Shown here one piece after another: positions 1 through 46,682 of a stretch of 46,682 nt of DNA. The notes beneath the pieces are model-generated. The model saw only the letters and a program-made list of their open reading frames with translations, did not search any database and was not told the DNA's origin. The stretch is from positions 1 to 46,682 of the forward strand of contig JAAYVC010000027.1 of the NCBI GenBank assembly GCA_012517375.1, given 5' to 3'. This stretch comes from a bacterium. GTDB taxonomy: Bacteria; Hydrothermota; Tepidihabitantia; B3-TA06. The translations under genes and the position numbers were made by a program. How positions within the stretch are numbered: position 1 is the stretch's first letter; each line of letters begins with the position of its first letter.

Positions 1-111
1 AACACGAGCCACCTTCACTGGTCAACACGCGGTATGCCTTCGGGTTTATACTTCGCGAAGTTCAAATCTCCGACGTACTCGTCGAGTGATAAGTTCCTGG
101 TAATTCACTAA
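1..111 (+). CDS. C-terminal tail of a secreted sorting-domain protein (partial)
   Basis: An open frame runs in from the window edge for 36 codons and ends at TAA. Its end contains GMPSGLYFAKF followed by KFLVIH. This is the last two strands of the Por/T9SS type-A C-terminal sorting domain: a G-(V/L)-YF-x-(K/R) strand, a polar turn, then a basic-hydrophobic final strand. The same tail pattern closes the genes at 200 and 7358. Only the tail is in the window, so the function of the passenger domain cannot be told. It converges on the next gene, and two hairpins separate them. Confidence 0.6.
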   Translation, partial: NTSHLHWSTRGMPSGLYFAKFKSPTYSSSDKFLVIH

Positions 112-122
112 GGTGTTCATCA

Positions 123-178
123 AAAACCTCTCCAAGGTTTTGAGGAACAAAATAGTTGAGGGGCGCTAAGCGTCCCTC
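123..178. terminator. two hairpins between convergent genes
   Basis: The first hairpin has 7-bp arms, AAAACCT and AGGTTTT (123-129 and 135-141). The second has 9-bp arms, GAGGGGCGC and GCGTCCCTC, around a TAA loop (158-178, one G-T pair) and is followed on the + strand by TTAATTTTAT. They sit between a + strand gene end and a - strand gene end, which fits a bidirectional terminator region. Confidence 0.6.
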
Positions 179-199
179 TTAATTTTATCTGTTTGAATG

Positions 200-3100
200 T
201 TACTTCAAAAGCACTGCCTTGCGGCTTGCGTTGAAGTCCTTTGTAGCCATTCGAACGAAGTAGACTCCGAATGCCAGCGGTCTAGCCTGGTTGTCCTTTC
301 CGTCCCAGTTGACGCTGTGCACGCCAGCCGCAACCGGTCCGTTGACAAGCGTGCGAACCTCGCGGCCCGTTACATCGTACACCTTCAATGTCACAGGCTC
401 GGCTAAAGGTATGGCAAAGCTTATGGTAGCGGTTTTCGTGAACGGGTTAGGCATCACGTTATCGAGTCTGAACTCGAGAGGCTTAGGACCGGAAGTTTCT
501 TCCTCTCCTCTCGAGTAGTAGCCTTGAGTGGAGCCGTCGGACTCGTATAGTATGAGCCTTGCAAGCGTGGCGTCCGTGCCCGTTATCTTTACCCTCATCG
601 TAGTGTCGCCAGACTCTATCACGAAGTTGTAGCGGGTCAGCGAGCTGTCAGAAACGATTACCGTGTCCGTGTCGCTGCCCACGCTCACGACAAAGCTCTT
701 TGTCGCGTTCGTGTCGTCGTAGAAGAACTCCAGTGCAAGGTTGTAGTCCATGGATGCGTCGAGGCCGTCAAGGGTGTAGATCAGGGAGTCCACTCCCCAG
801 TCAACCTTGTAGGCTCCGAAGTCGCGTGTAGAGCTCCTGTATGTCGTGTATGGGGTAGCCTCTGCGCCGCATTCGAAGTATATCACGGGTAGGATGTCGT
901 CGCATTCGGAGCGATGGCTCGTCACGTAGTAGTTCGAACCCGAAAGGGCTGTCCATTCAAAAGCAAGATGTTTACTTGATAACCTTGAAAGATAGACGTG
1001 CGGGTTGTATACGGAATCTGCCATCTCTTCTGTCGCAGTCGTTTTGAACAAGGGGTTGTAGGTGACGAGTTTTGCCTTGTTGTCCTGTGTGCTGATTAGG
1101 GTGTATACGCCTGAGGAGGTCGTTATGCCCTTTACCGAACCCTTGAATAGGGTGTCTGTGCCGCGCCAGAACGTGTCGCCCACGCACCGCCACTTGCGAA
1201 GAACTATGCTGTCAGACGGAGTACGCTTAGCATAGGTCAGATACACGTTGCCTTCCGTTATGTCTATAGCAGGCCAGGCGAGCGCAGAATCGCTTACGGT
1301 ATCCACTTCTGCAATGCTTCCTATCCTGGAGACAAAGATGTTCTTGTTGCCGTATACGAAAGAAAGGTATAGGTTATCGTCATCATCTACAGCCATTGCA
1401 GGTGCGCAGTATATCGGTGAAAGCGATGCGCCTGTCATGCCGTAAAGGGTGTCTATCTTGATTCCGGAACCGCCAGCTGTCTTGTGGAAGTTGAGAAGAG
1501 CAATGGAGTTTAAAGTAGAAGGGCTATTACCCTTAGCAATAAAAGCACTGGTATAAGAAGTATCATCCATTGATATAACTCTGGGTTCAGATATGATCTG
1601 AGCCCATGATCCACGCGCTGCTACTAGTGGATTGAAAGAAGGAGCATATACATTACGCTGGTAAAGAGACTGATCACTAGTTGATGCATTTACCCACGAG
1701 ATGACGGCTGTGTCGTTAACCATACCCACTGACGGGTAACTGCCCGTGGCAGCTATCGTAATAGAAGTGTCCCACTCGTTGCCGTCGTCTGACTCCGAAT
1801 ATATCACGTTGCCCGATGAGTTCGTGAATACCATGCACTCCTTTGAGGAGCCCGCAACCTGCTTGCCAGACGTGTACGCGGTCGAGTTGATGCTTCCCGA
1901 GCCATTTGCGATTGAGTACTGGTGCTCGGAGAAGCCGTAGAATGAATCGTTCTCGACGTGTACCCAGTAACGGAACACGAGCGAAGGCGTGGGTTTGTTG
2001 GGGACTCGACTCCAGGTATAGGAACCTTTGTATCCCGTATAGACTATTGTATCGGTATCTACCATCTCGGTCCTTATCGTGCCATAAGTGCCGTCTCTGT
2101 CCGGGTCAATATCCGAAACAAGACGGGTGAAGGTCGCGCCGCCGTTCACCGAGTAGTCTATATCCAGTCCGTCAGGCGATGAGCCTTCTTCGCATATAAC
2201 TCCCCAGGGTATTGTTCCGCTCCCGCCTGGTACATAGGGAGGGGGACAGCTTAACTTCGGATCATCAGGCATAGGGTCCCATGGCGCAGTAGGCAATATC
2301 GAAAAGCCAGCACTCTGGCCATAACCGAGGACGACATCGTCCGTGTAATTATAAGGTGTTCCTTTGTTATCGTATGCATATACGCGTACGAAAGCCGTAT
2401 GGTTGTAGTTCTGCTCGTTCGAGGGAACCGCCCAAACCTGTTCACGTTTAGAGTATGGAGCCACAGGGCTAGGCGATACGTACTTCCATGTGCCGCTCAA
2501 ACCATTGCTCGTGTACTTTAGAACGAAATAGATGTTTTCAGGAGGGTTATTTTTGTTGCTGTATGTCCATTTGATGGGATGATTGTAGCCGGCACTGACA
2601 TTCTCCCTGTGCGGCTCTGTTACGGTAAGCGATGGTATCTGACCGCCACCCGGGTCTCCTATTCCGAAAACAGGACCTGACAGGATAGCACCACTATCAC
2701 CATCCCAAGAGGGAATCGAGTAGTGACTCCATTGAACAGCTATCAACTTCTGTGCAGTTCTTCCTGAAAACACGTCTTCGTAGTCATAATGCATATTGCG
2801 CGTAAAGCTTTCCCATTCATTAAGACAAGTTCCAGAAGTCCCCATATCTACATAACCCGGTTGGGTCCAAAGGTCGCTGTTATTGCGGCAATAATGCATC
2901 CAGTTTGTATCGTCTTGATCGTCGACAATCAATAGTGACAACCTCGCAGCAACAGCCTTGTCGCACTGTGACCAGCTTACTATAAGGTTTTCGGTAACAG
3001 GTCCTGTTAGGCTTACGTTTACTTCCTTGCGCATGCTGGGCCACGGATCCAGAGCTGTACTTCCAGACCCTCCGTTGTTATCAACCTTAAAGTCAACATT

Positions 3101-4354
3101 GCCTAGGCCGTCGCCTGACCAGCGGATGTCAGCGTTTGCGTCGCCGCCCCAGCAGTCTATGTACCACTCGTTCAAGTTCGGGTAATTCTTACTGATTACC
3201 ATATTGTCAACATAGCATTTGAAATCGCCTTCTTCATCGGCAATGCTGTCGGCATAACACATGACTAGATCAGTAAGCTCATATCCGCTTGCCGGGGTAA
3301 TGTTGTAGATCATATCAACCCATTGTCCTTTTGGGAAGCTCATGTAGTCTGGAGCCATGCGTGTTCCAAAACGGTCAATACAGTATCCATAATCGTCGTC
3401 GAAAAGCCGTGAAAGCCAGCCGTCAGGTTCTGATGCTTTTGCGCTCTTGCCATCGAAGGCGACTCTCGCCACGGTTCTGTTGTTGTAGGTGGGGCAATCC
3501 TTAACGTAGAGCTTGGCGTAAAGGAACAGCGGTTTTGAGTCGAATGTTTTCTGGACGTCGACGATCTTTCGGTAAAGGCATTCACCATAAGGGGATTCGC
3601 TGTCTTCATTACGGTCGGTTCCTGAAAACTTGAAACAGTAAAGATAACCGCCGGATGGTGGTGTAATTCCCTCCTCCGTGTATTCTACAGTTCTTGCAAT
3701 AGGCAATCTTACACCCTCTCGGGAACTGGCTCGGTATGCCCAAGGCATATTGACGTAGGGGTAGTCGAATGGAGGTTCAAAACTCGCAACGTCGGAGGAA
3801 AGATTATTATAACTCCAAGTTTCATGGTAAACAACAGTTGCATGGTAAGGAGCAAACTTATTTGGATCGCATGGTGCCCAGGTTGTTGTGGGGAGATTGT
3901 AGAAGAATAGCCCGTCTTTTTTCTTTTTGAGAAAATAGAAATAAGTAGTCATCGTAACAGAGTTAGTCCCTTGCGAACGTCCAATATACTCCCTTGCGTT
4001 GTTTGGAGAAGTATAGTTGTAACCAGTTACATTCATCCATGCTATTGGTGGATTACTCTGGAATGAAGCTCTTCCTGTAGTTACTTCAAGTTTGTATACA
4101 TCAGCCTTGTAAGTTCCGGAAGGGTATTTTGTTTCGTCCGGGCTAGGAGGAGATGTAAATTCAACCTCTACATCGGTGTCGACTTGAGATAGGTAAGGAC
4201 CGGGATAACTGGTCTTAGATAGGTAGTAAGGTGGAATGACCCATTGGCATGCTTTTTCGGCATCTACGCATCCATAACCAGTGTAAGTATCCCATCCTGA
4301 GCTTGCAGGTGATGCTGTGATATCTCTTGCGGAAAGTTTGAGCAGCCATGCCAT
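200..4354 (-). CDS. Large secreted S8 protease, C-terminal part after a frameshift, with sorting domain
   Basis: This frame carries the rest of the subtilase whose N-terminal part is the next gene. It opens with LLKLSARDI and GYGCVDA, the last helix and final motif of a subtilisin domain, so it is not an independent protein. About 1,250 residues of beta-rich passenger follow (Ig/fibronectin-like stretches, a region of Trp/Tyr-rich sheets). The last ~95 residues form a FlgD/T9SS type-A domain with NPF, VYDVTGREV, a GKDN turn, GVYFVRM and a basic KAVLLK end. The protein is probably exported and anchored or released by a sorting system. The ATG at 4354 is only the first Met in this frame; the frame is open back to about 4366, where it should join the upstream reading frame. 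The joined protein is about 1,800 aa. Confidence 0.8.
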   Translation of the reverse strand: MAWLLKLSARDITASPASSGWDTYTGYGCVDAEKACQWVIPPYYLSKTSYPGPYLSQVDTDVEVEFTSPPSPDETKYPSGTYKADVYKLEVTTGRASFQSNPPIAWMNVTGYNYTSPNNAREYIGRSQGTNSVTMTTYFYFLKKKKDGLFFYNLPTTTWAPCDPNKFAPYHATVVYHETWSYNNLSSDVASFEPPFDYPYVNMPWAYRASSREGVRLPIARTVEYTEEGITPPSGGYLYCFKFSGTDRNEDSESPYGECLYRKIVDVQKTFDSKPLFLYAKLYVKDCPTYNNRTVARVAFDGKSAKASEPDGWLSRLFDDDYGYCIDRFGTRMAPDYMSFPKGQWVDMIYNITPASGYELTDLVMCYADSIADEEGDFKCYVDNMVISKNYPNLNEWYIDCWGGDANADIRWSGDGLGNVDFKVDNNGGSGSTALDPWPSMRKEVNVSLTGPVTENLIVSWSQCDKAVAARLSLLIVDDQDDTNWMHYCRNNSDLWTQPGYVDMGTSGTCLNEWESFTRNMHYDYEDVFSGRTAQKLIAVQWSHYSIPSWDGDSGAILSGPVFGIGDPGGGQIPSLTVTEPHRENVSAGYNHPIKWTYSNKNNPPENIYFVLKYTSNGLSGTWKYVSPSPVAPYSKREQVWAVPSNEQNYNHTAFVRVYAYDNKGTPYNYTDDVVLGYGQSAGFSILPTAPWDPMPDDPKLSCPPPYVPGGSGTIPWGVICEEGSSPDGLDIDYSVNGGATFTRLVSDIDPDRDGTYGTIRTEMVDTDTIVYTGYKGSYTWSRVPNKPTPSLVFRYWVHVENDSFYGFSEHQYSIANGSGSINSTAYTSGKQVAGSSKECMVFTNSSGNVIYSESDDGNEWDTSITIAATGSYPSVGMVNDTAVISWVNASTSDQSLYQRNVYAPSFNPLVAARGSWAQIISEPRVISMDDTSYTSAFIAKGNSPSTLNSIALLNFHKTAGGSGIKIDTLYGMTGASLSPIYCAPAMAVDDDDNLYLSFVYGNKNIFVSRIGSIAEVDTVSDSALAWPAIDITEGNVYLTYAKRTPSDSIVLRKWRCVGDTFWRGTDTLFKGSVKGITTSSGVYTLISTQDNKAKLVTYNPLFKTTATEEMADSVYNPHVYLSRLSSKHLAFEWTALSGSNYYVTSHRSECDDILPVIYFECGAEATPYTTYRSSTRDFGAYKVDWGVDSLIYTLDGLDASMDYNLALEFFYDDTNATKSFVVSVGSDTDTVIVSDSSLTRYNFVIESGDTTMRVKITGTDATLARLILYESDGSTQGYYSRGEEETSGPKPLEFRLDNVMPNPFTKTATISFAIPLAEPVTLKVYDVTGREVRTLVNGPVAAGVHSVNWDGKDNQARPLAFGVYFVRMATKDFNASRKAVLLK

Positions 4355-5622
4355 ATCCCACAGGGTTCAACAAGTGGATTAAGGTCCTTAAGAAGAGCGC
4401 AGACGCCGGATACTATCGGTGCGCCAAAAGAGGTTCCACCCTCATAAACATAATCGTTATCGTTTGGAGGATCGTCTAAAGTCCATTCAGTTGTGTACAC
4501 GAGATCAAGTGGGTTGCTCGACTCTCCAGCCGGGGCGCAGACGCTTGTGTTCGAGTGAGGTATTCCATAACTACAAGGAACACCGTTGCTTTTTAGACCG
4601 GCCACAGATAAAACGGAGTTGCGAAAATGATCTAACGATGGACCGGGCTGGTAATCTGTTTCACCTGCCGTAACAACCAAGGAACCATTATTATAGGCAT
4701 AAATACAAGCGTCCTCAAGAACTTGATAGTAATAGGGAAAACCCCAACTCGCATTAATAACAGGATCACCTCTGTCAGAGCAATGCCTAATAACTTTGGC
4801 GGCGTCAGCAGCCATAGCTTGAAATTCATCTTCAGGGCCCCAAGTGTCCCACTTTCCACTGTACAAGGTTGCTAAAGGGGCCACACCGGAGATTCCAAGC
4901 CCATCACCGTATGTGCCGTTGTTCTGCTCAGCGGCGATAATTCCTGCAACCCTGGTTCCGTGCTGAGCCGCAGGTGTTACTTCAGCCCAATTCTGATTCT
5001 TGTATTTGACTTTTCCTAATGCATTTAGCTCCCAATGGGTGTTGTCGATGCCGCAATCGGTCACGCCAATCTCTATGTTCCTGTTCGCGAGAGAGTACTC
5101 CCAGGCTTTTGTCAAACGGATATCCTCATTGGTCACCCAATTTGCGTAATCGCCGGTGTTCTTAAAAGGCCACTGTCTCCAGAATTCAGGATCATCGGGT
5201 ATATACTCCCTAAGACCTACGGTTGAATTTTTTTGAACCGATATAACCTGGCTCAAAATCGTATCGAGTTCTCCTAGCGCGGAATCCCTCTCACTAGTGC
5301 TGGAAAAACCAATCACGAATAAAGCCGTAAGGTCTGGGAATCTCAGAGTGTCATCGCCTGATATGGTTATTGTATCTGCAGGGTTGAATGAAGGCTCGGA
5401 CACTCCACGTAAAACGTAGTCTGCTCCTAATTGAGAAAGGATTGTTTTTACGGTATCGGGTGCAGTGAGCTGGCCTATTGTACAGCTATCGAGCCCGGAA
5501 GGCATGAAGACTGTTGAGCTTCTAAAATGAAGCAATAGTTCCTTTTCAGGTGTAAGAGCCTGACCAATGACAAAGAAAAGCGCAAAAGCCAGACATAGCT
5601 TTTGTAGGGTTATACTTTTCAC
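4264..5622 (-). CDS. Subtilisin-like (S8) serine protease, N-terminal part, interrupted by a frameshift
   Basis: Residues 1-22 are a signal peptide. The S8 catalytic domain follows a prodomain-like region: Asp189 in VTDCGID, His221 in HGTRVAGI, the oxyanion Asn290 in INASWG and Ser398 in GGTSFGAP. The order and spacing are those of an active subtilase. After NPLVEP (residue 420) the frame loses similarity. Adding one C to the CCC run at 4363-4365 restores EPLWDMAWLLKLSA and joins the gene to the downstream frame, so residues after 420 here are read out of frame. The start is GTG with GGAG five bases upstream. The gene follows the lipoprotein gene by 80 bp and probably shares its promoter. The frameshift may be an assembly or sequencing error or a real mutation; no slippery heptamer is visible. 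Confidence 0.85.
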   Translation of the reverse strand: MKSITLQKLCLAFALFFVIGQALTPEKELLLHFRSSTVFMPSGLDSCTIGQLTAPDTVKTILSQLGADYVLRGVSEPSFNPADTITISGDDTLRFPDLTALFVIGFSSTSERDSALGELDTILSQVISVQKNSTVGLREYIPDDPEFWRQWPFKNTGDYANWVTNEDIRLTKAWEYSLANRNIEIGVTDCGIDNTHWELNALGKVKYKNQNWAEVTPAAQHGTRVAGIIAAEQNNGTYGDGLGISGVAPLATLYSGKWDTWGPEDEFQAMAADAAKVIRHCSDRGDPVINASWGFPYYYQVLEDACIYAYNNGSLVVTAGETDYQPGPSLDHFRNSVLSVAGLKSNGVPCSYGIPHSNTSVCAPAGESSNPLDLVYTTEWTLDDPPNDNDYVYEGGTSFGAPIVSGVCALLKDLNPLVEPCGIWHGCSNFPQEISQHHLQAQDGILTLVMDA

Positions 5623-5702
5623 AATTACTCCATGTTTTTTATTTTGTTTTACGGGTTCTTGTTGTTTGAGGATTACCTCCTTTCCCTTTTTTTAGGTTGT
5701 TG

Positions 5703-6764
5703 CTAGTTGTATAGAACCTCTTTCATTATACCTATTTCAAATCCTTGCCACCCAGCTTGATCTCTGAAGACTTTATAAACAATTGAGTTGCCATCCGGTG
5801 AGAACTCTGGGGAATTCACTGATTGATATTCAGTATATTTGGTATCCCTGGGTGTTGCATCCAACATCGTCATCGTATCCGCCAAAACGTCCAGAAGCAT
5901 TATCTGCTCTGATGTTCTTTTAATCAAAGAATCTGCAGGTTGGCATCCCGTAAAGGCAATGTAGCGGGGATCTGTTTGGTTGACAGTACAATCTGAATAA
6001 TGATTGCAGTCTTTTATCGGAAGCCCCGTTCTCGAATTGCTAGTAAAGGAAAATATGGTATCCATTACTACTACTGCTGTATCGCCAGGAAACAGATCGA
6101 AATTCAAAGGGAAGCTTCTTACCTCAAAGTTGTGAGCTAGTATAAGCTCATATTGGCCAGAATTCAAGTTATACCTGCGCAAGCCCTCATAAGGGAAAAT
6201 CACATAAATAATGCTGTCACTGACCTTCGAGAAATGTGCATAAACATCAGATTCATAGGTGTGAATGGTATCTATTATCTCGCCTTCAAGATCCGTAATC
6301 ACAAGCATATCCGCTCCCCAGGAAATGTTACCATCCTCCATGGTCTCTTTTTCCCAGTAAGCCAGTCTGTTTCCAACCGGTGCGACCTCGCAAAGCAGGG
6401 AACTGCCCTTTACCCTTTTAACTACTTCGACTCCCTTACCTTCAGGGTCTGTCCGGCATATCGCCTGTACAATGTTCGTGTCCTCGAAATTCCAACAGAT
6501 AAAGTAAATGTAATCACCGCCAGGATCCCATTGTGGATTGGAAATTATTGGGTCTTCTAAAGGCATCTCTTCAAGTTCTACTATTATTTCGGGCTTCGAG
6601 GGGCCTGGGAAAATAGAACATGAAAAAATCGTCATTGCGGGAAGAAAAAAAAATAAGCTAAGCAGTCGTATCCGCTTTTTAAAACATTCTGGACATAATG
6701 ACAAATTTACTTCCAGACCTGTTTGCTTAGGAAATAGCTGTCTCTCACCTACACTCTTATTCAC
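5703..6764 (-). CDS. Lipoprotein with TolB/WD40-like beta-propeller repeats
   Basis: A hydrophobic stretch at residues 33-46 ends in the lipobox IFSC, so Cys49 should be acylated and the protein held in a membrane. The body is beta-rich and has at least two TolB-like blade motifs (PQWDPGGDYIYFI near the start and PEFSPDGNSIVYK near the end). The substrate is unknown. The start is GTG with GAGG four bases upstream. This gives an unusually long, Cys-containing region before the signal peptide; a TTG 20 codons later with GGAAG upstream is a possible alternative start. It is the first gene of a probable two-gene unit with the S8 protease, behind a strong promoter. Confidence 0.7.
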   Translation of the reverse strand: MNKSVGERQLFPKQTGLEVNLSLCPECFKKRIRLLSLFFFLPAMTIFSCSIFPGPSKPEIIVELEEMPLEDPIISNPQWDPGGDYIYFICWNFEDTNIVQAICRTDPEGKGVEVVKRVKGSSLLCEVAPVGNRLAYWEKETMEDGNISWGADMLVITDLEGEIIDTIHTYESDVYAHFSKVSDSIIYVIFPYEGLRRYNLNSGQYELILAHNFEVRSFPLNFDLFPGDTAVVVMDTIFSFTSNSRTGLPIKDCNHYSDCTVNQTDPRYIAFTGCQPADSLIKRTSEQIMLLDVLADTMTMLDATPRDTKYTEYQSVNSPEFSPDGNSIVYKVFRDQAGWQGFEIGIMKEVLYN

Positions 6765-6834
6765 TCTTCCTCTATGAATCCATTATCTAATTATTCACTC
6801 CCCTTCAGAAACACTTTTCACTCTGCAACGATAA

Positions 6835-6862
6835 ATTATATCAAAAATCCAATTCTTGTCAA
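6835..6862 (-). promoter_or_regulatory. sigma-70-type promoter of the lipoprotein/protease unit
   Basis: On the - strand TTGACA is followed by 16 bp and a perfect TATAAT. The predicted start of transcription lies about 64 nt before the GTG start of the lipoprotein gene. Both hexamers match consensus. Confidence 0.8.
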
Positions 6863-6923
6863 GTAGTTATTGCAACTTAATAATCTCAAACCTAAAGAGG
6901 TTTTCTAATGAATCTCTCTCTCT

Positions 6924-6952
6924 TGCCCTAATCCTGCCCTAAAAATGCCCTA
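6924..6952. repeat. three direct heptamers at 11-bp period
   Basis: TGCCCTA occurs three times with starts at 6924, 6935 and 6946, separated by 4-bp spacers. On the - strand it reads TAGGGCA-N4, repeated. The array lies 62-90 bp upstream of the -35 box of the lipoprotein/protease promoter, on one face of the helix. OmpR/PhoB-family regulators bind 7+4 bp direct repeats of this design, so it is a candidate activator site. Confidence 0.6.
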
Positions 6953-7015
6953 ACTGATAGCGATTTGTGGATTTAAGTAAACGCACGTCTTCACAAATGG
7001 GTATATAGGCTTACG

Positions 7016-7035
7016 AGCCTCAAATGAGGCTTTTT
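7016..7035 (+). terminator. rho-independent terminator, orphan
   Basis: AGCCTC-AAAT-GAGGCT is followed by a T tract on the + strand. No + strand gene precedes it within the window, so it may be left over from a lost gene in this 578-bp gap (6780-7357). Apart from the truncated tRNA, promoters, repeats and hairpins listed here, I see nothing in the gap. Confidence 0.5.
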
Positions 7036-7118
7036 ATAAGCTCAAAAACTACGCTGCTTAAGTGTATGGTTAAGTTCTATTGACTTCGTGGAAACGGGCT
7101 AAAATGCGTCAGTTAGCT

Positions 7119-7157
7119 TTAGAAATCCGATGCTCTATCCTACTGAGCTACGGGCGC
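7119..7157 (-). pseudogene. truncated tRNA-Arg(UCU), 5' half only
   Basis: On the - strand the sequence folds as the first 38-39 nt of a tRNA: acceptor strand GCGCCCG, TA, D arm GCTC/GAGC with loop AGTAGGATA, then TCGGA and the anticodon loop TTTCTAA (anticodon TCT, Arg). The next five bases are AGCTA rather than the TCCGA needed to close the stem. No T arm (GGTTCGA) or CGGGCGC acceptor strand follows down to 6780. The break falls exactly at the 3' edge of the anticodon loop. A good promoter precedes the half gene. It could be the scar of an integration or deletion event, or a tRNA split by an insertion whose other half is outside the window. Confidence 0.65.
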
Positions 7158-7197
7158 TTATGTGAGTGCAAAGCTTAAGCTTCTTCTCAAGTAGGAT

Positions 7198-7225
7198 ATT
7201 TTACTCCGCGCAGTGTAGTTGTCAA
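7198..7225 (-). promoter_or_regulatory. promoter of the truncated tRNA
   Basis: TTGACA-N16-TAAAAT on the - strand, about 40 bp before the first base of the tRNA half. The spacing is normal for a tRNA promoter, which suggests the gene was once functional. Confidence 0.65.
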
Positions 7226-7285
7226 GATAAGGTCAGGATTAAAGAAACGTAGCCACATTTTATGGTCAAATACTCCCCAAAAGTA

Positions 7286-7355
7286 GCGGCTGGAAGCCGC
7301 ATTGGCCGAACGAGCGCTCGAAGCGAGCTTTTGAAGTTTGCCTCTGGCAAACTTC
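7286..7355. repeat. three consecutive triloop hairpins
   Basis: GCGGCT-GGA-AGCCGC, GCTCG-AAG-CGAGC and GAAGTTTGCC-TCT-GGCAAACTTC follow each other within 70 bp, just after the stop codon of the next gene. Each has a 3-nt loop and perfect arms. The last one probably protects or terminates the mRNA of the gene at 7358. Confidence 0.55.
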
Positions 7356-7357
7356 TT

Positions 7358-8599
7358 CTAACGCAAAACCACCGCCTTCTTCGTTACCGACGTCTTCCCG
7401 CTCTCCAACTTTACAAAGTATACCCCGGACGAAAGCCCTGCCTTCATCGCCACTTGCCCCTCGCCCTGGACGCAGAGCGATTCAATCCTTCTGCCCGAAG
7501 GATCGTAAAGGCTAATGGTTCCCTGTTCACCTGAGGGGATTGAATAGCGGATTGAGGAGAGTGCAGTAATCTCAAGCTGGATGGCGGAGGGGGTCTCGGC
7601 AATCCCCGAGCCGTAGAGGGTTTTGGACATCTCGTCATCTTCGTCGGACTCGTCCGGGTCCATGATGGTGCGAACGATTAGGGTGTAGTTCGAGGCATCA
7701 GGAGGGGTAAACTCCTTGAAGGATAACGTATCCTCGGTATCGGCGGGAAGGGAGTAAGGTAATGTATCGGCATATACTATGGTTTCGGCTTTCCTAATCT
7801 CCGCAATCACGAGAAAGGTGTCAGCCGCTTTACGGCCAAAGTTCTTAATCCGGGCTGTAGGTGTGTAGCCGGTCGCCTTCCAGACCGAATCGCCGGAAAG
7901 TATACCCTTAATACCAACGTCGTAGTCCGCGTAGCCGTTGAGGCTAATATCGTCCCAATAAACCTTCTCGCCTTGCCAGGGTATATCAACCCTGTGCCCC
8001 TCGACCCATAAAACAACACTATCAAGGCTTGCGTCAAGTGGAATGTAAGGAGCTTTATCAATTATTTCTTCCTTGATGTTTCTTTTAAACGAATGCCAGA
8101 GGGTATCAGTCGGGAAATTGATTATTTCAAGGAATGCGAGATGAGGAACATTGCCGATAGGGATCCTCGGCAATCGGAACAAATATCCAACTTCCCAGTA
8201 ATTGGGATTCCCCGCATTCACATAAAGAAGAGCCATGGCTATACATGTTTTAGAAGTATCATGTTCGAATGGCTCTACAGAGAATTGAAAGCACAATGTG
8301 TCAAGGTCTTCTAACGTTTTTCCGGGATAGAATCCCTGCGTAAGGAATGCGTCCTCGACATACGGCACACCGGGTTGTTCAGGTACGGTACGAGTGTCGC
8401 CAGAACCAGAAAAATCGCCTGTAAAAGCCTTATCTGGATCATGGCGATTAGCTACTGCCACACTTGTAATTCCGTAGGTTTTGGTGTATGTATGCCACAC
8501 GTCGCTGTCCTTCTCGAATCCTGCGTCCTTTACAAGATTCACTTTCTCCAATGCAAGGAGCATCAAGGGCACTACGAAAACAACAGAAAACTTCCTCAC
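7358..8599 (-). CDS. Secreted protein with C-terminal sorting domain
   Basis: The protein has an N-terminal signal peptide (about residues 1-17). A carbohydrate-binding-module-like beta sandwich follows (NLVKDAGFEKDSD at the start and WDDISLNGYADYD near residue 225, the pattern of CBM-type jelly rolls). A CARDB/Ig-like region comes next (ARIKNFGRKAADTF). The last ~75 residues are a Por/T9SS type-A tail with LYDPSGRRI, GVYFVKLESG and KKAVVLR. No enzyme motif is visible. The start is GTG with AAGGAGG six bases upstream. It stands alone, with its own promoter and a hairpin cluster after the stop. Confidence 0.75.
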   Translation of the reverse strand: MRKFSVVFVVPLMLLALEKVNLVKDAGFEKDSDVWHTYTKTYGITSVAVANRHDPDKAFTGDFSGSGDTRTVPEQPGVPYVEDAFLTQGFYPGKTLEDLDTLCFQFSVEPFEHDTSKTCIAMALLYVNAGNPNYWEVGYLFRLPRIPIGNVPHLAFLEIINFPTDTLWHSFKRNIKEEIIDKAPYIPLDASLDSVVLWVEGHRVDIPWQGEKVYWDDISLNGYADYDVGIKGILSGDSVWKATGYTPTARIKNFGRKAADTFLVIAEIRKAETIVYADTLPYSLPADTEDTLSFKEFTPPDASNYTLIVRTIMDPDESDEDDEMSKTLYGSGIAETPSAIQLEITALSSIRYSIPSGEQGTISLYDPSGRRIESLCVQGEGQVAMKAGLSSGVYFVKLESGKTSVTKKAVVLR

Positions 8600-8629
8600 T
8601 GTGTCCTCCTTATAGAGTGATTAGATAAT

Positions 8630-8657
8630 ATCCTATTCCCCTTTAGAAATTTGTCAA
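8630..8657 (-). promoter_or_regulatory. promoter of the sorting-domain gene
   Basis: TTGACA-N16-TAGGAT on the - strand, about 30 bp before the start codon. An overlapping TATTAT lies slightly downstream, so the exact -10 is uncertain. Confidence 0.5.
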
Positions 8658-8754
8658 GAAGCGCGTTGAAGGCTGATACAGGTTAAGAAACGGTCTGCGG
8701 GTGCAACAAGACCCAGGTGCAATACCTTACCCCCACGTCTAATCCGCAAAGAAT

Positions 8755-8778
8755 GGAGGCGGGCTTGCGCCCGCCTCC
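8755..8778 (-). terminator. terminator of the small secreted protein gene
   Basis: GGAGGCGGGC and GCCCGCCTCC form a perfect 10-bp stem. Read on the - strand it has a GCAA tetraloop and is followed by ATTCTTTG. It lies about 30 bp after the stop codon. Confidence 0.65.
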
Positions 8779-8808
8779 CCTGGTACGTGCATTATCCCGT
8801 GAATCTAG

Positions 8809-9192
8809 CTACTTTCGTTCCATAGTCCAGGAGCCGTCCCAGCCGTTGAACTTCCACCACTTGCCGTACGCGAGCGCGTCGTTGTTGATGGGGAAGAATC
8901 CTGACCAGTGGCCTACGAGCTTGCCAACATCGTCGTAGATATCGCCTTCCTTGACGAAGTAGCAGTCGTCCACTACGTCCCAGGCGACTCCGTACCATGT
9001 GCCGCTGTTGTGCAGATAATCTGCGTAGCTGCACCACGAGCCGTTGTAGACGGGCGGGTCAACGGCTTCGCTCAATGATCCTTTTATATCGCCCGCATCG
9101 TTGCCGGTGTACGTGCCGAACCAATCCGAGGCGACAAGCGCGCCCGTGAGCATCATGCTGAAGAGCAGCGCTGCCATGCATTTCTTAAGCAT
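8809..9192 (-). CDS. Small secreted Trp/Tyr-rich protein of unknown function
   Basis: This 127-aa protein has a signal peptide (MLKKCMAALLFSMM... cleaved near ALVASDW). The mature part is rich in Trp, Tyr, Gly and Asp, with repeated short strands (GTYTGN, GSWCSYADY, GTWYGVAW, GHWSGFF, GSWTM), like a small beta-barrel or sheet built of G-x-W/Y repeats. Two cysteines could form a disulfide. I do not recognise a named family. The ATG has AGGAG six bases upstream. It is monocistronic, with its own promoter and terminator, and divergent from the histidine kinase. Confidence 0.75.
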   Translation of the reverse strand: MLKKCMAALLFSMMLTGALVASDWFGTYTGNDAGDIKGSLSEAVDPPVYNGSWCSYADYLHNSGTWYGVAWDVVDDCYFVKEGDIYDDVGKLVGHWSGFFPINNDALAYGKWWKFNGWDGSWTMERK

Positions 9193-9248
9193 GTCTTCTC
9201 CTAAGTTAGTTTGTTTATTATACGGATTTTTATGTCCGCATTTTGCCG

Positions 9249-9277
9249 ATATTATAATAAGAAAAATAAATTGTCAA
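9249..9277 (-). promoter_or_regulatory. promoter of the small secreted protein gene
   Basis: TTGACA on the - strand is followed either by 17 bp and TAATAT or by 15 bp and TATAAT, in an AT-rich stretch. The start of transcription lies about 50 nt before the ATG. Confidence 0.65.
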
Positions 9278-9352
9278 TATTTTGAATACAATTACGCTTG
9301 GAGCCCGCGGGTTCGGTTCCGGCTGAAAAATCAAACTTAATACAGGCAAGGC

Positions 9353-9381
9353 TTGACACCCGCAAACAGCGGGCATATACT
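9353..9381 (+). promoter_or_regulatory. promoter of the histidine kinase operon, with inverted repeat in the spacer
   Basis: TTGACA-N17-TATACT. The spacer holds an inverted repeat, CCCGC-AAACA-GCGGG (9359-9373), placed where a bound repressor would block polymerase. The leader to the ATG is about 90 nt. Confidence 0.75.
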
Positions 9382-9478
9382 ATCTCTAATAGCATCAGGA
9401 AGAGTGTATTGAATCCGGACATCGGTTGCATAAGATACAGAAGTTGGACTTATACCTGAAAGGAGGGTACGAAGTCGA

Positions 9479-12400
9479 ATGGCGAGAAACCCCGCAAGGA
9501 CTCTTGTAAAAGAGCCTGATTTTGAAACCCAGAAAAAGGAGGGTTTCTTCCCGAGACTGGTTCAGAATTTTTTTTTCTGGGGTTTTATAGGCGGAATAGT
9601 CACATGGTTTATAGGGGCCTGGGCCGAGTCGCTGTTCTTCATGCACAACAGTTATTTTTACCAGTTCTTCAATCCATCGAGCTACACTTTGATAGTAAGA
9701 ATAGTGGTTTCGCTCGTATTTGTCTTCCTGGGTTCGATGGTGGAGCTTGCGCTCAAGCGCTACCGCCGGGTACAGGCGCGCAGGGCTAAGGAACTCAGCG
9801 CGCTTTTCGAGACGAGTGCCGCGGTTTCGTCCATCCTCAACGAGTCCGAGCTCTACGAGCTGATAGTCGAAAAAGTGAGCAAGCTCATCGAATCGGACGG
9901 CTGCATCGTTTTCGGCTACGACAGCGAAAAGAAGGAACTTGCGCCAAGGGCGACGAGCCTTAAGCTCTATCAAAGCCAGATAATGAAAGCAAACATTCCA
10001 TTAGGTCAGGGTATAACCGGCCGCGCCGCACTCGAACGCCGGCCCATACTCGCCAACAACACGCATCTTGACCCTAATGCCAGAAGGATGCCAGGCACGC
10101 CCGAGGAGCCTACCTGCATCCTTGCCGCCCCCCTGATATCGGGAGACGAACTCCTGGGCTGCATGAGCGTCCTGCGGCTGAGTGAACGCGAATTCAAGAC
10201 GCAGGATCTCGAGCTTTTAAGTCTCTTTGCGAGTCAGGCATCCGAGGCTGCATACCGTTCAAGGCTTTTTTCAAGATTCCTCGAATCCGAAGAGCGCTTC
10301 CTGAGATTTGAATCTGCAGTAACGGACGTTATATACCGCTACGATAACGTCCGAAAAGAGTACGACTTCATATCGCCTTCTCTAGAGATGCTCACAGGCT
10401 ACACTATGGAGGACGTAAAAGAACATCAGACGGATTTCTGGGAAAACCTTATCTACAAAGACGATTCGGCAAGGGTAAGGAAGGCTTATGCGGACTTTCA
10501 GGCTAGAGACGGTGATAGTTCATACAATCTTGAATACAGGATAGTGCGCAGGTCGGGCGAGGTGATTTGCGTCAACGAGCGCGGTAACTTCGAGACGGAC
10601 CATGAGGGCAGGATAACAAGCTTCAATGGCGTGGTGCGCGATGTTACCGAGCAAAGAAGAGCGGAGAAACAGCGCAGCATCAAGGCGCGGCTGCAGGAGC
10701 GGCTCAGGCAAACCAAGACGATAGCCGATTGCCTTAGGCTGGGCTGCGAGGCCGTTCGGGATGCAGGGCTCTTCAAACGCGCGGTGTTCACAACAAAAAA
10801 CGAAAAAGGCGAGACGACCAATGTAGGCTACGTCGGCGTAGACCCAACGCTCGTAGAGGAGATGAGCAGGAAGCCTCCGGCATCGAAAGAAGTGTTCGAA
10901 AAAATTCTTCGGGAGGAGTTCAGGATAAGCAATTCCTACTTTGTACCCCAGGAGTCCGGCGTAAGCAAGCTCATCGACGATTCAGGCAGGTACATTCCGC
11001 AAAATGAATCCGCGGGCGAGGGCGAGGATGCCTGGCGTCCGGGCGACGAGCTTCTTGTGCCAATGTTGTCGATGGATGGAAACGTCGAGAGTTTTCTTTC
11101 CGTCGATACTCCATACGCAGGCAAGAGGCCTGAAAGGAATGTCATTCTCTATCTCGAAGACATAACCGACATGGTGGCAAGGCAGATACACGAGTTAGAG
11201 AATCTTGCCGCACTCCGCGAATCTGAGGAGCGCTACAGGCAATTTACGGAACGTGCAATGGTAGGGGTCTACATCTATTCTGCAGACCGCTTTCTGTACG
11301 TTAACCCGGAGATGGAGAAAATCCTCGGCTATTCGCGCGAGGAGTTGCTCGGTATGAACCCGTGGGAACTCGTTCTGAGGGAGGATATTGAGGGTCCGCT
11401 AAGGCAGAGGGACGAAGCAAAGGCGAGGGGTGAAAAGGTTCCGCCGAGCTACGAGATGCGAGTGAGGCGCAAGAGCGGCGAGACTGCGGTGCTCGAGGTC
11501 AAATCGGACAGCATAGTCTATCTTGGGATTGAAGCAATGTTAGGCAACTGCGTCGACATCACGGAGCGCAAAAGGGTTGAGGAGGCTCTCAGGGCGTCGG
11601 AAGAACTCAACAGGGCAATCGTGGAGCGCTCTCCTTTAGGGGTTTCAATGCGCGACACTAAGGGCAGCCTTATCAGCGTCAATGAATCATGGAAGAAGAT
11701 ATGGGCGATTCCTGCTGACGAGCTTGAATTGGATATTAAAAGGCCGAGGGAGCGCCTTGAATTCGACGAAAGGGACGACTATCTGAAGGAATGGCAGGAT
11801 GATGTAAGGAAGATATATAGCGAAGGGGGCTACCTGCATATCCCTGAAGTAAAAGTCCTTAAGCCGCGGCCCGGAGGCGCGGAGTGGGTGTCGCATCACT
11901 TTTACGCATTAAAGAACCCGCAAGGCGGCGTTCGACTCGTGGTGGTGCTTACAGAAGATATCACCGAACACAAGAAGGCGGAGGATGCGTTGGTAGATTC
12001 CGAGGAGCGATACCGCAGTCTTACTGAAAAAGCGCTTGTGGGCGTCTACATCTTCAGTCAGGACAACAAGTTCTTGTACGCCAACCCCGCGGTCGAAAAG
12101 ATATTCGGCTACACCGAGAAGGAGCTCGCCGCGATGCGCGACCCCTGGGGGATAGTCCTTGCAGAGGACATGGAAAAAGTAGTCGAAAAGAGGGCAAGGG
12201 ATATCCGTGACGGCAAAGAGGTCTCGCCAAGCTACGAACTCAGGATAAGGCGCAAAAACGGCGAGATAGCAGTCATAGAGATTAAATCGCACCCCATTAA
12301 CTTCAAGAACAAGCCGGCATATCTAGTCAACTGCATCGATGTGACCGAACGAAAGAGGGCTGAGGAGGCGCTCAGCCGCGAGCACACAGCTTTCAGGATA

Positions 12401-15091
12401 ATCGCAGAGGCATCCATTCACTCCGAGGATATCGCAGGACTCTGCCAGAGCGTGATATCCGGTCTCGTAGAAGCCCTTGGTTTCGACGCGGCGACGTTCA
12501 GAACCTACGACGCGGAGGAGCGGATACTCAATCTTGTTTCGCACGTAGGCCTGCGCGAAGAGGAGAAGAAGGAGATAGCGTATCTTCAGTCGATAGACGA
12601 TAAGCGATTTGTGGCTGCTCTGACCGCGCGATCGCGCAAGCCTTTAATAGCGCCCGACGTTCACGAAGAAAAAATTCTCAAGCCGTACATGGATAGACTC
12701 CGGATATTCAGTGAACGTTCGCTTATCTCCTGGCCCGTATCCGGAGGCAAGGGAAACCTCCTCGGCGTGCTGCACCTGTGGGCAAGGAGGCGCGTGGATA
12801 TTTCATCTGCCGACAAGAGCTTTTTCGAAAGAGTCAGCGGCATGTTTGCAGCAGTCCTGGAACGCAAGCAGGCCGAGGACGCGCAGAGGGAATCGGAGGA
12901 GCGTTACAGGGCATTCACCGAAGAGGCGATGGTGGGCGTCTATATCTACCGCGACGGCCGGTTTCTGTTCGTAAACAAAGAGATGGAGAAGATTACGGGC
13001 TACTCTAAAGAAGAACTCATCAAGAATCCCCCTGACATCCTGGTGCTGCCCGAGGAGGAGCCATTTCTCAAGTCCAGGGAGGACGCCCAGAAAAAGGGCA
13101 AGCCTGTTCCCTCCCAGTACACGATGCATATAAGAAGAGCCGACGGACGCATAGCGATTCTTGAACTCAGAACAAGACCCGTTATCTACGAGGGAACAAT
13201 GGCTTTTTTAGGCAACTGCATAGATGTGACTGAGATCCGCAAGGTTCAGGAGGCGCTCAGCGAATCCGAGGAGCGCTACAGGGTACTTACCGAAGAGGCG
13301 ATGATGGGCATATACGTGGCGAGCGGCGACCGGTTCCTTTTCGTCAATCCTGCGATGGAGAAGATTACGGGCTATTCGAGAGAGGAGCTCATGGACATGG
13401 AAACAAGCGAAATAATAATGGCCGAGGACATTGAGATGATAAAGGAGAGAAAAAAGCGTCGCAAACCGGGAGACCCTGACCAGTACAACATGAACATAAA
13501 AAGAAAGGATGGAAGCAAGGCAGTGCTCGAAGTAAGAACCAGGCCTTTGTCGCGAGAAGACAACGAAAGGGTTTTTCTGGGAAACTGTATTGATGTCACG
13601 GAGCTTGTCATGCAAAGGGTGCAGATTGAGCGCGCCAAACAGGAATGGGAGAGGACCTTCGATTCGATATCGGATCTTGTAATGATACTGGATAGCAGGC
13701 AGAGGATAATAAGAGCCAACAGGGCTGTTTCAGAGTACGCAGGAACCTGGTTCAACAAAATAATAGGAAAGAACTATCTGGAGATTTTTCACCTCTCCGG
13801 CGCCGATGCGCGCAAGAGTATTCCGCTTTTGCGGATAAAATCCAAGTTTCCGGAGTATTTCGAGATAAGGGATCCTCTTAAAAACAAGACTTTTTCCGTC
13901 TCGGTTGCTCCTGTAACCGACAATTCCGGCGACATAGTCGCAAGGGTCTGTGTAGCTCGCGATATTACGGAAATGCGAAGGATAGAGGAGGCGCTCGTCG
14001 AATCCGAGGCGCAGTTCAGGGGTTTTGCTGAAAGCGCACAGGAAATAATATTCAGCCTCAGTCACGACGGCAAGGTGCTCTACATCAACCCGGCAATCAA
14101 AGAAATATTCGATTATGACCCTGAAAGGATAGTGGGCGCCGATCTCAAAGCTATCCTGGATAATTTCGGCGTTTCCGCCACGACCCGCTCGACTCTCACA
14201 GGCAATCTTTTCGATGAGGTTCTCTCCGAGAAGACGGCTCTTTTCGAAATCGAACTGGAGGATTCTCAAAAACGCATTCACGTGCTCGAGATATCTGCGA
14301 AAAGACTCCCGATGCAGATACTCGGCATCGCCCGAGACATCACCAAACGCAAACGAATGGAGGAGCAGCTCGTAAGAGCCTCAAAGCTGGCTTCGATAGG
14401 TGTGCTTGCCGCAGGCATCGCCCATCAGGTGAACAATCCTCTTGCAATAATGCTTGCGACGTCTACGGTTCTCCGCGACCTCATAACCGGAGCAAAGGAT
14501 GTTCCGGAAGCTCTGTCGGACGAAGCGTCGAAGTATCTTGATACGATGGAGATGCAGGTTGAAAGGACTAGAAGGGTTGTTTCAGGTCTTCTCGAGTTTA
14601 CCCAGCCGAAGCGGGGCGAGGTCATTCCTTCGGACGTTAACGGCATACTCGCGGAGGCGCTCGAGCTGCTCGCCGAGCCGCTTGCTTTGCCAGGGCTGGA
14701 TTTCGAGCTTTCGTTGGACGAGAATCTGCCGCCGGTCATGGTCGACAGGGTTGCTCTTCAGCAGGCTCTGGTCAATATCATCCAGAACGCCTGTGAAGCC
14801 ATGGATGGCAAGGGGACCATCCTCCTAAAAACCGAAGCGGGAGCTCCGGATACAGTCCGGGTGGTGATAAGCGACAACGGGCCCGGCATCCCTTCGTACA
14901 TAAAGGAGGAGATATTCGAGCCTTTATTCACGACCAAAACCGACAAAAAAGGCACCGGACTTGGCCTGCCCGTGAGCGTGATGCTCCTGGAACGTTTCGG
15001 AGGAAGCATACGTCTAGAGGATACTCAAGGCGGAGGAGCGACTTTTATTGTGGAAATCCCTGTTAAAGGAAAGGAGAGCGATGACGACTGA
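9479..15091 (+). CDS. Multi-PAS/GAF hybrid-length sensor histidine kinase
   Basis: The sensor kinase has 1,870 aa. Two membrane helices (about 30-46 and 68-90) leave almost the whole protein in the cytoplasm. In order I see GAF (~102-265), PAS (~275-400), a degenerate GAF-like region (~405-575), PAS (~580-700), PAS (~705-835), PAS (~840-960), GAF (~965-1135), PAS (~1140-1255), PAS (~1260-1375), PAS (~1390-1500) and PAS (~1510-1625). A HisKA dimerisation domain then carries His1649 in GIAHQVNNPL. The HATPase ends the protein, with N box QNACEAM, G1 DNGPGIP, F box FEPLFTTK and G2 KGTGLGL. All catalytic motifs are present. Four of the PAS copies begin with the same SEERYR...VGVYIY block. The ATG is preceded by AAAGGAGGG at a rather long 11 nt. 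The stop overlaps the next start by 11 bp, so kinase and regulator form one translationally coupled pair. Confidence 0.93.
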   Translation: MARNPARTLVKEPDFETQKKEGFFPRLVQNFFFWGFIGGIVTWFIGAWAESLFFMHNSYFYQFFNPSSYTLIVRIVVSLVFVFLGSMVELALKRYRRVQARRAKELSALFETSAAVSSILNESELYELIVEKVSKLIESDGCIVFGYDSEKKELAPRATSLKLYQSQIMKANIPLGQGITGRAALERRPILANNTHLDPNARRMPGTPEEPTCILAAPLISGDELLGCMSVLRLSEREFKTQDLELLSLFASQASEAAYRSRLFSRFLESEERFLRFESAVTDVIYRYDNVRKEYDFISPSLEMLTGYTMEDVKEHQTDFWENLIYKDDSARVRKAYADFQARDGDSSYNLEYRIVRRSGEVICVNERGNFETDHEGRITSFNGVVRDVTEQRRAEKQRSIKARLQERLRQTKTIADCLRLGCEAVRDAGLFKRAVFTTKNEKGETTNVGYVGVDPTLVEEMSRKPPASKEVFEKILREEFRISNSYFVPQESGVSKLIDDSGRYIPQNESAGEGEDAWRPGDELLVPMLSMDGNVESFLSVDTPYAGKRPERNVILYLEDITDMVARQIHELENLAALRESEERYRQFTERAMVGVYIYSADRFLYVNPEMEKILGYSREELLGMNPWELVLREDIEGPLRQRDEAKARGEKVPPSYEMRVRRKSGETAVLEVKSDSIVYLGIEAMLGNCVDITERKRVEEALRASEELNRAIVERSPLGVSMRDTKGSLISVNESWKKIWAIPADELELDIKRPRERLEFDERDDYLKEWQDDVRKIYSEGGYLHIPEVKVLKPRPGGAEWVSHHFYALKNPQGGVRLVVVLTEDITEHKKAEDALVDSEERYRSLTEKALVGVYIFSQDNKFLYANPAVEKIFGYTEKELAAMRDPWGIVLAEDMEKVVEKRARDIRDGKEVSPSYELRIRRKNGEIAVIEIKSHPINFKNKPAYLVNCIDVTERKRAEEALSREHTAFRIIAEASIHSEDIAGLCQSVISGLVEALGFDAATFRTYDAEERILNLVSHVGLREEEKKEIAYLQSIDDKRFVAALTARSRKPLIAPDVHEEKILKPYMDRLRIFSERSLISWPVSGGKGNLLGVLHLWARRRVDISSADKSFFERVSGMFAAVLERKQAEDAQRESEERYRAFTEEAMVGVYIYRDGRFLFVNKEMEKITGYSKEELIKNPPDILVLPEEEPFLKSREDAQKKGKPVPSQYTMHIRRADGRIAILELRTRPVIYEGTMAFLGNCIDVTEIRKVQEALSESEERYRVLTEEAMMGIYVASGDRFLFVNPAMEKITGYSREELMDMETSEIIMAEDIEMIKERKKRRKPGDPDQYNMNIKRKDGSKAVLEVRTRPLSREDNERVFLGNCIDVTELVMQRVQIERAKQEWERTFDSISDLVMILDSRQRIIRANRAVSEYAGTWFNKIIGKNYLEIFHLSGADARKSIPLLRIKSKFPEYFEIRDPLKNKTFSVSVAPVTDNSGDIVARVCVARDITEMRRIEEALVESEAQFRGFAESAQEIIFSLSHDGKVLYINPAIKEIFDYDPERIVGADLKAILDNFGVSATTRSTLTGNLFDEVLSEKTALFEIELEDSQKRIHVLEISAKRLPMQILGIARDITKRKRMEEQLVRASKLASIGVLAAGIAHQVNNPLAIMLATSTVLRDLITGAKDVPEALSDEASKYLDTMEMQVERTRRVVSGLLEFTQPKRGEVIPSDVNGILAEALELLAEPLALPGLDFELSLDENLPPVMVDRVALQQALVNIIQNACEAMDGKGTILLKTEAGAPDTVRVVISDNGPGIPSYIKEEIFEPLFTTKTDKKGTGLGLPVSVMLLERFGGSIRLEDTQGGGATFIVEIPVKGKESDDD

Positions 15092-16487
15092 AGCCCCGAG
15101 GGAACGCATAAGGGTCCTTCTCGTCGACGACGAAAAGCCTTTTCTCGAAGCCACTTCAAGAGCGCTTAATACGAGAGGGTGCGTCGCAAGCGTTGCCTCC
15201 AGCGCCGCCGACGCCATTACCGCACTCGAGACGCGCTTCTTTGATGTGGTGGTCCTTGACCTGAGGATGCCGGGAATGGACGGACTAGAACTCATGAGAA
15301 AGCTTAGCGCCGAGCGGCCGACGCAGAAGGTCGTCATGGTTACCGGACATGCCACGGTCTCCACCGCCGTCGAGGCGATGAAGCTCGGAGCCTTCGAGTT
15401 CCTCTTGAAGCCGGTAAAGATAGAGGATTTACTCAGGGTCATTCAGCGCGGCGCGGAACTCGGCAGCCTTGAGCGCGAGAACATCGCTCTCAAGGAGGAG
15501 CTTGAACGCCGGAGGGGAACCGACACGATTGCAGGGGAGAGCGATGCCGTAAGGAGCGTGAAGGAGTTCATCGCCAACGCGGCCGAATCGAATCTGCCCG
15601 TTCTCATAATCGGCGAAAGCGGCACGGGCAAGGAGCTAGTTGCGAGAGCGATACATGCCCAGAGCGGCCGTTCTGCAAATCAGCTCGTTATAGTTGACGG
15701 TGCAACGCTGCGCGAGGAGCTTATCGCGTCCGAGCTCTTCGGACACGAGAAGGGCGCTTTTACGGGTGCGGTATCCAAAAAGGCCGGGTTGTTCGAGGTC
15801 GCCGACAGGGGAAGCATCTTTCTTGATGAGATAGCCGAACTCTCTACAGCAAACCAGGCGTCGCTTTTGCGCGTCATCGAATACGGCACCTTCAGACCCC
15901 TCGGAGGACTCAGGGAGGTTCAGACCGACGTGCGGATAATCGCCGCTACGAATCAGGATACTAAACGTCTTGTAAGCGAAGGCAGGTTCCGCGAGGACCT
16001 TTTCTACAGACTCAACGGCTTAAGCCTGCGCATCCCTCCTTTGCGCGAGAGAGTCCAGGATATTCCGGTTCTAACGGATTTCTTCCTTTCCAGGCTTAAC
16101 GCTGCTAACTCATCACGGATTAAGATATCGAAGGACGCCCGGGACGTTCTCATGGGCTACTCATGGCCGGGAAATGTGCGGGAACTTCTTTACGTCATCG
16201 AGCGAGCGGCGCTCCTTGCGAGGAAAGAGGGCTTGATAACGCCTCAGTTTCTGCCGGTGTTTGATTCCGGCGATAGGAACACCGAGCAAAAGGATGTAAA
16301 ATCGGAATCGCTGCAGGCTCTTTTAGAAGAAAAACCAACGCTTGCCGAACTCTCAGCCAGATACGAAAACTTTTATATTAGCCGGCTGATGAAGGAGTTC
16401 GCAGGGAATAAATCCGAAGTAGCAAGGGTTCTGGGGATTTCGAGGTCGGTGCTGTACGAAAAACTCAGGCGTCTTGGTCTTGATTGA
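15081..16487 (+). CDS. NtrC-family sigma-54-dependent response regulator
   Basis: The regulator has 468 aa. An N-terminal receiver has the phosphoacceptor Asp60 in VVLDLRMPGMDG and the conserved Lys in LLKPVKI. The AAA+ domain has Walker A GESGTGKE, the sigma-54 contact loop GAFTGA and Walker B IFLDEI. A C-terminal Fis-type helix-turn-helix contains NKSEVARVLGISRSVLYEKL. It is the cognate partner of the upstream kinase, with which it overlaps. The ATG was chosen because AAGGAG lies five bases before it; a GTG 33 bp upstream in the same frame lacks such a site. A sigma-54 promoter with palindromic upstream sites lies directly downstream and is the obvious target. Confidence 0.94.
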   Translation: MTTEAPRERIRVLLVDDEKPFLEATSRALNTRGCVASVASSAADAITALETRFFDVVVLDLRMPGMDGLELMRKLSAERPTQKVVMVTGHATVSTAVEAMKLGAFEFLLKPVKIEDLLRVIQRGAELGSLERENIALKEELERRRGTDTIAGESDAVRSVKEFIANAAESNLPVLIIGESGTGKELVARAIHAQSGRSANQLVIVDGATLREELIASELFGHEKGAFTGAVSKKAGLFEVADRGSIFLDEIAELSTANQASLLRVIEYGTFRPLGGLREVQTDVRIIAATNQDTKRLVSEGRFREDLFYRLNGLSLRIPPLRERVQDIPVLTDFFLSRLNAANSSRIKISKDARDVLMGYSWPGNVRELLYVIERAALLARKEGLITPQFLPVFDSGDRNTEQKDVKSESLQALLEEKPTLAELSARYENFYISRLMKEFAGNKSEVARVLGISRSVLYEKLRRLGLD

Positions 16488-16511
16488 GGGCAATCCTCTA
16501 TCTATAACACA

Positions 16512-16570
16512 TGTACTGAAACAGTACAAAAAGATCCCGGGAAACTGCATATTTGTACTGATTTCGTACA
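16512..16570 (+). promoter_or_regulatory. two palindromic upstream activator sites
   Basis: TGTACTGAAACAGTACA (16512-16528) has perfect 7-bp arms. TGTACTGATTTCGTACA (16554-16570) has perfect 5-bp outer arms and the same left half. Their centres are 42 bp apart, four helical turns. They lie about 100-160 bp before the predicted start of the sigma-54 promoter, the normal place for NtrC-type activator sites. Confidence 0.75.
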
Positions 16571-16644
16571 GCGTGTGAACTCTATCCTGAGAACGCATTT
16601 CTATTAAGTTCAATAAAAAAGCAACTTAATGTTAATGTTCCTCC

Positions 16645-16659
16645 TGGCATGGAACTTGC
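16645..16659 (+). promoter_or_regulatory. sigma-54 promoter
   Basis: TGGCATGGAACTTGC matches the -24/-12 consensus TGGCACG-N4-TTGC, with GG and GC exactly 10 bp apart. Transcription should start near 16671 and read the receiver-PATAN gene. Confidence 0.8.
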
Positions 16660-16699
16660 TATCAAAAAAAACGCGAGTTTGTGTTGAGCGGTACAGGCA

Positions 16700-16786
16700 G
16701 TGTCTAAGGGTAGACACACCAACCTGAGAGAGTGGCAGGGGGGTGAGGGCGAAAGGCTTGCAAGCAAATACTCTTTGGAGTGCACT
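16700..16786 (+). promoter_or_regulatory. structured 5' leader of the receiver-PATAN gene
   Basis: The leader begins with GTGTCTA-AGGG-TAGACAC, a perfect 7-bp hairpin. It also holds the palindrome GCTTGCAAGC and a small ACTC-TTTG-GAGT hairpin that includes the Shine-Dalgarno GGAG. The frame is open through it, so a GTG at 16700 could extend the protein, but that GTG has no ribosome site and would form part of a hairpin. Confidence 0.4.
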
Positions 16787-17506
16787 TTGGATAAAACTAG
16801 TAAAAAGATTTTATTTGTTGATGATGAGAGTGAATTCGCCGTAATGATGAGCAAGGTCCTTGATTTGCGGGGTTTTTTTGTTCAAACCGCGAATTCAGGC
16901 GCTCACGCCCTCAAAGCATACTCGTCCCAAGAATACGATCTTGTTGTTACCGATCTTAGCATGCCTGGCATGGACGGCATTGAGTTGGTGCGCGAGATCC
17001 GGAAGATGAACCCCTCACAACGAATAATAATCATAACGGGCTTTCCTTCGCAGATGTCTCAAAGGCAGGCTTTCAAGCTCGGTACAATCAATTACATCGT
17101 AAAACCCTTTTCAATCAACAGATTTCTTGAGGTTGTGGCCGAGGCGCTTGAGGAGGAGGACGAGGACGGTCTTGTAGGCCCAATAAGGCTGAAATGCGAG
17201 GATTTGATCCAGATGTACGCACTGGGAGCCAAGAACATAGTCATCGAGATCATGAACGCCCAGAACGGCGACATGGGCAGGGTGTACATAGAAAAAGGCA
17301 AGGTCGTTCATGCCGAAGTTAACAAGTTGAAGGGAGAGCACGCCTTTTACGAGATACAATCATGGAATTCAGGAATCTTCAGGACAGAGGCGCTCAGGGG
17401 TCGGATTCCGCACACGATAGACCGCAGCCCGGACGCCTTGATTCTCGAGGCTGCGCGCAGATGCGACGAAAAACCCGATTCGCGGGTGAGGCTTGCAAAA
17501 AAGTAG
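16787..17506 (+). CDS. Receiver-PATAN (DUF4388) two-domain response regulator
   Basis: The protein has 239 aa. Residues 6-120 are a CheY-like receiver with FVDDE, Asp56 in VVTDLSMPGMDG, the Thr in IIITGF and Lys in YIVKPF. Residues ~135-240 are a PATAN/DUF4388 domain (GDMGRVYIEKGKVVHAE, then GEHAFYEIQSWNSGIFR). PATAN domains occur in PatA-type cyanobacterial regulators and in surface-motility signalling; they are thought to be protein-binding and do not bind DNA. The TTG start is chosen because GGAG lies six bases upstream and the receiver begins five residues later. It is the first gene after the sigma-54 promoter, so it is likely the direct output of the kinase/NtrC pair. Confidence 0.8.
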   Translation: MDKTSKKILFVDDESEFAVMMSKVLDLRGFFVQTANSGAHALKAYSSQEYDLVVTDLSMPGMDGIELVREIRKMNPSQRIIIITGFPSQMSQRQAFKLGTINYIVKPFSINRFLEVVAEALEEEDEDGLVGPIRLKCEDLIQMYALGAKNIVIEIMNAQNGDMGRVYIEKGKVVHAEVNKLKGEHAFYEIQSWNSGIFRTEALRGRIPHTIDRSPDALILEAARRCDEKPDSRVRLAKK

Positions 17507-17519
17507 GAAGGTGCTTTTA

Positions 17520-17837
17520 GTGAAGAAAATAAAAGTAAACTCCTTGCATACCTTTGAGAAGTTCGTCGAGCTGATGGAGACGCTTCCTGGAAGCTACGAG
17601 GTCGCAATAAGTTCGTGTGACGGCGAGGAGGGTATTCTCTTCTGCGGTAATAAAATCATCCGCAAGGCGGCATGCAAAGACCTCTCAGGCATGAATGCGC
17701 TTGGCCAGATACTTTCCTGGGACGGCATTAACTTCAACATCCGCAAGGTTGCGGCATGCCCGGAGCAGGATATCTACGTGCCCATAAATTACCTTTTGAA
17801 GGTTCTTCGGGAAAAGACCGGAGCAGGCATCTTCTAA
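17520..17837 (+). CDS. Single-domain PATAN-like (DUF4388) protein
   Basis: This 105-aa protein has no signal peptide or membrane segment. The pattern EGILFCGNKIIRKAACKDLSG followed by MNALGQILSWDGINFNI matches the second half of DUF4388: a ligand-like strand pair, then the helix with a Trp and a final strand. It looks like a stand-alone copy of the domain fused to the receiver next door. It lies 13 bp after that gene, probably in the same operon. The GTG start has GGAAGG eight bases upstream; a TTG 27 bp earlier is possible but lacks one. It may compete with or partner the fused domain. Confidence 0.65.
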   Translation: MKKIKVNSLHTFEKFVELMETLPGSYEVAISSCDGEEGILFCGNKIIRKAACKDLSGMNALGQILSWDGINFNIRKVAACPEQDIYVPINYLLKVLREKTGAGIF

Positions 17838-17850
17838 CATCCGAACAACC

Positions 17851-17878
17851 TTGCCGATTCCCTTATTTATACTATAAT
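17851..17878 (+). promoter_or_regulatory. promoter of the receiver-Roadblock gene
   Basis: TTGCCG-N16-TATAAT, with a predicted start about 25 nt before the ATG. It gives the third gene of the cluster a sigma-70 promoter independent of the sigma-54 one. Confidence 0.7.
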
Positions 17879-17910
17879 AATTCTTGAGCATACAAACAAG
17901 GAGGGCGTTC

Positions 17911-18765
17911 ATGCCCGAGGAGATTATTAATCAAATAAAACCGAATATCCTTTTAGTCGACGATGAAAAGGATTTTGCCCAGGCGATGTCGACTCTTCTG
18001 AGCGCCGAAGGGTTCCAGGTTTCGCTTGCCCATTCAGGCACGGAAGCGCTATCGGTCTTTGACAGGAACCAATTCGACCTCATCGTTACCGATCTCAAGA
18101 TGCCGATTATGGATGGAATTGAGTTAGTGAGACAGGTCCGTAAACTGAATCCTAATCAGCCCATAGTCATAGTCACGGGGTTTCCCGGACAGCTTACGCC
18201 TTGGAACAGAAGGCTGAATGAGACCGAGGAGGACGTTTTAGAGCTGGGTTCGCTCAGCTATCTGGTTAAGCCTTTTCAGCCGAAAAGGCTCATAGAGGTC
18301 GTAAAGAGCGCTATAGAAAAGAATAAGACGCGACCCAGAAAAACCATACAGGAAGTGCAAATCCGCAACCTCAAGGCGGAGAAAGGAGGGGTTAACTGGG
18401 TGTCAAAGATAGCCCAGAAGACGCTTGAGGAGAACGCCGAGTCCATAGACGGTCTAATGGCTGTGGGTCTTGCAGACACATCAGGAAGAACGCTTGCCCA
18501 GGTTAATCCGGCAGGCATCGCGCCGGAGCATTACTGCGGACGGTTTGCAATAATCATGAGCATAATGAGGGAGATTGCCCGTGAGACAGGCTCGGCAAGA
18601 ATCATTCAGACGCTCGTGGAATCTGAATCCTCCTGGAATCTCGCCCACTTCATAGGAACAAGCAACTACTATCTCTGCATTGTTGCCGCGCGTAAGGCAC
18701 CCCTCGGCAATCTGAGAACGGTAATTCGCAAGCTGGCGGAACGATTCGAGAAGATAGTGACTTAA
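17911..18765 (+). CDS. Receiver-Roadblock/LC7-like response regulator
   Basis: The protein has 284 aa. A receiver has LLVDDEK, Asp61 in IVTDLKMPIMDG, VTGF and YLVKPF. The loop after VTGF carries an extra ~15 residues (around TPWNRRLNETEED) that the neighbouring receiver lacks. The C-terminal ~115 residues resemble Roadblock/LC7 domains: a helix, GLMAVGLADTSGRTLAQ, a long helix, then a sheet ending YYLCIVAARKAPLGNLR. Roadblock proteins such as MglB regulate small Ras-like GTPases, so this may link phosphorylation to a GTPase. The ATG has GGAGG six bases upstream. The Roadblock assignment rests on pattern only. Confidence 0.75.
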   Translation: MPEEIINQIKPNILLVDDEKDFAQAMSTLLSAEGFQVSLAHSGTEALSVFDRNQFDLIVTDLKMPIMDGIELVRQVRKLNPNQPIVIVTGFPGQLTPWNRRLNETEEDVLELGSLSYLVKPFQPKRLIEVVKSAIEKNKTRPRKTIQEVQIRNLKAEKGGVNWVSKIAQKTLEENAESIDGLMAVGLADTSGRTLAQVNPAGIAPEHYCGRFAIIMSIMREIARETGSARIIQTLVESESSWNLAHFIGTSNYYLCIVAARKAPLGNLRTVIRKLAERFEKIVT

Positions 18766-18792
18766 ACGGTCTCAAAGCCGTTAAGAGCCAAT

Positions 18793-19113
18793 CTAGCGCA
18801 GTATTACTGACTTTCTGGTAATGCTTTCACTCCCGCTTTCAAGTCTTATAAAATAGACCGCGCTCGGTAGGTCCGACGGCATCTTCGTCTGTCCGGAACG
18901 ACTGACGTTAAATGTCGCCACTCTCCTGCCCGAGGGATCAAAGGCTGTAATCGCACCCCCTTTATCCTCGGGAATCGAATAGGTAATCACCCCACCCTCA
19001 GAAACTTCTAAAGCGAGATTGGGGCGTTGTGACGATGCCTCCTCAATCCCTTCGAGGGGATAGGTGCAAACGTATTGTCTTATCATTGAGATTGAGAGAA
19101 ATCTGCAAGTCAC
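18793..19113 (-). pseudogene. orphan sorting-domain remnant
   Basis: The last ~65 residues are a clear Por/T9SS type-A tail (FDPSGRRV, AVYFIRLESG, TRKSVILR), close to the tail of the gene at 7358. In front there is only a linker (EGIEEASSQ), with no signal peptide and no passenger domain. The first 20 residues look like chance sequence. It is most likely the 3' end left when a larger secreted protein was deleted; a translated product could not be exported. Confidence 0.6.
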
Positions 19114-19146
19114 AAAAAGACGAGCGCTCTCATCTTTTTGTTTTTG

Positions 19147-20682
19147 TTATTGCATCTCCTCGAGCTTCTTGCGTGCAAGCTGGCCGGTTTCGCCCCGCGG
19201 GTCGAGCGCGAGCGCGTCCCTGAAACACGTACGGGCCATAGTGAAATCGGCTTTGCCGTTCCCGTTCGGTGTGCAGCGGGAGCGTTCGAGATACGCTAGT
19301 CCAATGTTGAAGCGTACGTCGGCCAGACCAGAAAACTTAATTCCCAGCCTGTCCATCAGTTCTAGCGAGCGTTCGTAGTGAGTGATTGCTTTGTCCCAGT
19401 GCCCCCAGGCTAATGATATCCAGGCAAGGTCTAGCTGCGCCTGGGTTTCAACACCCATGTCCGGATAAAATCCGAGCGCTCGGTCAAGGAAGCTGTCCGC
19501 CTCTGGAAGCCTTCGTTCCGCTATGTAGCGCTCGCCTATCTCCACGCATATACGCGGCAGGGCAACAGGGTTGTAGCCCGAAAGCCCGAGACGTTCAAGC
19601 CTTGGTGCAATGCTGTCTGCTTCATAAACGCTTCTTGAATACTGGACAAGCGCTTCAACCATCCCGGCATAAGCCAGAACCCTTAACGTATCGCCCGGCG
19701 GAATGACCCTCAGGAGTCCGGCAAACTCTTCGGCTGCAAGGTCGTATCGCTCCTTGAGTCCGTGTGCGGACGCCTTGAGCATGCGGGCCTCGTAGATTCG
19801 GTGCGTGTCTGATGTGGCCGCTAAAAGCTTTTCTATGATAAGGGTCGCCGAATCGGGCATCCAGCGCCTGACCATAAGCGAGGCGTAGCGTACGCTAGCC
19901 TCCTCCCAGAAGCGGGATTGCGGATGCTCCTTGAATATGCGTTCCCATGCCGAAAGGGCGGTCCAGCCGTCGCCGCAGAGGCCTGCAGATATGCCTGACC
20001 AGTACAGCGAAAACGGGGCAAGCCTTTCGATATACGGCATGTACAAATCCTGCTTCCGGTACTCATCCGCTATCAGGCTGAAGTATCCGGCTGCGGTATC
20101 AATCGATTCAGGCGTCGCTTTAGCCAGATAAGAAAGGCCAAGCCCTTCAACCGCGAGAAGGATGGCCGCAGGGTCGGAGTATCTCTCGAGCGCGCGTTCA
20201 AAATCCGAACGAACCTCTACAATTGAATCCTTGTCGGTAACGGCGGACAGCTGTTCGAAAATCTCGAGCGTATGAGCCACCTCCGAGAGGTCGCTTTCCT
20301 TTGGTATCCGGCCTAGATGGGTGAGAGCCCAATCGCTTCGGCCTAGCCTTGAATACGCTTCAGCCGCTATCAGATTCTGTTCCGGGTCCCATGCGACGCC
20401 TGTTTCCCTTTCTGCATAAAAAAGCACCAGAAGCGCTTTAGCCGGGTTCTCCCTGCGGTTGTAAAGCGCCGAGAGTATGGTAGCCGCCTTCAGCCGCTCC
20501 TCCGAAGGCCTCAATGAATCCTCAACGAGTTTTGTGAGACCCCGTTCGGGGTTGCCCATCTTGAGAAGCGAGTCCAGGAGAAGCTCGACGCGTACGGGCT
20601 CTACCGGAGGCCGCATAACGGCTGCATTCCAGAATCCGAAAAGCATTGTAAAAGGAAGAGCAAGAAAAGATATAATCCGCAT
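19147..20682 (-). CDS. Exported TPR-repeat protein
   Basis: The protein has 511 aa with a hydrophobic N-terminus (MRIISFLALPFTMLFGFW), either a signal peptide or an anchor. The rest is helical, with many TPR-type repeats; the clearest are at 415-470 (a line of E-A-x-x-x-x-x-A-L repeats) and near the end (FRDALALDP). Such proteins scaffold envelope complexes; no partner is visible. The ATG at 20682 has GAGG five bases upstream and a promoter in front; the frame is open for a further 49 codons upstream, but those contain no signal sequence. The sorting-domain remnant follows directly. Confidence 0.75.
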   Translation of the reverse strand: MRIISFLALPFTMLFGFWNAAVMRPPVEPVRVELLLDSLLKMGNPERGLTKLVEDSLRPSEERLKAATILSALYNRRENPAKALLVLFYAERETGVAWDPEQNLIAAEAYSRLGRSDWALTHLGRIPKESDLSEVAHTLEIFEQLSAVTDKDSIVEVRSDFERALERYSDPAAILLAVEGLGLSYLAKATPESIDTAAGYFSLIADEYRKQDLYMPYIERLAPFSLYWSGISAGLCGDGWTALSAWERIFKEHPQSRFWEEASVRYASLMVRRWMPDSATLIIEKLLAATSDTHRIYEARMLKASAHGLKERYDLAAEEFAGLLRVIPPGDTLRVLAYAGMVEALVQYSRSVYEADSIAPRLERLGLSGYNPVALPRICVEIGERYIAERRLPEADSFLDRALGFYPDMGVETQAQLDLAWISLAWGHWDKAITHYERSLELMDRLGIKFSGLADVRFNIGLAYLERSRCTPNGNGKADFTMARTCFRDALALDPRGETGQLARKKLEEMQ

Positions 20683-20698
20683 GATAACCTCGGTTGAA

Positions 20699-20726
20699 AC
20701 TCTAAGCGAAAACGGGAGCTTGTCAA
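20699..20726 (-). promoter_or_regulatory. promoter of the exported TPR gene
   Basis: TTGACA-N16-TAGAGT on the - strand, with a start about 10-15 nt before the ATG. It overlaps the open frame upstream of that ATG, which supports the shorter protein. Confidence 0.6.
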
Positions 20727-20929
20727 TCGGACAAACTACCATCCCGCATACAGAAAAGTTCTTAAGGTGAGTGTTCAGTCGAGTCGCCTTCCTCTTAAAG
20801 AATAAACAACAATCACCCTTCCCCTGCACCTTCCCGACGAGGGAGGGGTTCCGACTCTTAATCGGGGTAGTCAGATTTCTATGGCTCTGGTCAGTATAAG
20901 CAATAGAATACGCTCATAATAAAAAGAGA

Positions 20930-20946
20930 GCAGACCTGGTGTCTGC
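20930..20946 (+). promoter_or_regulatory. leader hairpin of the terminase cassette
   Basis: GCAGAC-CTGGT-GTCTGC has perfect 6-bp arms and ends 8 bp before the GGAGG of the first cassette gene. A CATAAT lies upstream, but I find no convincing -35. Confidence 0.35.
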
Positions 20947-20966
20947 ATCAAAACGGAGGTTTGTTA

Positions 20967-21230
20967 ATGATAATCGAATACGTCGCAAAGGCGTTCGAGG
21001 CGATTACCCTTGCGCTCAAGGGATGCGACCGCGACCGGCTGGAAAACGGTCTCCGCGACGCCCTGGAATCGGCGCGCGAGGATCTGCGCAAGGCGCTCGA
21101 GGAACTTAAAGCGGTGCAGGGCGATGACAGAAAGTTCTACGATGCTATACTCAAGTACGCGCTTTCAAAAAAAGCCGAACTCGGGGACAACATAACCGAT
21201 ATCCTGCGCTTTCTGGGCCAGGGCAAGTGA
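20967..21230 (+). CDS. Small helical protein, first gene of the terminase cassette
   Basis: This 87-aa protein is strongly helical and charged, with no signal peptide or membrane segment. The middle (residues ~25-50) is a heptad-like run of E, K, R and A that could form a coiled coil. I recognise no family. The ATG has GGAGG seven bases upstream, which excludes a Met two codons earlier. It opens a tight four-gene + strand unit (gaps of 1 bp, then overlaps of 23 and 11 bp) that ends in a terminase, so a role in DNA packaging or its control is the natural guess. Confidence 0.6.
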   Translation: MIIEYVAKAFEAITLALKGCDRDRLENGLRDALESAREDLRKALEELKAVQGDDRKFYDAILKYALSKKAELGDNITDILRFLGQGK

Positions 21231-21231
21231 A

Positions 21232-21492
21232 ATGGACCTCGTTGCTCTCATCCGGGAGGTCGGCATACCGTTCGCACTTCTTATCGCCGCCGTGGGGGTC
21301 TTGTGGCGTTCCTGGCGGCTCGAATGCAGGCTGCGCAGCAGGGATGAAGAGGAACGACGCAGGGGACTCCTTGAGCGCGAGAACGAGCTCTACTCCCTGT
21401 ACCGCGAACTCGCGTTGAGAGACCTTGGCAATCTCGTGGACAGGCGCAGAGCGAGGCTGGAGGAGAAGGATGGCAGAGACCGAGAAGATTGA
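21232..21492 (+). CDS. Small single-span membrane protein, holin-like layout
   Basis: This 86-aa protein has one membrane helix near the N-terminus (residues ~9-27, GIPFALLIAAVGVLW). A highly charged coiled-coil tail rich in E and R follows. This layout, a short hydrophobic N-terminus and a charged helical remainder, is that of BhlA/UviB-type phage holins and of some terminase-adjacent membrane proteins; sequence identity is not clear. The start lies one base after the previous stop. Confidence 0.55.
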   Translation: MDLVALIREVGIPFALLIAAVGVLWRSWRLECRLRSRDEEERRRGLLERENELYSLYRELALRDLGNLVDRRRARLEEKDGRDRED

Positions 21493-21808
21493 TGTTGCAA
21501 GCTTCAGACGAAAGGCTATAGGAGACCTTGAGCGCCTTCACGCGCGCTATCTCAGGGCAATCCAGTCGGAAAAGGAAGATCCGGAAACAGCAAAACTGGA
21601 AAGGGCCGCAAGGCTTTTTCCTTTACTCGTCAAGACCGAAGAAAATCTGCTTTCGTCCGCCGAGGAGAGCGAGGGAAGAAAAAGACTTGAAGACTCGCTT
21701 GAGCTTCTCTTTTCCGTTCTGCGCAAGGTTATTGGCAGCGAGTTCGACTCTAAACGCAATGAGATACTGAAGGCGCTCGAGGCCGAGCTGAAGTTTGATG
21801 GCCGCTGA
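21470..21808 (+). CDS. Helical protein before the terminase, possible small subunit
   Basis: This 112-aa protein is all-helical and acidic-basic, without membrane segments. By position (directly before and overlapping the large terminase, ATGGCCGCTGA) it could be the small terminase subunit. Small subunits have an N-terminal DNA-binding helix-turn-helix and a coiled-coil core; here the core is plausible but no clear helix-turn-helix is seen. The ATG has a GGAGGA five bases upstream and lies inside the previous gene. Confidence 0.5.
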   Translation: MAETEKIDVASFRRKAIGDLERLHARYLRAIQSEKEDPETAKLERAARLFPLLVKTEENLLSSAEESEGRKRLEDSLELLFSVLRKVIGSEFDSKRNEILKALEAELKFDGR

Positions 21809-23252
21809 AGATAGAGCCCTGCTCGAGGCATTCCTCGAGCGCCTTAAAGCCCAAGCGCCCCTCCTTGCGCGTTACCGCGAAAACCCCGCGCTCTTTTTCA
21901 CAGAGCGCGGGGTCCGTCTTTTCGGGGAACTCGAAAGGCTTTTTCAAGACGTTTATTCTCTCAAAACCCGCAGGGCTGTGGCGCTCGCTCCCAGAGGGGG
22001 AGGCAAAACCTTCTGTGCTGCAATGCTCGCTTCGGCGTTCTTCCTTTTCCGGGATTTCGACGTCGGTATAGTAGCCGGCTCCGAGACGCAGGCTTTAGCT
22101 CTGTTCTCCTACATAACAGAGTGGTTAAAAATGCCCGCAAGCCAGGAAACGATAGAAACCATCAAGCGCAGCGACATTCTTGGCGCGGCCGGCAACCGGA
22201 TAGTCGCGCGCACCGCATCCTCGCGCTCCATACGCGGTCTTCATATCGGACGTGGCAGGCGCGGCGCCCTTCTCATAATCGATGAAGAAGCCGAGGCGGA
22301 GGAGGATGTGGTGCGTGCGGCCCGATATATAATCCGAACGGCCGAGCCGTCCGTTATCCTGCGCGCCTCGACATACCATAAGCTTTCAGGCTCATTCGCC
22401 AACCTTGTCGAGAATCACCTCGCGCAGGGATACGAGCTATACCGCTGGTCTAGTTTCGATATCGCACAGCCGTGTTCCTACAGTTGCGAATTATGCCCTG
22501 TGACGGAGTTCCGGACATTGTACTGCAAGGGTAAGTCTAGGGATTCCGCGGGCTGGCTTCGTGTTTCCGAAATTGCAAGCGAGTGGAAGGAAAGTTCCAG
22601 AGAGACCTTTGAGATAGAGGTCATGGGCATGAAGCCCGCCTCCGCAGGTCTCGTGATAGCGCCTGAAGCTTTGAACGCAGCCGTCACAATGCAATCGCAG
22701 GGTTTTTCAAAAGAGGCGTGCTGGGCAGGAGTGGACTGGGGGTTTTCGGGCATGACGGCTGTGGTCGTAATCGCGCTCTCCGGCAACTGTGTTCACGTAA
22801 CCCATACCGAAGCGTTCGAGAGGCAGGGCATTGAAGCAATCGTAACAAGGTTAAAGCAACTCCGTGAACGCTTCAACTTGAGGGAGGTTTTCCCCGATTC
22901 ATCCCATCCCTTCGAGAACTCGAGACTGCGCGACGAGGGGTTTGCAATCTGGGGCGCGTCGCAGGACAGCTCCTCAACCCTTGGAGTGCCTTTCTCGGTC
23001 TTCAAGGAGGAGGGCGTATCCATACTTTCATGGCTTTTCGAGAAGGGCCGCATCCGGATTCCGGAGTCCTCGACCACCCTCCTCGGTCAGCTTCGTTCGT
23101 GGCGCCGGGACGCCTGCGGCCATATCATAAAAAAGAACGATCACTTTCCCGATGCGCTCGTAGCCGCGATGATGAAGCTCAAGATTATGGGCGTGGGTCA
23201 GAAACATAAAACTTACCCTGTTACATCGGGAAGCAGATTCTTCAAACCTTGA
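21798..23252 (+). CDS. Phage-type large terminase (ATPase plus nuclease)
   Basis: The protein has 484 aa. The N-terminal motor has Walker A APRGGGKT (near residue 66), Walker B LLIIDEEAE (near 160) and the coupling RASTYHK. The C-terminal RNase H-like nuclease has three acidic clusters: GVDWGFSG, VFPDSSHP and HFPDALVAA. All parts of an active packaging enzyme are present and the length is normal. It should translocate and cut DNA at a portal. No portal, protease, capsid or tail gene follows: a terminator comes at once, and the next genes lie on the other strand. The ATG overlaps the previous stop by 11 bp; a TTG three bases earlier is the only alternative. Confidence 0.85.
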   Translation: MAAEDRALLEAFLERLKAQAPLLARYRENPALFFTERGVRLFGELERLFQDVYSLKTRRAVALAPRGGGKTFCAAMLASAFFLFRDFDVGIVAGSETQALALFSYITEWLKMPASQETIETIKRSDILGAAGNRIVARTASSRSIRGLHIGRGRRGALLIIDEEAEAEEDVVRAARYIIRTAEPSVILRASTYHKLSGSFANLVENHLAQGYELYRWSSFDIAQPCSYSCELCPVTEFRTLYCKGKSRDSAGWLRVSEIASEWKESSRETFEIEVMGMKPASAGLVIAPEALNAAVTMQSQGFSKEACWAGVDWGFSGMTAVVVIALSGNCVHVTHTEAFERQGIEAIVTRLKQLRERFNLREVFPDSSHPFENSRLRDEGFAIWGASQDSSSTLGVPFSVFKEEGVSILSWLFEKGRIRIPESSTTLLGQLRSWRRDACGHIIKKNDHFPDALVAAMMKLKIMGVGQKHKTYPVTSGSRFFKP

Positions 23253-23275
23253 GGCAATCTATGTCCTTCAACGAA

Positions 23276-23298
23276 AAGCGGCGCCTTTGGCGCCGCTT
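23276..23298 (+). terminator. terminator after the terminase
   Basis: AAGCGGCGCC-TTT-GGCGCCGCTT, a perfect 10-bp stem 24 bp after the stop, followed by GCGAGTTTTG. A weak T tract suggests incomplete or bidirectional termination. Confidence 0.6.
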
Positions 23299-23326
23299 GC
23301 GAGTTTTGAACGGAGAGTTTAAGTGT

Positions 23327-23626
23327 TTACACTATCGGCTCTGGAACGTCAGGCCCAAGAGAGGCATCCATAAATCGCACGAAGTGATCGCCGAACTCCT
23401 CCCTTATCAGGAGTCTCAAAGAGGGTGTGACACGGTAGGCAAAAACCTCAATCTCAAGTCCGCCTGAAGGATCTCTTCTCACGGTGATCCCTTTCACATC
23501 GGGATGAGTGAGAACAGCCATGTTCGAACCGAAATCAATCAACAGGTTTCCACGATTTGACTGGGCAGCCGTTTGGTCAAACCAGTCTTCGGCGTCAATG
23601 GGTCCGAAATCTTCACCAAGAAACAT
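23327..23626 (-). CDS. Small protein of unknown function, second gene of a sigma-54 operon
   Basis: This 99-aa protein has no signal peptide or membrane segment. The middle (GGLEIEVFAYRV, then LIREEFGDHFVRF) predicts strands followed by a helix; the end is Pro-rich (GPDVPEPIV). I recognise no family. It starts 12 bp after the stop of the small secreted gene, with only a weak AAAGAAG site. The operon has a sigma-54 promoter and sits beside a kinase/sigma-54 activator, so it is probably part of that regulator's output. Confidence 0.55.
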   Translation of the reverse strand: MFLGEDFGPIDAEDWFDQTAAQSNRGNLLIDFGSNMAVLTHPDVKGITVRRDPSGGLEIEVFAYRVTPSLRLLIREEFGDHFVRFMDASLGPDVPEPIV

Positions 23627-23638
23627 ATGGTCTTCTTT

Positions 23639-23848
23639 CTAAAGTCTTGGCGGAGGCGGGGGTTCCGGGTTAGGTTGAGGCGGTGTTGGCGGACCGCTGA
23701 AGGTAGTATCGTCCTCGGCAATAAAAGAAGGTCCGGCATCCTGGACGGTAACCGAAGGCGCAGGTGACGCATAAAGCGGGATCGCCAACACAGCGATAGC
23801 GCCAAAAACAATTCCGATTAGGATTAGCTTTCCGAAATTTTTACTCAT
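23639..23848 (-). CDS. Small secreted or anchored proline-rich peptide, first gene of a sigma-54 operon
   Basis: This 69-aa protein has residues 5-27 (KLILIGIVFGAIAVLAIPLYA) as a signal peptide or anchor. The remainder is a low-complexity acidic stretch and then a proline-rich tail of PNPEPPPPP type. The ATG has a perfect AAGGAGG with normal spacing, so translation should be strong. Its length and composition suggest an extracytoplasmic tether, spacer or signal peptide rather than an enzyme. I recognise no family. Confidence 0.6.
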   Translation of the reverse strand: MSKNFGKLILIGIVFGAIAVLAIPLYASPAPSVTVQDAGPSFIAEDDTTFSGPPTPPQPNPEPPPPPRL

Positions 23849-23919
23849 AATTGTTCCTCCTTATAGCCTGTGGCTATTATGTAAACGAAGCCAATCGCGT
23901 CAGCAGGAACTATTATTAA

Positions 23920-23934
23920 GCAATATGCAAGCCA
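23920..23934 (-). promoter_or_regulatory. sigma-54 promoter of the small secreted operon
   Basis: On the - strand TGGCTTGCATATTGC has the GG and GC of the -24/-12 boxes exactly 10 bp apart and matches TGGC-N7-TTGC. The predicted start is near 23908, about 60 nt before the ATG of the small secreted gene. Confidence 0.7.
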
Positions 23935-24006
23935 AACTCACAAAAGCTGGAATTATAAAGACTTAATCAACATTCAGCGCTCAAGGAAACAGCTTCAGTC
24001 GCTCGC

Positions 24007-24103
24007 AACTGTCAATTTTAGGTTGCAGTTTTTTGTGCCGTTCATTAAGTTTCCTTTTTATTTAATCTTAAAAAAGCGCAACTGTCTCTGAAAAGTGACA
24101 GTT
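24007..24103 (-). promoter_or_regulatory. two palindromic activator sites for the sigma-54 promoter
   Basis: AACTGTC-N10-GACAGTT (24080-24103) is perfect. AACTGTC-N10-TGCAGTT (24007-24030) has the same left arm and five matching bases on the right. The longer shared word CGCAACTGTC recurs 73 bp apart (seven helical turns). Both lie 100-190 bp upstream of the sigma-54 promoter, as expected for an activator of this class; the upper one overlaps the end of the activator gene. Confidence 0.65.
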
Positions 24104-27100
24104 ATGAAGTGATGGGTCGGATTATATTATAACGCGAGATGAGTCTTGAAAGATGCTGTCTTGAAATATTCAATTTTTTTGCTGCGCGGCTTACGTTGCC
24201 TCGGGTTTCGAGAAGGGTGCGTTTTATCAGCTCCTCCTCTTCAATCCTCTTTGCGTCCTTTAGAGTTTTGGTCTCAAATGGGACTGAAGGAAAGAACCTC
24301 TGGTCAAGAAGGTCTTTGGTTATTTTCTTCCCGCGTACGAGGATAGCGGCCCTTTCGAGTACGTTAGCAAGCTCTCTTATATTGCCTGGCCACGGATAAT
24401 CAAGAAAAGCCTGCATTACTTCATCGCTCACTTCGGTCACGGATTTGTTTAGTTCAAAAGAAGATTTCTTCAAGAAATGATTCACGAGTTCCCGGATATC
24501 CTCCTTGCGCTCCCTTAAGGGCGGGATATAAAGCTTGAAAGTATTGATTCGATAATACAAATCCTCTCTGAAACGTCCTTCACGCGTCTCAACCTCCAGG
24601 TTTTTATTCGTAGCGAAAATGAATCTGATGTTTATCCTGCGCTTAGACGATTCGCCAAGCCTGCGAAGGACTCTTTCCTCAATAACCTCAAGAAGCTTTG
24701 TCTGCATGAAGGATGAAATGTTGGTTATTTCGTCCAGAAAGACGGTTGATCCGTCCGCCGCCTCTAAGAGGCCTATCCTGTCTTCAGTTGCGCCGGTAAA
24801 AGCGCCCTTCCTGTGGCCGAAGAGCTCGGCCGCGAAAAGATTCTCAGGGAATATTCCGCAGTTGATGGAGCAGAACTCACGGCCGTGACGCAGGCTTCTA
24901 TCGTGTATGAGTTTCGCCATTACGCCCTTGCCGGTGCCCGTTTCGCCCTCGAGCAGAACGTTCGCCTCGGAACGCGCTGCACGTTCTATCTGACTATACA
25001 ACTCTCTTGTCGCTGGGGAGTTACCGAATACTACTCCGGACTTTTCCCATTTTTTCCTTTCGCGCGAGAGTCTTATCTCCTCACGCATTTTGTTGAATTC
25101 AGAGGATTTGTCGATTGTAGCTGCAAGTATGTTGCCCAGCGACTCAAAATAGGTAGTGTTATCGGGATTAAAAAGGCCAGGTTTTGTGCTGTCAAGATAT
25201 ATTGTTCCCAGGAGCTTTGAGCTAGTTTTCAGGGGGATACAAAGAATGGAACGGATTTCATTCAACAGGATGCTTTTTGAACGGTTGAAGCGCCAGTCTG
25301 TTGTTGCATCAGCCGTGTATATGGGTTCAAGACCCTGGGTAATCTGGCGCATAACGGTTTCCGAAAGACGTCTTGCCTCGTTGCGGGAAGGCGTCTCTGT
25401 ATGCTTGGATGCAACGGCGTATAGCTTGGAATCTTCATGCAGAAAGATGACGCCTCTCGCCGCAGATGTAAGTTCGAGGAGTACGGAAAGAACCTGAATC
25501 ATGAAATCTTCTTCCCCTAATCGGTAGTTCAAGAGTTCGCTTATGCGCCGCAAGCCTTCCAGATACAGGGGAGCAAGACCGGTCTGCTCGCGCCAGGCCG
25601 AGAAGTTCTGGGACTTGAAAGCTTCTATTTTTCTGAGTTCAGGCAATGCGCCCAGTCTTTCAAAAACAGCCTTGGAGTCCTCAAGCGCTGCTTGCGCCTC
25701 ATCCGAATACCCGTTCCTTTCAAAAAGCACTTTCGAGAGCATTAAAAGGGAGAGTCCTTCCTGGTACGTGTTCTCCTGGAGCTTGAGCAGTTCGATACTC
25801 TTACGCAACAAACTTATTGCGTTTGCGTAGTCTTTTGAATGACGGTATGCAATAGCTTCCAACCGCAATATCTCGCCCCTGGAACCTTCAAAACCCGATG
25901 TATCCATCTTCGAAGATATGTGTTTGATAATCGAGAGCGCTTTTTCGATGTCACCCTCCGCAAGCAGGAGTTCGCATTCAAGAATAGAAATTTCAAAAAG
26001 ATAAAATAAGCTTTGTTTTTCTGGAAGATCGGAGAATTTCCCGCATATAATTTCTCTCGCGGTATCCAAATCTCCTTTGTCGAGAGCCATGCGGCATTTA
26101 AGAGTGAGTATCCCAAGTTCGGCGCCGGGATAGCGTCTCTCGCTAGTAAGCAGGGAAGCTCTTTGAAGGAGCCTTGTCGCCCATTGTATTTTTCCCTGCA
26201 TCCGGCACAGATCGGCCCAGTTGATTAATACGTAAGGTTTGTGTTGAGAGTCTTTTCTTGCAGCAATTGTTTTCCATAACTCGAGATACCCATCCCATCC
26301 TGAGCGCCATTCTCCCACAAGTGAAGAAATATCTGCATTAAGAAGCTTCAGCTCGATAACATTTTCGTCGATTCCATTCTCAGCCATAAGTTCAAGAGCT
26401 TGCTGAACGTAACTTTTCGCTTTCCTGCGCATTCCCCTGTAAAAAGAAATCTTTGCCTGAAGACGCAGGATCGTTGAGTTGAATCTTGCATCACCTGCAA
26501 GCCGGGCGAATTCGCTAGCGTGTTCAATGTACTCTCCAGCTTCTTTAAGCCTGCCTGACGCCATAAGAGTCTCTGATGCAAGGGATGACGCCTGAAAAGC
26601 TATCACCCATTCGTTTCTATTTCCCGCTTCCCCTGTTACAACCTTCACGTATTCCAGGGCTTCTTCGTTTTTTGACTGCTGAAAAAGAACCCAGGCGAGC
26701 ATATACGCATTTCTTAAATAAACCTCCGATTTCGCGTCCGACAAATTGAGCGCTCTTTTGAAGACTTCTTCGGCGTATTCATATTTACCCAGCTTGAGTT
26801 TGTTCCATCCTCTTGCTGAAAGAATCTCTTCCAGAAATCTCGAGCGCGTTCCTTCGAGTTTCGTTTCCGCGGCATCAACAAGCTCTTCCGAACGGTCAAT
26901 TTCTCCTACCCGCTGATAGGCGAGACCAAGAAGGAGTAGTATTTTCGCCTCCTCCTCTCTTTCTCCTCCAGCGAGTTCAAGGGCTCGATTGTAGTAAGCC
27001 TTTGAGGAAGCTATGTCTTTTTTGAGATCGGATATTCTCCCGAGCTCAAGGAATACATCCTTCCTCTCCAAACCGGAGAGATCGTATTCAAGAAGCCTTT

Positions 27101-29096
27101 CAAGACACTTTTGGGCTTTTTGCAGGTTCTCTAGAGCAATAAACCTCTTTGAAGCTTCTTTTAAATAGAACTTCGCTTTCTTTTTATCGCCGGCAAGAGA
27201 AAAGAGAATTGACAGCATTTCAAGATATGAATCGTCCCATTTTTCAATATCGTGATTCCAGAATCTGCAGGCTGTTTCCTCAATTGATTGACCGAGTGTT
27301 TGAGAAAGCGATTTCTTCCTCTCTATACTCATATTCTCGGAAAAGTAGCTTCTTACGAGCGAGTTTTCTATTCCGTAGTATAAATCCTCCTTCCTTCGAA
27401 CGGAGATTGCCAGGCCCTTATCCGCCAGCATCTTTAATCGAAACATGAATTCATCGGCGGAGTCAATCCTCTTCAGAGAATCCAGAGGAACAAATGAATC
27501 GACGAGCGACAAAGATTCAATCAGAGTAATTGATCCTTTTGCTGCTTCCCTTATCTTCTCTTCAAGCAAGGTTCCCATCCTTTTCGAGATGGAATAGTCG
27601 GAGCCCGGTTCCCTGAAGCGCCAGATTTCCTCGTACTTAAGCCATCCATCTTTCCACAAGAGTTCTATGAGTTCTACGATTGCTGCGGGATTTCCCTGAC
27701 TTGCTGAGTACAAAGTGTTTGCCAGCTCTTTTGATGAATCGAGCGTCGGGAATGTCCTGGATACCATCTCAAGAATGCTCATCTCGTCGAGTGGTTCCAG
27801 AAGCAGAGTTTTCTTCTCAGGTGAATCCCTGCCCCAGCCGGATATAAGCAGCCCAACTTTTCCGTCAAGCAATCTCATCAAATTATGGAAGACTTCCCTT
27901 TCAAAGTCTGTCAGTTCGTCCGAAACGTCGATGACAAGGGAATCTATGTTGTTTTTTAAGATCTGCGCCGCAAATCTGCGGCTCAGCTCTTCCGCGCTAT
28001 GCTTAGCTACTCTTGACTCGGCGTCCAGCCCAAGGGATGATGCAAGATTCTCGATTATCGATATAAAGGCGCCTTTTCCGCTGATAAGAAGAGTCTTCAT
28101 ATTGTTAACGAAGGCTCTGAATCTTAACTCCTTTATGAATCTTGTCTTGCCGGAACCCCTGTCTCCTTCAAGAAAAATAACATCCTTATCGTCCGAAAGC
28201 GCCTTAAGAGCCATGTCGAGTTCCCGCGTTCTGCCGACAAAACAAGGAGCAGGCGCAAAAAGCGGCTCTTCTGCAACTACGGATTCATTGCTCCTCAGAA
28301 ACCGCGAAAGAATCGATATGGATTCTCTCGCCGAAGGCCTTATTGCAGGTTCAGGCTCAAGAAATCTCAATACCAGTTCTTCAAGTTCGGCGGGGATTTT
28401 TAAGTCGCCGGTCTGTATGGTTTGCGGGCGTTTCGCTTTAGCGCGGGCAATCGACCAGGGCGACTCTTTTTCCCACAAACGGCTAGCGGAAAGAGTTTCA
28501 TAAGCCAGGACCCCTAAGGAGTAGATATCGGAAGAAGGCGTTATTCCCTGTCCGACAAACAGTTCGGGAGCAACGTAGTCGAGAGTGCCTCTCGGTCTGT
28601 TCGAAGGATCAAGGTAGTAGTCCTCCGCAAACCCGAAATCAAGCAGTACGGGTTCTCCGTTGTTCCGGACAAGAATATTTGAGGGCTTAAGATCGGCGTG
28701 AACGATGCCCTGAGCATGGATGTAGGAAAGAATCGATATTATCTTGCAGAGCAACCTTGAAAATATTTGAATGAATCGTTCATCCCTTGGGATTTGTGAA
28801 AGGTATTCGTCGAAAGCGTTTCCCCTGATAAGCTCCATTGTGAAGAAGGCGGCAGAATCGATAGTCCCGCACTCGTAGACTTTTATAATGCCTTGATGTT
28901 TAAGGCGTTCAAGGATAGAGAACTCTCTTTCAATTCGTCTCGTATAATCGGAGCCTTGAGCTATCTTTACTGCTATCTCTTCTCCCGAACCTTCATTGAC
29001 GGCAGACCAGACCAAGGAATCATACCCCTCTCCCAGCAGTTTGAGCGGTCTTAACCCTCTCTTTATCCAGGCACCAGAATCAATGGCCTTGCTCAT
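24102..29096 (-). CDS. Ser/Thr kinase-ATPase-TPR-GAF-sigma-54 activator fusion
   Basis: The protein has about 1,664 aa. In order: a eukaryote-type kinase (GEGYDSLVW, Lys44, HADLKPSN at 133-140, DFG at 153, APELF); an NTPase with Walker A GDRGSGKT near 312; a long TPR-like helical region (~500-1170); a GAF domain (~1195-1325); a sigma-54 AAA+ domain with Walker A GETGTGKG, the GAFTGA loop near 1430 and Walker B FLDEI; and a Fis-type helix-turn-helix at the end (NVSRAAKKLNISRQHLSRL). In the kinase loop HRD is replaced by HAD, which may alter or lower phosphotransfer. The frame is open upstream of 29096, but a promoter ends 7 nt before this ATG and no ribosome site is present, so I take 29096 as the start of a leaderless mRNA. 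Its target is probably the adjacent sigma-54 promoter. Similar fusions occur in Myxococcus-type bacteria. Confidence 0.9.
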   Translation of the reverse strand: MSKAIDSGAWIKRGLRPLKLLGEGYDSLVWSAVNEGSGEEIAVKIAQGSDYTRRIEREFSILERLKHQGIIKVYECGTIDSAAFFTMELIRGNAFDEYLSQIPRDERFIQIFSRLLCKIISILSYIHAQGIVHADLKPSNILVRNNGEPVLLDFGFAEDYYLDPSNRPRGTLDYVAPELFVGQGITPSSDIYSLGVLAYETLSASRLWEKESPWSIARAKAKRPQTIQTGDLKIPAELEELVLRFLEPEPAIRPSARESISILSRFLRSNESVVAEEPLFAPAPCFVGRTRELDMALKALSDDKDVIFLEGDRGSGKTRFIKELRFRAFVNNMKTLLISGKGAFISIIENLASSLGLDAESRVAKHSAEELSRRFAAQILKNNIDSLVIDVSDELTDFEREVFHNLMRLLDGKVGLLISGWGRDSPEKKTLLLEPLDEMSILEMVSRTFPTLDSSKELANTLYSASQGNPAAIVELIELLWKDGWLKYEEIWRFREPGSDYSISKRMGTLLEEKIREAAKGSITLIESLSLVDSFVPLDSLKRIDSADEFMFRLKMLADKGLAISVRRKEDLYYGIENSLVRSYFSENMSIERKKSLSQTLGQSIEETACRFWNHDIEKWDDSYLEMLSILFSLAGDKKKAKFYLKEASKRFIALENLQKAQKCLERLLEYDLSGLERKDVFLELGRISDLKKDIASSKAYYNRALELAGGEREEEAKILLLLGLAYQRVGEIDRSEELVDAAETKLEGTRSRFLEEILSARGWNKLKLGKYEYAEEVFKRALNLSDAKSEVYLRNAYMLAWVLFQQSKNEEALEYVKVVTGEAGNRNEWVIAFQASSLASETLMASGRLKEAGEYIEHASEFARLAGDARFNSTILRLQAKISFYRGMRRKAKSYVQQALELMAENGIDENVIELKLLNADISSLVGEWRSGWDGYLELWKTIAARKDSQHKPYVLINWADLCRMQGKIQWATRLLQRASLLTSERRYPGAELGILTLKCRMALDKGDLDTAREIICGKFSDLPEKQSLFYLFEISILECELLLAEGDIEKALSIIKHISSKMDTSGFEGSRGEILRLEAIAYRHSKDYANAISLLRKSIELLKLQENTYQEGLSLLMLSKVLFERNGYSDEAQAALEDSKAVFERLGALPELRKIEAFKSQNFSAWREQTGLAPLYLEGLRRISELLNYRLGEEDFMIQVLSVLLELTSAARGVIFLHEDSKLYAVASKHTETPSRNEARRLSETVMRQITQGLEPIYTADATTDWRFNRSKSILLNEIRSILCIPLKTSSKLLGTIYLDSTKPGLFNPDNTTYFESLGNILAATIDKSSEFNKMREEIRLSRERKKWEKSGVVFGNSPATRELYSQIERAARSEANVLLEGETGTGKGVMAKLIHDRSLRHGREFCSINCGIFPENLFAAELFGHRKGAFTGATEDRIGLLEAADGSTVFLDEITNISSFMQTKLLEVIEERVLRRLGESSKRRINIRFIFATNKNLEVETREGRFREDLYYRINTFKLYIPPLRERKEDIRELVNHFLKKSSFELNKSVTEVSDEVMQAFLDYPWPGNIRELANVLERAAILVRGKKITKDLLDQRFFPSVPFETKTLKDAKRIEEEELIKRTLLETRGNVSRAAKKLNISRQHLSRLISRYNIIRPITS

Positions 29097-29103
29097 AGAG
29101 TGT

Positions 29104-29132
29104 AATATAAATGCGACACATCCAAATGTCAA
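29104..29132 (-). promoter_or_regulatory. promoter of the kinase/activator gene, leaderless
   Basis: TTGACA-N17-TATATT on the - strand. The seven bases ACACTCT separate it from the ATG, so transcription should begin at or next to the start codon. The AGGAGGGGG further upstream lies before the -35 box and cannot serve in translation. Confidence 0.7.
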
Positions 29133-29286
29133 CCCCCTCCTGTTATATTTATATCGAATTAAGTTGAAAGTATACTGGAACTTTGTTTGAATGCAGATGA
29201 ATCCGGCGTCTCCGTGAATGTTTGGAAGTTGTTTTTTTAAGTCTGCGAGCAAAATACATAAAACGATTTATTTAGCGCCTGGGTTG

Positions 29287-29325
29287 CACAACAGGACTTG
29301 ACTTGTTGTGTTGTAACGGTAGACT
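29287..29325 (+). promoter_or_regulatory. promoter of the TatT-like gene with overlapping palindrome
   Basis: TTGACT-N16-TAGACT (29298-29325). CACAACA-N10-TGTTGTG is a perfect inverted repeat (29287-29310) that covers the -35 hexamer, so it is a likely repressor operator. Its arm-spacer-arm design (7-10-7) is the same as that of the activator sites near 24080, but the sequence differs. Confidence 0.55.
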
Positions 29326-29386
29326 TTGCTCAAGCTACATATTTATTGTGAAATCAATAAACCATCGCAGGTTTTAAGGAGGCAGT

Positions 29387-30112
29387 ATGAAGCGAGCTAT
29401 CATCATTTGTGCAGTGGCGTTTTCAGTTCTTTTCGCACTGGATGAGCGTCTCGAAAAGGCAGACGAATATTACCTCAATCGCCACAAAGATCAGGGATAT
29501 TCATTGAAAGCGAAGAGTCTTTGCGACGAAGTGTTGAAAGAAAAACCGGATGACGCCCAGGCTTTATGGCGTCTTGCAAGGCTCTATGTTCTTTTCGGCG
29601 ACGGCAAAAGCAGCAAGGACGAGAAGATCTCCCGTTATGAGGCAGGCAGGGGATACGCAGAAAAAGCCAAAGGCATAGACTCCAAATGCGCAGAGGCGTT
29701 CTTCTGGTACGGGGTCAATATCGGACGCATAGGTCAAACAAAAGGCGTACTGAACTCGCTTTCCTTAGCCGGTCCTGTAAAGGAAGCGTTTGAGAAGGCT
29801 CTGGCGCTCAATTCCAAGTTTGCGCCTGCTATGGACGGACTTGCGGTATGGTACATGGAGGTTCCTGGAGTTGCAGGAGGCGATCTCAACAAATCAGTCG
29901 AGTACCTCAAGAAAGGCATTGGCATTGAACCAAATTACTCCCTCCTCTACGTGGACCTTGCCAAGGTTTATATTAAACAGAAGAACTATTCAGCCGCGCG
30001 CGACCAGCTTAAAAAATGCCTTGCCATAACCGCACCCTACAACCCCGGCGACTTTTATCTTGACGACAAGCCTGAAGCCGAAAAACTCCTGAAAGAGATA
30101 GAAGGTAAATGA
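29387..30112 (+). CDS. Exported TPR protein, TRAP TatT-component-like
   Basis: The protein has 241 aa with a signal peptide (about residues 1-17, ending FALDE). It has TPR-type helical repeats; the block FFWYGVNIGRIGQTKG followed by APAMDGLAVWYMEVPGVAGGD is typical of the TatT family, periplasmic TPR proteins linked to TRAP transporters, and of related RMD-like proteins. No TRAP genes are near. It is translationally coupled to the BamA-like gene (ATGA overlap), which instead suggests a role in outer-membrane assembly or in cargo binding. AAGGAGG lies before the ATG. Confidence 0.75.
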   Translation: MKRAIIICAVAFSVLFALDERLEKADEYYLNRHKDQGYSLKAKSLCDEVLKEKPDDAQALWRLARLYVLFGDGKSSKDEKISRYEAGRGYAEKAKGIDSKCAEAFFWYGVNIGRIGQTKGVLNSLSLAGPVKEAFEKALALNSKFAPAMDGLAVWYMEVPGVAGGDLNKSVEYLKKGIGIEPNYSLLYVDLAKVYIKQKNYSAARDQLKKCLAITAPYNPGDFYLDDKPEAEKLLKEIEGK

Positions 30113-31491
30113 AGACCTTCGTACACCTCATCCTTGCGTTGGTTTCAGGTTTGTACGCCCAAACCAGCCAAATTATTACGCCGGAGAACGTTCCGCAGAT
30201 TTACAGGAATCCGGGTGAAACAATACTCATTATGGAGCCATTGATAGTCGACCGCATAGAGATAAAGGGCAACAACATCACCCGCGAGGGAATAATCAGG
30301 CGTGAGCTCGAATTCAAACCCGGCGATACTCTGACACCTGAAAAAATCGAGATGACCAAGTCCGCTCTCATGAGCACGAAGCTTTTCTCGGCCGCAGACA
30401 TCGAAAGCGAAGAAGTTTCTTCAGGCAAGTCGGTTGTTACCGTTACGGTCAAGGAGAAGCGATTCCCGAGCCCGTATCCTACGATTGGCATAGACGGGTC
30501 CACAGGATTCTACCTTGGCGCAGGCGCGCTTTACCCAAACCTTTTCGGTCAGGCTATAGCCTTCGATATGGGCGGCGAAATGGGCTTCCGCTTCTCAACG
30601 CCCCGCTGGAAGGCTTACGCCTATCTCTACATGCCGTTGACGGCCAACCGCTGGCACGGGGAAAAGATTGCATACAACTACTCCTACCTTTGGCGCAAGG
30701 ACGCCGAGATATACCTCCGGGAGCACAGGGTAACTTACCGTCAGGATATAAGGCCATGGCGGTTTCTCACCCTATCGCTTGAAGGAGGCTGGCTCCGCAG
30801 CAAGGCTTACGGACTCGAAGCCGATACTCACCGCTACACTTTCTCCACCGATACCGTGGACCAGTCACTGTTTCTTCAGCCTATAGTCAGGATAGACTTG
30901 CGCGACAACGACTACGACACGAGAAAGGGCTTCTTCTTCGAAGGCAGATTCTTCATCAATCCGGGCCTTTCTGAAGGGTTCCAGATGCAGCGGGCATGCT
31001 CTTTGTCCGTCGCCGGATACCTGCCCATCAACGATTACAACTGGCTTGCGGCAAACGTGTACACGTACCAGCAGCTTGATTCTATTCCCGAATACCGCAC
31101 GATATACGTAGGCGAGTCGCGAAAGGTTCGAGGCTGGATAGATACAACCCAGATAGGACCTTGTCTAAGCGTATTCTCCCTTGAGTACCGCAACCGCTTC
31201 GTAGATCTTGAATTCGAGGATCTTCCTTTGCTTGGGAATTTCAAGATGTGGTGGGGCGCGAACGCATTCTTCGATCTCGGCGCCGCGCACGATCCGGGTC
31301 TGCCTGCGCTCAGGCTCGCTGACCTGACAGGCGACCGCAAGGGCGGGCTCCTGCCAGGACTAGGCTTCGGAATCGCTGCCGGAACAGGAAAGCTCGTGGG
31401 CAAGCTCGAGTTCGCCTGGGGCGTCGGCTCCGGTTTCAACGGGAGCAAATTCGCGTTCTCAATCCCTGCCTACTTCGGCTGGAGGTTTTGA
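30109..31491 (+). CDS. BamA/Omp85-like outer-membrane protein with one POTRA domain
   Basis: The protein has 460 aa with a signal peptide (cleavage near YAQ). One POTRA domain spans residues 46-120 (VDRIEIKGNNITREGIIRR and TKLFSAADI, then VTVTVKEK). A beta-barrel follows (alternating aromatic strands, VRIDLRDNDYDTRKGFFFEG, which is the family motif region, and RKVRGWID). It ends in a C-terminal Phe (FGWRF), the signal used by barrel assembly. BamA proper has five POTRA domains; with one, this is a smaller member such as TamA-like or a patatin-type partner, and its job is probably export of a specific protein or lipid. It overlaps the TatT-like gene by 4 bp. Confidence 0.85.
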   Translation: MKTFVHLILALVSGLYAQTSQIITPENVPQIYRNPGETILIMEPLIVDRIEIKGNNITREGIIRRELEFKPGDTLTPEKIEMTKSALMSTKLFSAADIESEEVSSGKSVVTVTVKEKRFPSPYPTIGIDGSTGFYLGAGALYPNLFGQAIAFDMGGEMGFRFSTPRWKAYAYLYMPLTANRWHGEKIAYNYSYLWRKDAEIYLREHRVTYRQDIRPWRFLTLSLEGGWLRSKAYGLEADTHRYTFSTDTVDQSLFLQPIVRIDLRDNDYDTRKGFFFEGRFFINPGLSEGFQMQRACSLSVAGYLPINDYNWLAANVYTYQQLDSIPEYRTIYVGESRKVRGWIDTTQIGPCLSVFSLEYRNRFVDLEFEDLPLLGNFKMWWGANAFFDLGAAHDPGLPALRLADLTGDRKGGLLPGLGFGIAAGTGKLVGKLEFAWGVGSGFNGSKFAFSIPAYFGWRF

Positions 31492-31501
31492 TAAGATGCT
31501 C

Positions 31502-31529
31502 CTTTTTAGCGCTTAGGCGCGCTAAAAAG
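31502..31529 (+). terminator. terminator after the BamA-like gene
   Basis: CTTTTTAGCGC-TTAGGC-GCGCTAAAAAG, a perfect 11-bp stem. Its own arms hold the A and T tracts, so it could act in both directions. Confidence 0.6.
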
Positions 31530-31578
31530 ATAGCAAAACCTTACTACACAATATCGGTTTGAAATCAGGCGGCTTCTC

Positions 31579-31606
31579 TTGATTAGTATCTAAATCTAGA
31601 TAAACT
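31579..31606 (+). promoter_or_regulatory. promoter of the DUF402 gene
   Basis: TTGATT-N16-TAAACT, about 38 bp before the ATG. Confidence 0.45.
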
Positions 31607-31644
31607 CTTAGTCAGAATGTCAGTCCTTAGATTGAAGGAAAAGA

Positions 31645-32151
31645 ATGCCTGATTCCAAGCCCTTTTTTATTTATTACTTCAGGCCTCCCGACCGGGAGCT
31701 TGAGATTTTATCCGAACTCCTGTATTCAGATGACGAGGTGATTGTTACATCCCACGTCCTTCACGGCGCTTCTAATCCGCTCGTGATAAAAGGCGAGACC
31801 GTCATCGACAACGGCTACCGCGCCGTTTTTGCCGAATACAGGAGAGAATGGTTCGATGTAGCAGGGGTCTTCCGGCCTGACGGGATTTTCACAGGATACT
31901 ATGCCGATATTAACACGCCATCCGAGACCCGTCCCGACGGTTACTGGACAAAGGACCTTTTCCTTGACCTCTGGATTCCCCGAGACCGCTCGGATGTTTA
32001 TCTGCTCGATGAAGACGAATTCGAGGACGCCTGCAGGAATCGGTGGATAACGGATGAGGAGGCAATAAAAGCGAAAAAGGAAGCCGAAAAACTCATGGGT
32101 CTTTTCAAGAAAGGAGAGTTCCCTCCAGCGCTCCTGGAGAGGTTTTTATGA
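31645..32151 (+). CDS. DUF402-family protein (FomD/nucleotide phosphatase-like)
   Basis: The protein has 168 aa with no signal peptide. The motif FTGYYADINTPSETRPDGYWTKDLFLDLWIPRD followed by YLLDEDEFEDA is the DUF402/FomD core: the Tyr-x-Asp metal-binding strand, a Lys and a D-x-D, then LDEDE. Characterised members hydrolyse nucleoside di/triphosphates or CMP-linked phosphonates with metal ions. The ATG has GAAGGA five bases upstream. It overlaps the SpoIID-like gene by 4 bp, which ties the pair together in translation, although no shared function is known. Confidence 0.8.
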   Translation: MPDSKPFFIYYFRPPDRELEILSELLYSDDEVIVTSHVLHGASNPLVIKGETVIDNGYRAVFAEYRREWFDVAGVFRPDGIFTGYYADINTPSETRPDGYWTKDLFLDLWIPRDRSDVYLLDEDEFEDACRNRWITDEEAIKAKKEAEKLMGLFKKGEFPPALLERFL

Positions 32152-33170
32152 GCGGACTTATTTTCTACATCTTTGCAGTCAGCAAGGTTTTTACCATCCG
32201 CGTCTTCGCGGATGAGAAGCCCACTGAGATAACCATAGCCTCGACCGAGGGCACCTACAAGATTCAAGCCTCGGGCGATATGCTTTTCGTCAACGGCAAC
32301 AAGACTCCTTATTTCCAGCAGATGGAGGCTCAGAGCTATACGATAATCGCAGGCGGGAAAACCCGCTCTTACGCAGGAGGATTCACATTCTACTCCTTCG
32401 ACGGAGAGATGTATATCCTGAACTACATACCGGAGGAGGCATACATCGCATCGGTCGTCGCATCAGAAATACCGGGTGCGCAGCCCGAGGCTCGAAAAGC
32501 CCAGGCGATACTGGCCAGGACCTATGTCTATAAAAACGTCGGCAGGCACGGACAGTACGACCTGTGCGACGGACAGCACTGTCAGGTGTACAGGGGGCTT
32601 CCCGTTGACGCTTCCTCCCTTTCAGCCGCACAGGGTACGGCAGGTCTGGTTCTGGGCTACAAAGGAACAATTGCCGATATCTATTACCATTCGACGTGCG
32701 GCGGCATGACGCTTCTGCCGTCAGATGTATGGCCGGGAATGAAGGATCAGCCATACCATCAGCGGGTTAAAGACACTCTCTGCAGAATCTCTCCATACTA
32801 CGAGTGGGACGACACCTTCAATCTGGACCCTCTCTTCATCAACCTTGGTTTTGGTCAGATGCCTTCTTCAGTAAAGGTTGTACGCGATAAGGATTGGTCG
32901 CCAGTAAAAGGATTTGTTTTCTTTGCGCCGGACTCGGTTTACTTCGACTACTCCCGGGTGTCGGACGCAATCGATCACCACCCTATGACCCGCATTTTCG
33001 ACGCCGAGATTAAGGAAACCTTGCTTATCCTTCACGCTCACGGGTACGGACATGCTGTGGGCATGTGCCAGGTAGGCGCTATGGCTCTTGCAAAATCGGG
33101 AGCCAATTACCGCGATATCCTAACCTTCTATTTCCCTGGCACCGAGATACTATCGCTCGCGAGCTTTTAA
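32148..33170 (+). CDS. SpoIID/LytB-domain protein
   Basis: The protein has 340 aa with a short hydrophobic N-terminus (MSGLIFYIFAVSKVF), a signal peptide or anchor. SpoIID motifs are present: VVASEIPGAQPEARKAQAILARTYV (a Glu in the SEIP position is catalytic in the family) and near the end HGYGHAVGMCQVGA, with FYFPGTEI as the closing motif. The family are lytic transglycosylases that remove glycan from denuded peptidoglycan; non-spore formers have them too. It likely acts in the periplasm on the wall. A Cys-rich insert (CDGQHCQVY, STCGG) is present. Confidence 0.85.
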   Translation: MSGLIFYIFAVSKVFTIRVFADEKPTEITIASTEGTYKIQASGDMLFVNGNKTPYFQQMEAQSYTIIAGGKTRSYAGGFTFYSFDGEMYILNYIPEEAYIASVVASEIPGAQPEARKAQAILARTYVYKNVGRHGQYDLCDGQHCQVYRGLPVDASSLSAAQGTAGLVLGYKGTIADIYYHSTCGGMTLLPSDVWPGMKDQPYHQRVKDTLCRISPYYEWDDTFNLDPLFINLGFGQMPSSVKVVRDKDWSPVKGFVFFAPDSVYFDYSRVSDAIDHHPMTRIFDAEIKETLLILHAHGYGHAVGMCQVGAMALAKSGANYRDILTFYFPGTEILSLASF

Positions 33171-33172
33171 CA

Positions 33173-33201
33173 CCCATAAAAACGCAGGGCGTTTTTATGG
33201 G
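33173..33201. terminator. triloop hairpin after the SpoIID-like gene
   Basis: CCCATAAAAACGC-AGG-GCGTTTTTATGGG, a perfect 13-bp stem, 2 bp after the stop. A/T tracts on either arm around a CGC/GCG core let it act as a bidirectional terminator. Further downstream CCCCAAG and CTTGGGG (33271-33301) form a weaker second stem followed by TTTT. Confidence 0.6.
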
Positions 33202-33307
33202 GGCCCAGGAATACCTCATGGGATCATCCTGGAGATTTAACTATGGATTTGAAGAGATATTTCAGGGGGTCCCCAAGAAAACGTTTCAAGGCTACTTGGG
33301 GTTTTGA

Positions 33308-34183
33308 ATGAATATCTGGATAGCGATAGCGCTCATAACGCTCACTGCAACTTCATGGGAGGTTGGTGTGGTCATGCAAAAAAAGGTTGCCGACAAGCTG
33401 CCTCTCATCAAAGGACTGAAGGGAATTCTCGCATTAATCCGTTCGCCTTTGTGGATGGCAGGTCTTGTGATTACGGGCATCGGCTGGGGCGTTTACGTCT
33501 ATGCGCTTAACTTCACGCCCATATCGATTGCAAGGGCGATCACTGCATCCGGATATGTTATACTTGCTCTTCTATCCACCATCTTCCTCAAACACAGGCT
33601 GAAGGCGGTAGAATGGATTGCGGTTCTTGCCGTTACTTCGGGTGTCGTTCTGATAGGCTTAAGCGAGCGGCATGACTCGGCTCTTGTTCCCAGGCTTAAA
33701 TTATCGAAGCTAATAATCTCGGGAAGCATTTCTATTGTTCTATCCTTTCTCCTCGTCCTTTTTTCACGAGGAGATAATAGCAAGATAAAGCCCGCTGTTG
33801 CATTCGCGGCTGTATCCGGAATCCTCTCGGGAGTCGGCGACCTCTTGACCAAGGCGCTCCTCGTCGAAATCCAGTTCAAATCCTACTTCATCGGGTTCCT
33901 CGCGTTCGCACCCCTCATCATCATCTTCTATCTCGCCGGTTTCTTTGCGCTCTCAAGAAGCTACCAGCACGGCACGGCGGTCTCTTCGGTCGTGATTTCG
34001 GATTTCACCGTGCGCATCTCCACTGCCGCGCTCGGGATATATGCGCTTGGCGAAGCGCTTCCTCCAGACACTCTTCATCTGATTTTGAGGATTGCAGGCT
34101 TTGTGCTTGCGCTTTCGGCCTCCGTTCTCCTGGGAAGATTTTCTGGAGAAGAGGTCGCGGGAAAAATGAAAAAAAACTCTTGA
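33308..34183 (+). CDS. DMT-superfamily membrane transporter, NIPA-like
   Basis: The protein has 291 aa and about nine membrane helices in a 10-TM-type layout (e.g. IWIAIALITLTATSWEVGVVMQKK, where a charged MQKK pair follows the first helix). SIARAITASGYVILALLS, GALSRSY-type and AGFVLALSASVLLG segments have the small-residue pattern of the drug/metabolite transporter superfamily. NIPA-type Mg2+ transporters have this start and length. The ATG is preceded by TTGGGGTTTTGA, a weak ribosome site. Confidence 0.65.
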   Translation: MNIWIAIALITLTATSWEVGVVMQKKVADKLPLIKGLKGILALIRSPLWMAGLVITGIGWGVYVYALNFTPISIARAITASGYVILALLSTIFLKHRLKAVEWIAVLAVTSGVVLIGLSERHDSALVPRLKLSKLIISGSISIVLSFLLVLFSRGDNSKIKPAVAFAAVSGILSGVGDLLTKALLVEIQFKSYFIGFLAFAPLIIIFYLAGFFALSRSYQHGTAVSSVVISDFTVRISTAALGIYALGEALPPDTLHLILRIAGFVLALSASVLLGRFSGEEVAGKMKKNS

Positions 34184-34208
34184 CAAGCCGTCGACCGGTC
34201 GCTAAACT
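34180..34208 (+). promoter_or_regulatory. promoter of the TPR gene, overlapping the transporter stop
   Basis: TTGACA-N17-TAAACT. The spacer contains CGACCGGTCG, a perfect 10-bp palindrome (34192-34201) that could be an operator. Confidence 0.65.
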
Positions 34209-34237
34209 CTTCAGCAAACAAATCCTTGGAGGAAAAA

Positions 34238-35005
34238 GTGACGGAATGGTATGAAAAAGCCAGAGAGCTCTACAATGCCGGAAAGAAAGAAGAAGCGGAT
34301 AAAATCATAGAAGAAAAATCCAGAATAATCGCTGAAACCGCACAGGATTTCTTTGAGAGGGGAATAGCTAGGCGGTTGCTCCGCAATCTTAATGATGCCC
34401 TTGAGGATTTCAAAAAGTGCATCGAACTTTCTCCCGGATACTTTGAGGCATATCTTCATCTTGGGTGGACGTTATCGAATCTGGAAAGGTATGAAGAGGC
34501 TCTCAAGACCTTCGATAAGCTCATCGAGCTAAAGCCTGATGAGATGAAAGGTCATCACGGACGGTCGCAGTCTTTGTTTACCTTGAAACGGTACGAGGAA
34601 GTTATCGCCTACAACGAAGAACTTGTAGAACGCCTGCCCGCGTTCAGTGGATTCTGGGAACTAACCAGAACCGCGGCGCTCAATCAGCTCGGAAGGCACG
34701 AAGAAGCGTTGAATTCAGTCACAAAAATCAAGCCGGAAGAGATAAAGCCTCTGCCTTCGTATGCATATTATTTGAGTCTTGCAGAAACGTTTTGTCTCTT
34801 GAACAGGTACGATGAAGCCCTTAATGCGCTCAATGAGGGAATGGACAAAACTAGGGAAGAAGAGGGTTGTGCCCCATGTTTTGCTAACAACTGCTGGAGG
34901 AATCCTTATCTTGAGGCGCTACGTAAGCCGCCCTACCGTGAAAGACTCGAGAAAATAATAGGACCGAAACCGAAGGTCTCAAGAAAAAACCGTAGCACAG
35001 ATTAG
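34238..35005 (+). CDS. Cytoplasmic TPR protein
   Basis: The protein has 255 aa, without signal peptide. Canonical TPR motifs run from residue ~35 to ~200: LRNLNDALEDFKKCIELSP, then YLHLGWTLSNLERYEEALK, and RYEEV and GRHEEAL repeats. A short Cys-containing segment (GCAPCFANNC, residues ~215-225) precedes a basic tail; the four-base CxxC spacing could bind a metal. The GTG start is chosen from GGAGG five bases upstream; a TTG 12 bp earlier lies inside that site. Confidence 0.7.
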   Translation: MTEWYEKARELYNAGKKEEADKIIEEKSRIIAETAQDFFERGIARRLLRNLNDALEDFKKCIELSPGYFEAYLHLGWTLSNLERYEEALKTFDKLIELKPDEMKGHHGRSQSLFTLKRYEEVIAYNEELVERLPAFSGFWELTRTAALNQLGRHEEALNSVTKIKPEEIKPLPSYAYYLSLAETFCLLNRYDEALNALNEGMDKTREEEGCAPCFANNCWRNPYLEALRKPPYRERLEKIIGPKPKVSRKNRSTD

Positions 35006-35025
35006 CAAGATCAATCCCTGAAAAC

Positions 35026-35093
35026 AACTTAGACAATTCTCCAGATTTTTTGATATGCGAGCGCAAGTTTTCCGCAATTCGACTGTCTAAGTT
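35026..35093. promoter_or_regulatory. long-range inverted repeat before the first ECF operon
   Basis: AACTTAGACA (35026-35035) and TGTCTAAGTT (35084-35093) are perfect 10-bp inverted copies, 48 bp apart. The second copy ends 3 bp before the ATG of the anti-sigma gene, which has no Shine-Dalgarno site. TGTCTAAG could be an ECF-type -10, or the pair a site for a looping regulator. Confidence 0.4.
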
Positions 35094-35096
35094 TTT

Positions 35097-35564
35097 ATGA
35101 ATACCTTAAAGGAAAGCAAGAATAAATGCCCCAGTCGCAGGAAGCTTTCCTCTTACGGCGACGGCGAGCTTTCCAGCAAGGAAAGAGAAATCCTTGAGTC
35201 GCATTTCGAGCAATGCTTGAACTGTAGAAGTATCGTTAATGATTTCGCTTATATCACCCGACTTCTTGAAAAAACCGAAAAAGCAGACCTTTCCGAACAC
35301 TTTGAGCTTAAGCTTCGCAAGAGGTTAGCTAAAGAAAAGACGGATTCTGGAATAGTTTTCAGACGCGTTTTGATACCTCTGGGTGCGGTTGCATTAGGCA
35401 TCTTTGCCTTGTTTTCAGGAGGTATTATTGGAAAGGAAGCCTACAAATTTTTGTCTGGCGTGAATAGCAAGCAGACAAACGCGTCCTTTCTTGCGGTTAA
35501 TGAGTTCTTTGATCATCCTAAGGGTTCAATAAGCGAGATTGTTTTAGAAGTTACAGAAAGATGA
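35097..35564 (+). CDS. Zinc-finger anti-sigma factor (ECF module 1)
   Basis: The protein has 155 aa. The ZAS zinc site is present: Cys11, then His36-x3-Cys40-x2-Cys43 in SHFEQCLNC, in a helical N-terminal domain that wraps the sigma factor. One membrane helix (about residues 87-107, RRVLIPLGAVALGIFALFSGGI) separates it from a ~45-residue periplasmic part. It should hold an ECF sigma factor inactive at the inner membrane; the sigma gene is three genes downstream. The ATG has no ribosome site nearby. Confidence 0.85.
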   Translation: MNTLKESKNKCPSRRKLSSYGDGELSSKEREILESHFEQCLNCRSIVNDFAYITRLLEKTEKADLSEHFELKLRKRLAKEKTDSGIVFRRVLIPLGAVALGIFALFSGGIIGKEAYKFLSGVNSKQTNASFLAVNEFFDHPKGSISEIVLEVTER

Positions 35565-35567
35565 GAC

Positions 35568-36050
35568 ATGAAGAATAAGTTGTCACTAATCCTGCTCATA
35601 GTATCCCTCTGTCTTAATGCAGGCGCCCTTGTGACTTTCGGTTTTCTCGTCTTGCGCAAGGAACCTGCAGAAGCGAGCGGTGATTTCAGAAGGTGCCGCC
35701 AGGGGCTAAACAAGGCAGAGCTTGATCAAGTAGATTCTCTTGAGAGAAATGTCTTCGAAAAAAGCAATCCGATTCGGATGCAACTATATCAGAAAAGGCA
35801 GGAACTACTGGCCCTCCTCAAGGAACCTGTGCTCGATACACTCAAGAGAAATTCTCTCATAAAGGAAATAGCCGAACTGCAGGTCCGGCTTGAAACCATA
35901 TCTTTCGACCATCTTAGCGATTTGAAAGCAGCACTTCCTGCAGAAAACAGGGAGAAGTTTATTCAATTCGTCGAAGAATGTTTTTGCAGTAACTCCGATT
36001 CCTGCTGTCCTGGAGAATCGGGTAACAATTGTCAACATAAGGAGAAATGA
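35568..36050 (+). CDS. Spy/CpxP-like periplasmic sensor (ECF module 1)
   Basis: The protein has 160 aa. An N-terminal anchor or signal (residues 4-30, LSLILLIVSLCLNAGALVTFGFLVL) is followed by helices of the Spy/CpxP heavy-metal-resistance family. The pattern LLALLKEP-x-LDT...LIKEIAELQ...LKAALPAENREKF is shared with the gene at 41035. It ends in a Cys-rich tail (CFCSNSDSCCPG, NNCQH), unusual for this family and suggestive of metal or thiol sensing. The gap to the anti-sigma gene is 3 bp, so they are co-translated and it likely sits at the input of the switch. Confidence 0.75.
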   Translation: MKNKLSLILLIVSLCLNAGALVTFGFLVLRKEPAEASGDFRRCRQGLNKAELDQVDSLERNVFEKSNPIRMQLYQKRQELLALLKEPVLDTLKRNSLIKEIAELQVRLETISFDHLSDLKAALPAENREKFIQFVEECFCSNSDSCCPGESGNNCQHKEK

Positions 36051-36053
36051 AGT

Positions 36054-36440
36054 ATGAAAAACAATAAACCGCTTTTTGCGGCTTTTGCCGTAATGGCTGT
36101 AATCCTTGCAGTTATGTCGCCCGTATATGCGGCACCCAGCCAGAACGCTGCCGTCACCCTTGCCCTCATTGCAGCGAAAGGCTGCGTAGAAGGTTGCACT
36201 TCAGTATGCAACTGTTCGGAAACTGGTGCGTGCGATTGCGAAGACTGCAATTGCGTGAACTGTTCATGCGGGAACTGTGCAACAATTTCATCCTCTTCTG
36301 TAGCCAAAGCCTGTGATTGTACAGACTGTTCGTGTGAAGACGGCTTATGCGCTGCAAACGGTTGCGGCAACTGCAACACCGAAAATTGTAAAGGTTCAGC
36401 TTGCGGCTCGTCCTGCCGGGGACAAGCTACCTGCCATTAA
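36054..36440 (+). CDS. Secreted cysteine-rich protein, 22 Cys (ECF module 1)
   Basis: The protein has 128 aa with a signal peptide cleaved after PVYA (residues 1-26). The mature ~100 residues hold 22 cysteines, mostly as CxC, CxxC and C-x-C-x-x-C clusters (CDCEDCNC, CVNCSCGNC, CDCTDCSC), with two histidines at most. This is the composition of metallothioneins, but the protein is exported; periplasmic metal chelation or electron handling is possible. It is not a known named family to me. The gap to the previous gene is 3 bp and a good ribosome site (AAGGAG) is present. A terminator follows. Confidence 0.8.
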   Translation: MKNNKPLFAAFAVMAVILAVMSPVYAAPSQNAAVTLALIAAKGCVEGCTSVCNCSETGACDCEDCNCVNCSCGNCATISSSSVAKACDCTDCSCEDGLCAANGCGNCNTENCKGSACGSSCRGQATCH

Positions 36441-36458
36441 GAATTTCCAAAAGAACAC

Positions 36459-36487
36459 AAAGGGGCAATCAAGACGATAGCCCCTTT
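36459..36487 (+). terminator. rho-independent terminator of the ECF module 1 operon
   Basis: AAAGGGGC and GCCCCTTT (8 bp) close a 13-nt loop and are followed by TTATTG. It separates the three-gene operon from the sigma gene. Confidence 0.75.
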
Positions 36488-36505
36488 TTATTGTTAATTG
36501 ACACA

Positions 36506-36533
36506 TTGCCCGGCTTCTTAAAAAAACTACAAT
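36506..36533 (+). promoter_or_regulatory. promoter of ECF sigma gene 1, leaderless
   Basis: TTGCCC-N16-TACAAT. The seven bases TGACTAT separate it from the ATG, and no Shine-Dalgarno site is present. Confidence 0.55.
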
Positions 36534-36540
36534 TGACTAT

Positions 36541-37092
36541 ATGAATACTCGGGATTATGACCTGATTCAAAGCATAGCTCAGGGCGACGAAGATGCTTTC
36601 AACGAGCTTGTATCAAGATATAAAGATAAGGTATTCTCAATCATCTACCGTTATCTCGGTTGTTGCCCGGATGCGGAGGATTTAGCACAGGAAGTATTCA
36701 TAAAAATATGGCGTCATGCGGGAGGTTTCAAGGGAAAATCCGCTCTCTCGACCTGGGTTTACAAGATAGTTGCCAATCATTGTCTCAATTACCGGATGAA
36801 GGCAAAAAGACACAGACTTTCTCCGCTTGATGAAGGTATTCCTGATCATAAGGAGTGCCATGAAGAGGAATATATAAGGAAAAAAACCGCTGGGATTCTC
36901 TTGGAGGCATTGAACAGCCTGCCTCCAAGACAAAGGGTAGCTATTATACTCTCAAGATTCGATGATTGTTCGTATAAGGAGATATCCGAGATCCTCGACG
37001 TTTCTTTAGCAACCGTTGAATCGCTTCTGTTCAGAGCCAGGGAGAATCTGAGAAAGAAGCTTGCTCCCATGAGAAACAAAGGCGAGATTTGA
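36541..37092 (+). CDS. ECF sigma-70 factor (module 1)
   Basis: The factor has 183 aa. Region 2 has GDEDAFNELVSRY, YRYLGCCPDAEDLAQEVFIKIW and ALSTWVYKIVANHCLNYRMK (the -10 binding helix). Region 4 has LPPRQRVAIILSRFDDCSYKEISEILDVSLATVESLLFRARENLRK, a complete -35 helix-turn-helix. Length and order are typical of RpoE-type factors. It should be controlled by the anti-sigma factor at 35097; it has its own promoter, so sigma and anti-sigma are made from different transcripts, with sigma last rather than first. Confidence 0.9.
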   Translation: MNTRDYDLIQSIAQGDEDAFNELVSRYKDKVFSIIYRYLGCCPDAEDLAQEVFIKIWRHAGGFKGKSALSTWVYKIVANHCLNYRMKAKRHRLSPLDEGIPDHKECHEEEYIRKKTAGILLEALNSLPPRQRVAIILSRFDDCSYKEISEILDVSLATVESLLFRARENLRKKLAPMRNKGEI

Positions 37093-37125
37093 AACACTGA
37101 AATTCTAGATCCGCAAATTCCGATG

Positions 37126-37153
37126 TTGACAAATCGCGATAATCGGGTAGATT
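37126..37153 (+). promoter_or_regulatory. promoter of the barrel gene, leaderless
   Basis: TTGACA-N16-TAGATT. The seven bases TATAGGT separate it from the ATG; no ribosome site is present. Confidence 0.6.
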
Positions 37154-37160
37154 TATAGGT

Positions 37161-38354
37161 ATGATATTCCTTTTGCTGGGGGTAATGGCGTACAATCCGC
37201 CTGAGGATTCCGTCGTATATTATGGAGTCGATCTTGTATGGTGGCAGTTTTCAAGGCAGTGGGACGAGGCTTACGATACATCTCTTTCCGCCTTTCGCAC
37301 TGCCCAGGGTTCCTACGACATGTTTTACTGGTATCAGGATACCGAAGGCAAGGTGGAGCTTCCCTGCATCTCGTTCTTCAGCCTTAGATACCGATATGAG
37401 GCGCGCTTCAACTTCCAGGAAAAGGTTGAATATCACAGGATAGAGCCTACGTTTCGCATATACAAGGACTTATACGCCCACCTTATGATTTCGCCATTCT
37501 ACCATAAACGCTACGATGAGATGGGTGCCGGTCTCTCGTACCGGCCATCGACTCATAACTGGATATACTTCTACGGCGTGATGCAAGGATTCGACCATAA
37601 TAACAGCATGCGCCACATTCTTCCGGGACCGAACAAGGATCCTTACCAGATACTGCCTTTCCGCTTCGAGATAGACGCAAGGGGCGAGCTTCCGTGGCTC
37701 AGGGCAAGGCTTCAAGCGGAGCTAGGCACTCACTCCCGGCAGTACCTGGACTGGCCCGATTCCTCCTATTACGTTTGGTACCGGGATCACGACCGCAGCG
37801 CAGTATCGGCAAGCTTAGAGTTTCAACCTCTCCGTGATGTATGGATAGGAGCAAAGGGAGCATGGCTGAGGGAGCGGGAGCGTACCGAGTGGCCCGATCA
37901 GGACTCCGTGATTGCCGACACCATACTCAACCTCTGGTTGCAGCCCTACGTATTCTGGCAGGCAACGGACAGAATCAATCTTATAGGTCAGTACAGGCTT
38001 GAGTCTTTCGACCAGGGGATGGATTCGCTTCATTACAGGCGCAACATCGATGTAATCTCATTCATCACTCACTGGCAGCCGTTCGATTTCCTAGGCATAG
38101 AAGCCGGATACGAGCGTCAATGGCGGTACCGCTATCATGACGCAGACACAATCCCGGAGGTCTGGAAGATGCCTCACACTTTTGCCAGATTCGTCTTCAA
38201 CGCGAACCTTCGCTTCAAATCCGGCGTTTCCTTCATCGTAAAGGAGGGTATAAAAGCCAACGATCCTTTCGAGACCTTCAAGCGCTTCCACGCTCACACG
38301 TCCGTGCACATATTCATCCCTCTCGGCTTCGTTAACGAGCTGGGCAAAAAGTAG
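37161..38354 (+). CDS. Outer-membrane beta-barrel protein, unknown function
   Basis: The protein has 397 aa with a short signal-like start (MIFLLLGVMAYNPP). The body is a succession of amphipathic strands rich in Tyr, Trp, Phe and Arg (RYRYEARFNFQEKVEY, LWLQPYVFWQATDRINLIGQYRLE, RFVFNANLRFKSGVSFIV), consistent with a 14-18-strand barrel. It ends FVNELGKK rather than in an aromatic residue, so barrel assembly by the usual signal is uncertain. No family is recognised. It follows the sigma gene by 68 bp and has its own leaderless promoter. Confidence 0.65.
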   Translation: MIFLLLGVMAYNPPEDSVVYYGVDLVWWQFSRQWDEAYDTSLSAFRTAQGSYDMFYWYQDTEGKVELPCISFFSLRYRYEARFNFQEKVEYHRIEPTFRIYKDLYAHLMISPFYHKRYDEMGAGLSYRPSTHNWIYFYGVMQGFDHNNSMRHILPGPNKDPYQILPFRFEIDARGELPWLRARLQAELGTHSRQYLDWPDSSYYVWYRDHDRSAVSASLEFQPLRDVWIGAKGAWLRERERTEWPDQDSVIADTILNLWLQPYVFWQATDRINLIGQYRLESFDQGMDSLHYRRNIDVISFITHWQPFDFLGIEAGYERQWRYRYHDADTIPEVWKMPHTFARFVFNANLRFKSGVSFIVKEGIKANDPFETFKRFHAHTSVHIFIPLGFVNELGKK

Positions 38355-38365
38355 ACATATCTTTC

Positions 38366-38393
38366 TTGACAACCTTTTTTTGACCTGTAGACT
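38366..38393 (+). promoter_or_regulatory. promoter of the lipoprotein nitrilase operon
   Basis: TTGACA-N16-TAGACT, about 50 bp before the ATG. Confidence 0.65.
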
Positions 38394-38443
38394 CCCTTCA
38401 AAAGCCTGCAATTATCTTAAGTCAGATTAATAAAAGGAGAGAT

Positions 38444-39310
38444 ATGAAGAGATTTGCGTTTTTAATTATTATTTTGTGTGTTTTCGTGAGCATGACAGGA
38501 TGCGACGATGATATGTTCGTTGGCGTATTCTACTCCCTGGGCTCGCCTTTGAAATATGACGATTCCGAGGCTACACGCAGACTTAAGGTAGCTGCCTGCT
38601 GTCTTGAGTCAAGTATCGATCCGGATTCCAGCTTTTCACGAATGGTCGGTATGATTTCTGGAGTCAAGACAGATCATCCTGATGTCAGGCTCATAGTCTT
38701 CGGCGAGACCGTCCTTGGCTGGTACTATAAACCGGATGAACCCGAGGCGTATCAGCGCCGGATTGCTCAGACCATTCCTGGCCCGGCAACGGATTCGGTG
38801 GCCGAACTATGCAAGACTTACGATATATACGTAGTCTTCGGTCTTGCAGAATTGAGGGGGGGCTATCTTTACAACTCGCAGGTGCTTATCAACCCGCAGG
38901 GTTCAATCCAGGCCGTTCACTCCAAGCATGACCTAATCTACTGGGATCAGCTCTCCGGCTACACGCAGGGCATGGACACAACCATTGTCCAGATTGACGA
39001 CATCAAGGCTGGCATGATCGTTTGCGCCGACATCAACAGCCTCTGGGCAACGAGAAGCATAGGTTCCCAGAACGTGGACGTGGTGATTCACAGCCTCGCG
39101 AACGTCGGCGACCTCAATCTCGAGATTGACCCCAACTCCCGCAGATTCGACGCATGGGAGATATTCGCTAACCGCTACGGCTGGGAAGGAGCAGGGGAGG
39201 AAAGATACCTCTACGGAGGCGAGACATACATCGCGGATCCTGTCGGCTGTGTAAGGGAGCGCTCCAGGGGCGAACAGGGCTACGTTTTCTGCGACCTGGG
39301 GGTGCACTGA
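38444..39310 (+). CDS. Lipoprotein carbon-nitrogen hydrolase (nitrilase superfamily)
   Basis: The protein has 288 aa. The N-terminus is a lipoprotein signal with lipobox MTGC, acylated at Cys20. The nitrilase triad is complete: Glu88 in VFGETVLGW, Lys161 in HSKHDLIYWD and Cys194 in MIVCADINS. Members hydrolyse amides, nitriles or transfer acyl groups; Lnt, the apolipoprotein acyltransferase, is an integral membrane member, but a nitrilase that is itself a lipoprotein is unusual. The substrate should be periplasmic. GGAGAG precedes the ATG. It overlaps the next gene (TGATGA), a small outer-membrane protein. Confidence 0.8.
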   Translation: MKRFAFLIIILCVFVSMTGCDDDMFVGVFYSLGSPLKYDDSEATRRLKVAACCLESSIDPDSSFSRMVGMISGVKTDHPDVRLIVFGETVLGWYYKPDEPEAYQRRIAQTIPGPATDSVAELCKTYDIYVVFGLAELRGGYLYNSQVLINPQGSIQAVHSKHDLIYWDQLSGYTQGMDTTIVQIDDIKAGMIVCADINSLWATRSIGSQNVDVVIHSLANVGDLNLEIDPNSRRFDAWEIFANRYGWEGAGEERYLYGGETYIADPVGCVRERSRGEQGYVFCDLGVH

Positions 39311-39909
39311 TGAAAAGAACAATTGCCGCTATCTCCATACTTGTTTCTATCCTGGCGGCGCGGGACAGGATAGACGATGATAAGGGCAGTTTCTATCTGA
39401 CAATAAATTCAATGGCGCCTGTGGCGCAGATTCCGGGCTATTACACCAAAATCGTAGTTCCTTTCTTCTCTAACTTCGAGTACGGGCTGTCTGCGACAGC
39501 TGGATACCTTTTAACTCCCAGCCAGTCAGCTGACGCAAAGCTCGTACTTGGCTCAGCCGATCAGATAAGCTTTACGCCCCAGCTGCACGCAGGCTACAGC
39601 TTCTATCCCCTGGATGAGCTCAATCTCACCAACAAGGGGCTCTATCTCGGCGCGGACTTGAGGTTTCTTGACAAATGGAACACCATGACGGGCATCCATT
39701 ACTTCGACCTGATACCGTCCGCACGCCTTGGGTACTTCATCGAAATAAAGCGGTTCATCATCGATCTGCGTTACAACCAGATCCTCGGCGCGTTCTCCTG
39801 GACGTCTAAAGATCACACCCCCGCCTCTCTCGGGTTCTTCCTCTCGCCTTTTCCGGAGATTGCGCCCGTCCTCCCCCTTTTGTCCCTGAATCTGGGCTGG
39901 AAGTTCTAG
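39310..39909 (+). CDS. Small outer-membrane barrel protein
   Basis: The protein has 199 aa with a signal peptide (MKRTIAAISILVSILAA). Eight to ten amphipathic strands follow (GLSATAGYLLTP, LHAGYSFYPLD, GLYLGADLRFLDKW, ARLGYFIEIKRFIIDLRY, ASLGFFLSPF). It ends LGWKF with a terminal Phe, the barrel-assembly signal. An OmpW/opacity-like small barrel is likely; the function is unknown. It is translationally coupled to the lipoprotein nitrilase and is its likely partner at the envelope. Confidence 0.75.
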   Translation: MKRTIAAISILVSILAARDRIDDDKGSFYLTINSMAPVAQIPGYYTKIVVPFFSNFEYGLSATAGYLLTPSQSADAKLVLGSADQISFTPQLHAGYSFYPLDELNLTNKGLYLGADLRFLDKWNTMTGIHYFDLIPSARLGYFIEIKRFIIDLRYNQILGAFSWTSKDHTPASLGFFLSPFPEIAPVLPLLSLNLGWKF

Positions 39910-40021
39910 AAGCTGCTTTTCTCCCGTTAAGGCAGTAAAAAAGCGGCATTAACCATTCTGTCGTTTCGCGGTTTGTAAAAGGGAATTGGAAGATACACAA
40001 GAGCGGTCTCTAAGCTTATAA

Positions 40022-40062
40022 TTTCCTGCTCCGTTTCGTCGAAGACGAAACGGAGCAGGAAA
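40022..40062. terminator. 19-bp perfect hairpin with 3-nt loop
   Basis: TTTCCTGCTCCGTTTCGTC is followed by GAA and its exact complement in reverse. This is the longest perfect stem in the window. It has no T tract, lies between two + strand genes, and could be a strong pause/terminator or an mRNA end-protecting structure. Confidence 0.5.
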
Positions 40063-40127
40063 CCGAATGATTTTCCTCAAGAACTTGTCTAATAGTCATG
40101 ATTGAAATAGAACATAAGGAGATGAGG

Positions 40128-40553
40128 ATGCCTTCTCTTACAAAAATACGCGGGTTAGAGTCTGAAAACATAAAAAAACTCACTAAGATAGGCATAAAAA
40201 CAACCGCTCAGCTTCTCAAGCAGGGCTTAACATCTGAGAGCAGGAGGAGTTTGGCCGATATTCTCGGAGTTCAACCTTCGGTTATTTTGAGATGGGTTAA
40301 ATATTCGGCTTTTTTTCAAATCGAGGGGATTACTCCTGAATATGTAGAGCTTTTAAATGCCGCAGGAATTACAAGTCCACAAGCTCTAAGCGTTTACAGC
40401 GCTCGCGAACTGGAAGCTATCCTTGAAAGAATAATAGAGGAGAGGGGTAATGGAATTAAACCGCCAACATACGAGAAGATCAGCATGTGGATATCACATT
40501 CTAAAAAACTAAGAAGCGAGATATGGTATGATGGCATGTTTTGTTACGATTAA
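40128..40553 (+). CDS. DUF4332-like helix-hairpin-helix protein
   Basis: The protein has 141 aa. Two helix-hairpin-helix pairs are visible: IRGLESENIKKLTKIGIKTTAQLLKQG, with a second at FQIEGITPEYVELLNAAGITSPQALSVY. This is the DUF4332 pattern, which binds DNA backbone without sequence specificity in better-known HhH families. There is no catalytic domain. The ATG at 40128 has AAGGAG six bases upstream; a Met 30 bp earlier lacks one. It is a single gene between operons. Confidence 0.7.
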   Translation: MPSLTKIRGLESENIKKLTKIGIKTTAQLLKQGLTSESRRSLADILGVQPSVILRWVKYSAFFQIEGITPEYVELLNAAGITSPQALSVYSARELEAILERIIEERGNGIKPPTYEKISMWISHSKKLRSEIWYDGMFCYD

Positions 40554-40564
40554 CGCAAAAATGC

Positions 40565-40592
40565 TTGACCATATCTTTTTTTTGGATATTCT
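40565..40592 (+). promoter_or_regulatory. promoter of ECF module 2
   Basis: TTGACC-N16-TATTCT, 23 bp before the ATG, with AGGAGAGG before the start. Confidence 0.5.
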
Positions 40593-40615
40593 ATGGTTAA
40601 TCAGGAGAGGCAGCA

Positions 40616-41038
40616 ATGAAATGTTTAGATAAGAAAACCTGGCTTACCTACCTCAGGGGTGAAATGGACGAGAAGCTTGGAAGGGAAATCCGCATTCATC
40701 TTGAAAGCTGTCCGAAGTGCAAGGCTTTGGCAGGCGAACTTTCCAGGGCGTATGACAGTTTGGATCTTATTCAAGCTGTTGAGCCTGATTATTCGCTTGC
40801 ATCTAAGATAAAACTCAGGATAAGAGATACGAGGCAGGAGAAGGATTGGGAGAGAGCGGTTGTTCCCGCAGCAGCAGCATTTGTGGGGGCGCTCTCAATC
40901 GCCGCGGGCGCTTTTCTCGGCAGGGGCATTTACGACATCGTACAGGGTGATTCATCTCAAGACGCCTACTCCTCGAACGTATATTATAGCGGCGAAGTCC
41001 CGAATCAACTAATGTATCTGGAAGGAGGCCAGAATTGA
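40616..41038 (+). CDS. Zinc-finger anti-sigma factor (ECF module 2)
   Basis: The protein has 140 aa with ZAS zinc ligands Cys3, His28, Cys32 and Cys35 (HLESCPKC). One membrane helix (about residues 82-105, VVPAAAAFVGALSIAAGAFLG) is followed by a short periplasmic end. It should sequester the sigma factor encoded two genes downstream. It is a paralogue of the anti-sigma at 35097 in design, with little identity. The ribosome site is AGGAGAGG. The stop overlaps the TTG start of the next gene (TTGA). Confidence 0.85.
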   Translation: MKCLDKKTWLTYLRGEMDEKLGREIRIHLESCPKCKALAGELSRAYDSLDLIQAVEPDYSLASKIKLRIRDTRQEKDWERAVVPAAAAFVGALSIAAGAFLGRGIYDIVQGDSSQDAYSSNVYYSGEVPNQLMYLEGGQN

Positions 41039-41553
41039 AATCAAGAGGGCTTTTGATTGGTCTCATTATATCCCTTGGTATAAACCTTGGAACTATAGGC
41101 ACTTTGACTTTCTATTACATAAGGAAAGCAAGCCCCAGAATGATGTGGAAAGACTGGGAAAGAAAGAACAACGAAATCTGGGCAAGGGTAGAGGATAGTC
41201 TTGACATCAGCCCGGAGTTAGCCGCGGAGCTGCGCGAGATGTTCAAGAATAAGGCCAAAGAAACCATGATGATGAACAAGAATCTTGCGGAAACAAGAGA
41301 CTCGCTTCTTGAACTTATAGAAGAACCCGAGCTTGACACCCAAAGGCTTATCGAGTTGTTATCCCGCGAAGAACAAGTTCAAAAAGAGATTGCTTTAACG
41401 CTCTATAAAAATCTCATTGAAGCCAAGAAGAAGCTTTCACCGGAAAAACAATCTCAATTCGTTGGTTTTTTCAAACAGTCTGTAAAATTTACGGGTAAAC
41501 CCTGGTATATCTGGATAGATAAAAAGAACCGAAGTCAGAAAGATCACAAATAA
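41035..41553 (+). CDS. Spy/CpxP-like periplasmic sensor (ECF module 2)
   Basis: The protein has 172 aa with an N-terminal anchor (residues 5-29). The helical Spy-like part shares LLELIEEPELDTQRLIELL...QKEI and LSPEKQSQFVGFF with the module 1 protein, but it lacks the Cys-rich tail. The start is TTG with GGAAGGAGG seven bases upstream, coupled to the anti-sigma stop. Family members bind unfolded proteins or metals in the periplasm. The reading frame continues, after TAA, directly into the sigma factor in the same frame. Confidence 0.75.
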   Translation: MKSRGLLIGLIISLGINLGTIGTLTFYYIRKASPRMMWKDWERKNNEIWARVEDSLDISPELAAELREMFKNKAKETMMMNKNLAETRDSLLELIEEPELDTQRLIELLSREEQVQKEIALTLYKNLIEAKKKLSPEKQSQFVGFFKQSVKFTGKPWYIWIDKKNRSQKDHK

Positions 41554-41565
41554 ACAGGAGATTTT

Positions 41566-42102
41566 ATCGAGAGGCTCGTCTGCGATCCGGATTGGGAAAA
41601 CATTTCTAAGGCTTCAAAAGGGGATGAGGACGCCTTCGGCATTCTTGTAAAAAAATATGAAGCCCCTGTTTCCTCGCTGATTTACAGATACACCGGAGGA
41701 GCAAATGCCGATGATCTCGTCCAGGAGGTATTCATAAAGGTTTGGCAAAAGGCATCGTCGTTTAAGGGGCGCTCAAAATTCTCCACCTGGCTTTACCGTG
41801 TCGCAGTCAATCACTGTCTGAATTACAGGTCAAAACAAAAAAGCGGATTAACGTCCGAACTCGATGAATCGGTTCCCGACAATTCGCCCGACGCGCAAGC
41901 CGTTTATGAAGTAAAAGAAAGAGCGGACTTGGTTAGGAAAGCGATTGCCGGGTTATCGTCAAAGCAGCGTATGGCAATCCTGCTCTTCAAGTTCGAAGGC
42001 TACTCCGTCGCCGAGGTCGCCGACATAATGGAACTGTCCTTCTCCGCCACCCAGTCCCTTATCTTTCGAGCGATTGATAACCTGAGAAAAAGATTGGTTT
42101 AG
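41566..42102 (+). CDS. ECF sigma-70 factor (module 2), apparent ATC start
   Basis: The factor has about 178 aa from ATC. Region 2 includes GDEDAFGILVKKYE, YTGGANADDLVQEVFIKVW and STWLYRVAVNHCLNYRSK; region 4 includes LSSKQRMAILLFKFEGYSVAEVADIMELSFSATQSLIFRAIDNLRK. It is a paralogue of the factor at 36541. No in-frame ATG, GTG or TTG exists between the upstream TAA and the last third of the gene. An AGGAG lies five bases before an ATC at 41566, exactly where an ATG is expected, followed by the normal sigma N-terminus. Either ATC is the start, as ATT is in infC, or one base is wrong or mutated. Confidence 0.85.
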   Translation: MERLVCDPDWENISKASKGDEDAFGILVKKYEAPVSSLIYRYTGGANADDLVQEVFIKVWQKASSFKGRSKFSTWLYRVAVNHCLNYRSKQKSGLTSELDESVPDNSPDAQAVYEVKERADLVRKAIAGLSSKQRMAILLFKFEGYSVAEVADIMELSFSATQSLIFRAIDNLRKRLV

Positions 42103-42190
42103 CCTAGCTGCTAGATTGGTGCTTATTGTTTTATACTAAGAAATCAAGGATCAAGAGTTAATCTCCTGTATGAATATCTCTTATAACTTG

Positions 42191-42220
42191 ATGGGGCGCC
42201 AGCCATTGCTGGCGCCCCAT
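42191..42220. terminator. bidirectional terminator-like hairpin
   Basis: ATGGGGCGCCAGC-CATT-GCTGGCGCCCCAT, a perfect 13-bp stem between the convergent ends of the sigma gene and the small Cys protein gene. A T-rich stretch follows on the + strand. Confidence 0.65.
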
Positions 42221-42237
42221 GTGTTTGAATTATCTCG

Positions 42238-42429
42238 TTATGATTGCGCGTTTTTAAGGTGCTCCTCGACGGCCTCAAGCTCCTTCTTGAGCTGTCCCTT
42301 GTAATGCTCGAGATGCTCGAGCCTCTCTTCTCTTGTGTAGAAACGACGGAACCCGAAACCCGTCATTCCTGAGCAGCAGCCATGAGCGGGCGTGCAGCAC
42401 GATTCCTGGGCTATGTGGTGCTTTTCCAT
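42238..42429 (-). CDS. Small Cys-containing DUF5320-like protein
   Basis: The protein has 63 aa without signal peptide. Cysteines sit in CCTPAHGCC near the N-terminus. A Phe-rich link (GFGFRRFYTREE) leads to a coiled coil of E, K and L (ERLEHLEHYKGQLKKELEAVEEHL). DUF5320-like proteins in anaerobes have the same Gly/Phe-rich link and coiled coil and are often near metal-cluster or redox genes. The ATG has AAGGAGG six bases upstream. A palindrome matching the repressor site of the arsR-type gene lies 100 bp upstream, so it is probably the target of that repressor. Confidence 0.65.
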   Translation of the reverse strand: MEKHHIAQESCCTPAHGCCSGMTGFGFRRFYTREERLEHLEHYKGQLKKELEAVEEHLKNAQS

Positions 42430-42524
42430 TGTAAACCTCCTTAAAAGGTTTTTTGCGTGTTTAATAATCCGTCAGATCTGCGGACAAATTCTTCTTCAAT
42501 CTCTGTGTTTGAGTATTTAACTTA

Positions 42525-42540
42525 TCAAGCAATTGCTTAA
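42525..42540. promoter_or_regulatory. ArsR-type operator, upstream of the small Cys gene
   Basis: TCAAGCA-AT-TGCTTAA, a 7-2-7 inverted repeat with one mismatch at the outer edge, in the gap between the repressor gene and the small Cys protein gene. It matches the site at 43011 in 14 of 16 bases. Confidence 0.65.
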
Positions 42541-42558
42541 TAACATCCATAAAAATTT

Positions 42559-42999
42559 TTACTCACCTTCAAGTTCCTTTATCCTTGCCTCAACCTCAGC
42601 AATCTTTTGTCTGAGTGCTTTAGCATGTCTCTTGAGATGCTCAAGTTCCGAGCCCCCGCCCTCCCCGCCCTCCTCGCCCTCCCCGCCCGATTCATGGTCG
42701 CATCTTACCTCAATAACCTTGCAGCCGCATGAGCAGACATTGGTAAGCGCGTCCCTGCAGTGCTCCATTGCGACCTCGTCGATCTCGTAGGGCAGCCAGT
42801 AACCCTTGCGCTCGCAGTGCACGAGTCCGGCGTAGCGAAGAACCTTGAGATGCTGAGAAACGGCTGATGGTGTTATGTTAAGTGTGGCGGCCAGCTCCTT
42901 GACCCCCTGGGGGCCCTTCTCCTTCAGGATCTCGATGATGCGGATTCGGGTCTCGACGCTCAAGGCCTTGAAAAGTTCTACGTGTTTAGTTTCATCCAT
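42559..42999 (-). CDS. ArsR/SmtB-family repressor with Cys cluster and coiled coil
   Basis: The protein has about 146 aa. The winged helix runs from residue ~8 to ~80: LFKALSVETRIRIIEILKEKG and then ITPSAVSQHLKVLRYAGLV, the recognition helix, with ERKGYWLPYEI as the wing. A CSCGC cluster (near residue 92) plus RCDH could bind metal or form thiol switches. A Gly/Glu-rich link (GGEGEEGGEGGG) follows, with a C-terminal coiled coil unusual for this family. The ATG at 42999 fits a short leader behind a perfect promoter; a TTG six bases earlier is an alternative. Two identical-type operators, one at its own promoter, indicate autorepression. Confidence 0.85.
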   Translation of the reverse strand: MDETKHVELFKALSVETRIRIIEILKEKGPQGVKELAATLNITPSAVSQHLKVLRYAGLVHCERKGYWLPYEIDEVAMEHCRDALTNVCSCGCKVIEVRCDHESGGEGEEGGEGGGSELEHLKRHAKALRQKIAEVEARIKELEGE

Positions 43000-43010
43000 A
43001 ATCAATCCGA

Positions 43011-43026
43011 TTAAGCAACTGCTTAA
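43011..43026. promoter_or_regulatory. ArsR-type operator at the repressor's own promoter
   Basis: TTAAGCA-AC-TGCTTAA, perfect 7-2-7 arms, directly after the -10 box and over the predicted start of transcription. A 2-bp centre is normal for ArsR/SmtB operators. Confidence 0.75.
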
Positions 43027-43053
43027 TTATAAGCGCAGGAGATAGATTGTCAA
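43026..43053 (-). promoter_or_regulatory. promoter of the arsR-type gene
   Basis: TTGACA-N16-TATAAT on the - strand, both hexamers perfect; the operator overlaps its start site. Confidence 0.8.
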
Positions 43054-43097
43054 GCCCGTAAAGGAAGTTTCTTGTGTGATAGGAAGGAGTAAGAGAG

Positions 43098-43157
43098 ATG
43101 ATGTTAGTTAACGACATGTCCCATGCAAACCTTTTATGCCGACTTCTCGTCTATTGA
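43098..43157 (+). CDS. possible 19-residue leader ORF
   Basis: ATG-ATG with GAAGGAG eight bases upstream opens a 19-codon frame (MMLVNDMS...) that ends 52 bp before the protease start. The ribosome site is better than the one for the protease itself. It may be a translated leader or chance; there is no other support. Confidence 0.25.
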   Translation: MMLVNDMSHANLLCRLLVY

Positions 43158-43212
43158 TTCGAGAGAGTTCCTTAAGAAGCCAAATAACAAACTTCTGAAC
43201 CTAAGGAGAATG

Positions 43213-44424
43213 ATGTTTGGAGCTATCATTCCGGCAATAATGATCGTGTTACCGATGAAATCGTCGGTTATCGATTCTGGAGACGGCTTCTGGGAAGCTG
43301 TTCGCAATCTTGAGACCCCTCAGGAGAAGGACCTCGATATGGAGCATAAAGGTTTTGGTGAGGCCGTTAGTGTCATGGCGGCAGGCGATTTCGCCAGGGC
43401 GGAGTCGCTTTTTACAATGATGCGAGACGCGTCCGATTCCCTGGTGGCCCAGGAATCGCAAGCCCTGCTCCACGATATATGGTTATACCGCTCACGGTGG
43501 GACAAGCTCAAGGAGGATACGGATGAAGGGATTGAGGAGGGCTCAGATGAGGGCAATGAGGATGGTCCCGGGTTATATGATGTGTACGCCGAATTGCCGC
43601 CGAGGGTATTCACCTTTCCCCAGTCGCGCCAGACCATCCCACTGGAGCGAAGCGTCTCCGGCTCACCCGTGGTCGAGGTCACGGTAAACGGGAAGAAACA
43701 CAAGTTCTGGCTCGATACCGGGGCCCAGGGTACGGTTATCTCCTCGAACACCGCCCAGGACTGCTCCGTCACACCATTGATTGAAAGCGGGGTTAAGGCG
43801 ATGGGAGCAACCTCCCAGACCGTGCCCGTATCGCCGGCGGCGCTCGATTCGCTCGTAATCGCGGGGATCAAGATCACGAATCAGCCCGTTTCCATAATGG
43901 ATTCGAAGAACCTGACGCTTATGGGCGGGCAAATCGTTATCGAGGGTATCATCGGCTGGGACATCCTTAAACATCTTGTTATCGAGATAGATTCCGGCGC
44001 TATTACGCTCTACGAACCTCTAATAGCGGAGGGGCGGGATAGAAATCTCATCTGGTTCACAGTGCCCCTCGTAAAGTGCCGGTACGATTCCGGAACCCCC
44101 GTCTACTTTGTTCTGGATACGGGCGCAGGCAGAACCGGCTTGTTTGAGAGCGCATTCGACAGACTAGAGATAAAGAACTTCCGGACCGACACACTCACGG
44201 TCGGAGCGGTGGGCGGCTCCCAGAAAATAGAGGTCAAGATCGTACCTGAAGTCAGGCTGGCCCTTGACGGAACCGAATTTGAATTCAAAGACGTTAAAGC
44301 CATGCCTGAATTGAGACGCAAGGGTAGCTTTGTAAATGCGGTCGGGATTCTGGGCGCCGACGCGTTCTCGGCCGGTCACTGCATCAAGGTTGATATGACC
44401 AACGGGGTATTTGAAGTGAAGTAG
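43213..44424 (+). CDS. Tandem retropepsin-like aspartic protease, exported
   Basis: The protein has 403 aa from this start. A hydrophobic N-terminus (MFGAIIPAIMIVLPMKSS) is a signal peptide. After a helical region two protease halves each carry the active-site DTG: FWLDTGAQGTVIS and YFVLDTGAGRTGLF, each preceded by a V-x-V-x-G-strand and followed by LGADAFS or IGWDIL-type turns. Retropepsin homologues have one DTG and dimerise; here both halves are in one chain, a pepsin-like layout made from retropepsin folds. AAGGAG lies four bases before this ATG. A GTG/ATG further upstream is possible, but that extension lacks a signal sequence. Confidence 0.75.
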   Translation: MFGAIIPAIMIVLPMKSSVIDSGDGFWEAVRNLETPQEKDLDMEHKGFGEAVSVMAAGDFARAESLFTMMRDASDSLVAQESQALLHDIWLYRSRWDKLKEDTDEGIEEGSDEGNEDGPGLYDVYAELPPRVFTFPQSRQTIPLERSVSGSPVVEVTVNGKKHKFWLDTGAQGTVISSNTAQDCSVTPLIESGVKAMGATSQTVPVSPAALDSLVIAGIKITNQPVSIMDSKNLTLMGGQIVIEGIIGWDILKHLVIEIDSGAITLYEPLIAEGRDRNLIWFTVPLVKCRYDSGTPVYFVLDTGAGRTGLFESAFDRLEIKNFRTDTLTVGAVGGSQKIEVKIVPEVRLALDGTEFEFKDVKAMPELRRKGSFVNAVGILGADAFSAGHCIKVDMTNGVFEVK

Positions 44425-44592
44425 CCCGGAGGATTGAGGAATAGCCCTGACCTCATCCGGGATCCATCCGATAAACTGAGATGATGGATTGTCAAGTTCC
44501 GATGCTGTGCTTCTGGCGGTTTCTTGTTGCGAAAAGTCGCAGCGAATGGACTAACAAGTTGAACTTGACAATGTCTGAATAACAAACCCATG

Positions 44593-44625
44593 CCCCATCA
44601 AAAACACTGCGTGTTTTTTTTGGGG
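44593..44625. terminator. imperfect triloop hairpin between convergent genes
   Basis: CCCCATCAAAAACAC-TGC-GTGTTTTTTTTGGGG pairs over 15 bp with two mismatches and has the same A-tract/T-tract layout as the stems at 33173 and 46506. It is between the protease and the acyl-CoA dehydrogenase ends. Confidence 0.55.
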
Positions 44626-44647
44626 GGGGGTATATTCGATGGTGAGT

Positions 44648-45787
44648 TTACTTTATCACGTGGCTAGCGATAACGGTGCGCTGTATCTGGTTAGTTCCTT
44701 CGTAAATCTGCAGAATCTTTGCGTCGCGCATGAATTTCTCGACCGGATACTCCTTCATGTAGCCGTAGCCGCCCATTATCTGGACAGCGTCGGTCGTTAC
44801 CCGCATTGCTACATCCGAGGCGAACATCTTTGCCATTGCGGATTCACGCGCAATGTCCTTGGCTCCGGAATCAATCATCCTTGCAGTGGCATAAAGAAGC
44901 GCACGCGCAGCCTCGACCTCGGTTGCCATGTCCGCCAGCATGAACTGGACGCCCTGGAAGCTTGTGATGGGCTTGCCGAACTGACGGCGTTCTTTCGCAT
45001 ACTCGAGCGCTTCATCAAGCGCGCCCTGAGCGGTTCCAACTGCCTGAGCGGCAACGCCAGGACGAGTGCGGTCGAACGTCTTCATCGCTATAATGAAGCC
45101 CATGCCGCGTTTGCCCAGGAGGTTCTCCTTGGGGACCTTGCAGTCATTGAATATCAGCTGCGTTGTTTTTGATGCCCTGATGCCCATCTTGTTTTCTTCC
45201 TTGCCGAAATCGAACCCCGGCGTACCCTTTTCGACCATCATTATCGAAGCGCCTCGAGCTCCTTTATCCGGGTCTGTCATCACCACTACCGAGTAGATGT
45301 CGGCAACCTCTCCATTGGTGATGAACTGCTTAGTTCCGTTTATTATATACCCATCCTCAACCTCCTTAGCGGTAGTCTTTATGGAGCCGGCATCCGAACC
45401 TGCACCAGCTTCTGTAAGAGCGAAAGCGGCGTATACCTTTCCATCCGCAATCCTCGGAAGGAAACGCTTCTTCTGCTCATCCGATCCGTACAAAAGAATA
45501 GGCATTGCTGCAAGTCCGTTTGCGCCGTAAGTTGTACCTATACCGGGGCATACACGGCATATCTCCTCGGTAACGATGCACATCTCAGTAACCCCTCCGC
45601 CCATGCCGCCGAACTCCTCGGGAATGAAAACCCTCAAAAGATCAGCGCGGGCAAGCTCCTTCATTATCTCATGCGGAAACTCGCCCTTCTCGTCCAGTTC
45701 GGCGCGGATAGGCTTAATCTTCTTCAAGGCTATCTCGCGAGTTGTGTCGCGAATCATCTTCTGCTCTTCAGTAAAAAAATAATCCAT
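44648..45787 (-). CDS. Acyl-CoA dehydrogenase
   Basis: The enzyme has 379 aa, full length for the family. It oxidises an acyl-CoA at the alpha-beta position with FAD, passing electrons to ETF. Motifs: the FAD/substrate block FALTEAGAGSDAGSIKTTA, MMVEKGTPGF, GIRASKTTQLIF, and the C-terminal FGKPITSFQGVQFMLADM, GGYGYMKEYPVEKFMRDAKI and IYEGTNQIQR, where the Glu is the catalytic base of short/medium-chain members. The specific substrate cannot be told. AAAGGAG lies before the ATG. No beta-oxidation partners are within the window. Confidence 0.95.
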   Translation of the reverse strand: MDYFFTEEQKMIRDTTREIALKKIKPIRAELDEKGEFPHEIMKELARADLLRVFIPEEFGGMGGGVTEMCIVTEEICRVCPGIGTTYGANGLAAMPILLYGSDEQKKRFLPRIADGKVYAAFALTEAGAGSDAGSIKTTAKEVEDGYIINGTKQFITNGEVADIYSVVVMTDPDKGARGASIMMVEKGTPGFDFGKEENKMGIRASKTTQLIFNDCKVPKENLLGKRGMGFIIAMKTFDRTRPGVAAQAVGTAQGALDEALEYAKERRQFGKPITSFQGVQFMLADMATEVEAARALLYATARMIDSGAKDIARESAMAKMFASDVAMRVTTDAVQIMGGYGYMKEYPVEKFMRDAKILQIYEGTNQIQRTVIASHVIK

Positions 45788-45844
45788 ACAAACTCCTTTG
45801 GTTCAAGCTCATCTAATTCAACACTTCGAATCCTCCCATTATGG

Positions 45845-45890
45845 ATTATACTGAAAAAAAAAGAATTTCAAGCCCTTTCCAAGCCCTTTC
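45845..45890 (-). promoter_or_regulatory. promoter of the acyl-CoA dehydrogenase gene with two 11-bp direct repeats
   Basis: On the - strand TTGAAA-N15-TATAAT. Immediately upstream, GAAAGGGCTTG is repeated twice head to tail (45869-45890), reaching into the -35. The repeats may bind an activator or repressor. Confidence 0.55.
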
Positions 45891-45933
45891 AATGTCTCAT
45901 CTCCAAGTTACGACAGATTGAGTCTTGCAGGAG

Positions 45934-46461
45934 CTAGTACTCAATCCCTTTCCTTGCCTTAATTCCCTGTTTAAAGTAATGCTTCACCTCCCCCATATCA
46001 GTCACCAAATCAGCCGCGGCTATAAGTTCCGGAGGTGCGTCCCTTCCAGTGCAGACGACCTCGAGTCCGTGGGGTCTTTCAATAATCCTCGTCATCACCT
46101 CGGCATTATCAAGAAGCCCCAGCGAGAGCGCCACGCACAATTCGTCCATGATAAGCACATCCGTATAAGTCTCTCCACAAAGATAACTTACAGCTCTTTC
46201 CCAGCCCTCTTTTGCGGCTTCGATGTGAGGCTCGGGATTGCCGTCCGGTACAAGAAAACCCTTACCGCCGAAGTGTGAGCATGTAACTCCCGCATTTCTT
46301 AGTGCTTGCAGTTCGCTTGACTCGTCCGGCTTCATGAACTGGATGAACGCTACTGTAAGTCCAGCAGATGCTGCTCTTACAGCAAGACCGACAGCGGCCG
46401 TTGTCTTGCCCTTGCCCGGGCCTGTGTAGACTTGCAGGAGTCCTAAGCCTGCCTTTTTCAT
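45934..46461 (-). CDS. cobO: Cob(I)alamin adenosyltransferase, CobA/BtuR family
   Basis: The enzyme has 175 aa. It transfers the adenosyl group from ATP to cob(I)alamin, making coenzyme B12. Motifs: the P-loop YTGPGKGKTTAAVGLA, FIQFMKPDESSE, and VLIMDELCVALSLGLL (Walker B-like), then VVCTGRDAPPELIAAADLVTDMGEVKHYF near the C-terminus, the family signature. The ATG at 46461 is chosen because the promoter -10 box ends 7 nt before it, the sequence MKKAGLGLLQVYTG matches the usual N-terminus, and no ribosome site exists for this or the upstream TTG/ATG. Confidence 0.92.
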   Translation of the reverse strand: MKKAGLGLLQVYTGPGKGKTTAAVGLAVRAASAGLTVAFIQFMKPDESSELQALRNAGVTCSHFGGKGFLVPDGNPEPHIEAAKEGWERAVSYLCGETYTDVLIMDELCVALSLGLLDNAEVMTRIIERPHGLEVVCTGRDAPPELIAAADLVTDMGEVKHYFKQGIKARKGIEY

Positions 46462-46468
46462 ACGCTTA

Positions 46469-46496
46469 AGCATACGCCGCAATCGGATGGTGTCAA
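46469..46496 (-). promoter_or_regulatory. promoter of the adenosyltransferase gene, leaderless
   Basis: TTGACA-N16-TATGCT on the - strand, followed by the seven bases TAAGCGT and ATG. Any longer start would lie inside this promoter. Confidence 0.6.
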
Positions 46497-46505
46497 GAGA
46501 TGATA

Positions 46506-46538
46506 CCCCAAAAGAACGCCGGAGGCGTTCTTTTGGGG
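46506..46538. terminator. 15-bp perfect triloop hairpin
   Basis: CCCCAAAAGAACGCC-GGA-GGCGTTCTTTTGGGG, with an A-tract arm and a T-tract arm. It lies just upstream of the adenosyltransferase promoter, so it should terminate the gene beyond the window or insulate the promoter. Confidence 0.6.
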
Positions 46539-46581
46539 ACCCCGATCGAAGTCAGGTTTGACAATACGAAGTCCAGAATCA

Positions 46582-46658
46582 TGGACAAAAGCTGGTCAAA
46601 AGATGGTCAAATAATGGTCAAAAGGTAGTCAAAAGCTGGTCAAAAATGAATCAAAATC
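46582..46658. repeat. seven 11-bp direct repeats
   Basis: The unit TGGTCAAAAGA recurs seven times without gaps (first copy TGGACAAAAGC, last GAATCAAAATC). The TCAAA core is kept in six copies; A tracts recur every 11 bp. The array lies 85-160 bp upstream of the adenosyltransferase promoter and runs nearly to the window edge. Confidence 0.75.
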
Positions 46659-46682
46659 GGGAGAAATAGGGGTTTTTGGGGT

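Follow-up and report, generated by a model that had tools for sequence, protein, structure and literature searches.

The stretch of DNA analysed here, referred to as the window, is 46,682 nt long, and its central feature is a kinase-regulator pair followed by a set of small receiver proteins, all encoded on the plus strand. The histidine kinase P0003 (9479–15091; 1870 aa), identified by Pfam and from its sequence, contains PAS, GAF, HisKA and HATPase domains according to Pfam, and two likely transmembrane helices were recognized by eye at its N terminus. The next frame encodes the response regulator P0001 (15048–16487; likely start, ATG at 15081), in which Pfam identifies a receiver, a sigma-54 AAA+ domain and a Fis-type HTH. 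This is the domain composition of an NtrC-type EBP, and GAFTGA can be read in the AAA+ domain.

The first gene downstream encodes P0002 (16787–17506), with a receiver and a DUF4388 domain that both score above the Pfam curated cut-offs; DUF4388 is the Pfam name for the PATAN region. The likely start is TTG at 16787, preceded by GGAG at 16777–16780; a start at the GTG at 16700 would add an N-terminal extension. A search of the genome contigs with P0002 returned matches that were mostly at the level of the receiver. P0004 (17493–17837), a small protein with no match in a Pfam search, is possibly a diverged stand-alone PATAN-like domain: profile comparison aligns it with a PATAN-type profile at an E value of 0.002 over 61 columns and a probability of just 14%, and a structure model of the protein alone has low confidence (pLDDT 40) and is uninformative. 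P0005 (17884–18765) has a receiver by Pfam and a predicted C-terminal Roadblock/LC7 (MglB-like) domain. By sequence the Roadblock/LC7 match lies under the Pfam curated cut-off (17.4 bits versus 23; E 0.0036). The predicted fold of the C terminus, from a model built from two sequences with pLDDT roughly 70–80 across much of this region, matches MglB (6hjm; target TM about 0.7) and other Roadblock proteins in the PDB at an E value of 8e-8 in Foldseek.

Two other features of the window were observed. A 1716-aa protein encoded on the minus strand (24102–29252) combines a Ser/Thr protein kinase, AAA, TPRs, GAF, a sigma-54 AAA+ domain and a Fis-type HTH, and relatives have open frames of similar length. 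The segment 21795–23252 resembles the large subunit of phage terminase, but weakly (Terminase_6N and 6C score barely above their cut-offs).

Between the end of the P0001 gene at 16487 and the start of P0002 lie, in order, two palindromes and a sigma-54 promoter sequence. UAS1, TGTACTGAAACAGTACA (16512–16528), is centred at about -150 relative to the predicted transcription start, and UAS2, TGTACTGATTTCGTACA (16554–16570), at about -108; both were read directly, re-checked by script and recovered with a site matrix. Their spacing from start to start is 42 bp, or four turns at 10.5 bp per turn, and they occupy the same face of the helix. The -24/-12 box, TGGCATGGAACTTGCT (16645–16660, plus strand), was identified by direct reading, script re-check and pattern search. 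Sigma-54 needs 10 nt between GG and GC; within TGGCATGGAACTTGC, spanning 16645–16659, the two dinucleotides are 10 nt apart, in the TGGCAY...TTGCW context. The predicted transcript begins with a G-rich leader (16661–16786, plus strand). The genome has one copy of rpoN (PF04552, E 1.5e-45, at G000:C120). An earlier, sequence-only reading had described a kinase/NtrC pair, a receiver-PATAN gene as the first gene downstream and, between them, a complete sigma-54 control region. The Pfam assignments agree with both gene identifications, the two palindromes four turns apart proved exact by direct reading and by script, and the textbook GG-N10-GC spacing is indeed present. As judged from the DNA and its relatives, UAS1, UAS2 and the box at 16645–16660 are a real control region, predicted to work as an ordinary NtrC-type switch.

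Palindromy alone is weak evidence for such sites, because eight 17-mers in the window have perfect 7-bp arms. A site matrix was trained on the relatives' sites alone, with those of the window held out. Over all 17-mers of the window it gave scores of 22.5 for UAS1, 22.0 for a further site at 9405–9421, and 21.0 for UAS2; the next score was 10.8, and the best in 30 Markov-randomised windows was 16.2. The box pattern TGGYAY-N5-TTGCT is found once in the window and 27 times in the genome, compared with 2 occurrences of the reversed pattern and 4 of a version whose spacer has one extra base. We therefore reject a chance origin, on the basis of the held-out matrix together with the controls for spacing and reversal. 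All three elements exceed chance, and the relatives supply strong evidence for them.

The comparison included the window genome (G000), two genomes (G001 and G003) from another genus in its family and five genomes of a third genus. The degenerate motif TGTMCKGAWWCMGKACA, at no more than one mismatch, is present in the window genome, G001 and G003, and absent from the five genomes of the third genus. In G001 (C4, C7, C52, C72, where the box is one base off, and C70, with two motif mismatches) and in G003 (C66, and C270 with two copies 19 bp apart) it lies 84–118 bp upstream of sigma-54 boxes. Of the 10 motif sites in the three genomes, 8 have a strict box in the correct orientation at a distance of 60–140 bp, against an expectation of about 0.0008 per site. 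When only the relatives are counted, with one site per promoter, 5/6 have a strict box, and the sixth has a box one base off, TGGCACGGATAATGCT, at 84 bp.

The targets of these promoters in the relatives are small signalling adaptors, like those of the window: SpoIIAA-like tandem arrays (G001:C4 and G001:C52), a STAS-like gene accompanied by one for a receiver (G001:C7 and G003:C270) and a gene for a cNMP-binding protein (G003:C66). The term STAS-like was assigned by eye to the C7/C270 protein, for which Pfam gave no significant match. At two mismatches the motif has many more sites with no known box; their counts exceed those of the control but lie closer to them, so that weaker members of the regulon cannot be named with confidence. 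The motif and its regulon appear to be new in the literature searched. Matches to CGCCCTCCTCCCAC in G002 (C4 and C29) and G004 (C49 and C51) were set aside as unrelated, since by eye they look like coding sequence. One motif match in the window genome (G000:C73:35241-35257; score 19.9) has no sigma-54 box, and the gene downstream of it resembles, by eye, the one in second place in the operon at G003:C66, where both motif and box are present. Tandem V4R/haem-NO-binding-like proteins are encoded at G001:C35 (L255) and G000:C101 (L121); the array at G001:C35 is preceded by a sigma-54 box, and 107 bp upstream lies a sequence that matches the motif weakly.

Two checks named in the sequence-only reading concerned the palindrome elsewhere. 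A search of the 2.54-Mb genome for TGTACTG-N3-CAGTACA with up to two mismatches yielded five sites, UAS1 and UAS2 among them, versus one for the reversed control; none of the other three has a sigma-54 box downstream. Conservation among relatives is mixed: other sigma-54 promoters of G001 and G003 have the palindrome, but the locus with the closest NtrC gene, G001:C6, keeps a downstream box and lacks the palindrome.

The same comparisons bear on whether the palindromes act as DNA at all. They could be hairpins in the NtrC transcript, either a terminator or an RNA-processing signal, and UAS1, whose 7-bp arms are perfect, does score as weakly terminator-like when the minus strand is read. No T run follows the palindromes on the coding strand, however, and copies of the motif recur at a similar distance upstream of unlinked sigma-54 promoters, as expected for the DNA site of a dimeric protein. 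The matrix scores and this recurrence near sigma-54 boxes led to rejection of a hairpin role, which is highly improbable.

The third copy of the motif, TGTATTGAATCCGGACA (9405–9421), was not mentioned in the sequence-only reading and was recovered with both the degenerate pattern and the held-out matrix. It precedes the kinase gene. The kinase-NtrC operon has a sigma-70-type promoter (9353–9381, plus strand; TTGACA-17-TATACT, 11/12 consensus positions), relative to which the site occupies about +17 to +33, and no sigma-54 box was found near it. A site just downstream of a sigma-70-type promoter fits an operator, and autorepression of the kinase-NtrC operon through 9405–9421 is therefore predicted.

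The protein that binds these sites is most simply taken to be P0001, the regulator encoded between them, and we infer as much. It is possible that the UASs are genuine but serve another NtrC-type regulator and that their place behind P0001 is incidental. Several NtrC-type proteins are encoded in the genome, and motif loci in G001 and G003 have no adjoining NtrC gene. Moreover, the nearest relatives of P0001, at G001:C6 (66% identical) and G007:C232 (64%), share its recognition helix, SRSVLYxKL, and lack the motif at their own promoters (G007 has no site at up to one mismatch), so that the sites could be bound by another NtrC-type protein; the NtrC tree did not separate orthologues among the subfamily members. 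Against this, the only three sites in the window genome with at most one mismatch flank exactly this kinase-NtrC pair, a single site preceding the kinase and the other two following the NtrC gene, and EBP genes are commonly co-located with sigma-54 targets (PMC4641369). Use by a different regulator is accordingly quite unlikely.

The sequence-only reading also held that parts of a second phosphorelay appear to be switched on by the first, and here the evidence leads elsewhere. In that version P0002 and P0005 would be phosphorylated by a different, unlinked kinase. Both proteins have receivers, the operon lacks a kinase of its own, and unlinked kinases can possibly phosphorylate receivers. Nevertheless, no other histidine kinase was found beside the operon, which encodes receiver outputs and no second kinase, and a locus in G007 (G007:C219) couples such outputs to a kinase of the P0003 type. 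The C-terminal, catalytic part of that kinase is 58% identical to P0003. Its gene terminates within TAATG and so overlaps, in translational coupling, the first codon of a gene for a receiver-PATAN protein (about 55% to P0002); next comes a gene whose receiver-Roadblock product is 41% identical to P0005. NtrC is absent between kinase and receiver-PATAN gene at this locus. With the kinase directly coupled to the outputs, phosphorylation of the receivers by the same kinase is the simplest reading, and the gene order fits a branched feed-forward output of one relay better than a second relay. A separate second relay is thus unlikely.

The locus as a whole is probably best explained as a P0003-P0001 switch with autorepression and feed-forward outputs. 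The kinase-NtrC operon would be transcribed from the sigma-70 promoter at 9353–9381, and P0003 would phosphorylate P0001. Active P0001 could then bind the in-phase UAS1 and UAS2, loop to sigma-54 polymerase at 16645–16660 and open the promoter of the receiver-PATAN/PATAN-like/receiver-Roadblock operon, while repressing its own operon through the site at 9405–9421. The induced receiver proteins would most likely be phosphorylated by P0003 too, so that the relay would make its own output proteins and then activate them, a coherent feed-forward loop. The phosphotransfer partners in this loop are suggested by gene order.

The window module is one of a series. Twelve genes of the same NtrC subfamily, including that of P0001, occur in the genomes of the family, and the products of the other eleven are 54–66% identical to P0001. 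Most are preceded by a related kinase gene, and for most a sigma-54-type box lies within about 420 bp past the stop codon. The box is strict behind the window gene and at G001:C6, G003:C31, G001:C18, G000:C87, G006:C72 and G007:C220, and looser at G001:C7, G007:C139 and perhaps G001:C80; behind the NtrC genes of G007:C232 and G003:C437 the downstream stretch reaches the end of the contig. The enhancer palindromes vary among the modules. Downstream genes at G000:C87 and G001:C18 encode SpoIIAA-like arrays and STAS-like proteins, with receiver-PATAN also at C87. In the literature searched, the repeated kinase-NtrC-sigma-54 module appears new.

Several of the sister modules contain an RNA element, R1, in which a nearly invariant unpaired CGCCCUCCUCCCAY, resembling an anti-Shine-Dalgarno sequence, precedes a hairpin of 14 pairs, 8 of which show compensatory changes. 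Copies lie at G000:C87:13228-13327 and, in tandem, at G000 C82:14771-14980, in G001 (C7, C18, C70 and C83) and G003 (C270, C284 and C404), and also in G002, G004, G005, G006 and G007 (L128, L129, L130, L142, L218 and L294-L315). R1 is found in 8/8 genomes of the family, and weakly in 1/57 other genomes of the class. It often lies 53–71 nt past a sigma-54 box, and another set of copies stands behind sigma-70-like sequences. A leader peptide (ITPSSHTYPV in one frame) is judged unlikely, because at least one copy (G007C102) has no start codon by eye, conservation extends to third positions and the changes in the hairpin are compensatory. No Rfam family matched R1 at its gathering score; the atoC RNA (RF01733) gave 18.4 and 21.1 bits, under the 50-bit gathering score. 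The literature searched does not mention the atoC RNA and mentions DUF4388 only in an unrelated context. On these searches of Rfam and the literature, R1 appears to be undescribed.

At G000:C87 (L128 about 12080-12380, minus strand) two sigma-54 boxes stand in series behind a sister kinase-NtrC pair, the first preceding R1 and a T-run hairpin and the second a SpoIIAA-like array. R1 at this locus seems to form a small RNA unit of its own under sigma-54. The window leader (16661–16786) has no match in Rfam or to the R1 model. Pairing of the G-rich leader (16671–16830) with the C-rich part of R1 is calculated at -28.1 kcal/mol, as compared with -26.3 for the best 5% of shuffles, and only 2 of 291 window tiles reach an equal score, which makes pairing between the two no more than suggestive.

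A broader proposal, tentative and more doubtful than probable, joins these observations into a lineage-specific, duplicated kinase-NtrC-sigma-54 design together with an RNA that acts on sister Shine-Dalgarno sequences. Some twelve kinase-NtrC pairs, every one followed by a sigma-54 promoter of its own, would produce banks of adaptors of receiver-PATAN, Roadblock, SpoIIAA-like, STAS-like and V4R types. Several of the sigma-54 transcripts would start with R1 (CCCUCCUCCC and the covarying hairpin), which could act on Shine-Dalgarno sequences of sister transcripts, including G-rich leaders like that of the window.

The placing of an EBP gene beside its sigma-54 target is a known and ordinary design. 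Such arrangements are common, for example in Desulfovibrio vulgaris (PMC4641369), where, as in the window, a two-component GAFTGA EBP adjoins a target with UASs about 100 bp upstream of the -24/-12 element, and where some targets are ncRNAs directly downstream of the EBP gene. The window differs in its lineage, its undescribed motif and its receiver-PATAN, PATAN-like and receiver-Roadblock targets. In the cbrA-cbrB-crcZ layout of Pseudomonas (PMC8871633), a sigma-54-dependent unit likewise lies immediately 3' of a kinase and an NtrC-type regulator, and the regulator activates crcZ, an sRNA acting on Crc/Hfq. The window unit, in contrast, is an mRNA for signalling proteins, and the RNA element is found in sister modules such as G000:C87.

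The target proteins also have known counterparts. PixG, PilG and TaxP2 of cyanobacterial phototaxis combine receiver and PATAN (PMC10519157); in the window protein the order is reversed, with the receiver first, and a chemotaxis-type kinase is not linked. Roadblock and receiver proteins together recall the MglB/RomR polarity module of Myxococcus, the modelled C terminus of P0005 resembling MglB structures, but in the window receiver and Roadblock occur in one protein behind a predicted inducible sigma-54 promoter, and MglA is not adjacent. Receiver-PATAN-Roadblock fusions occur in the same genomes (one further case is weaker), and receiver-PATAN proteins with a C-terminal Ras/Arf-type GTPase-like domain were observed at G000:C37 (L330 512-1984, minus strand) and G005:C30 (L012 1486-3057); the match to an Arf/Ras-type GTPase domain has an E value of 0.002, below cut-off. 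These fusions would tie the receiver-PATAN and Roadblock outputs to switching of the MglA/MglB type. The cyanobacterial PATAN domain contacts the pilus motor PilB (PMC10519157). Given outputs of the PATAN and MglB-like Roadblock kinds, our best guess is that the circuit controls cell polarity, gliding or type IV pili.

An uncultured lineage thereby gains a testable transcription circuit, made up of a regulator with its defined enhancer motif, a predicted site of autoregulation and a set of targets. Few studies have dealt with how PATAN and MglB-like proteins are controlled at transcription, and the circuit connects them with an NtrC-type relay; the paralogous modules offer a natural series in which to follow how NtrC specificity diverges. 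R1 may be a new RNA family, and if the broader proposal is true, NtrC-type relays would control the supply of adaptors in this family through both transcription and RNA.
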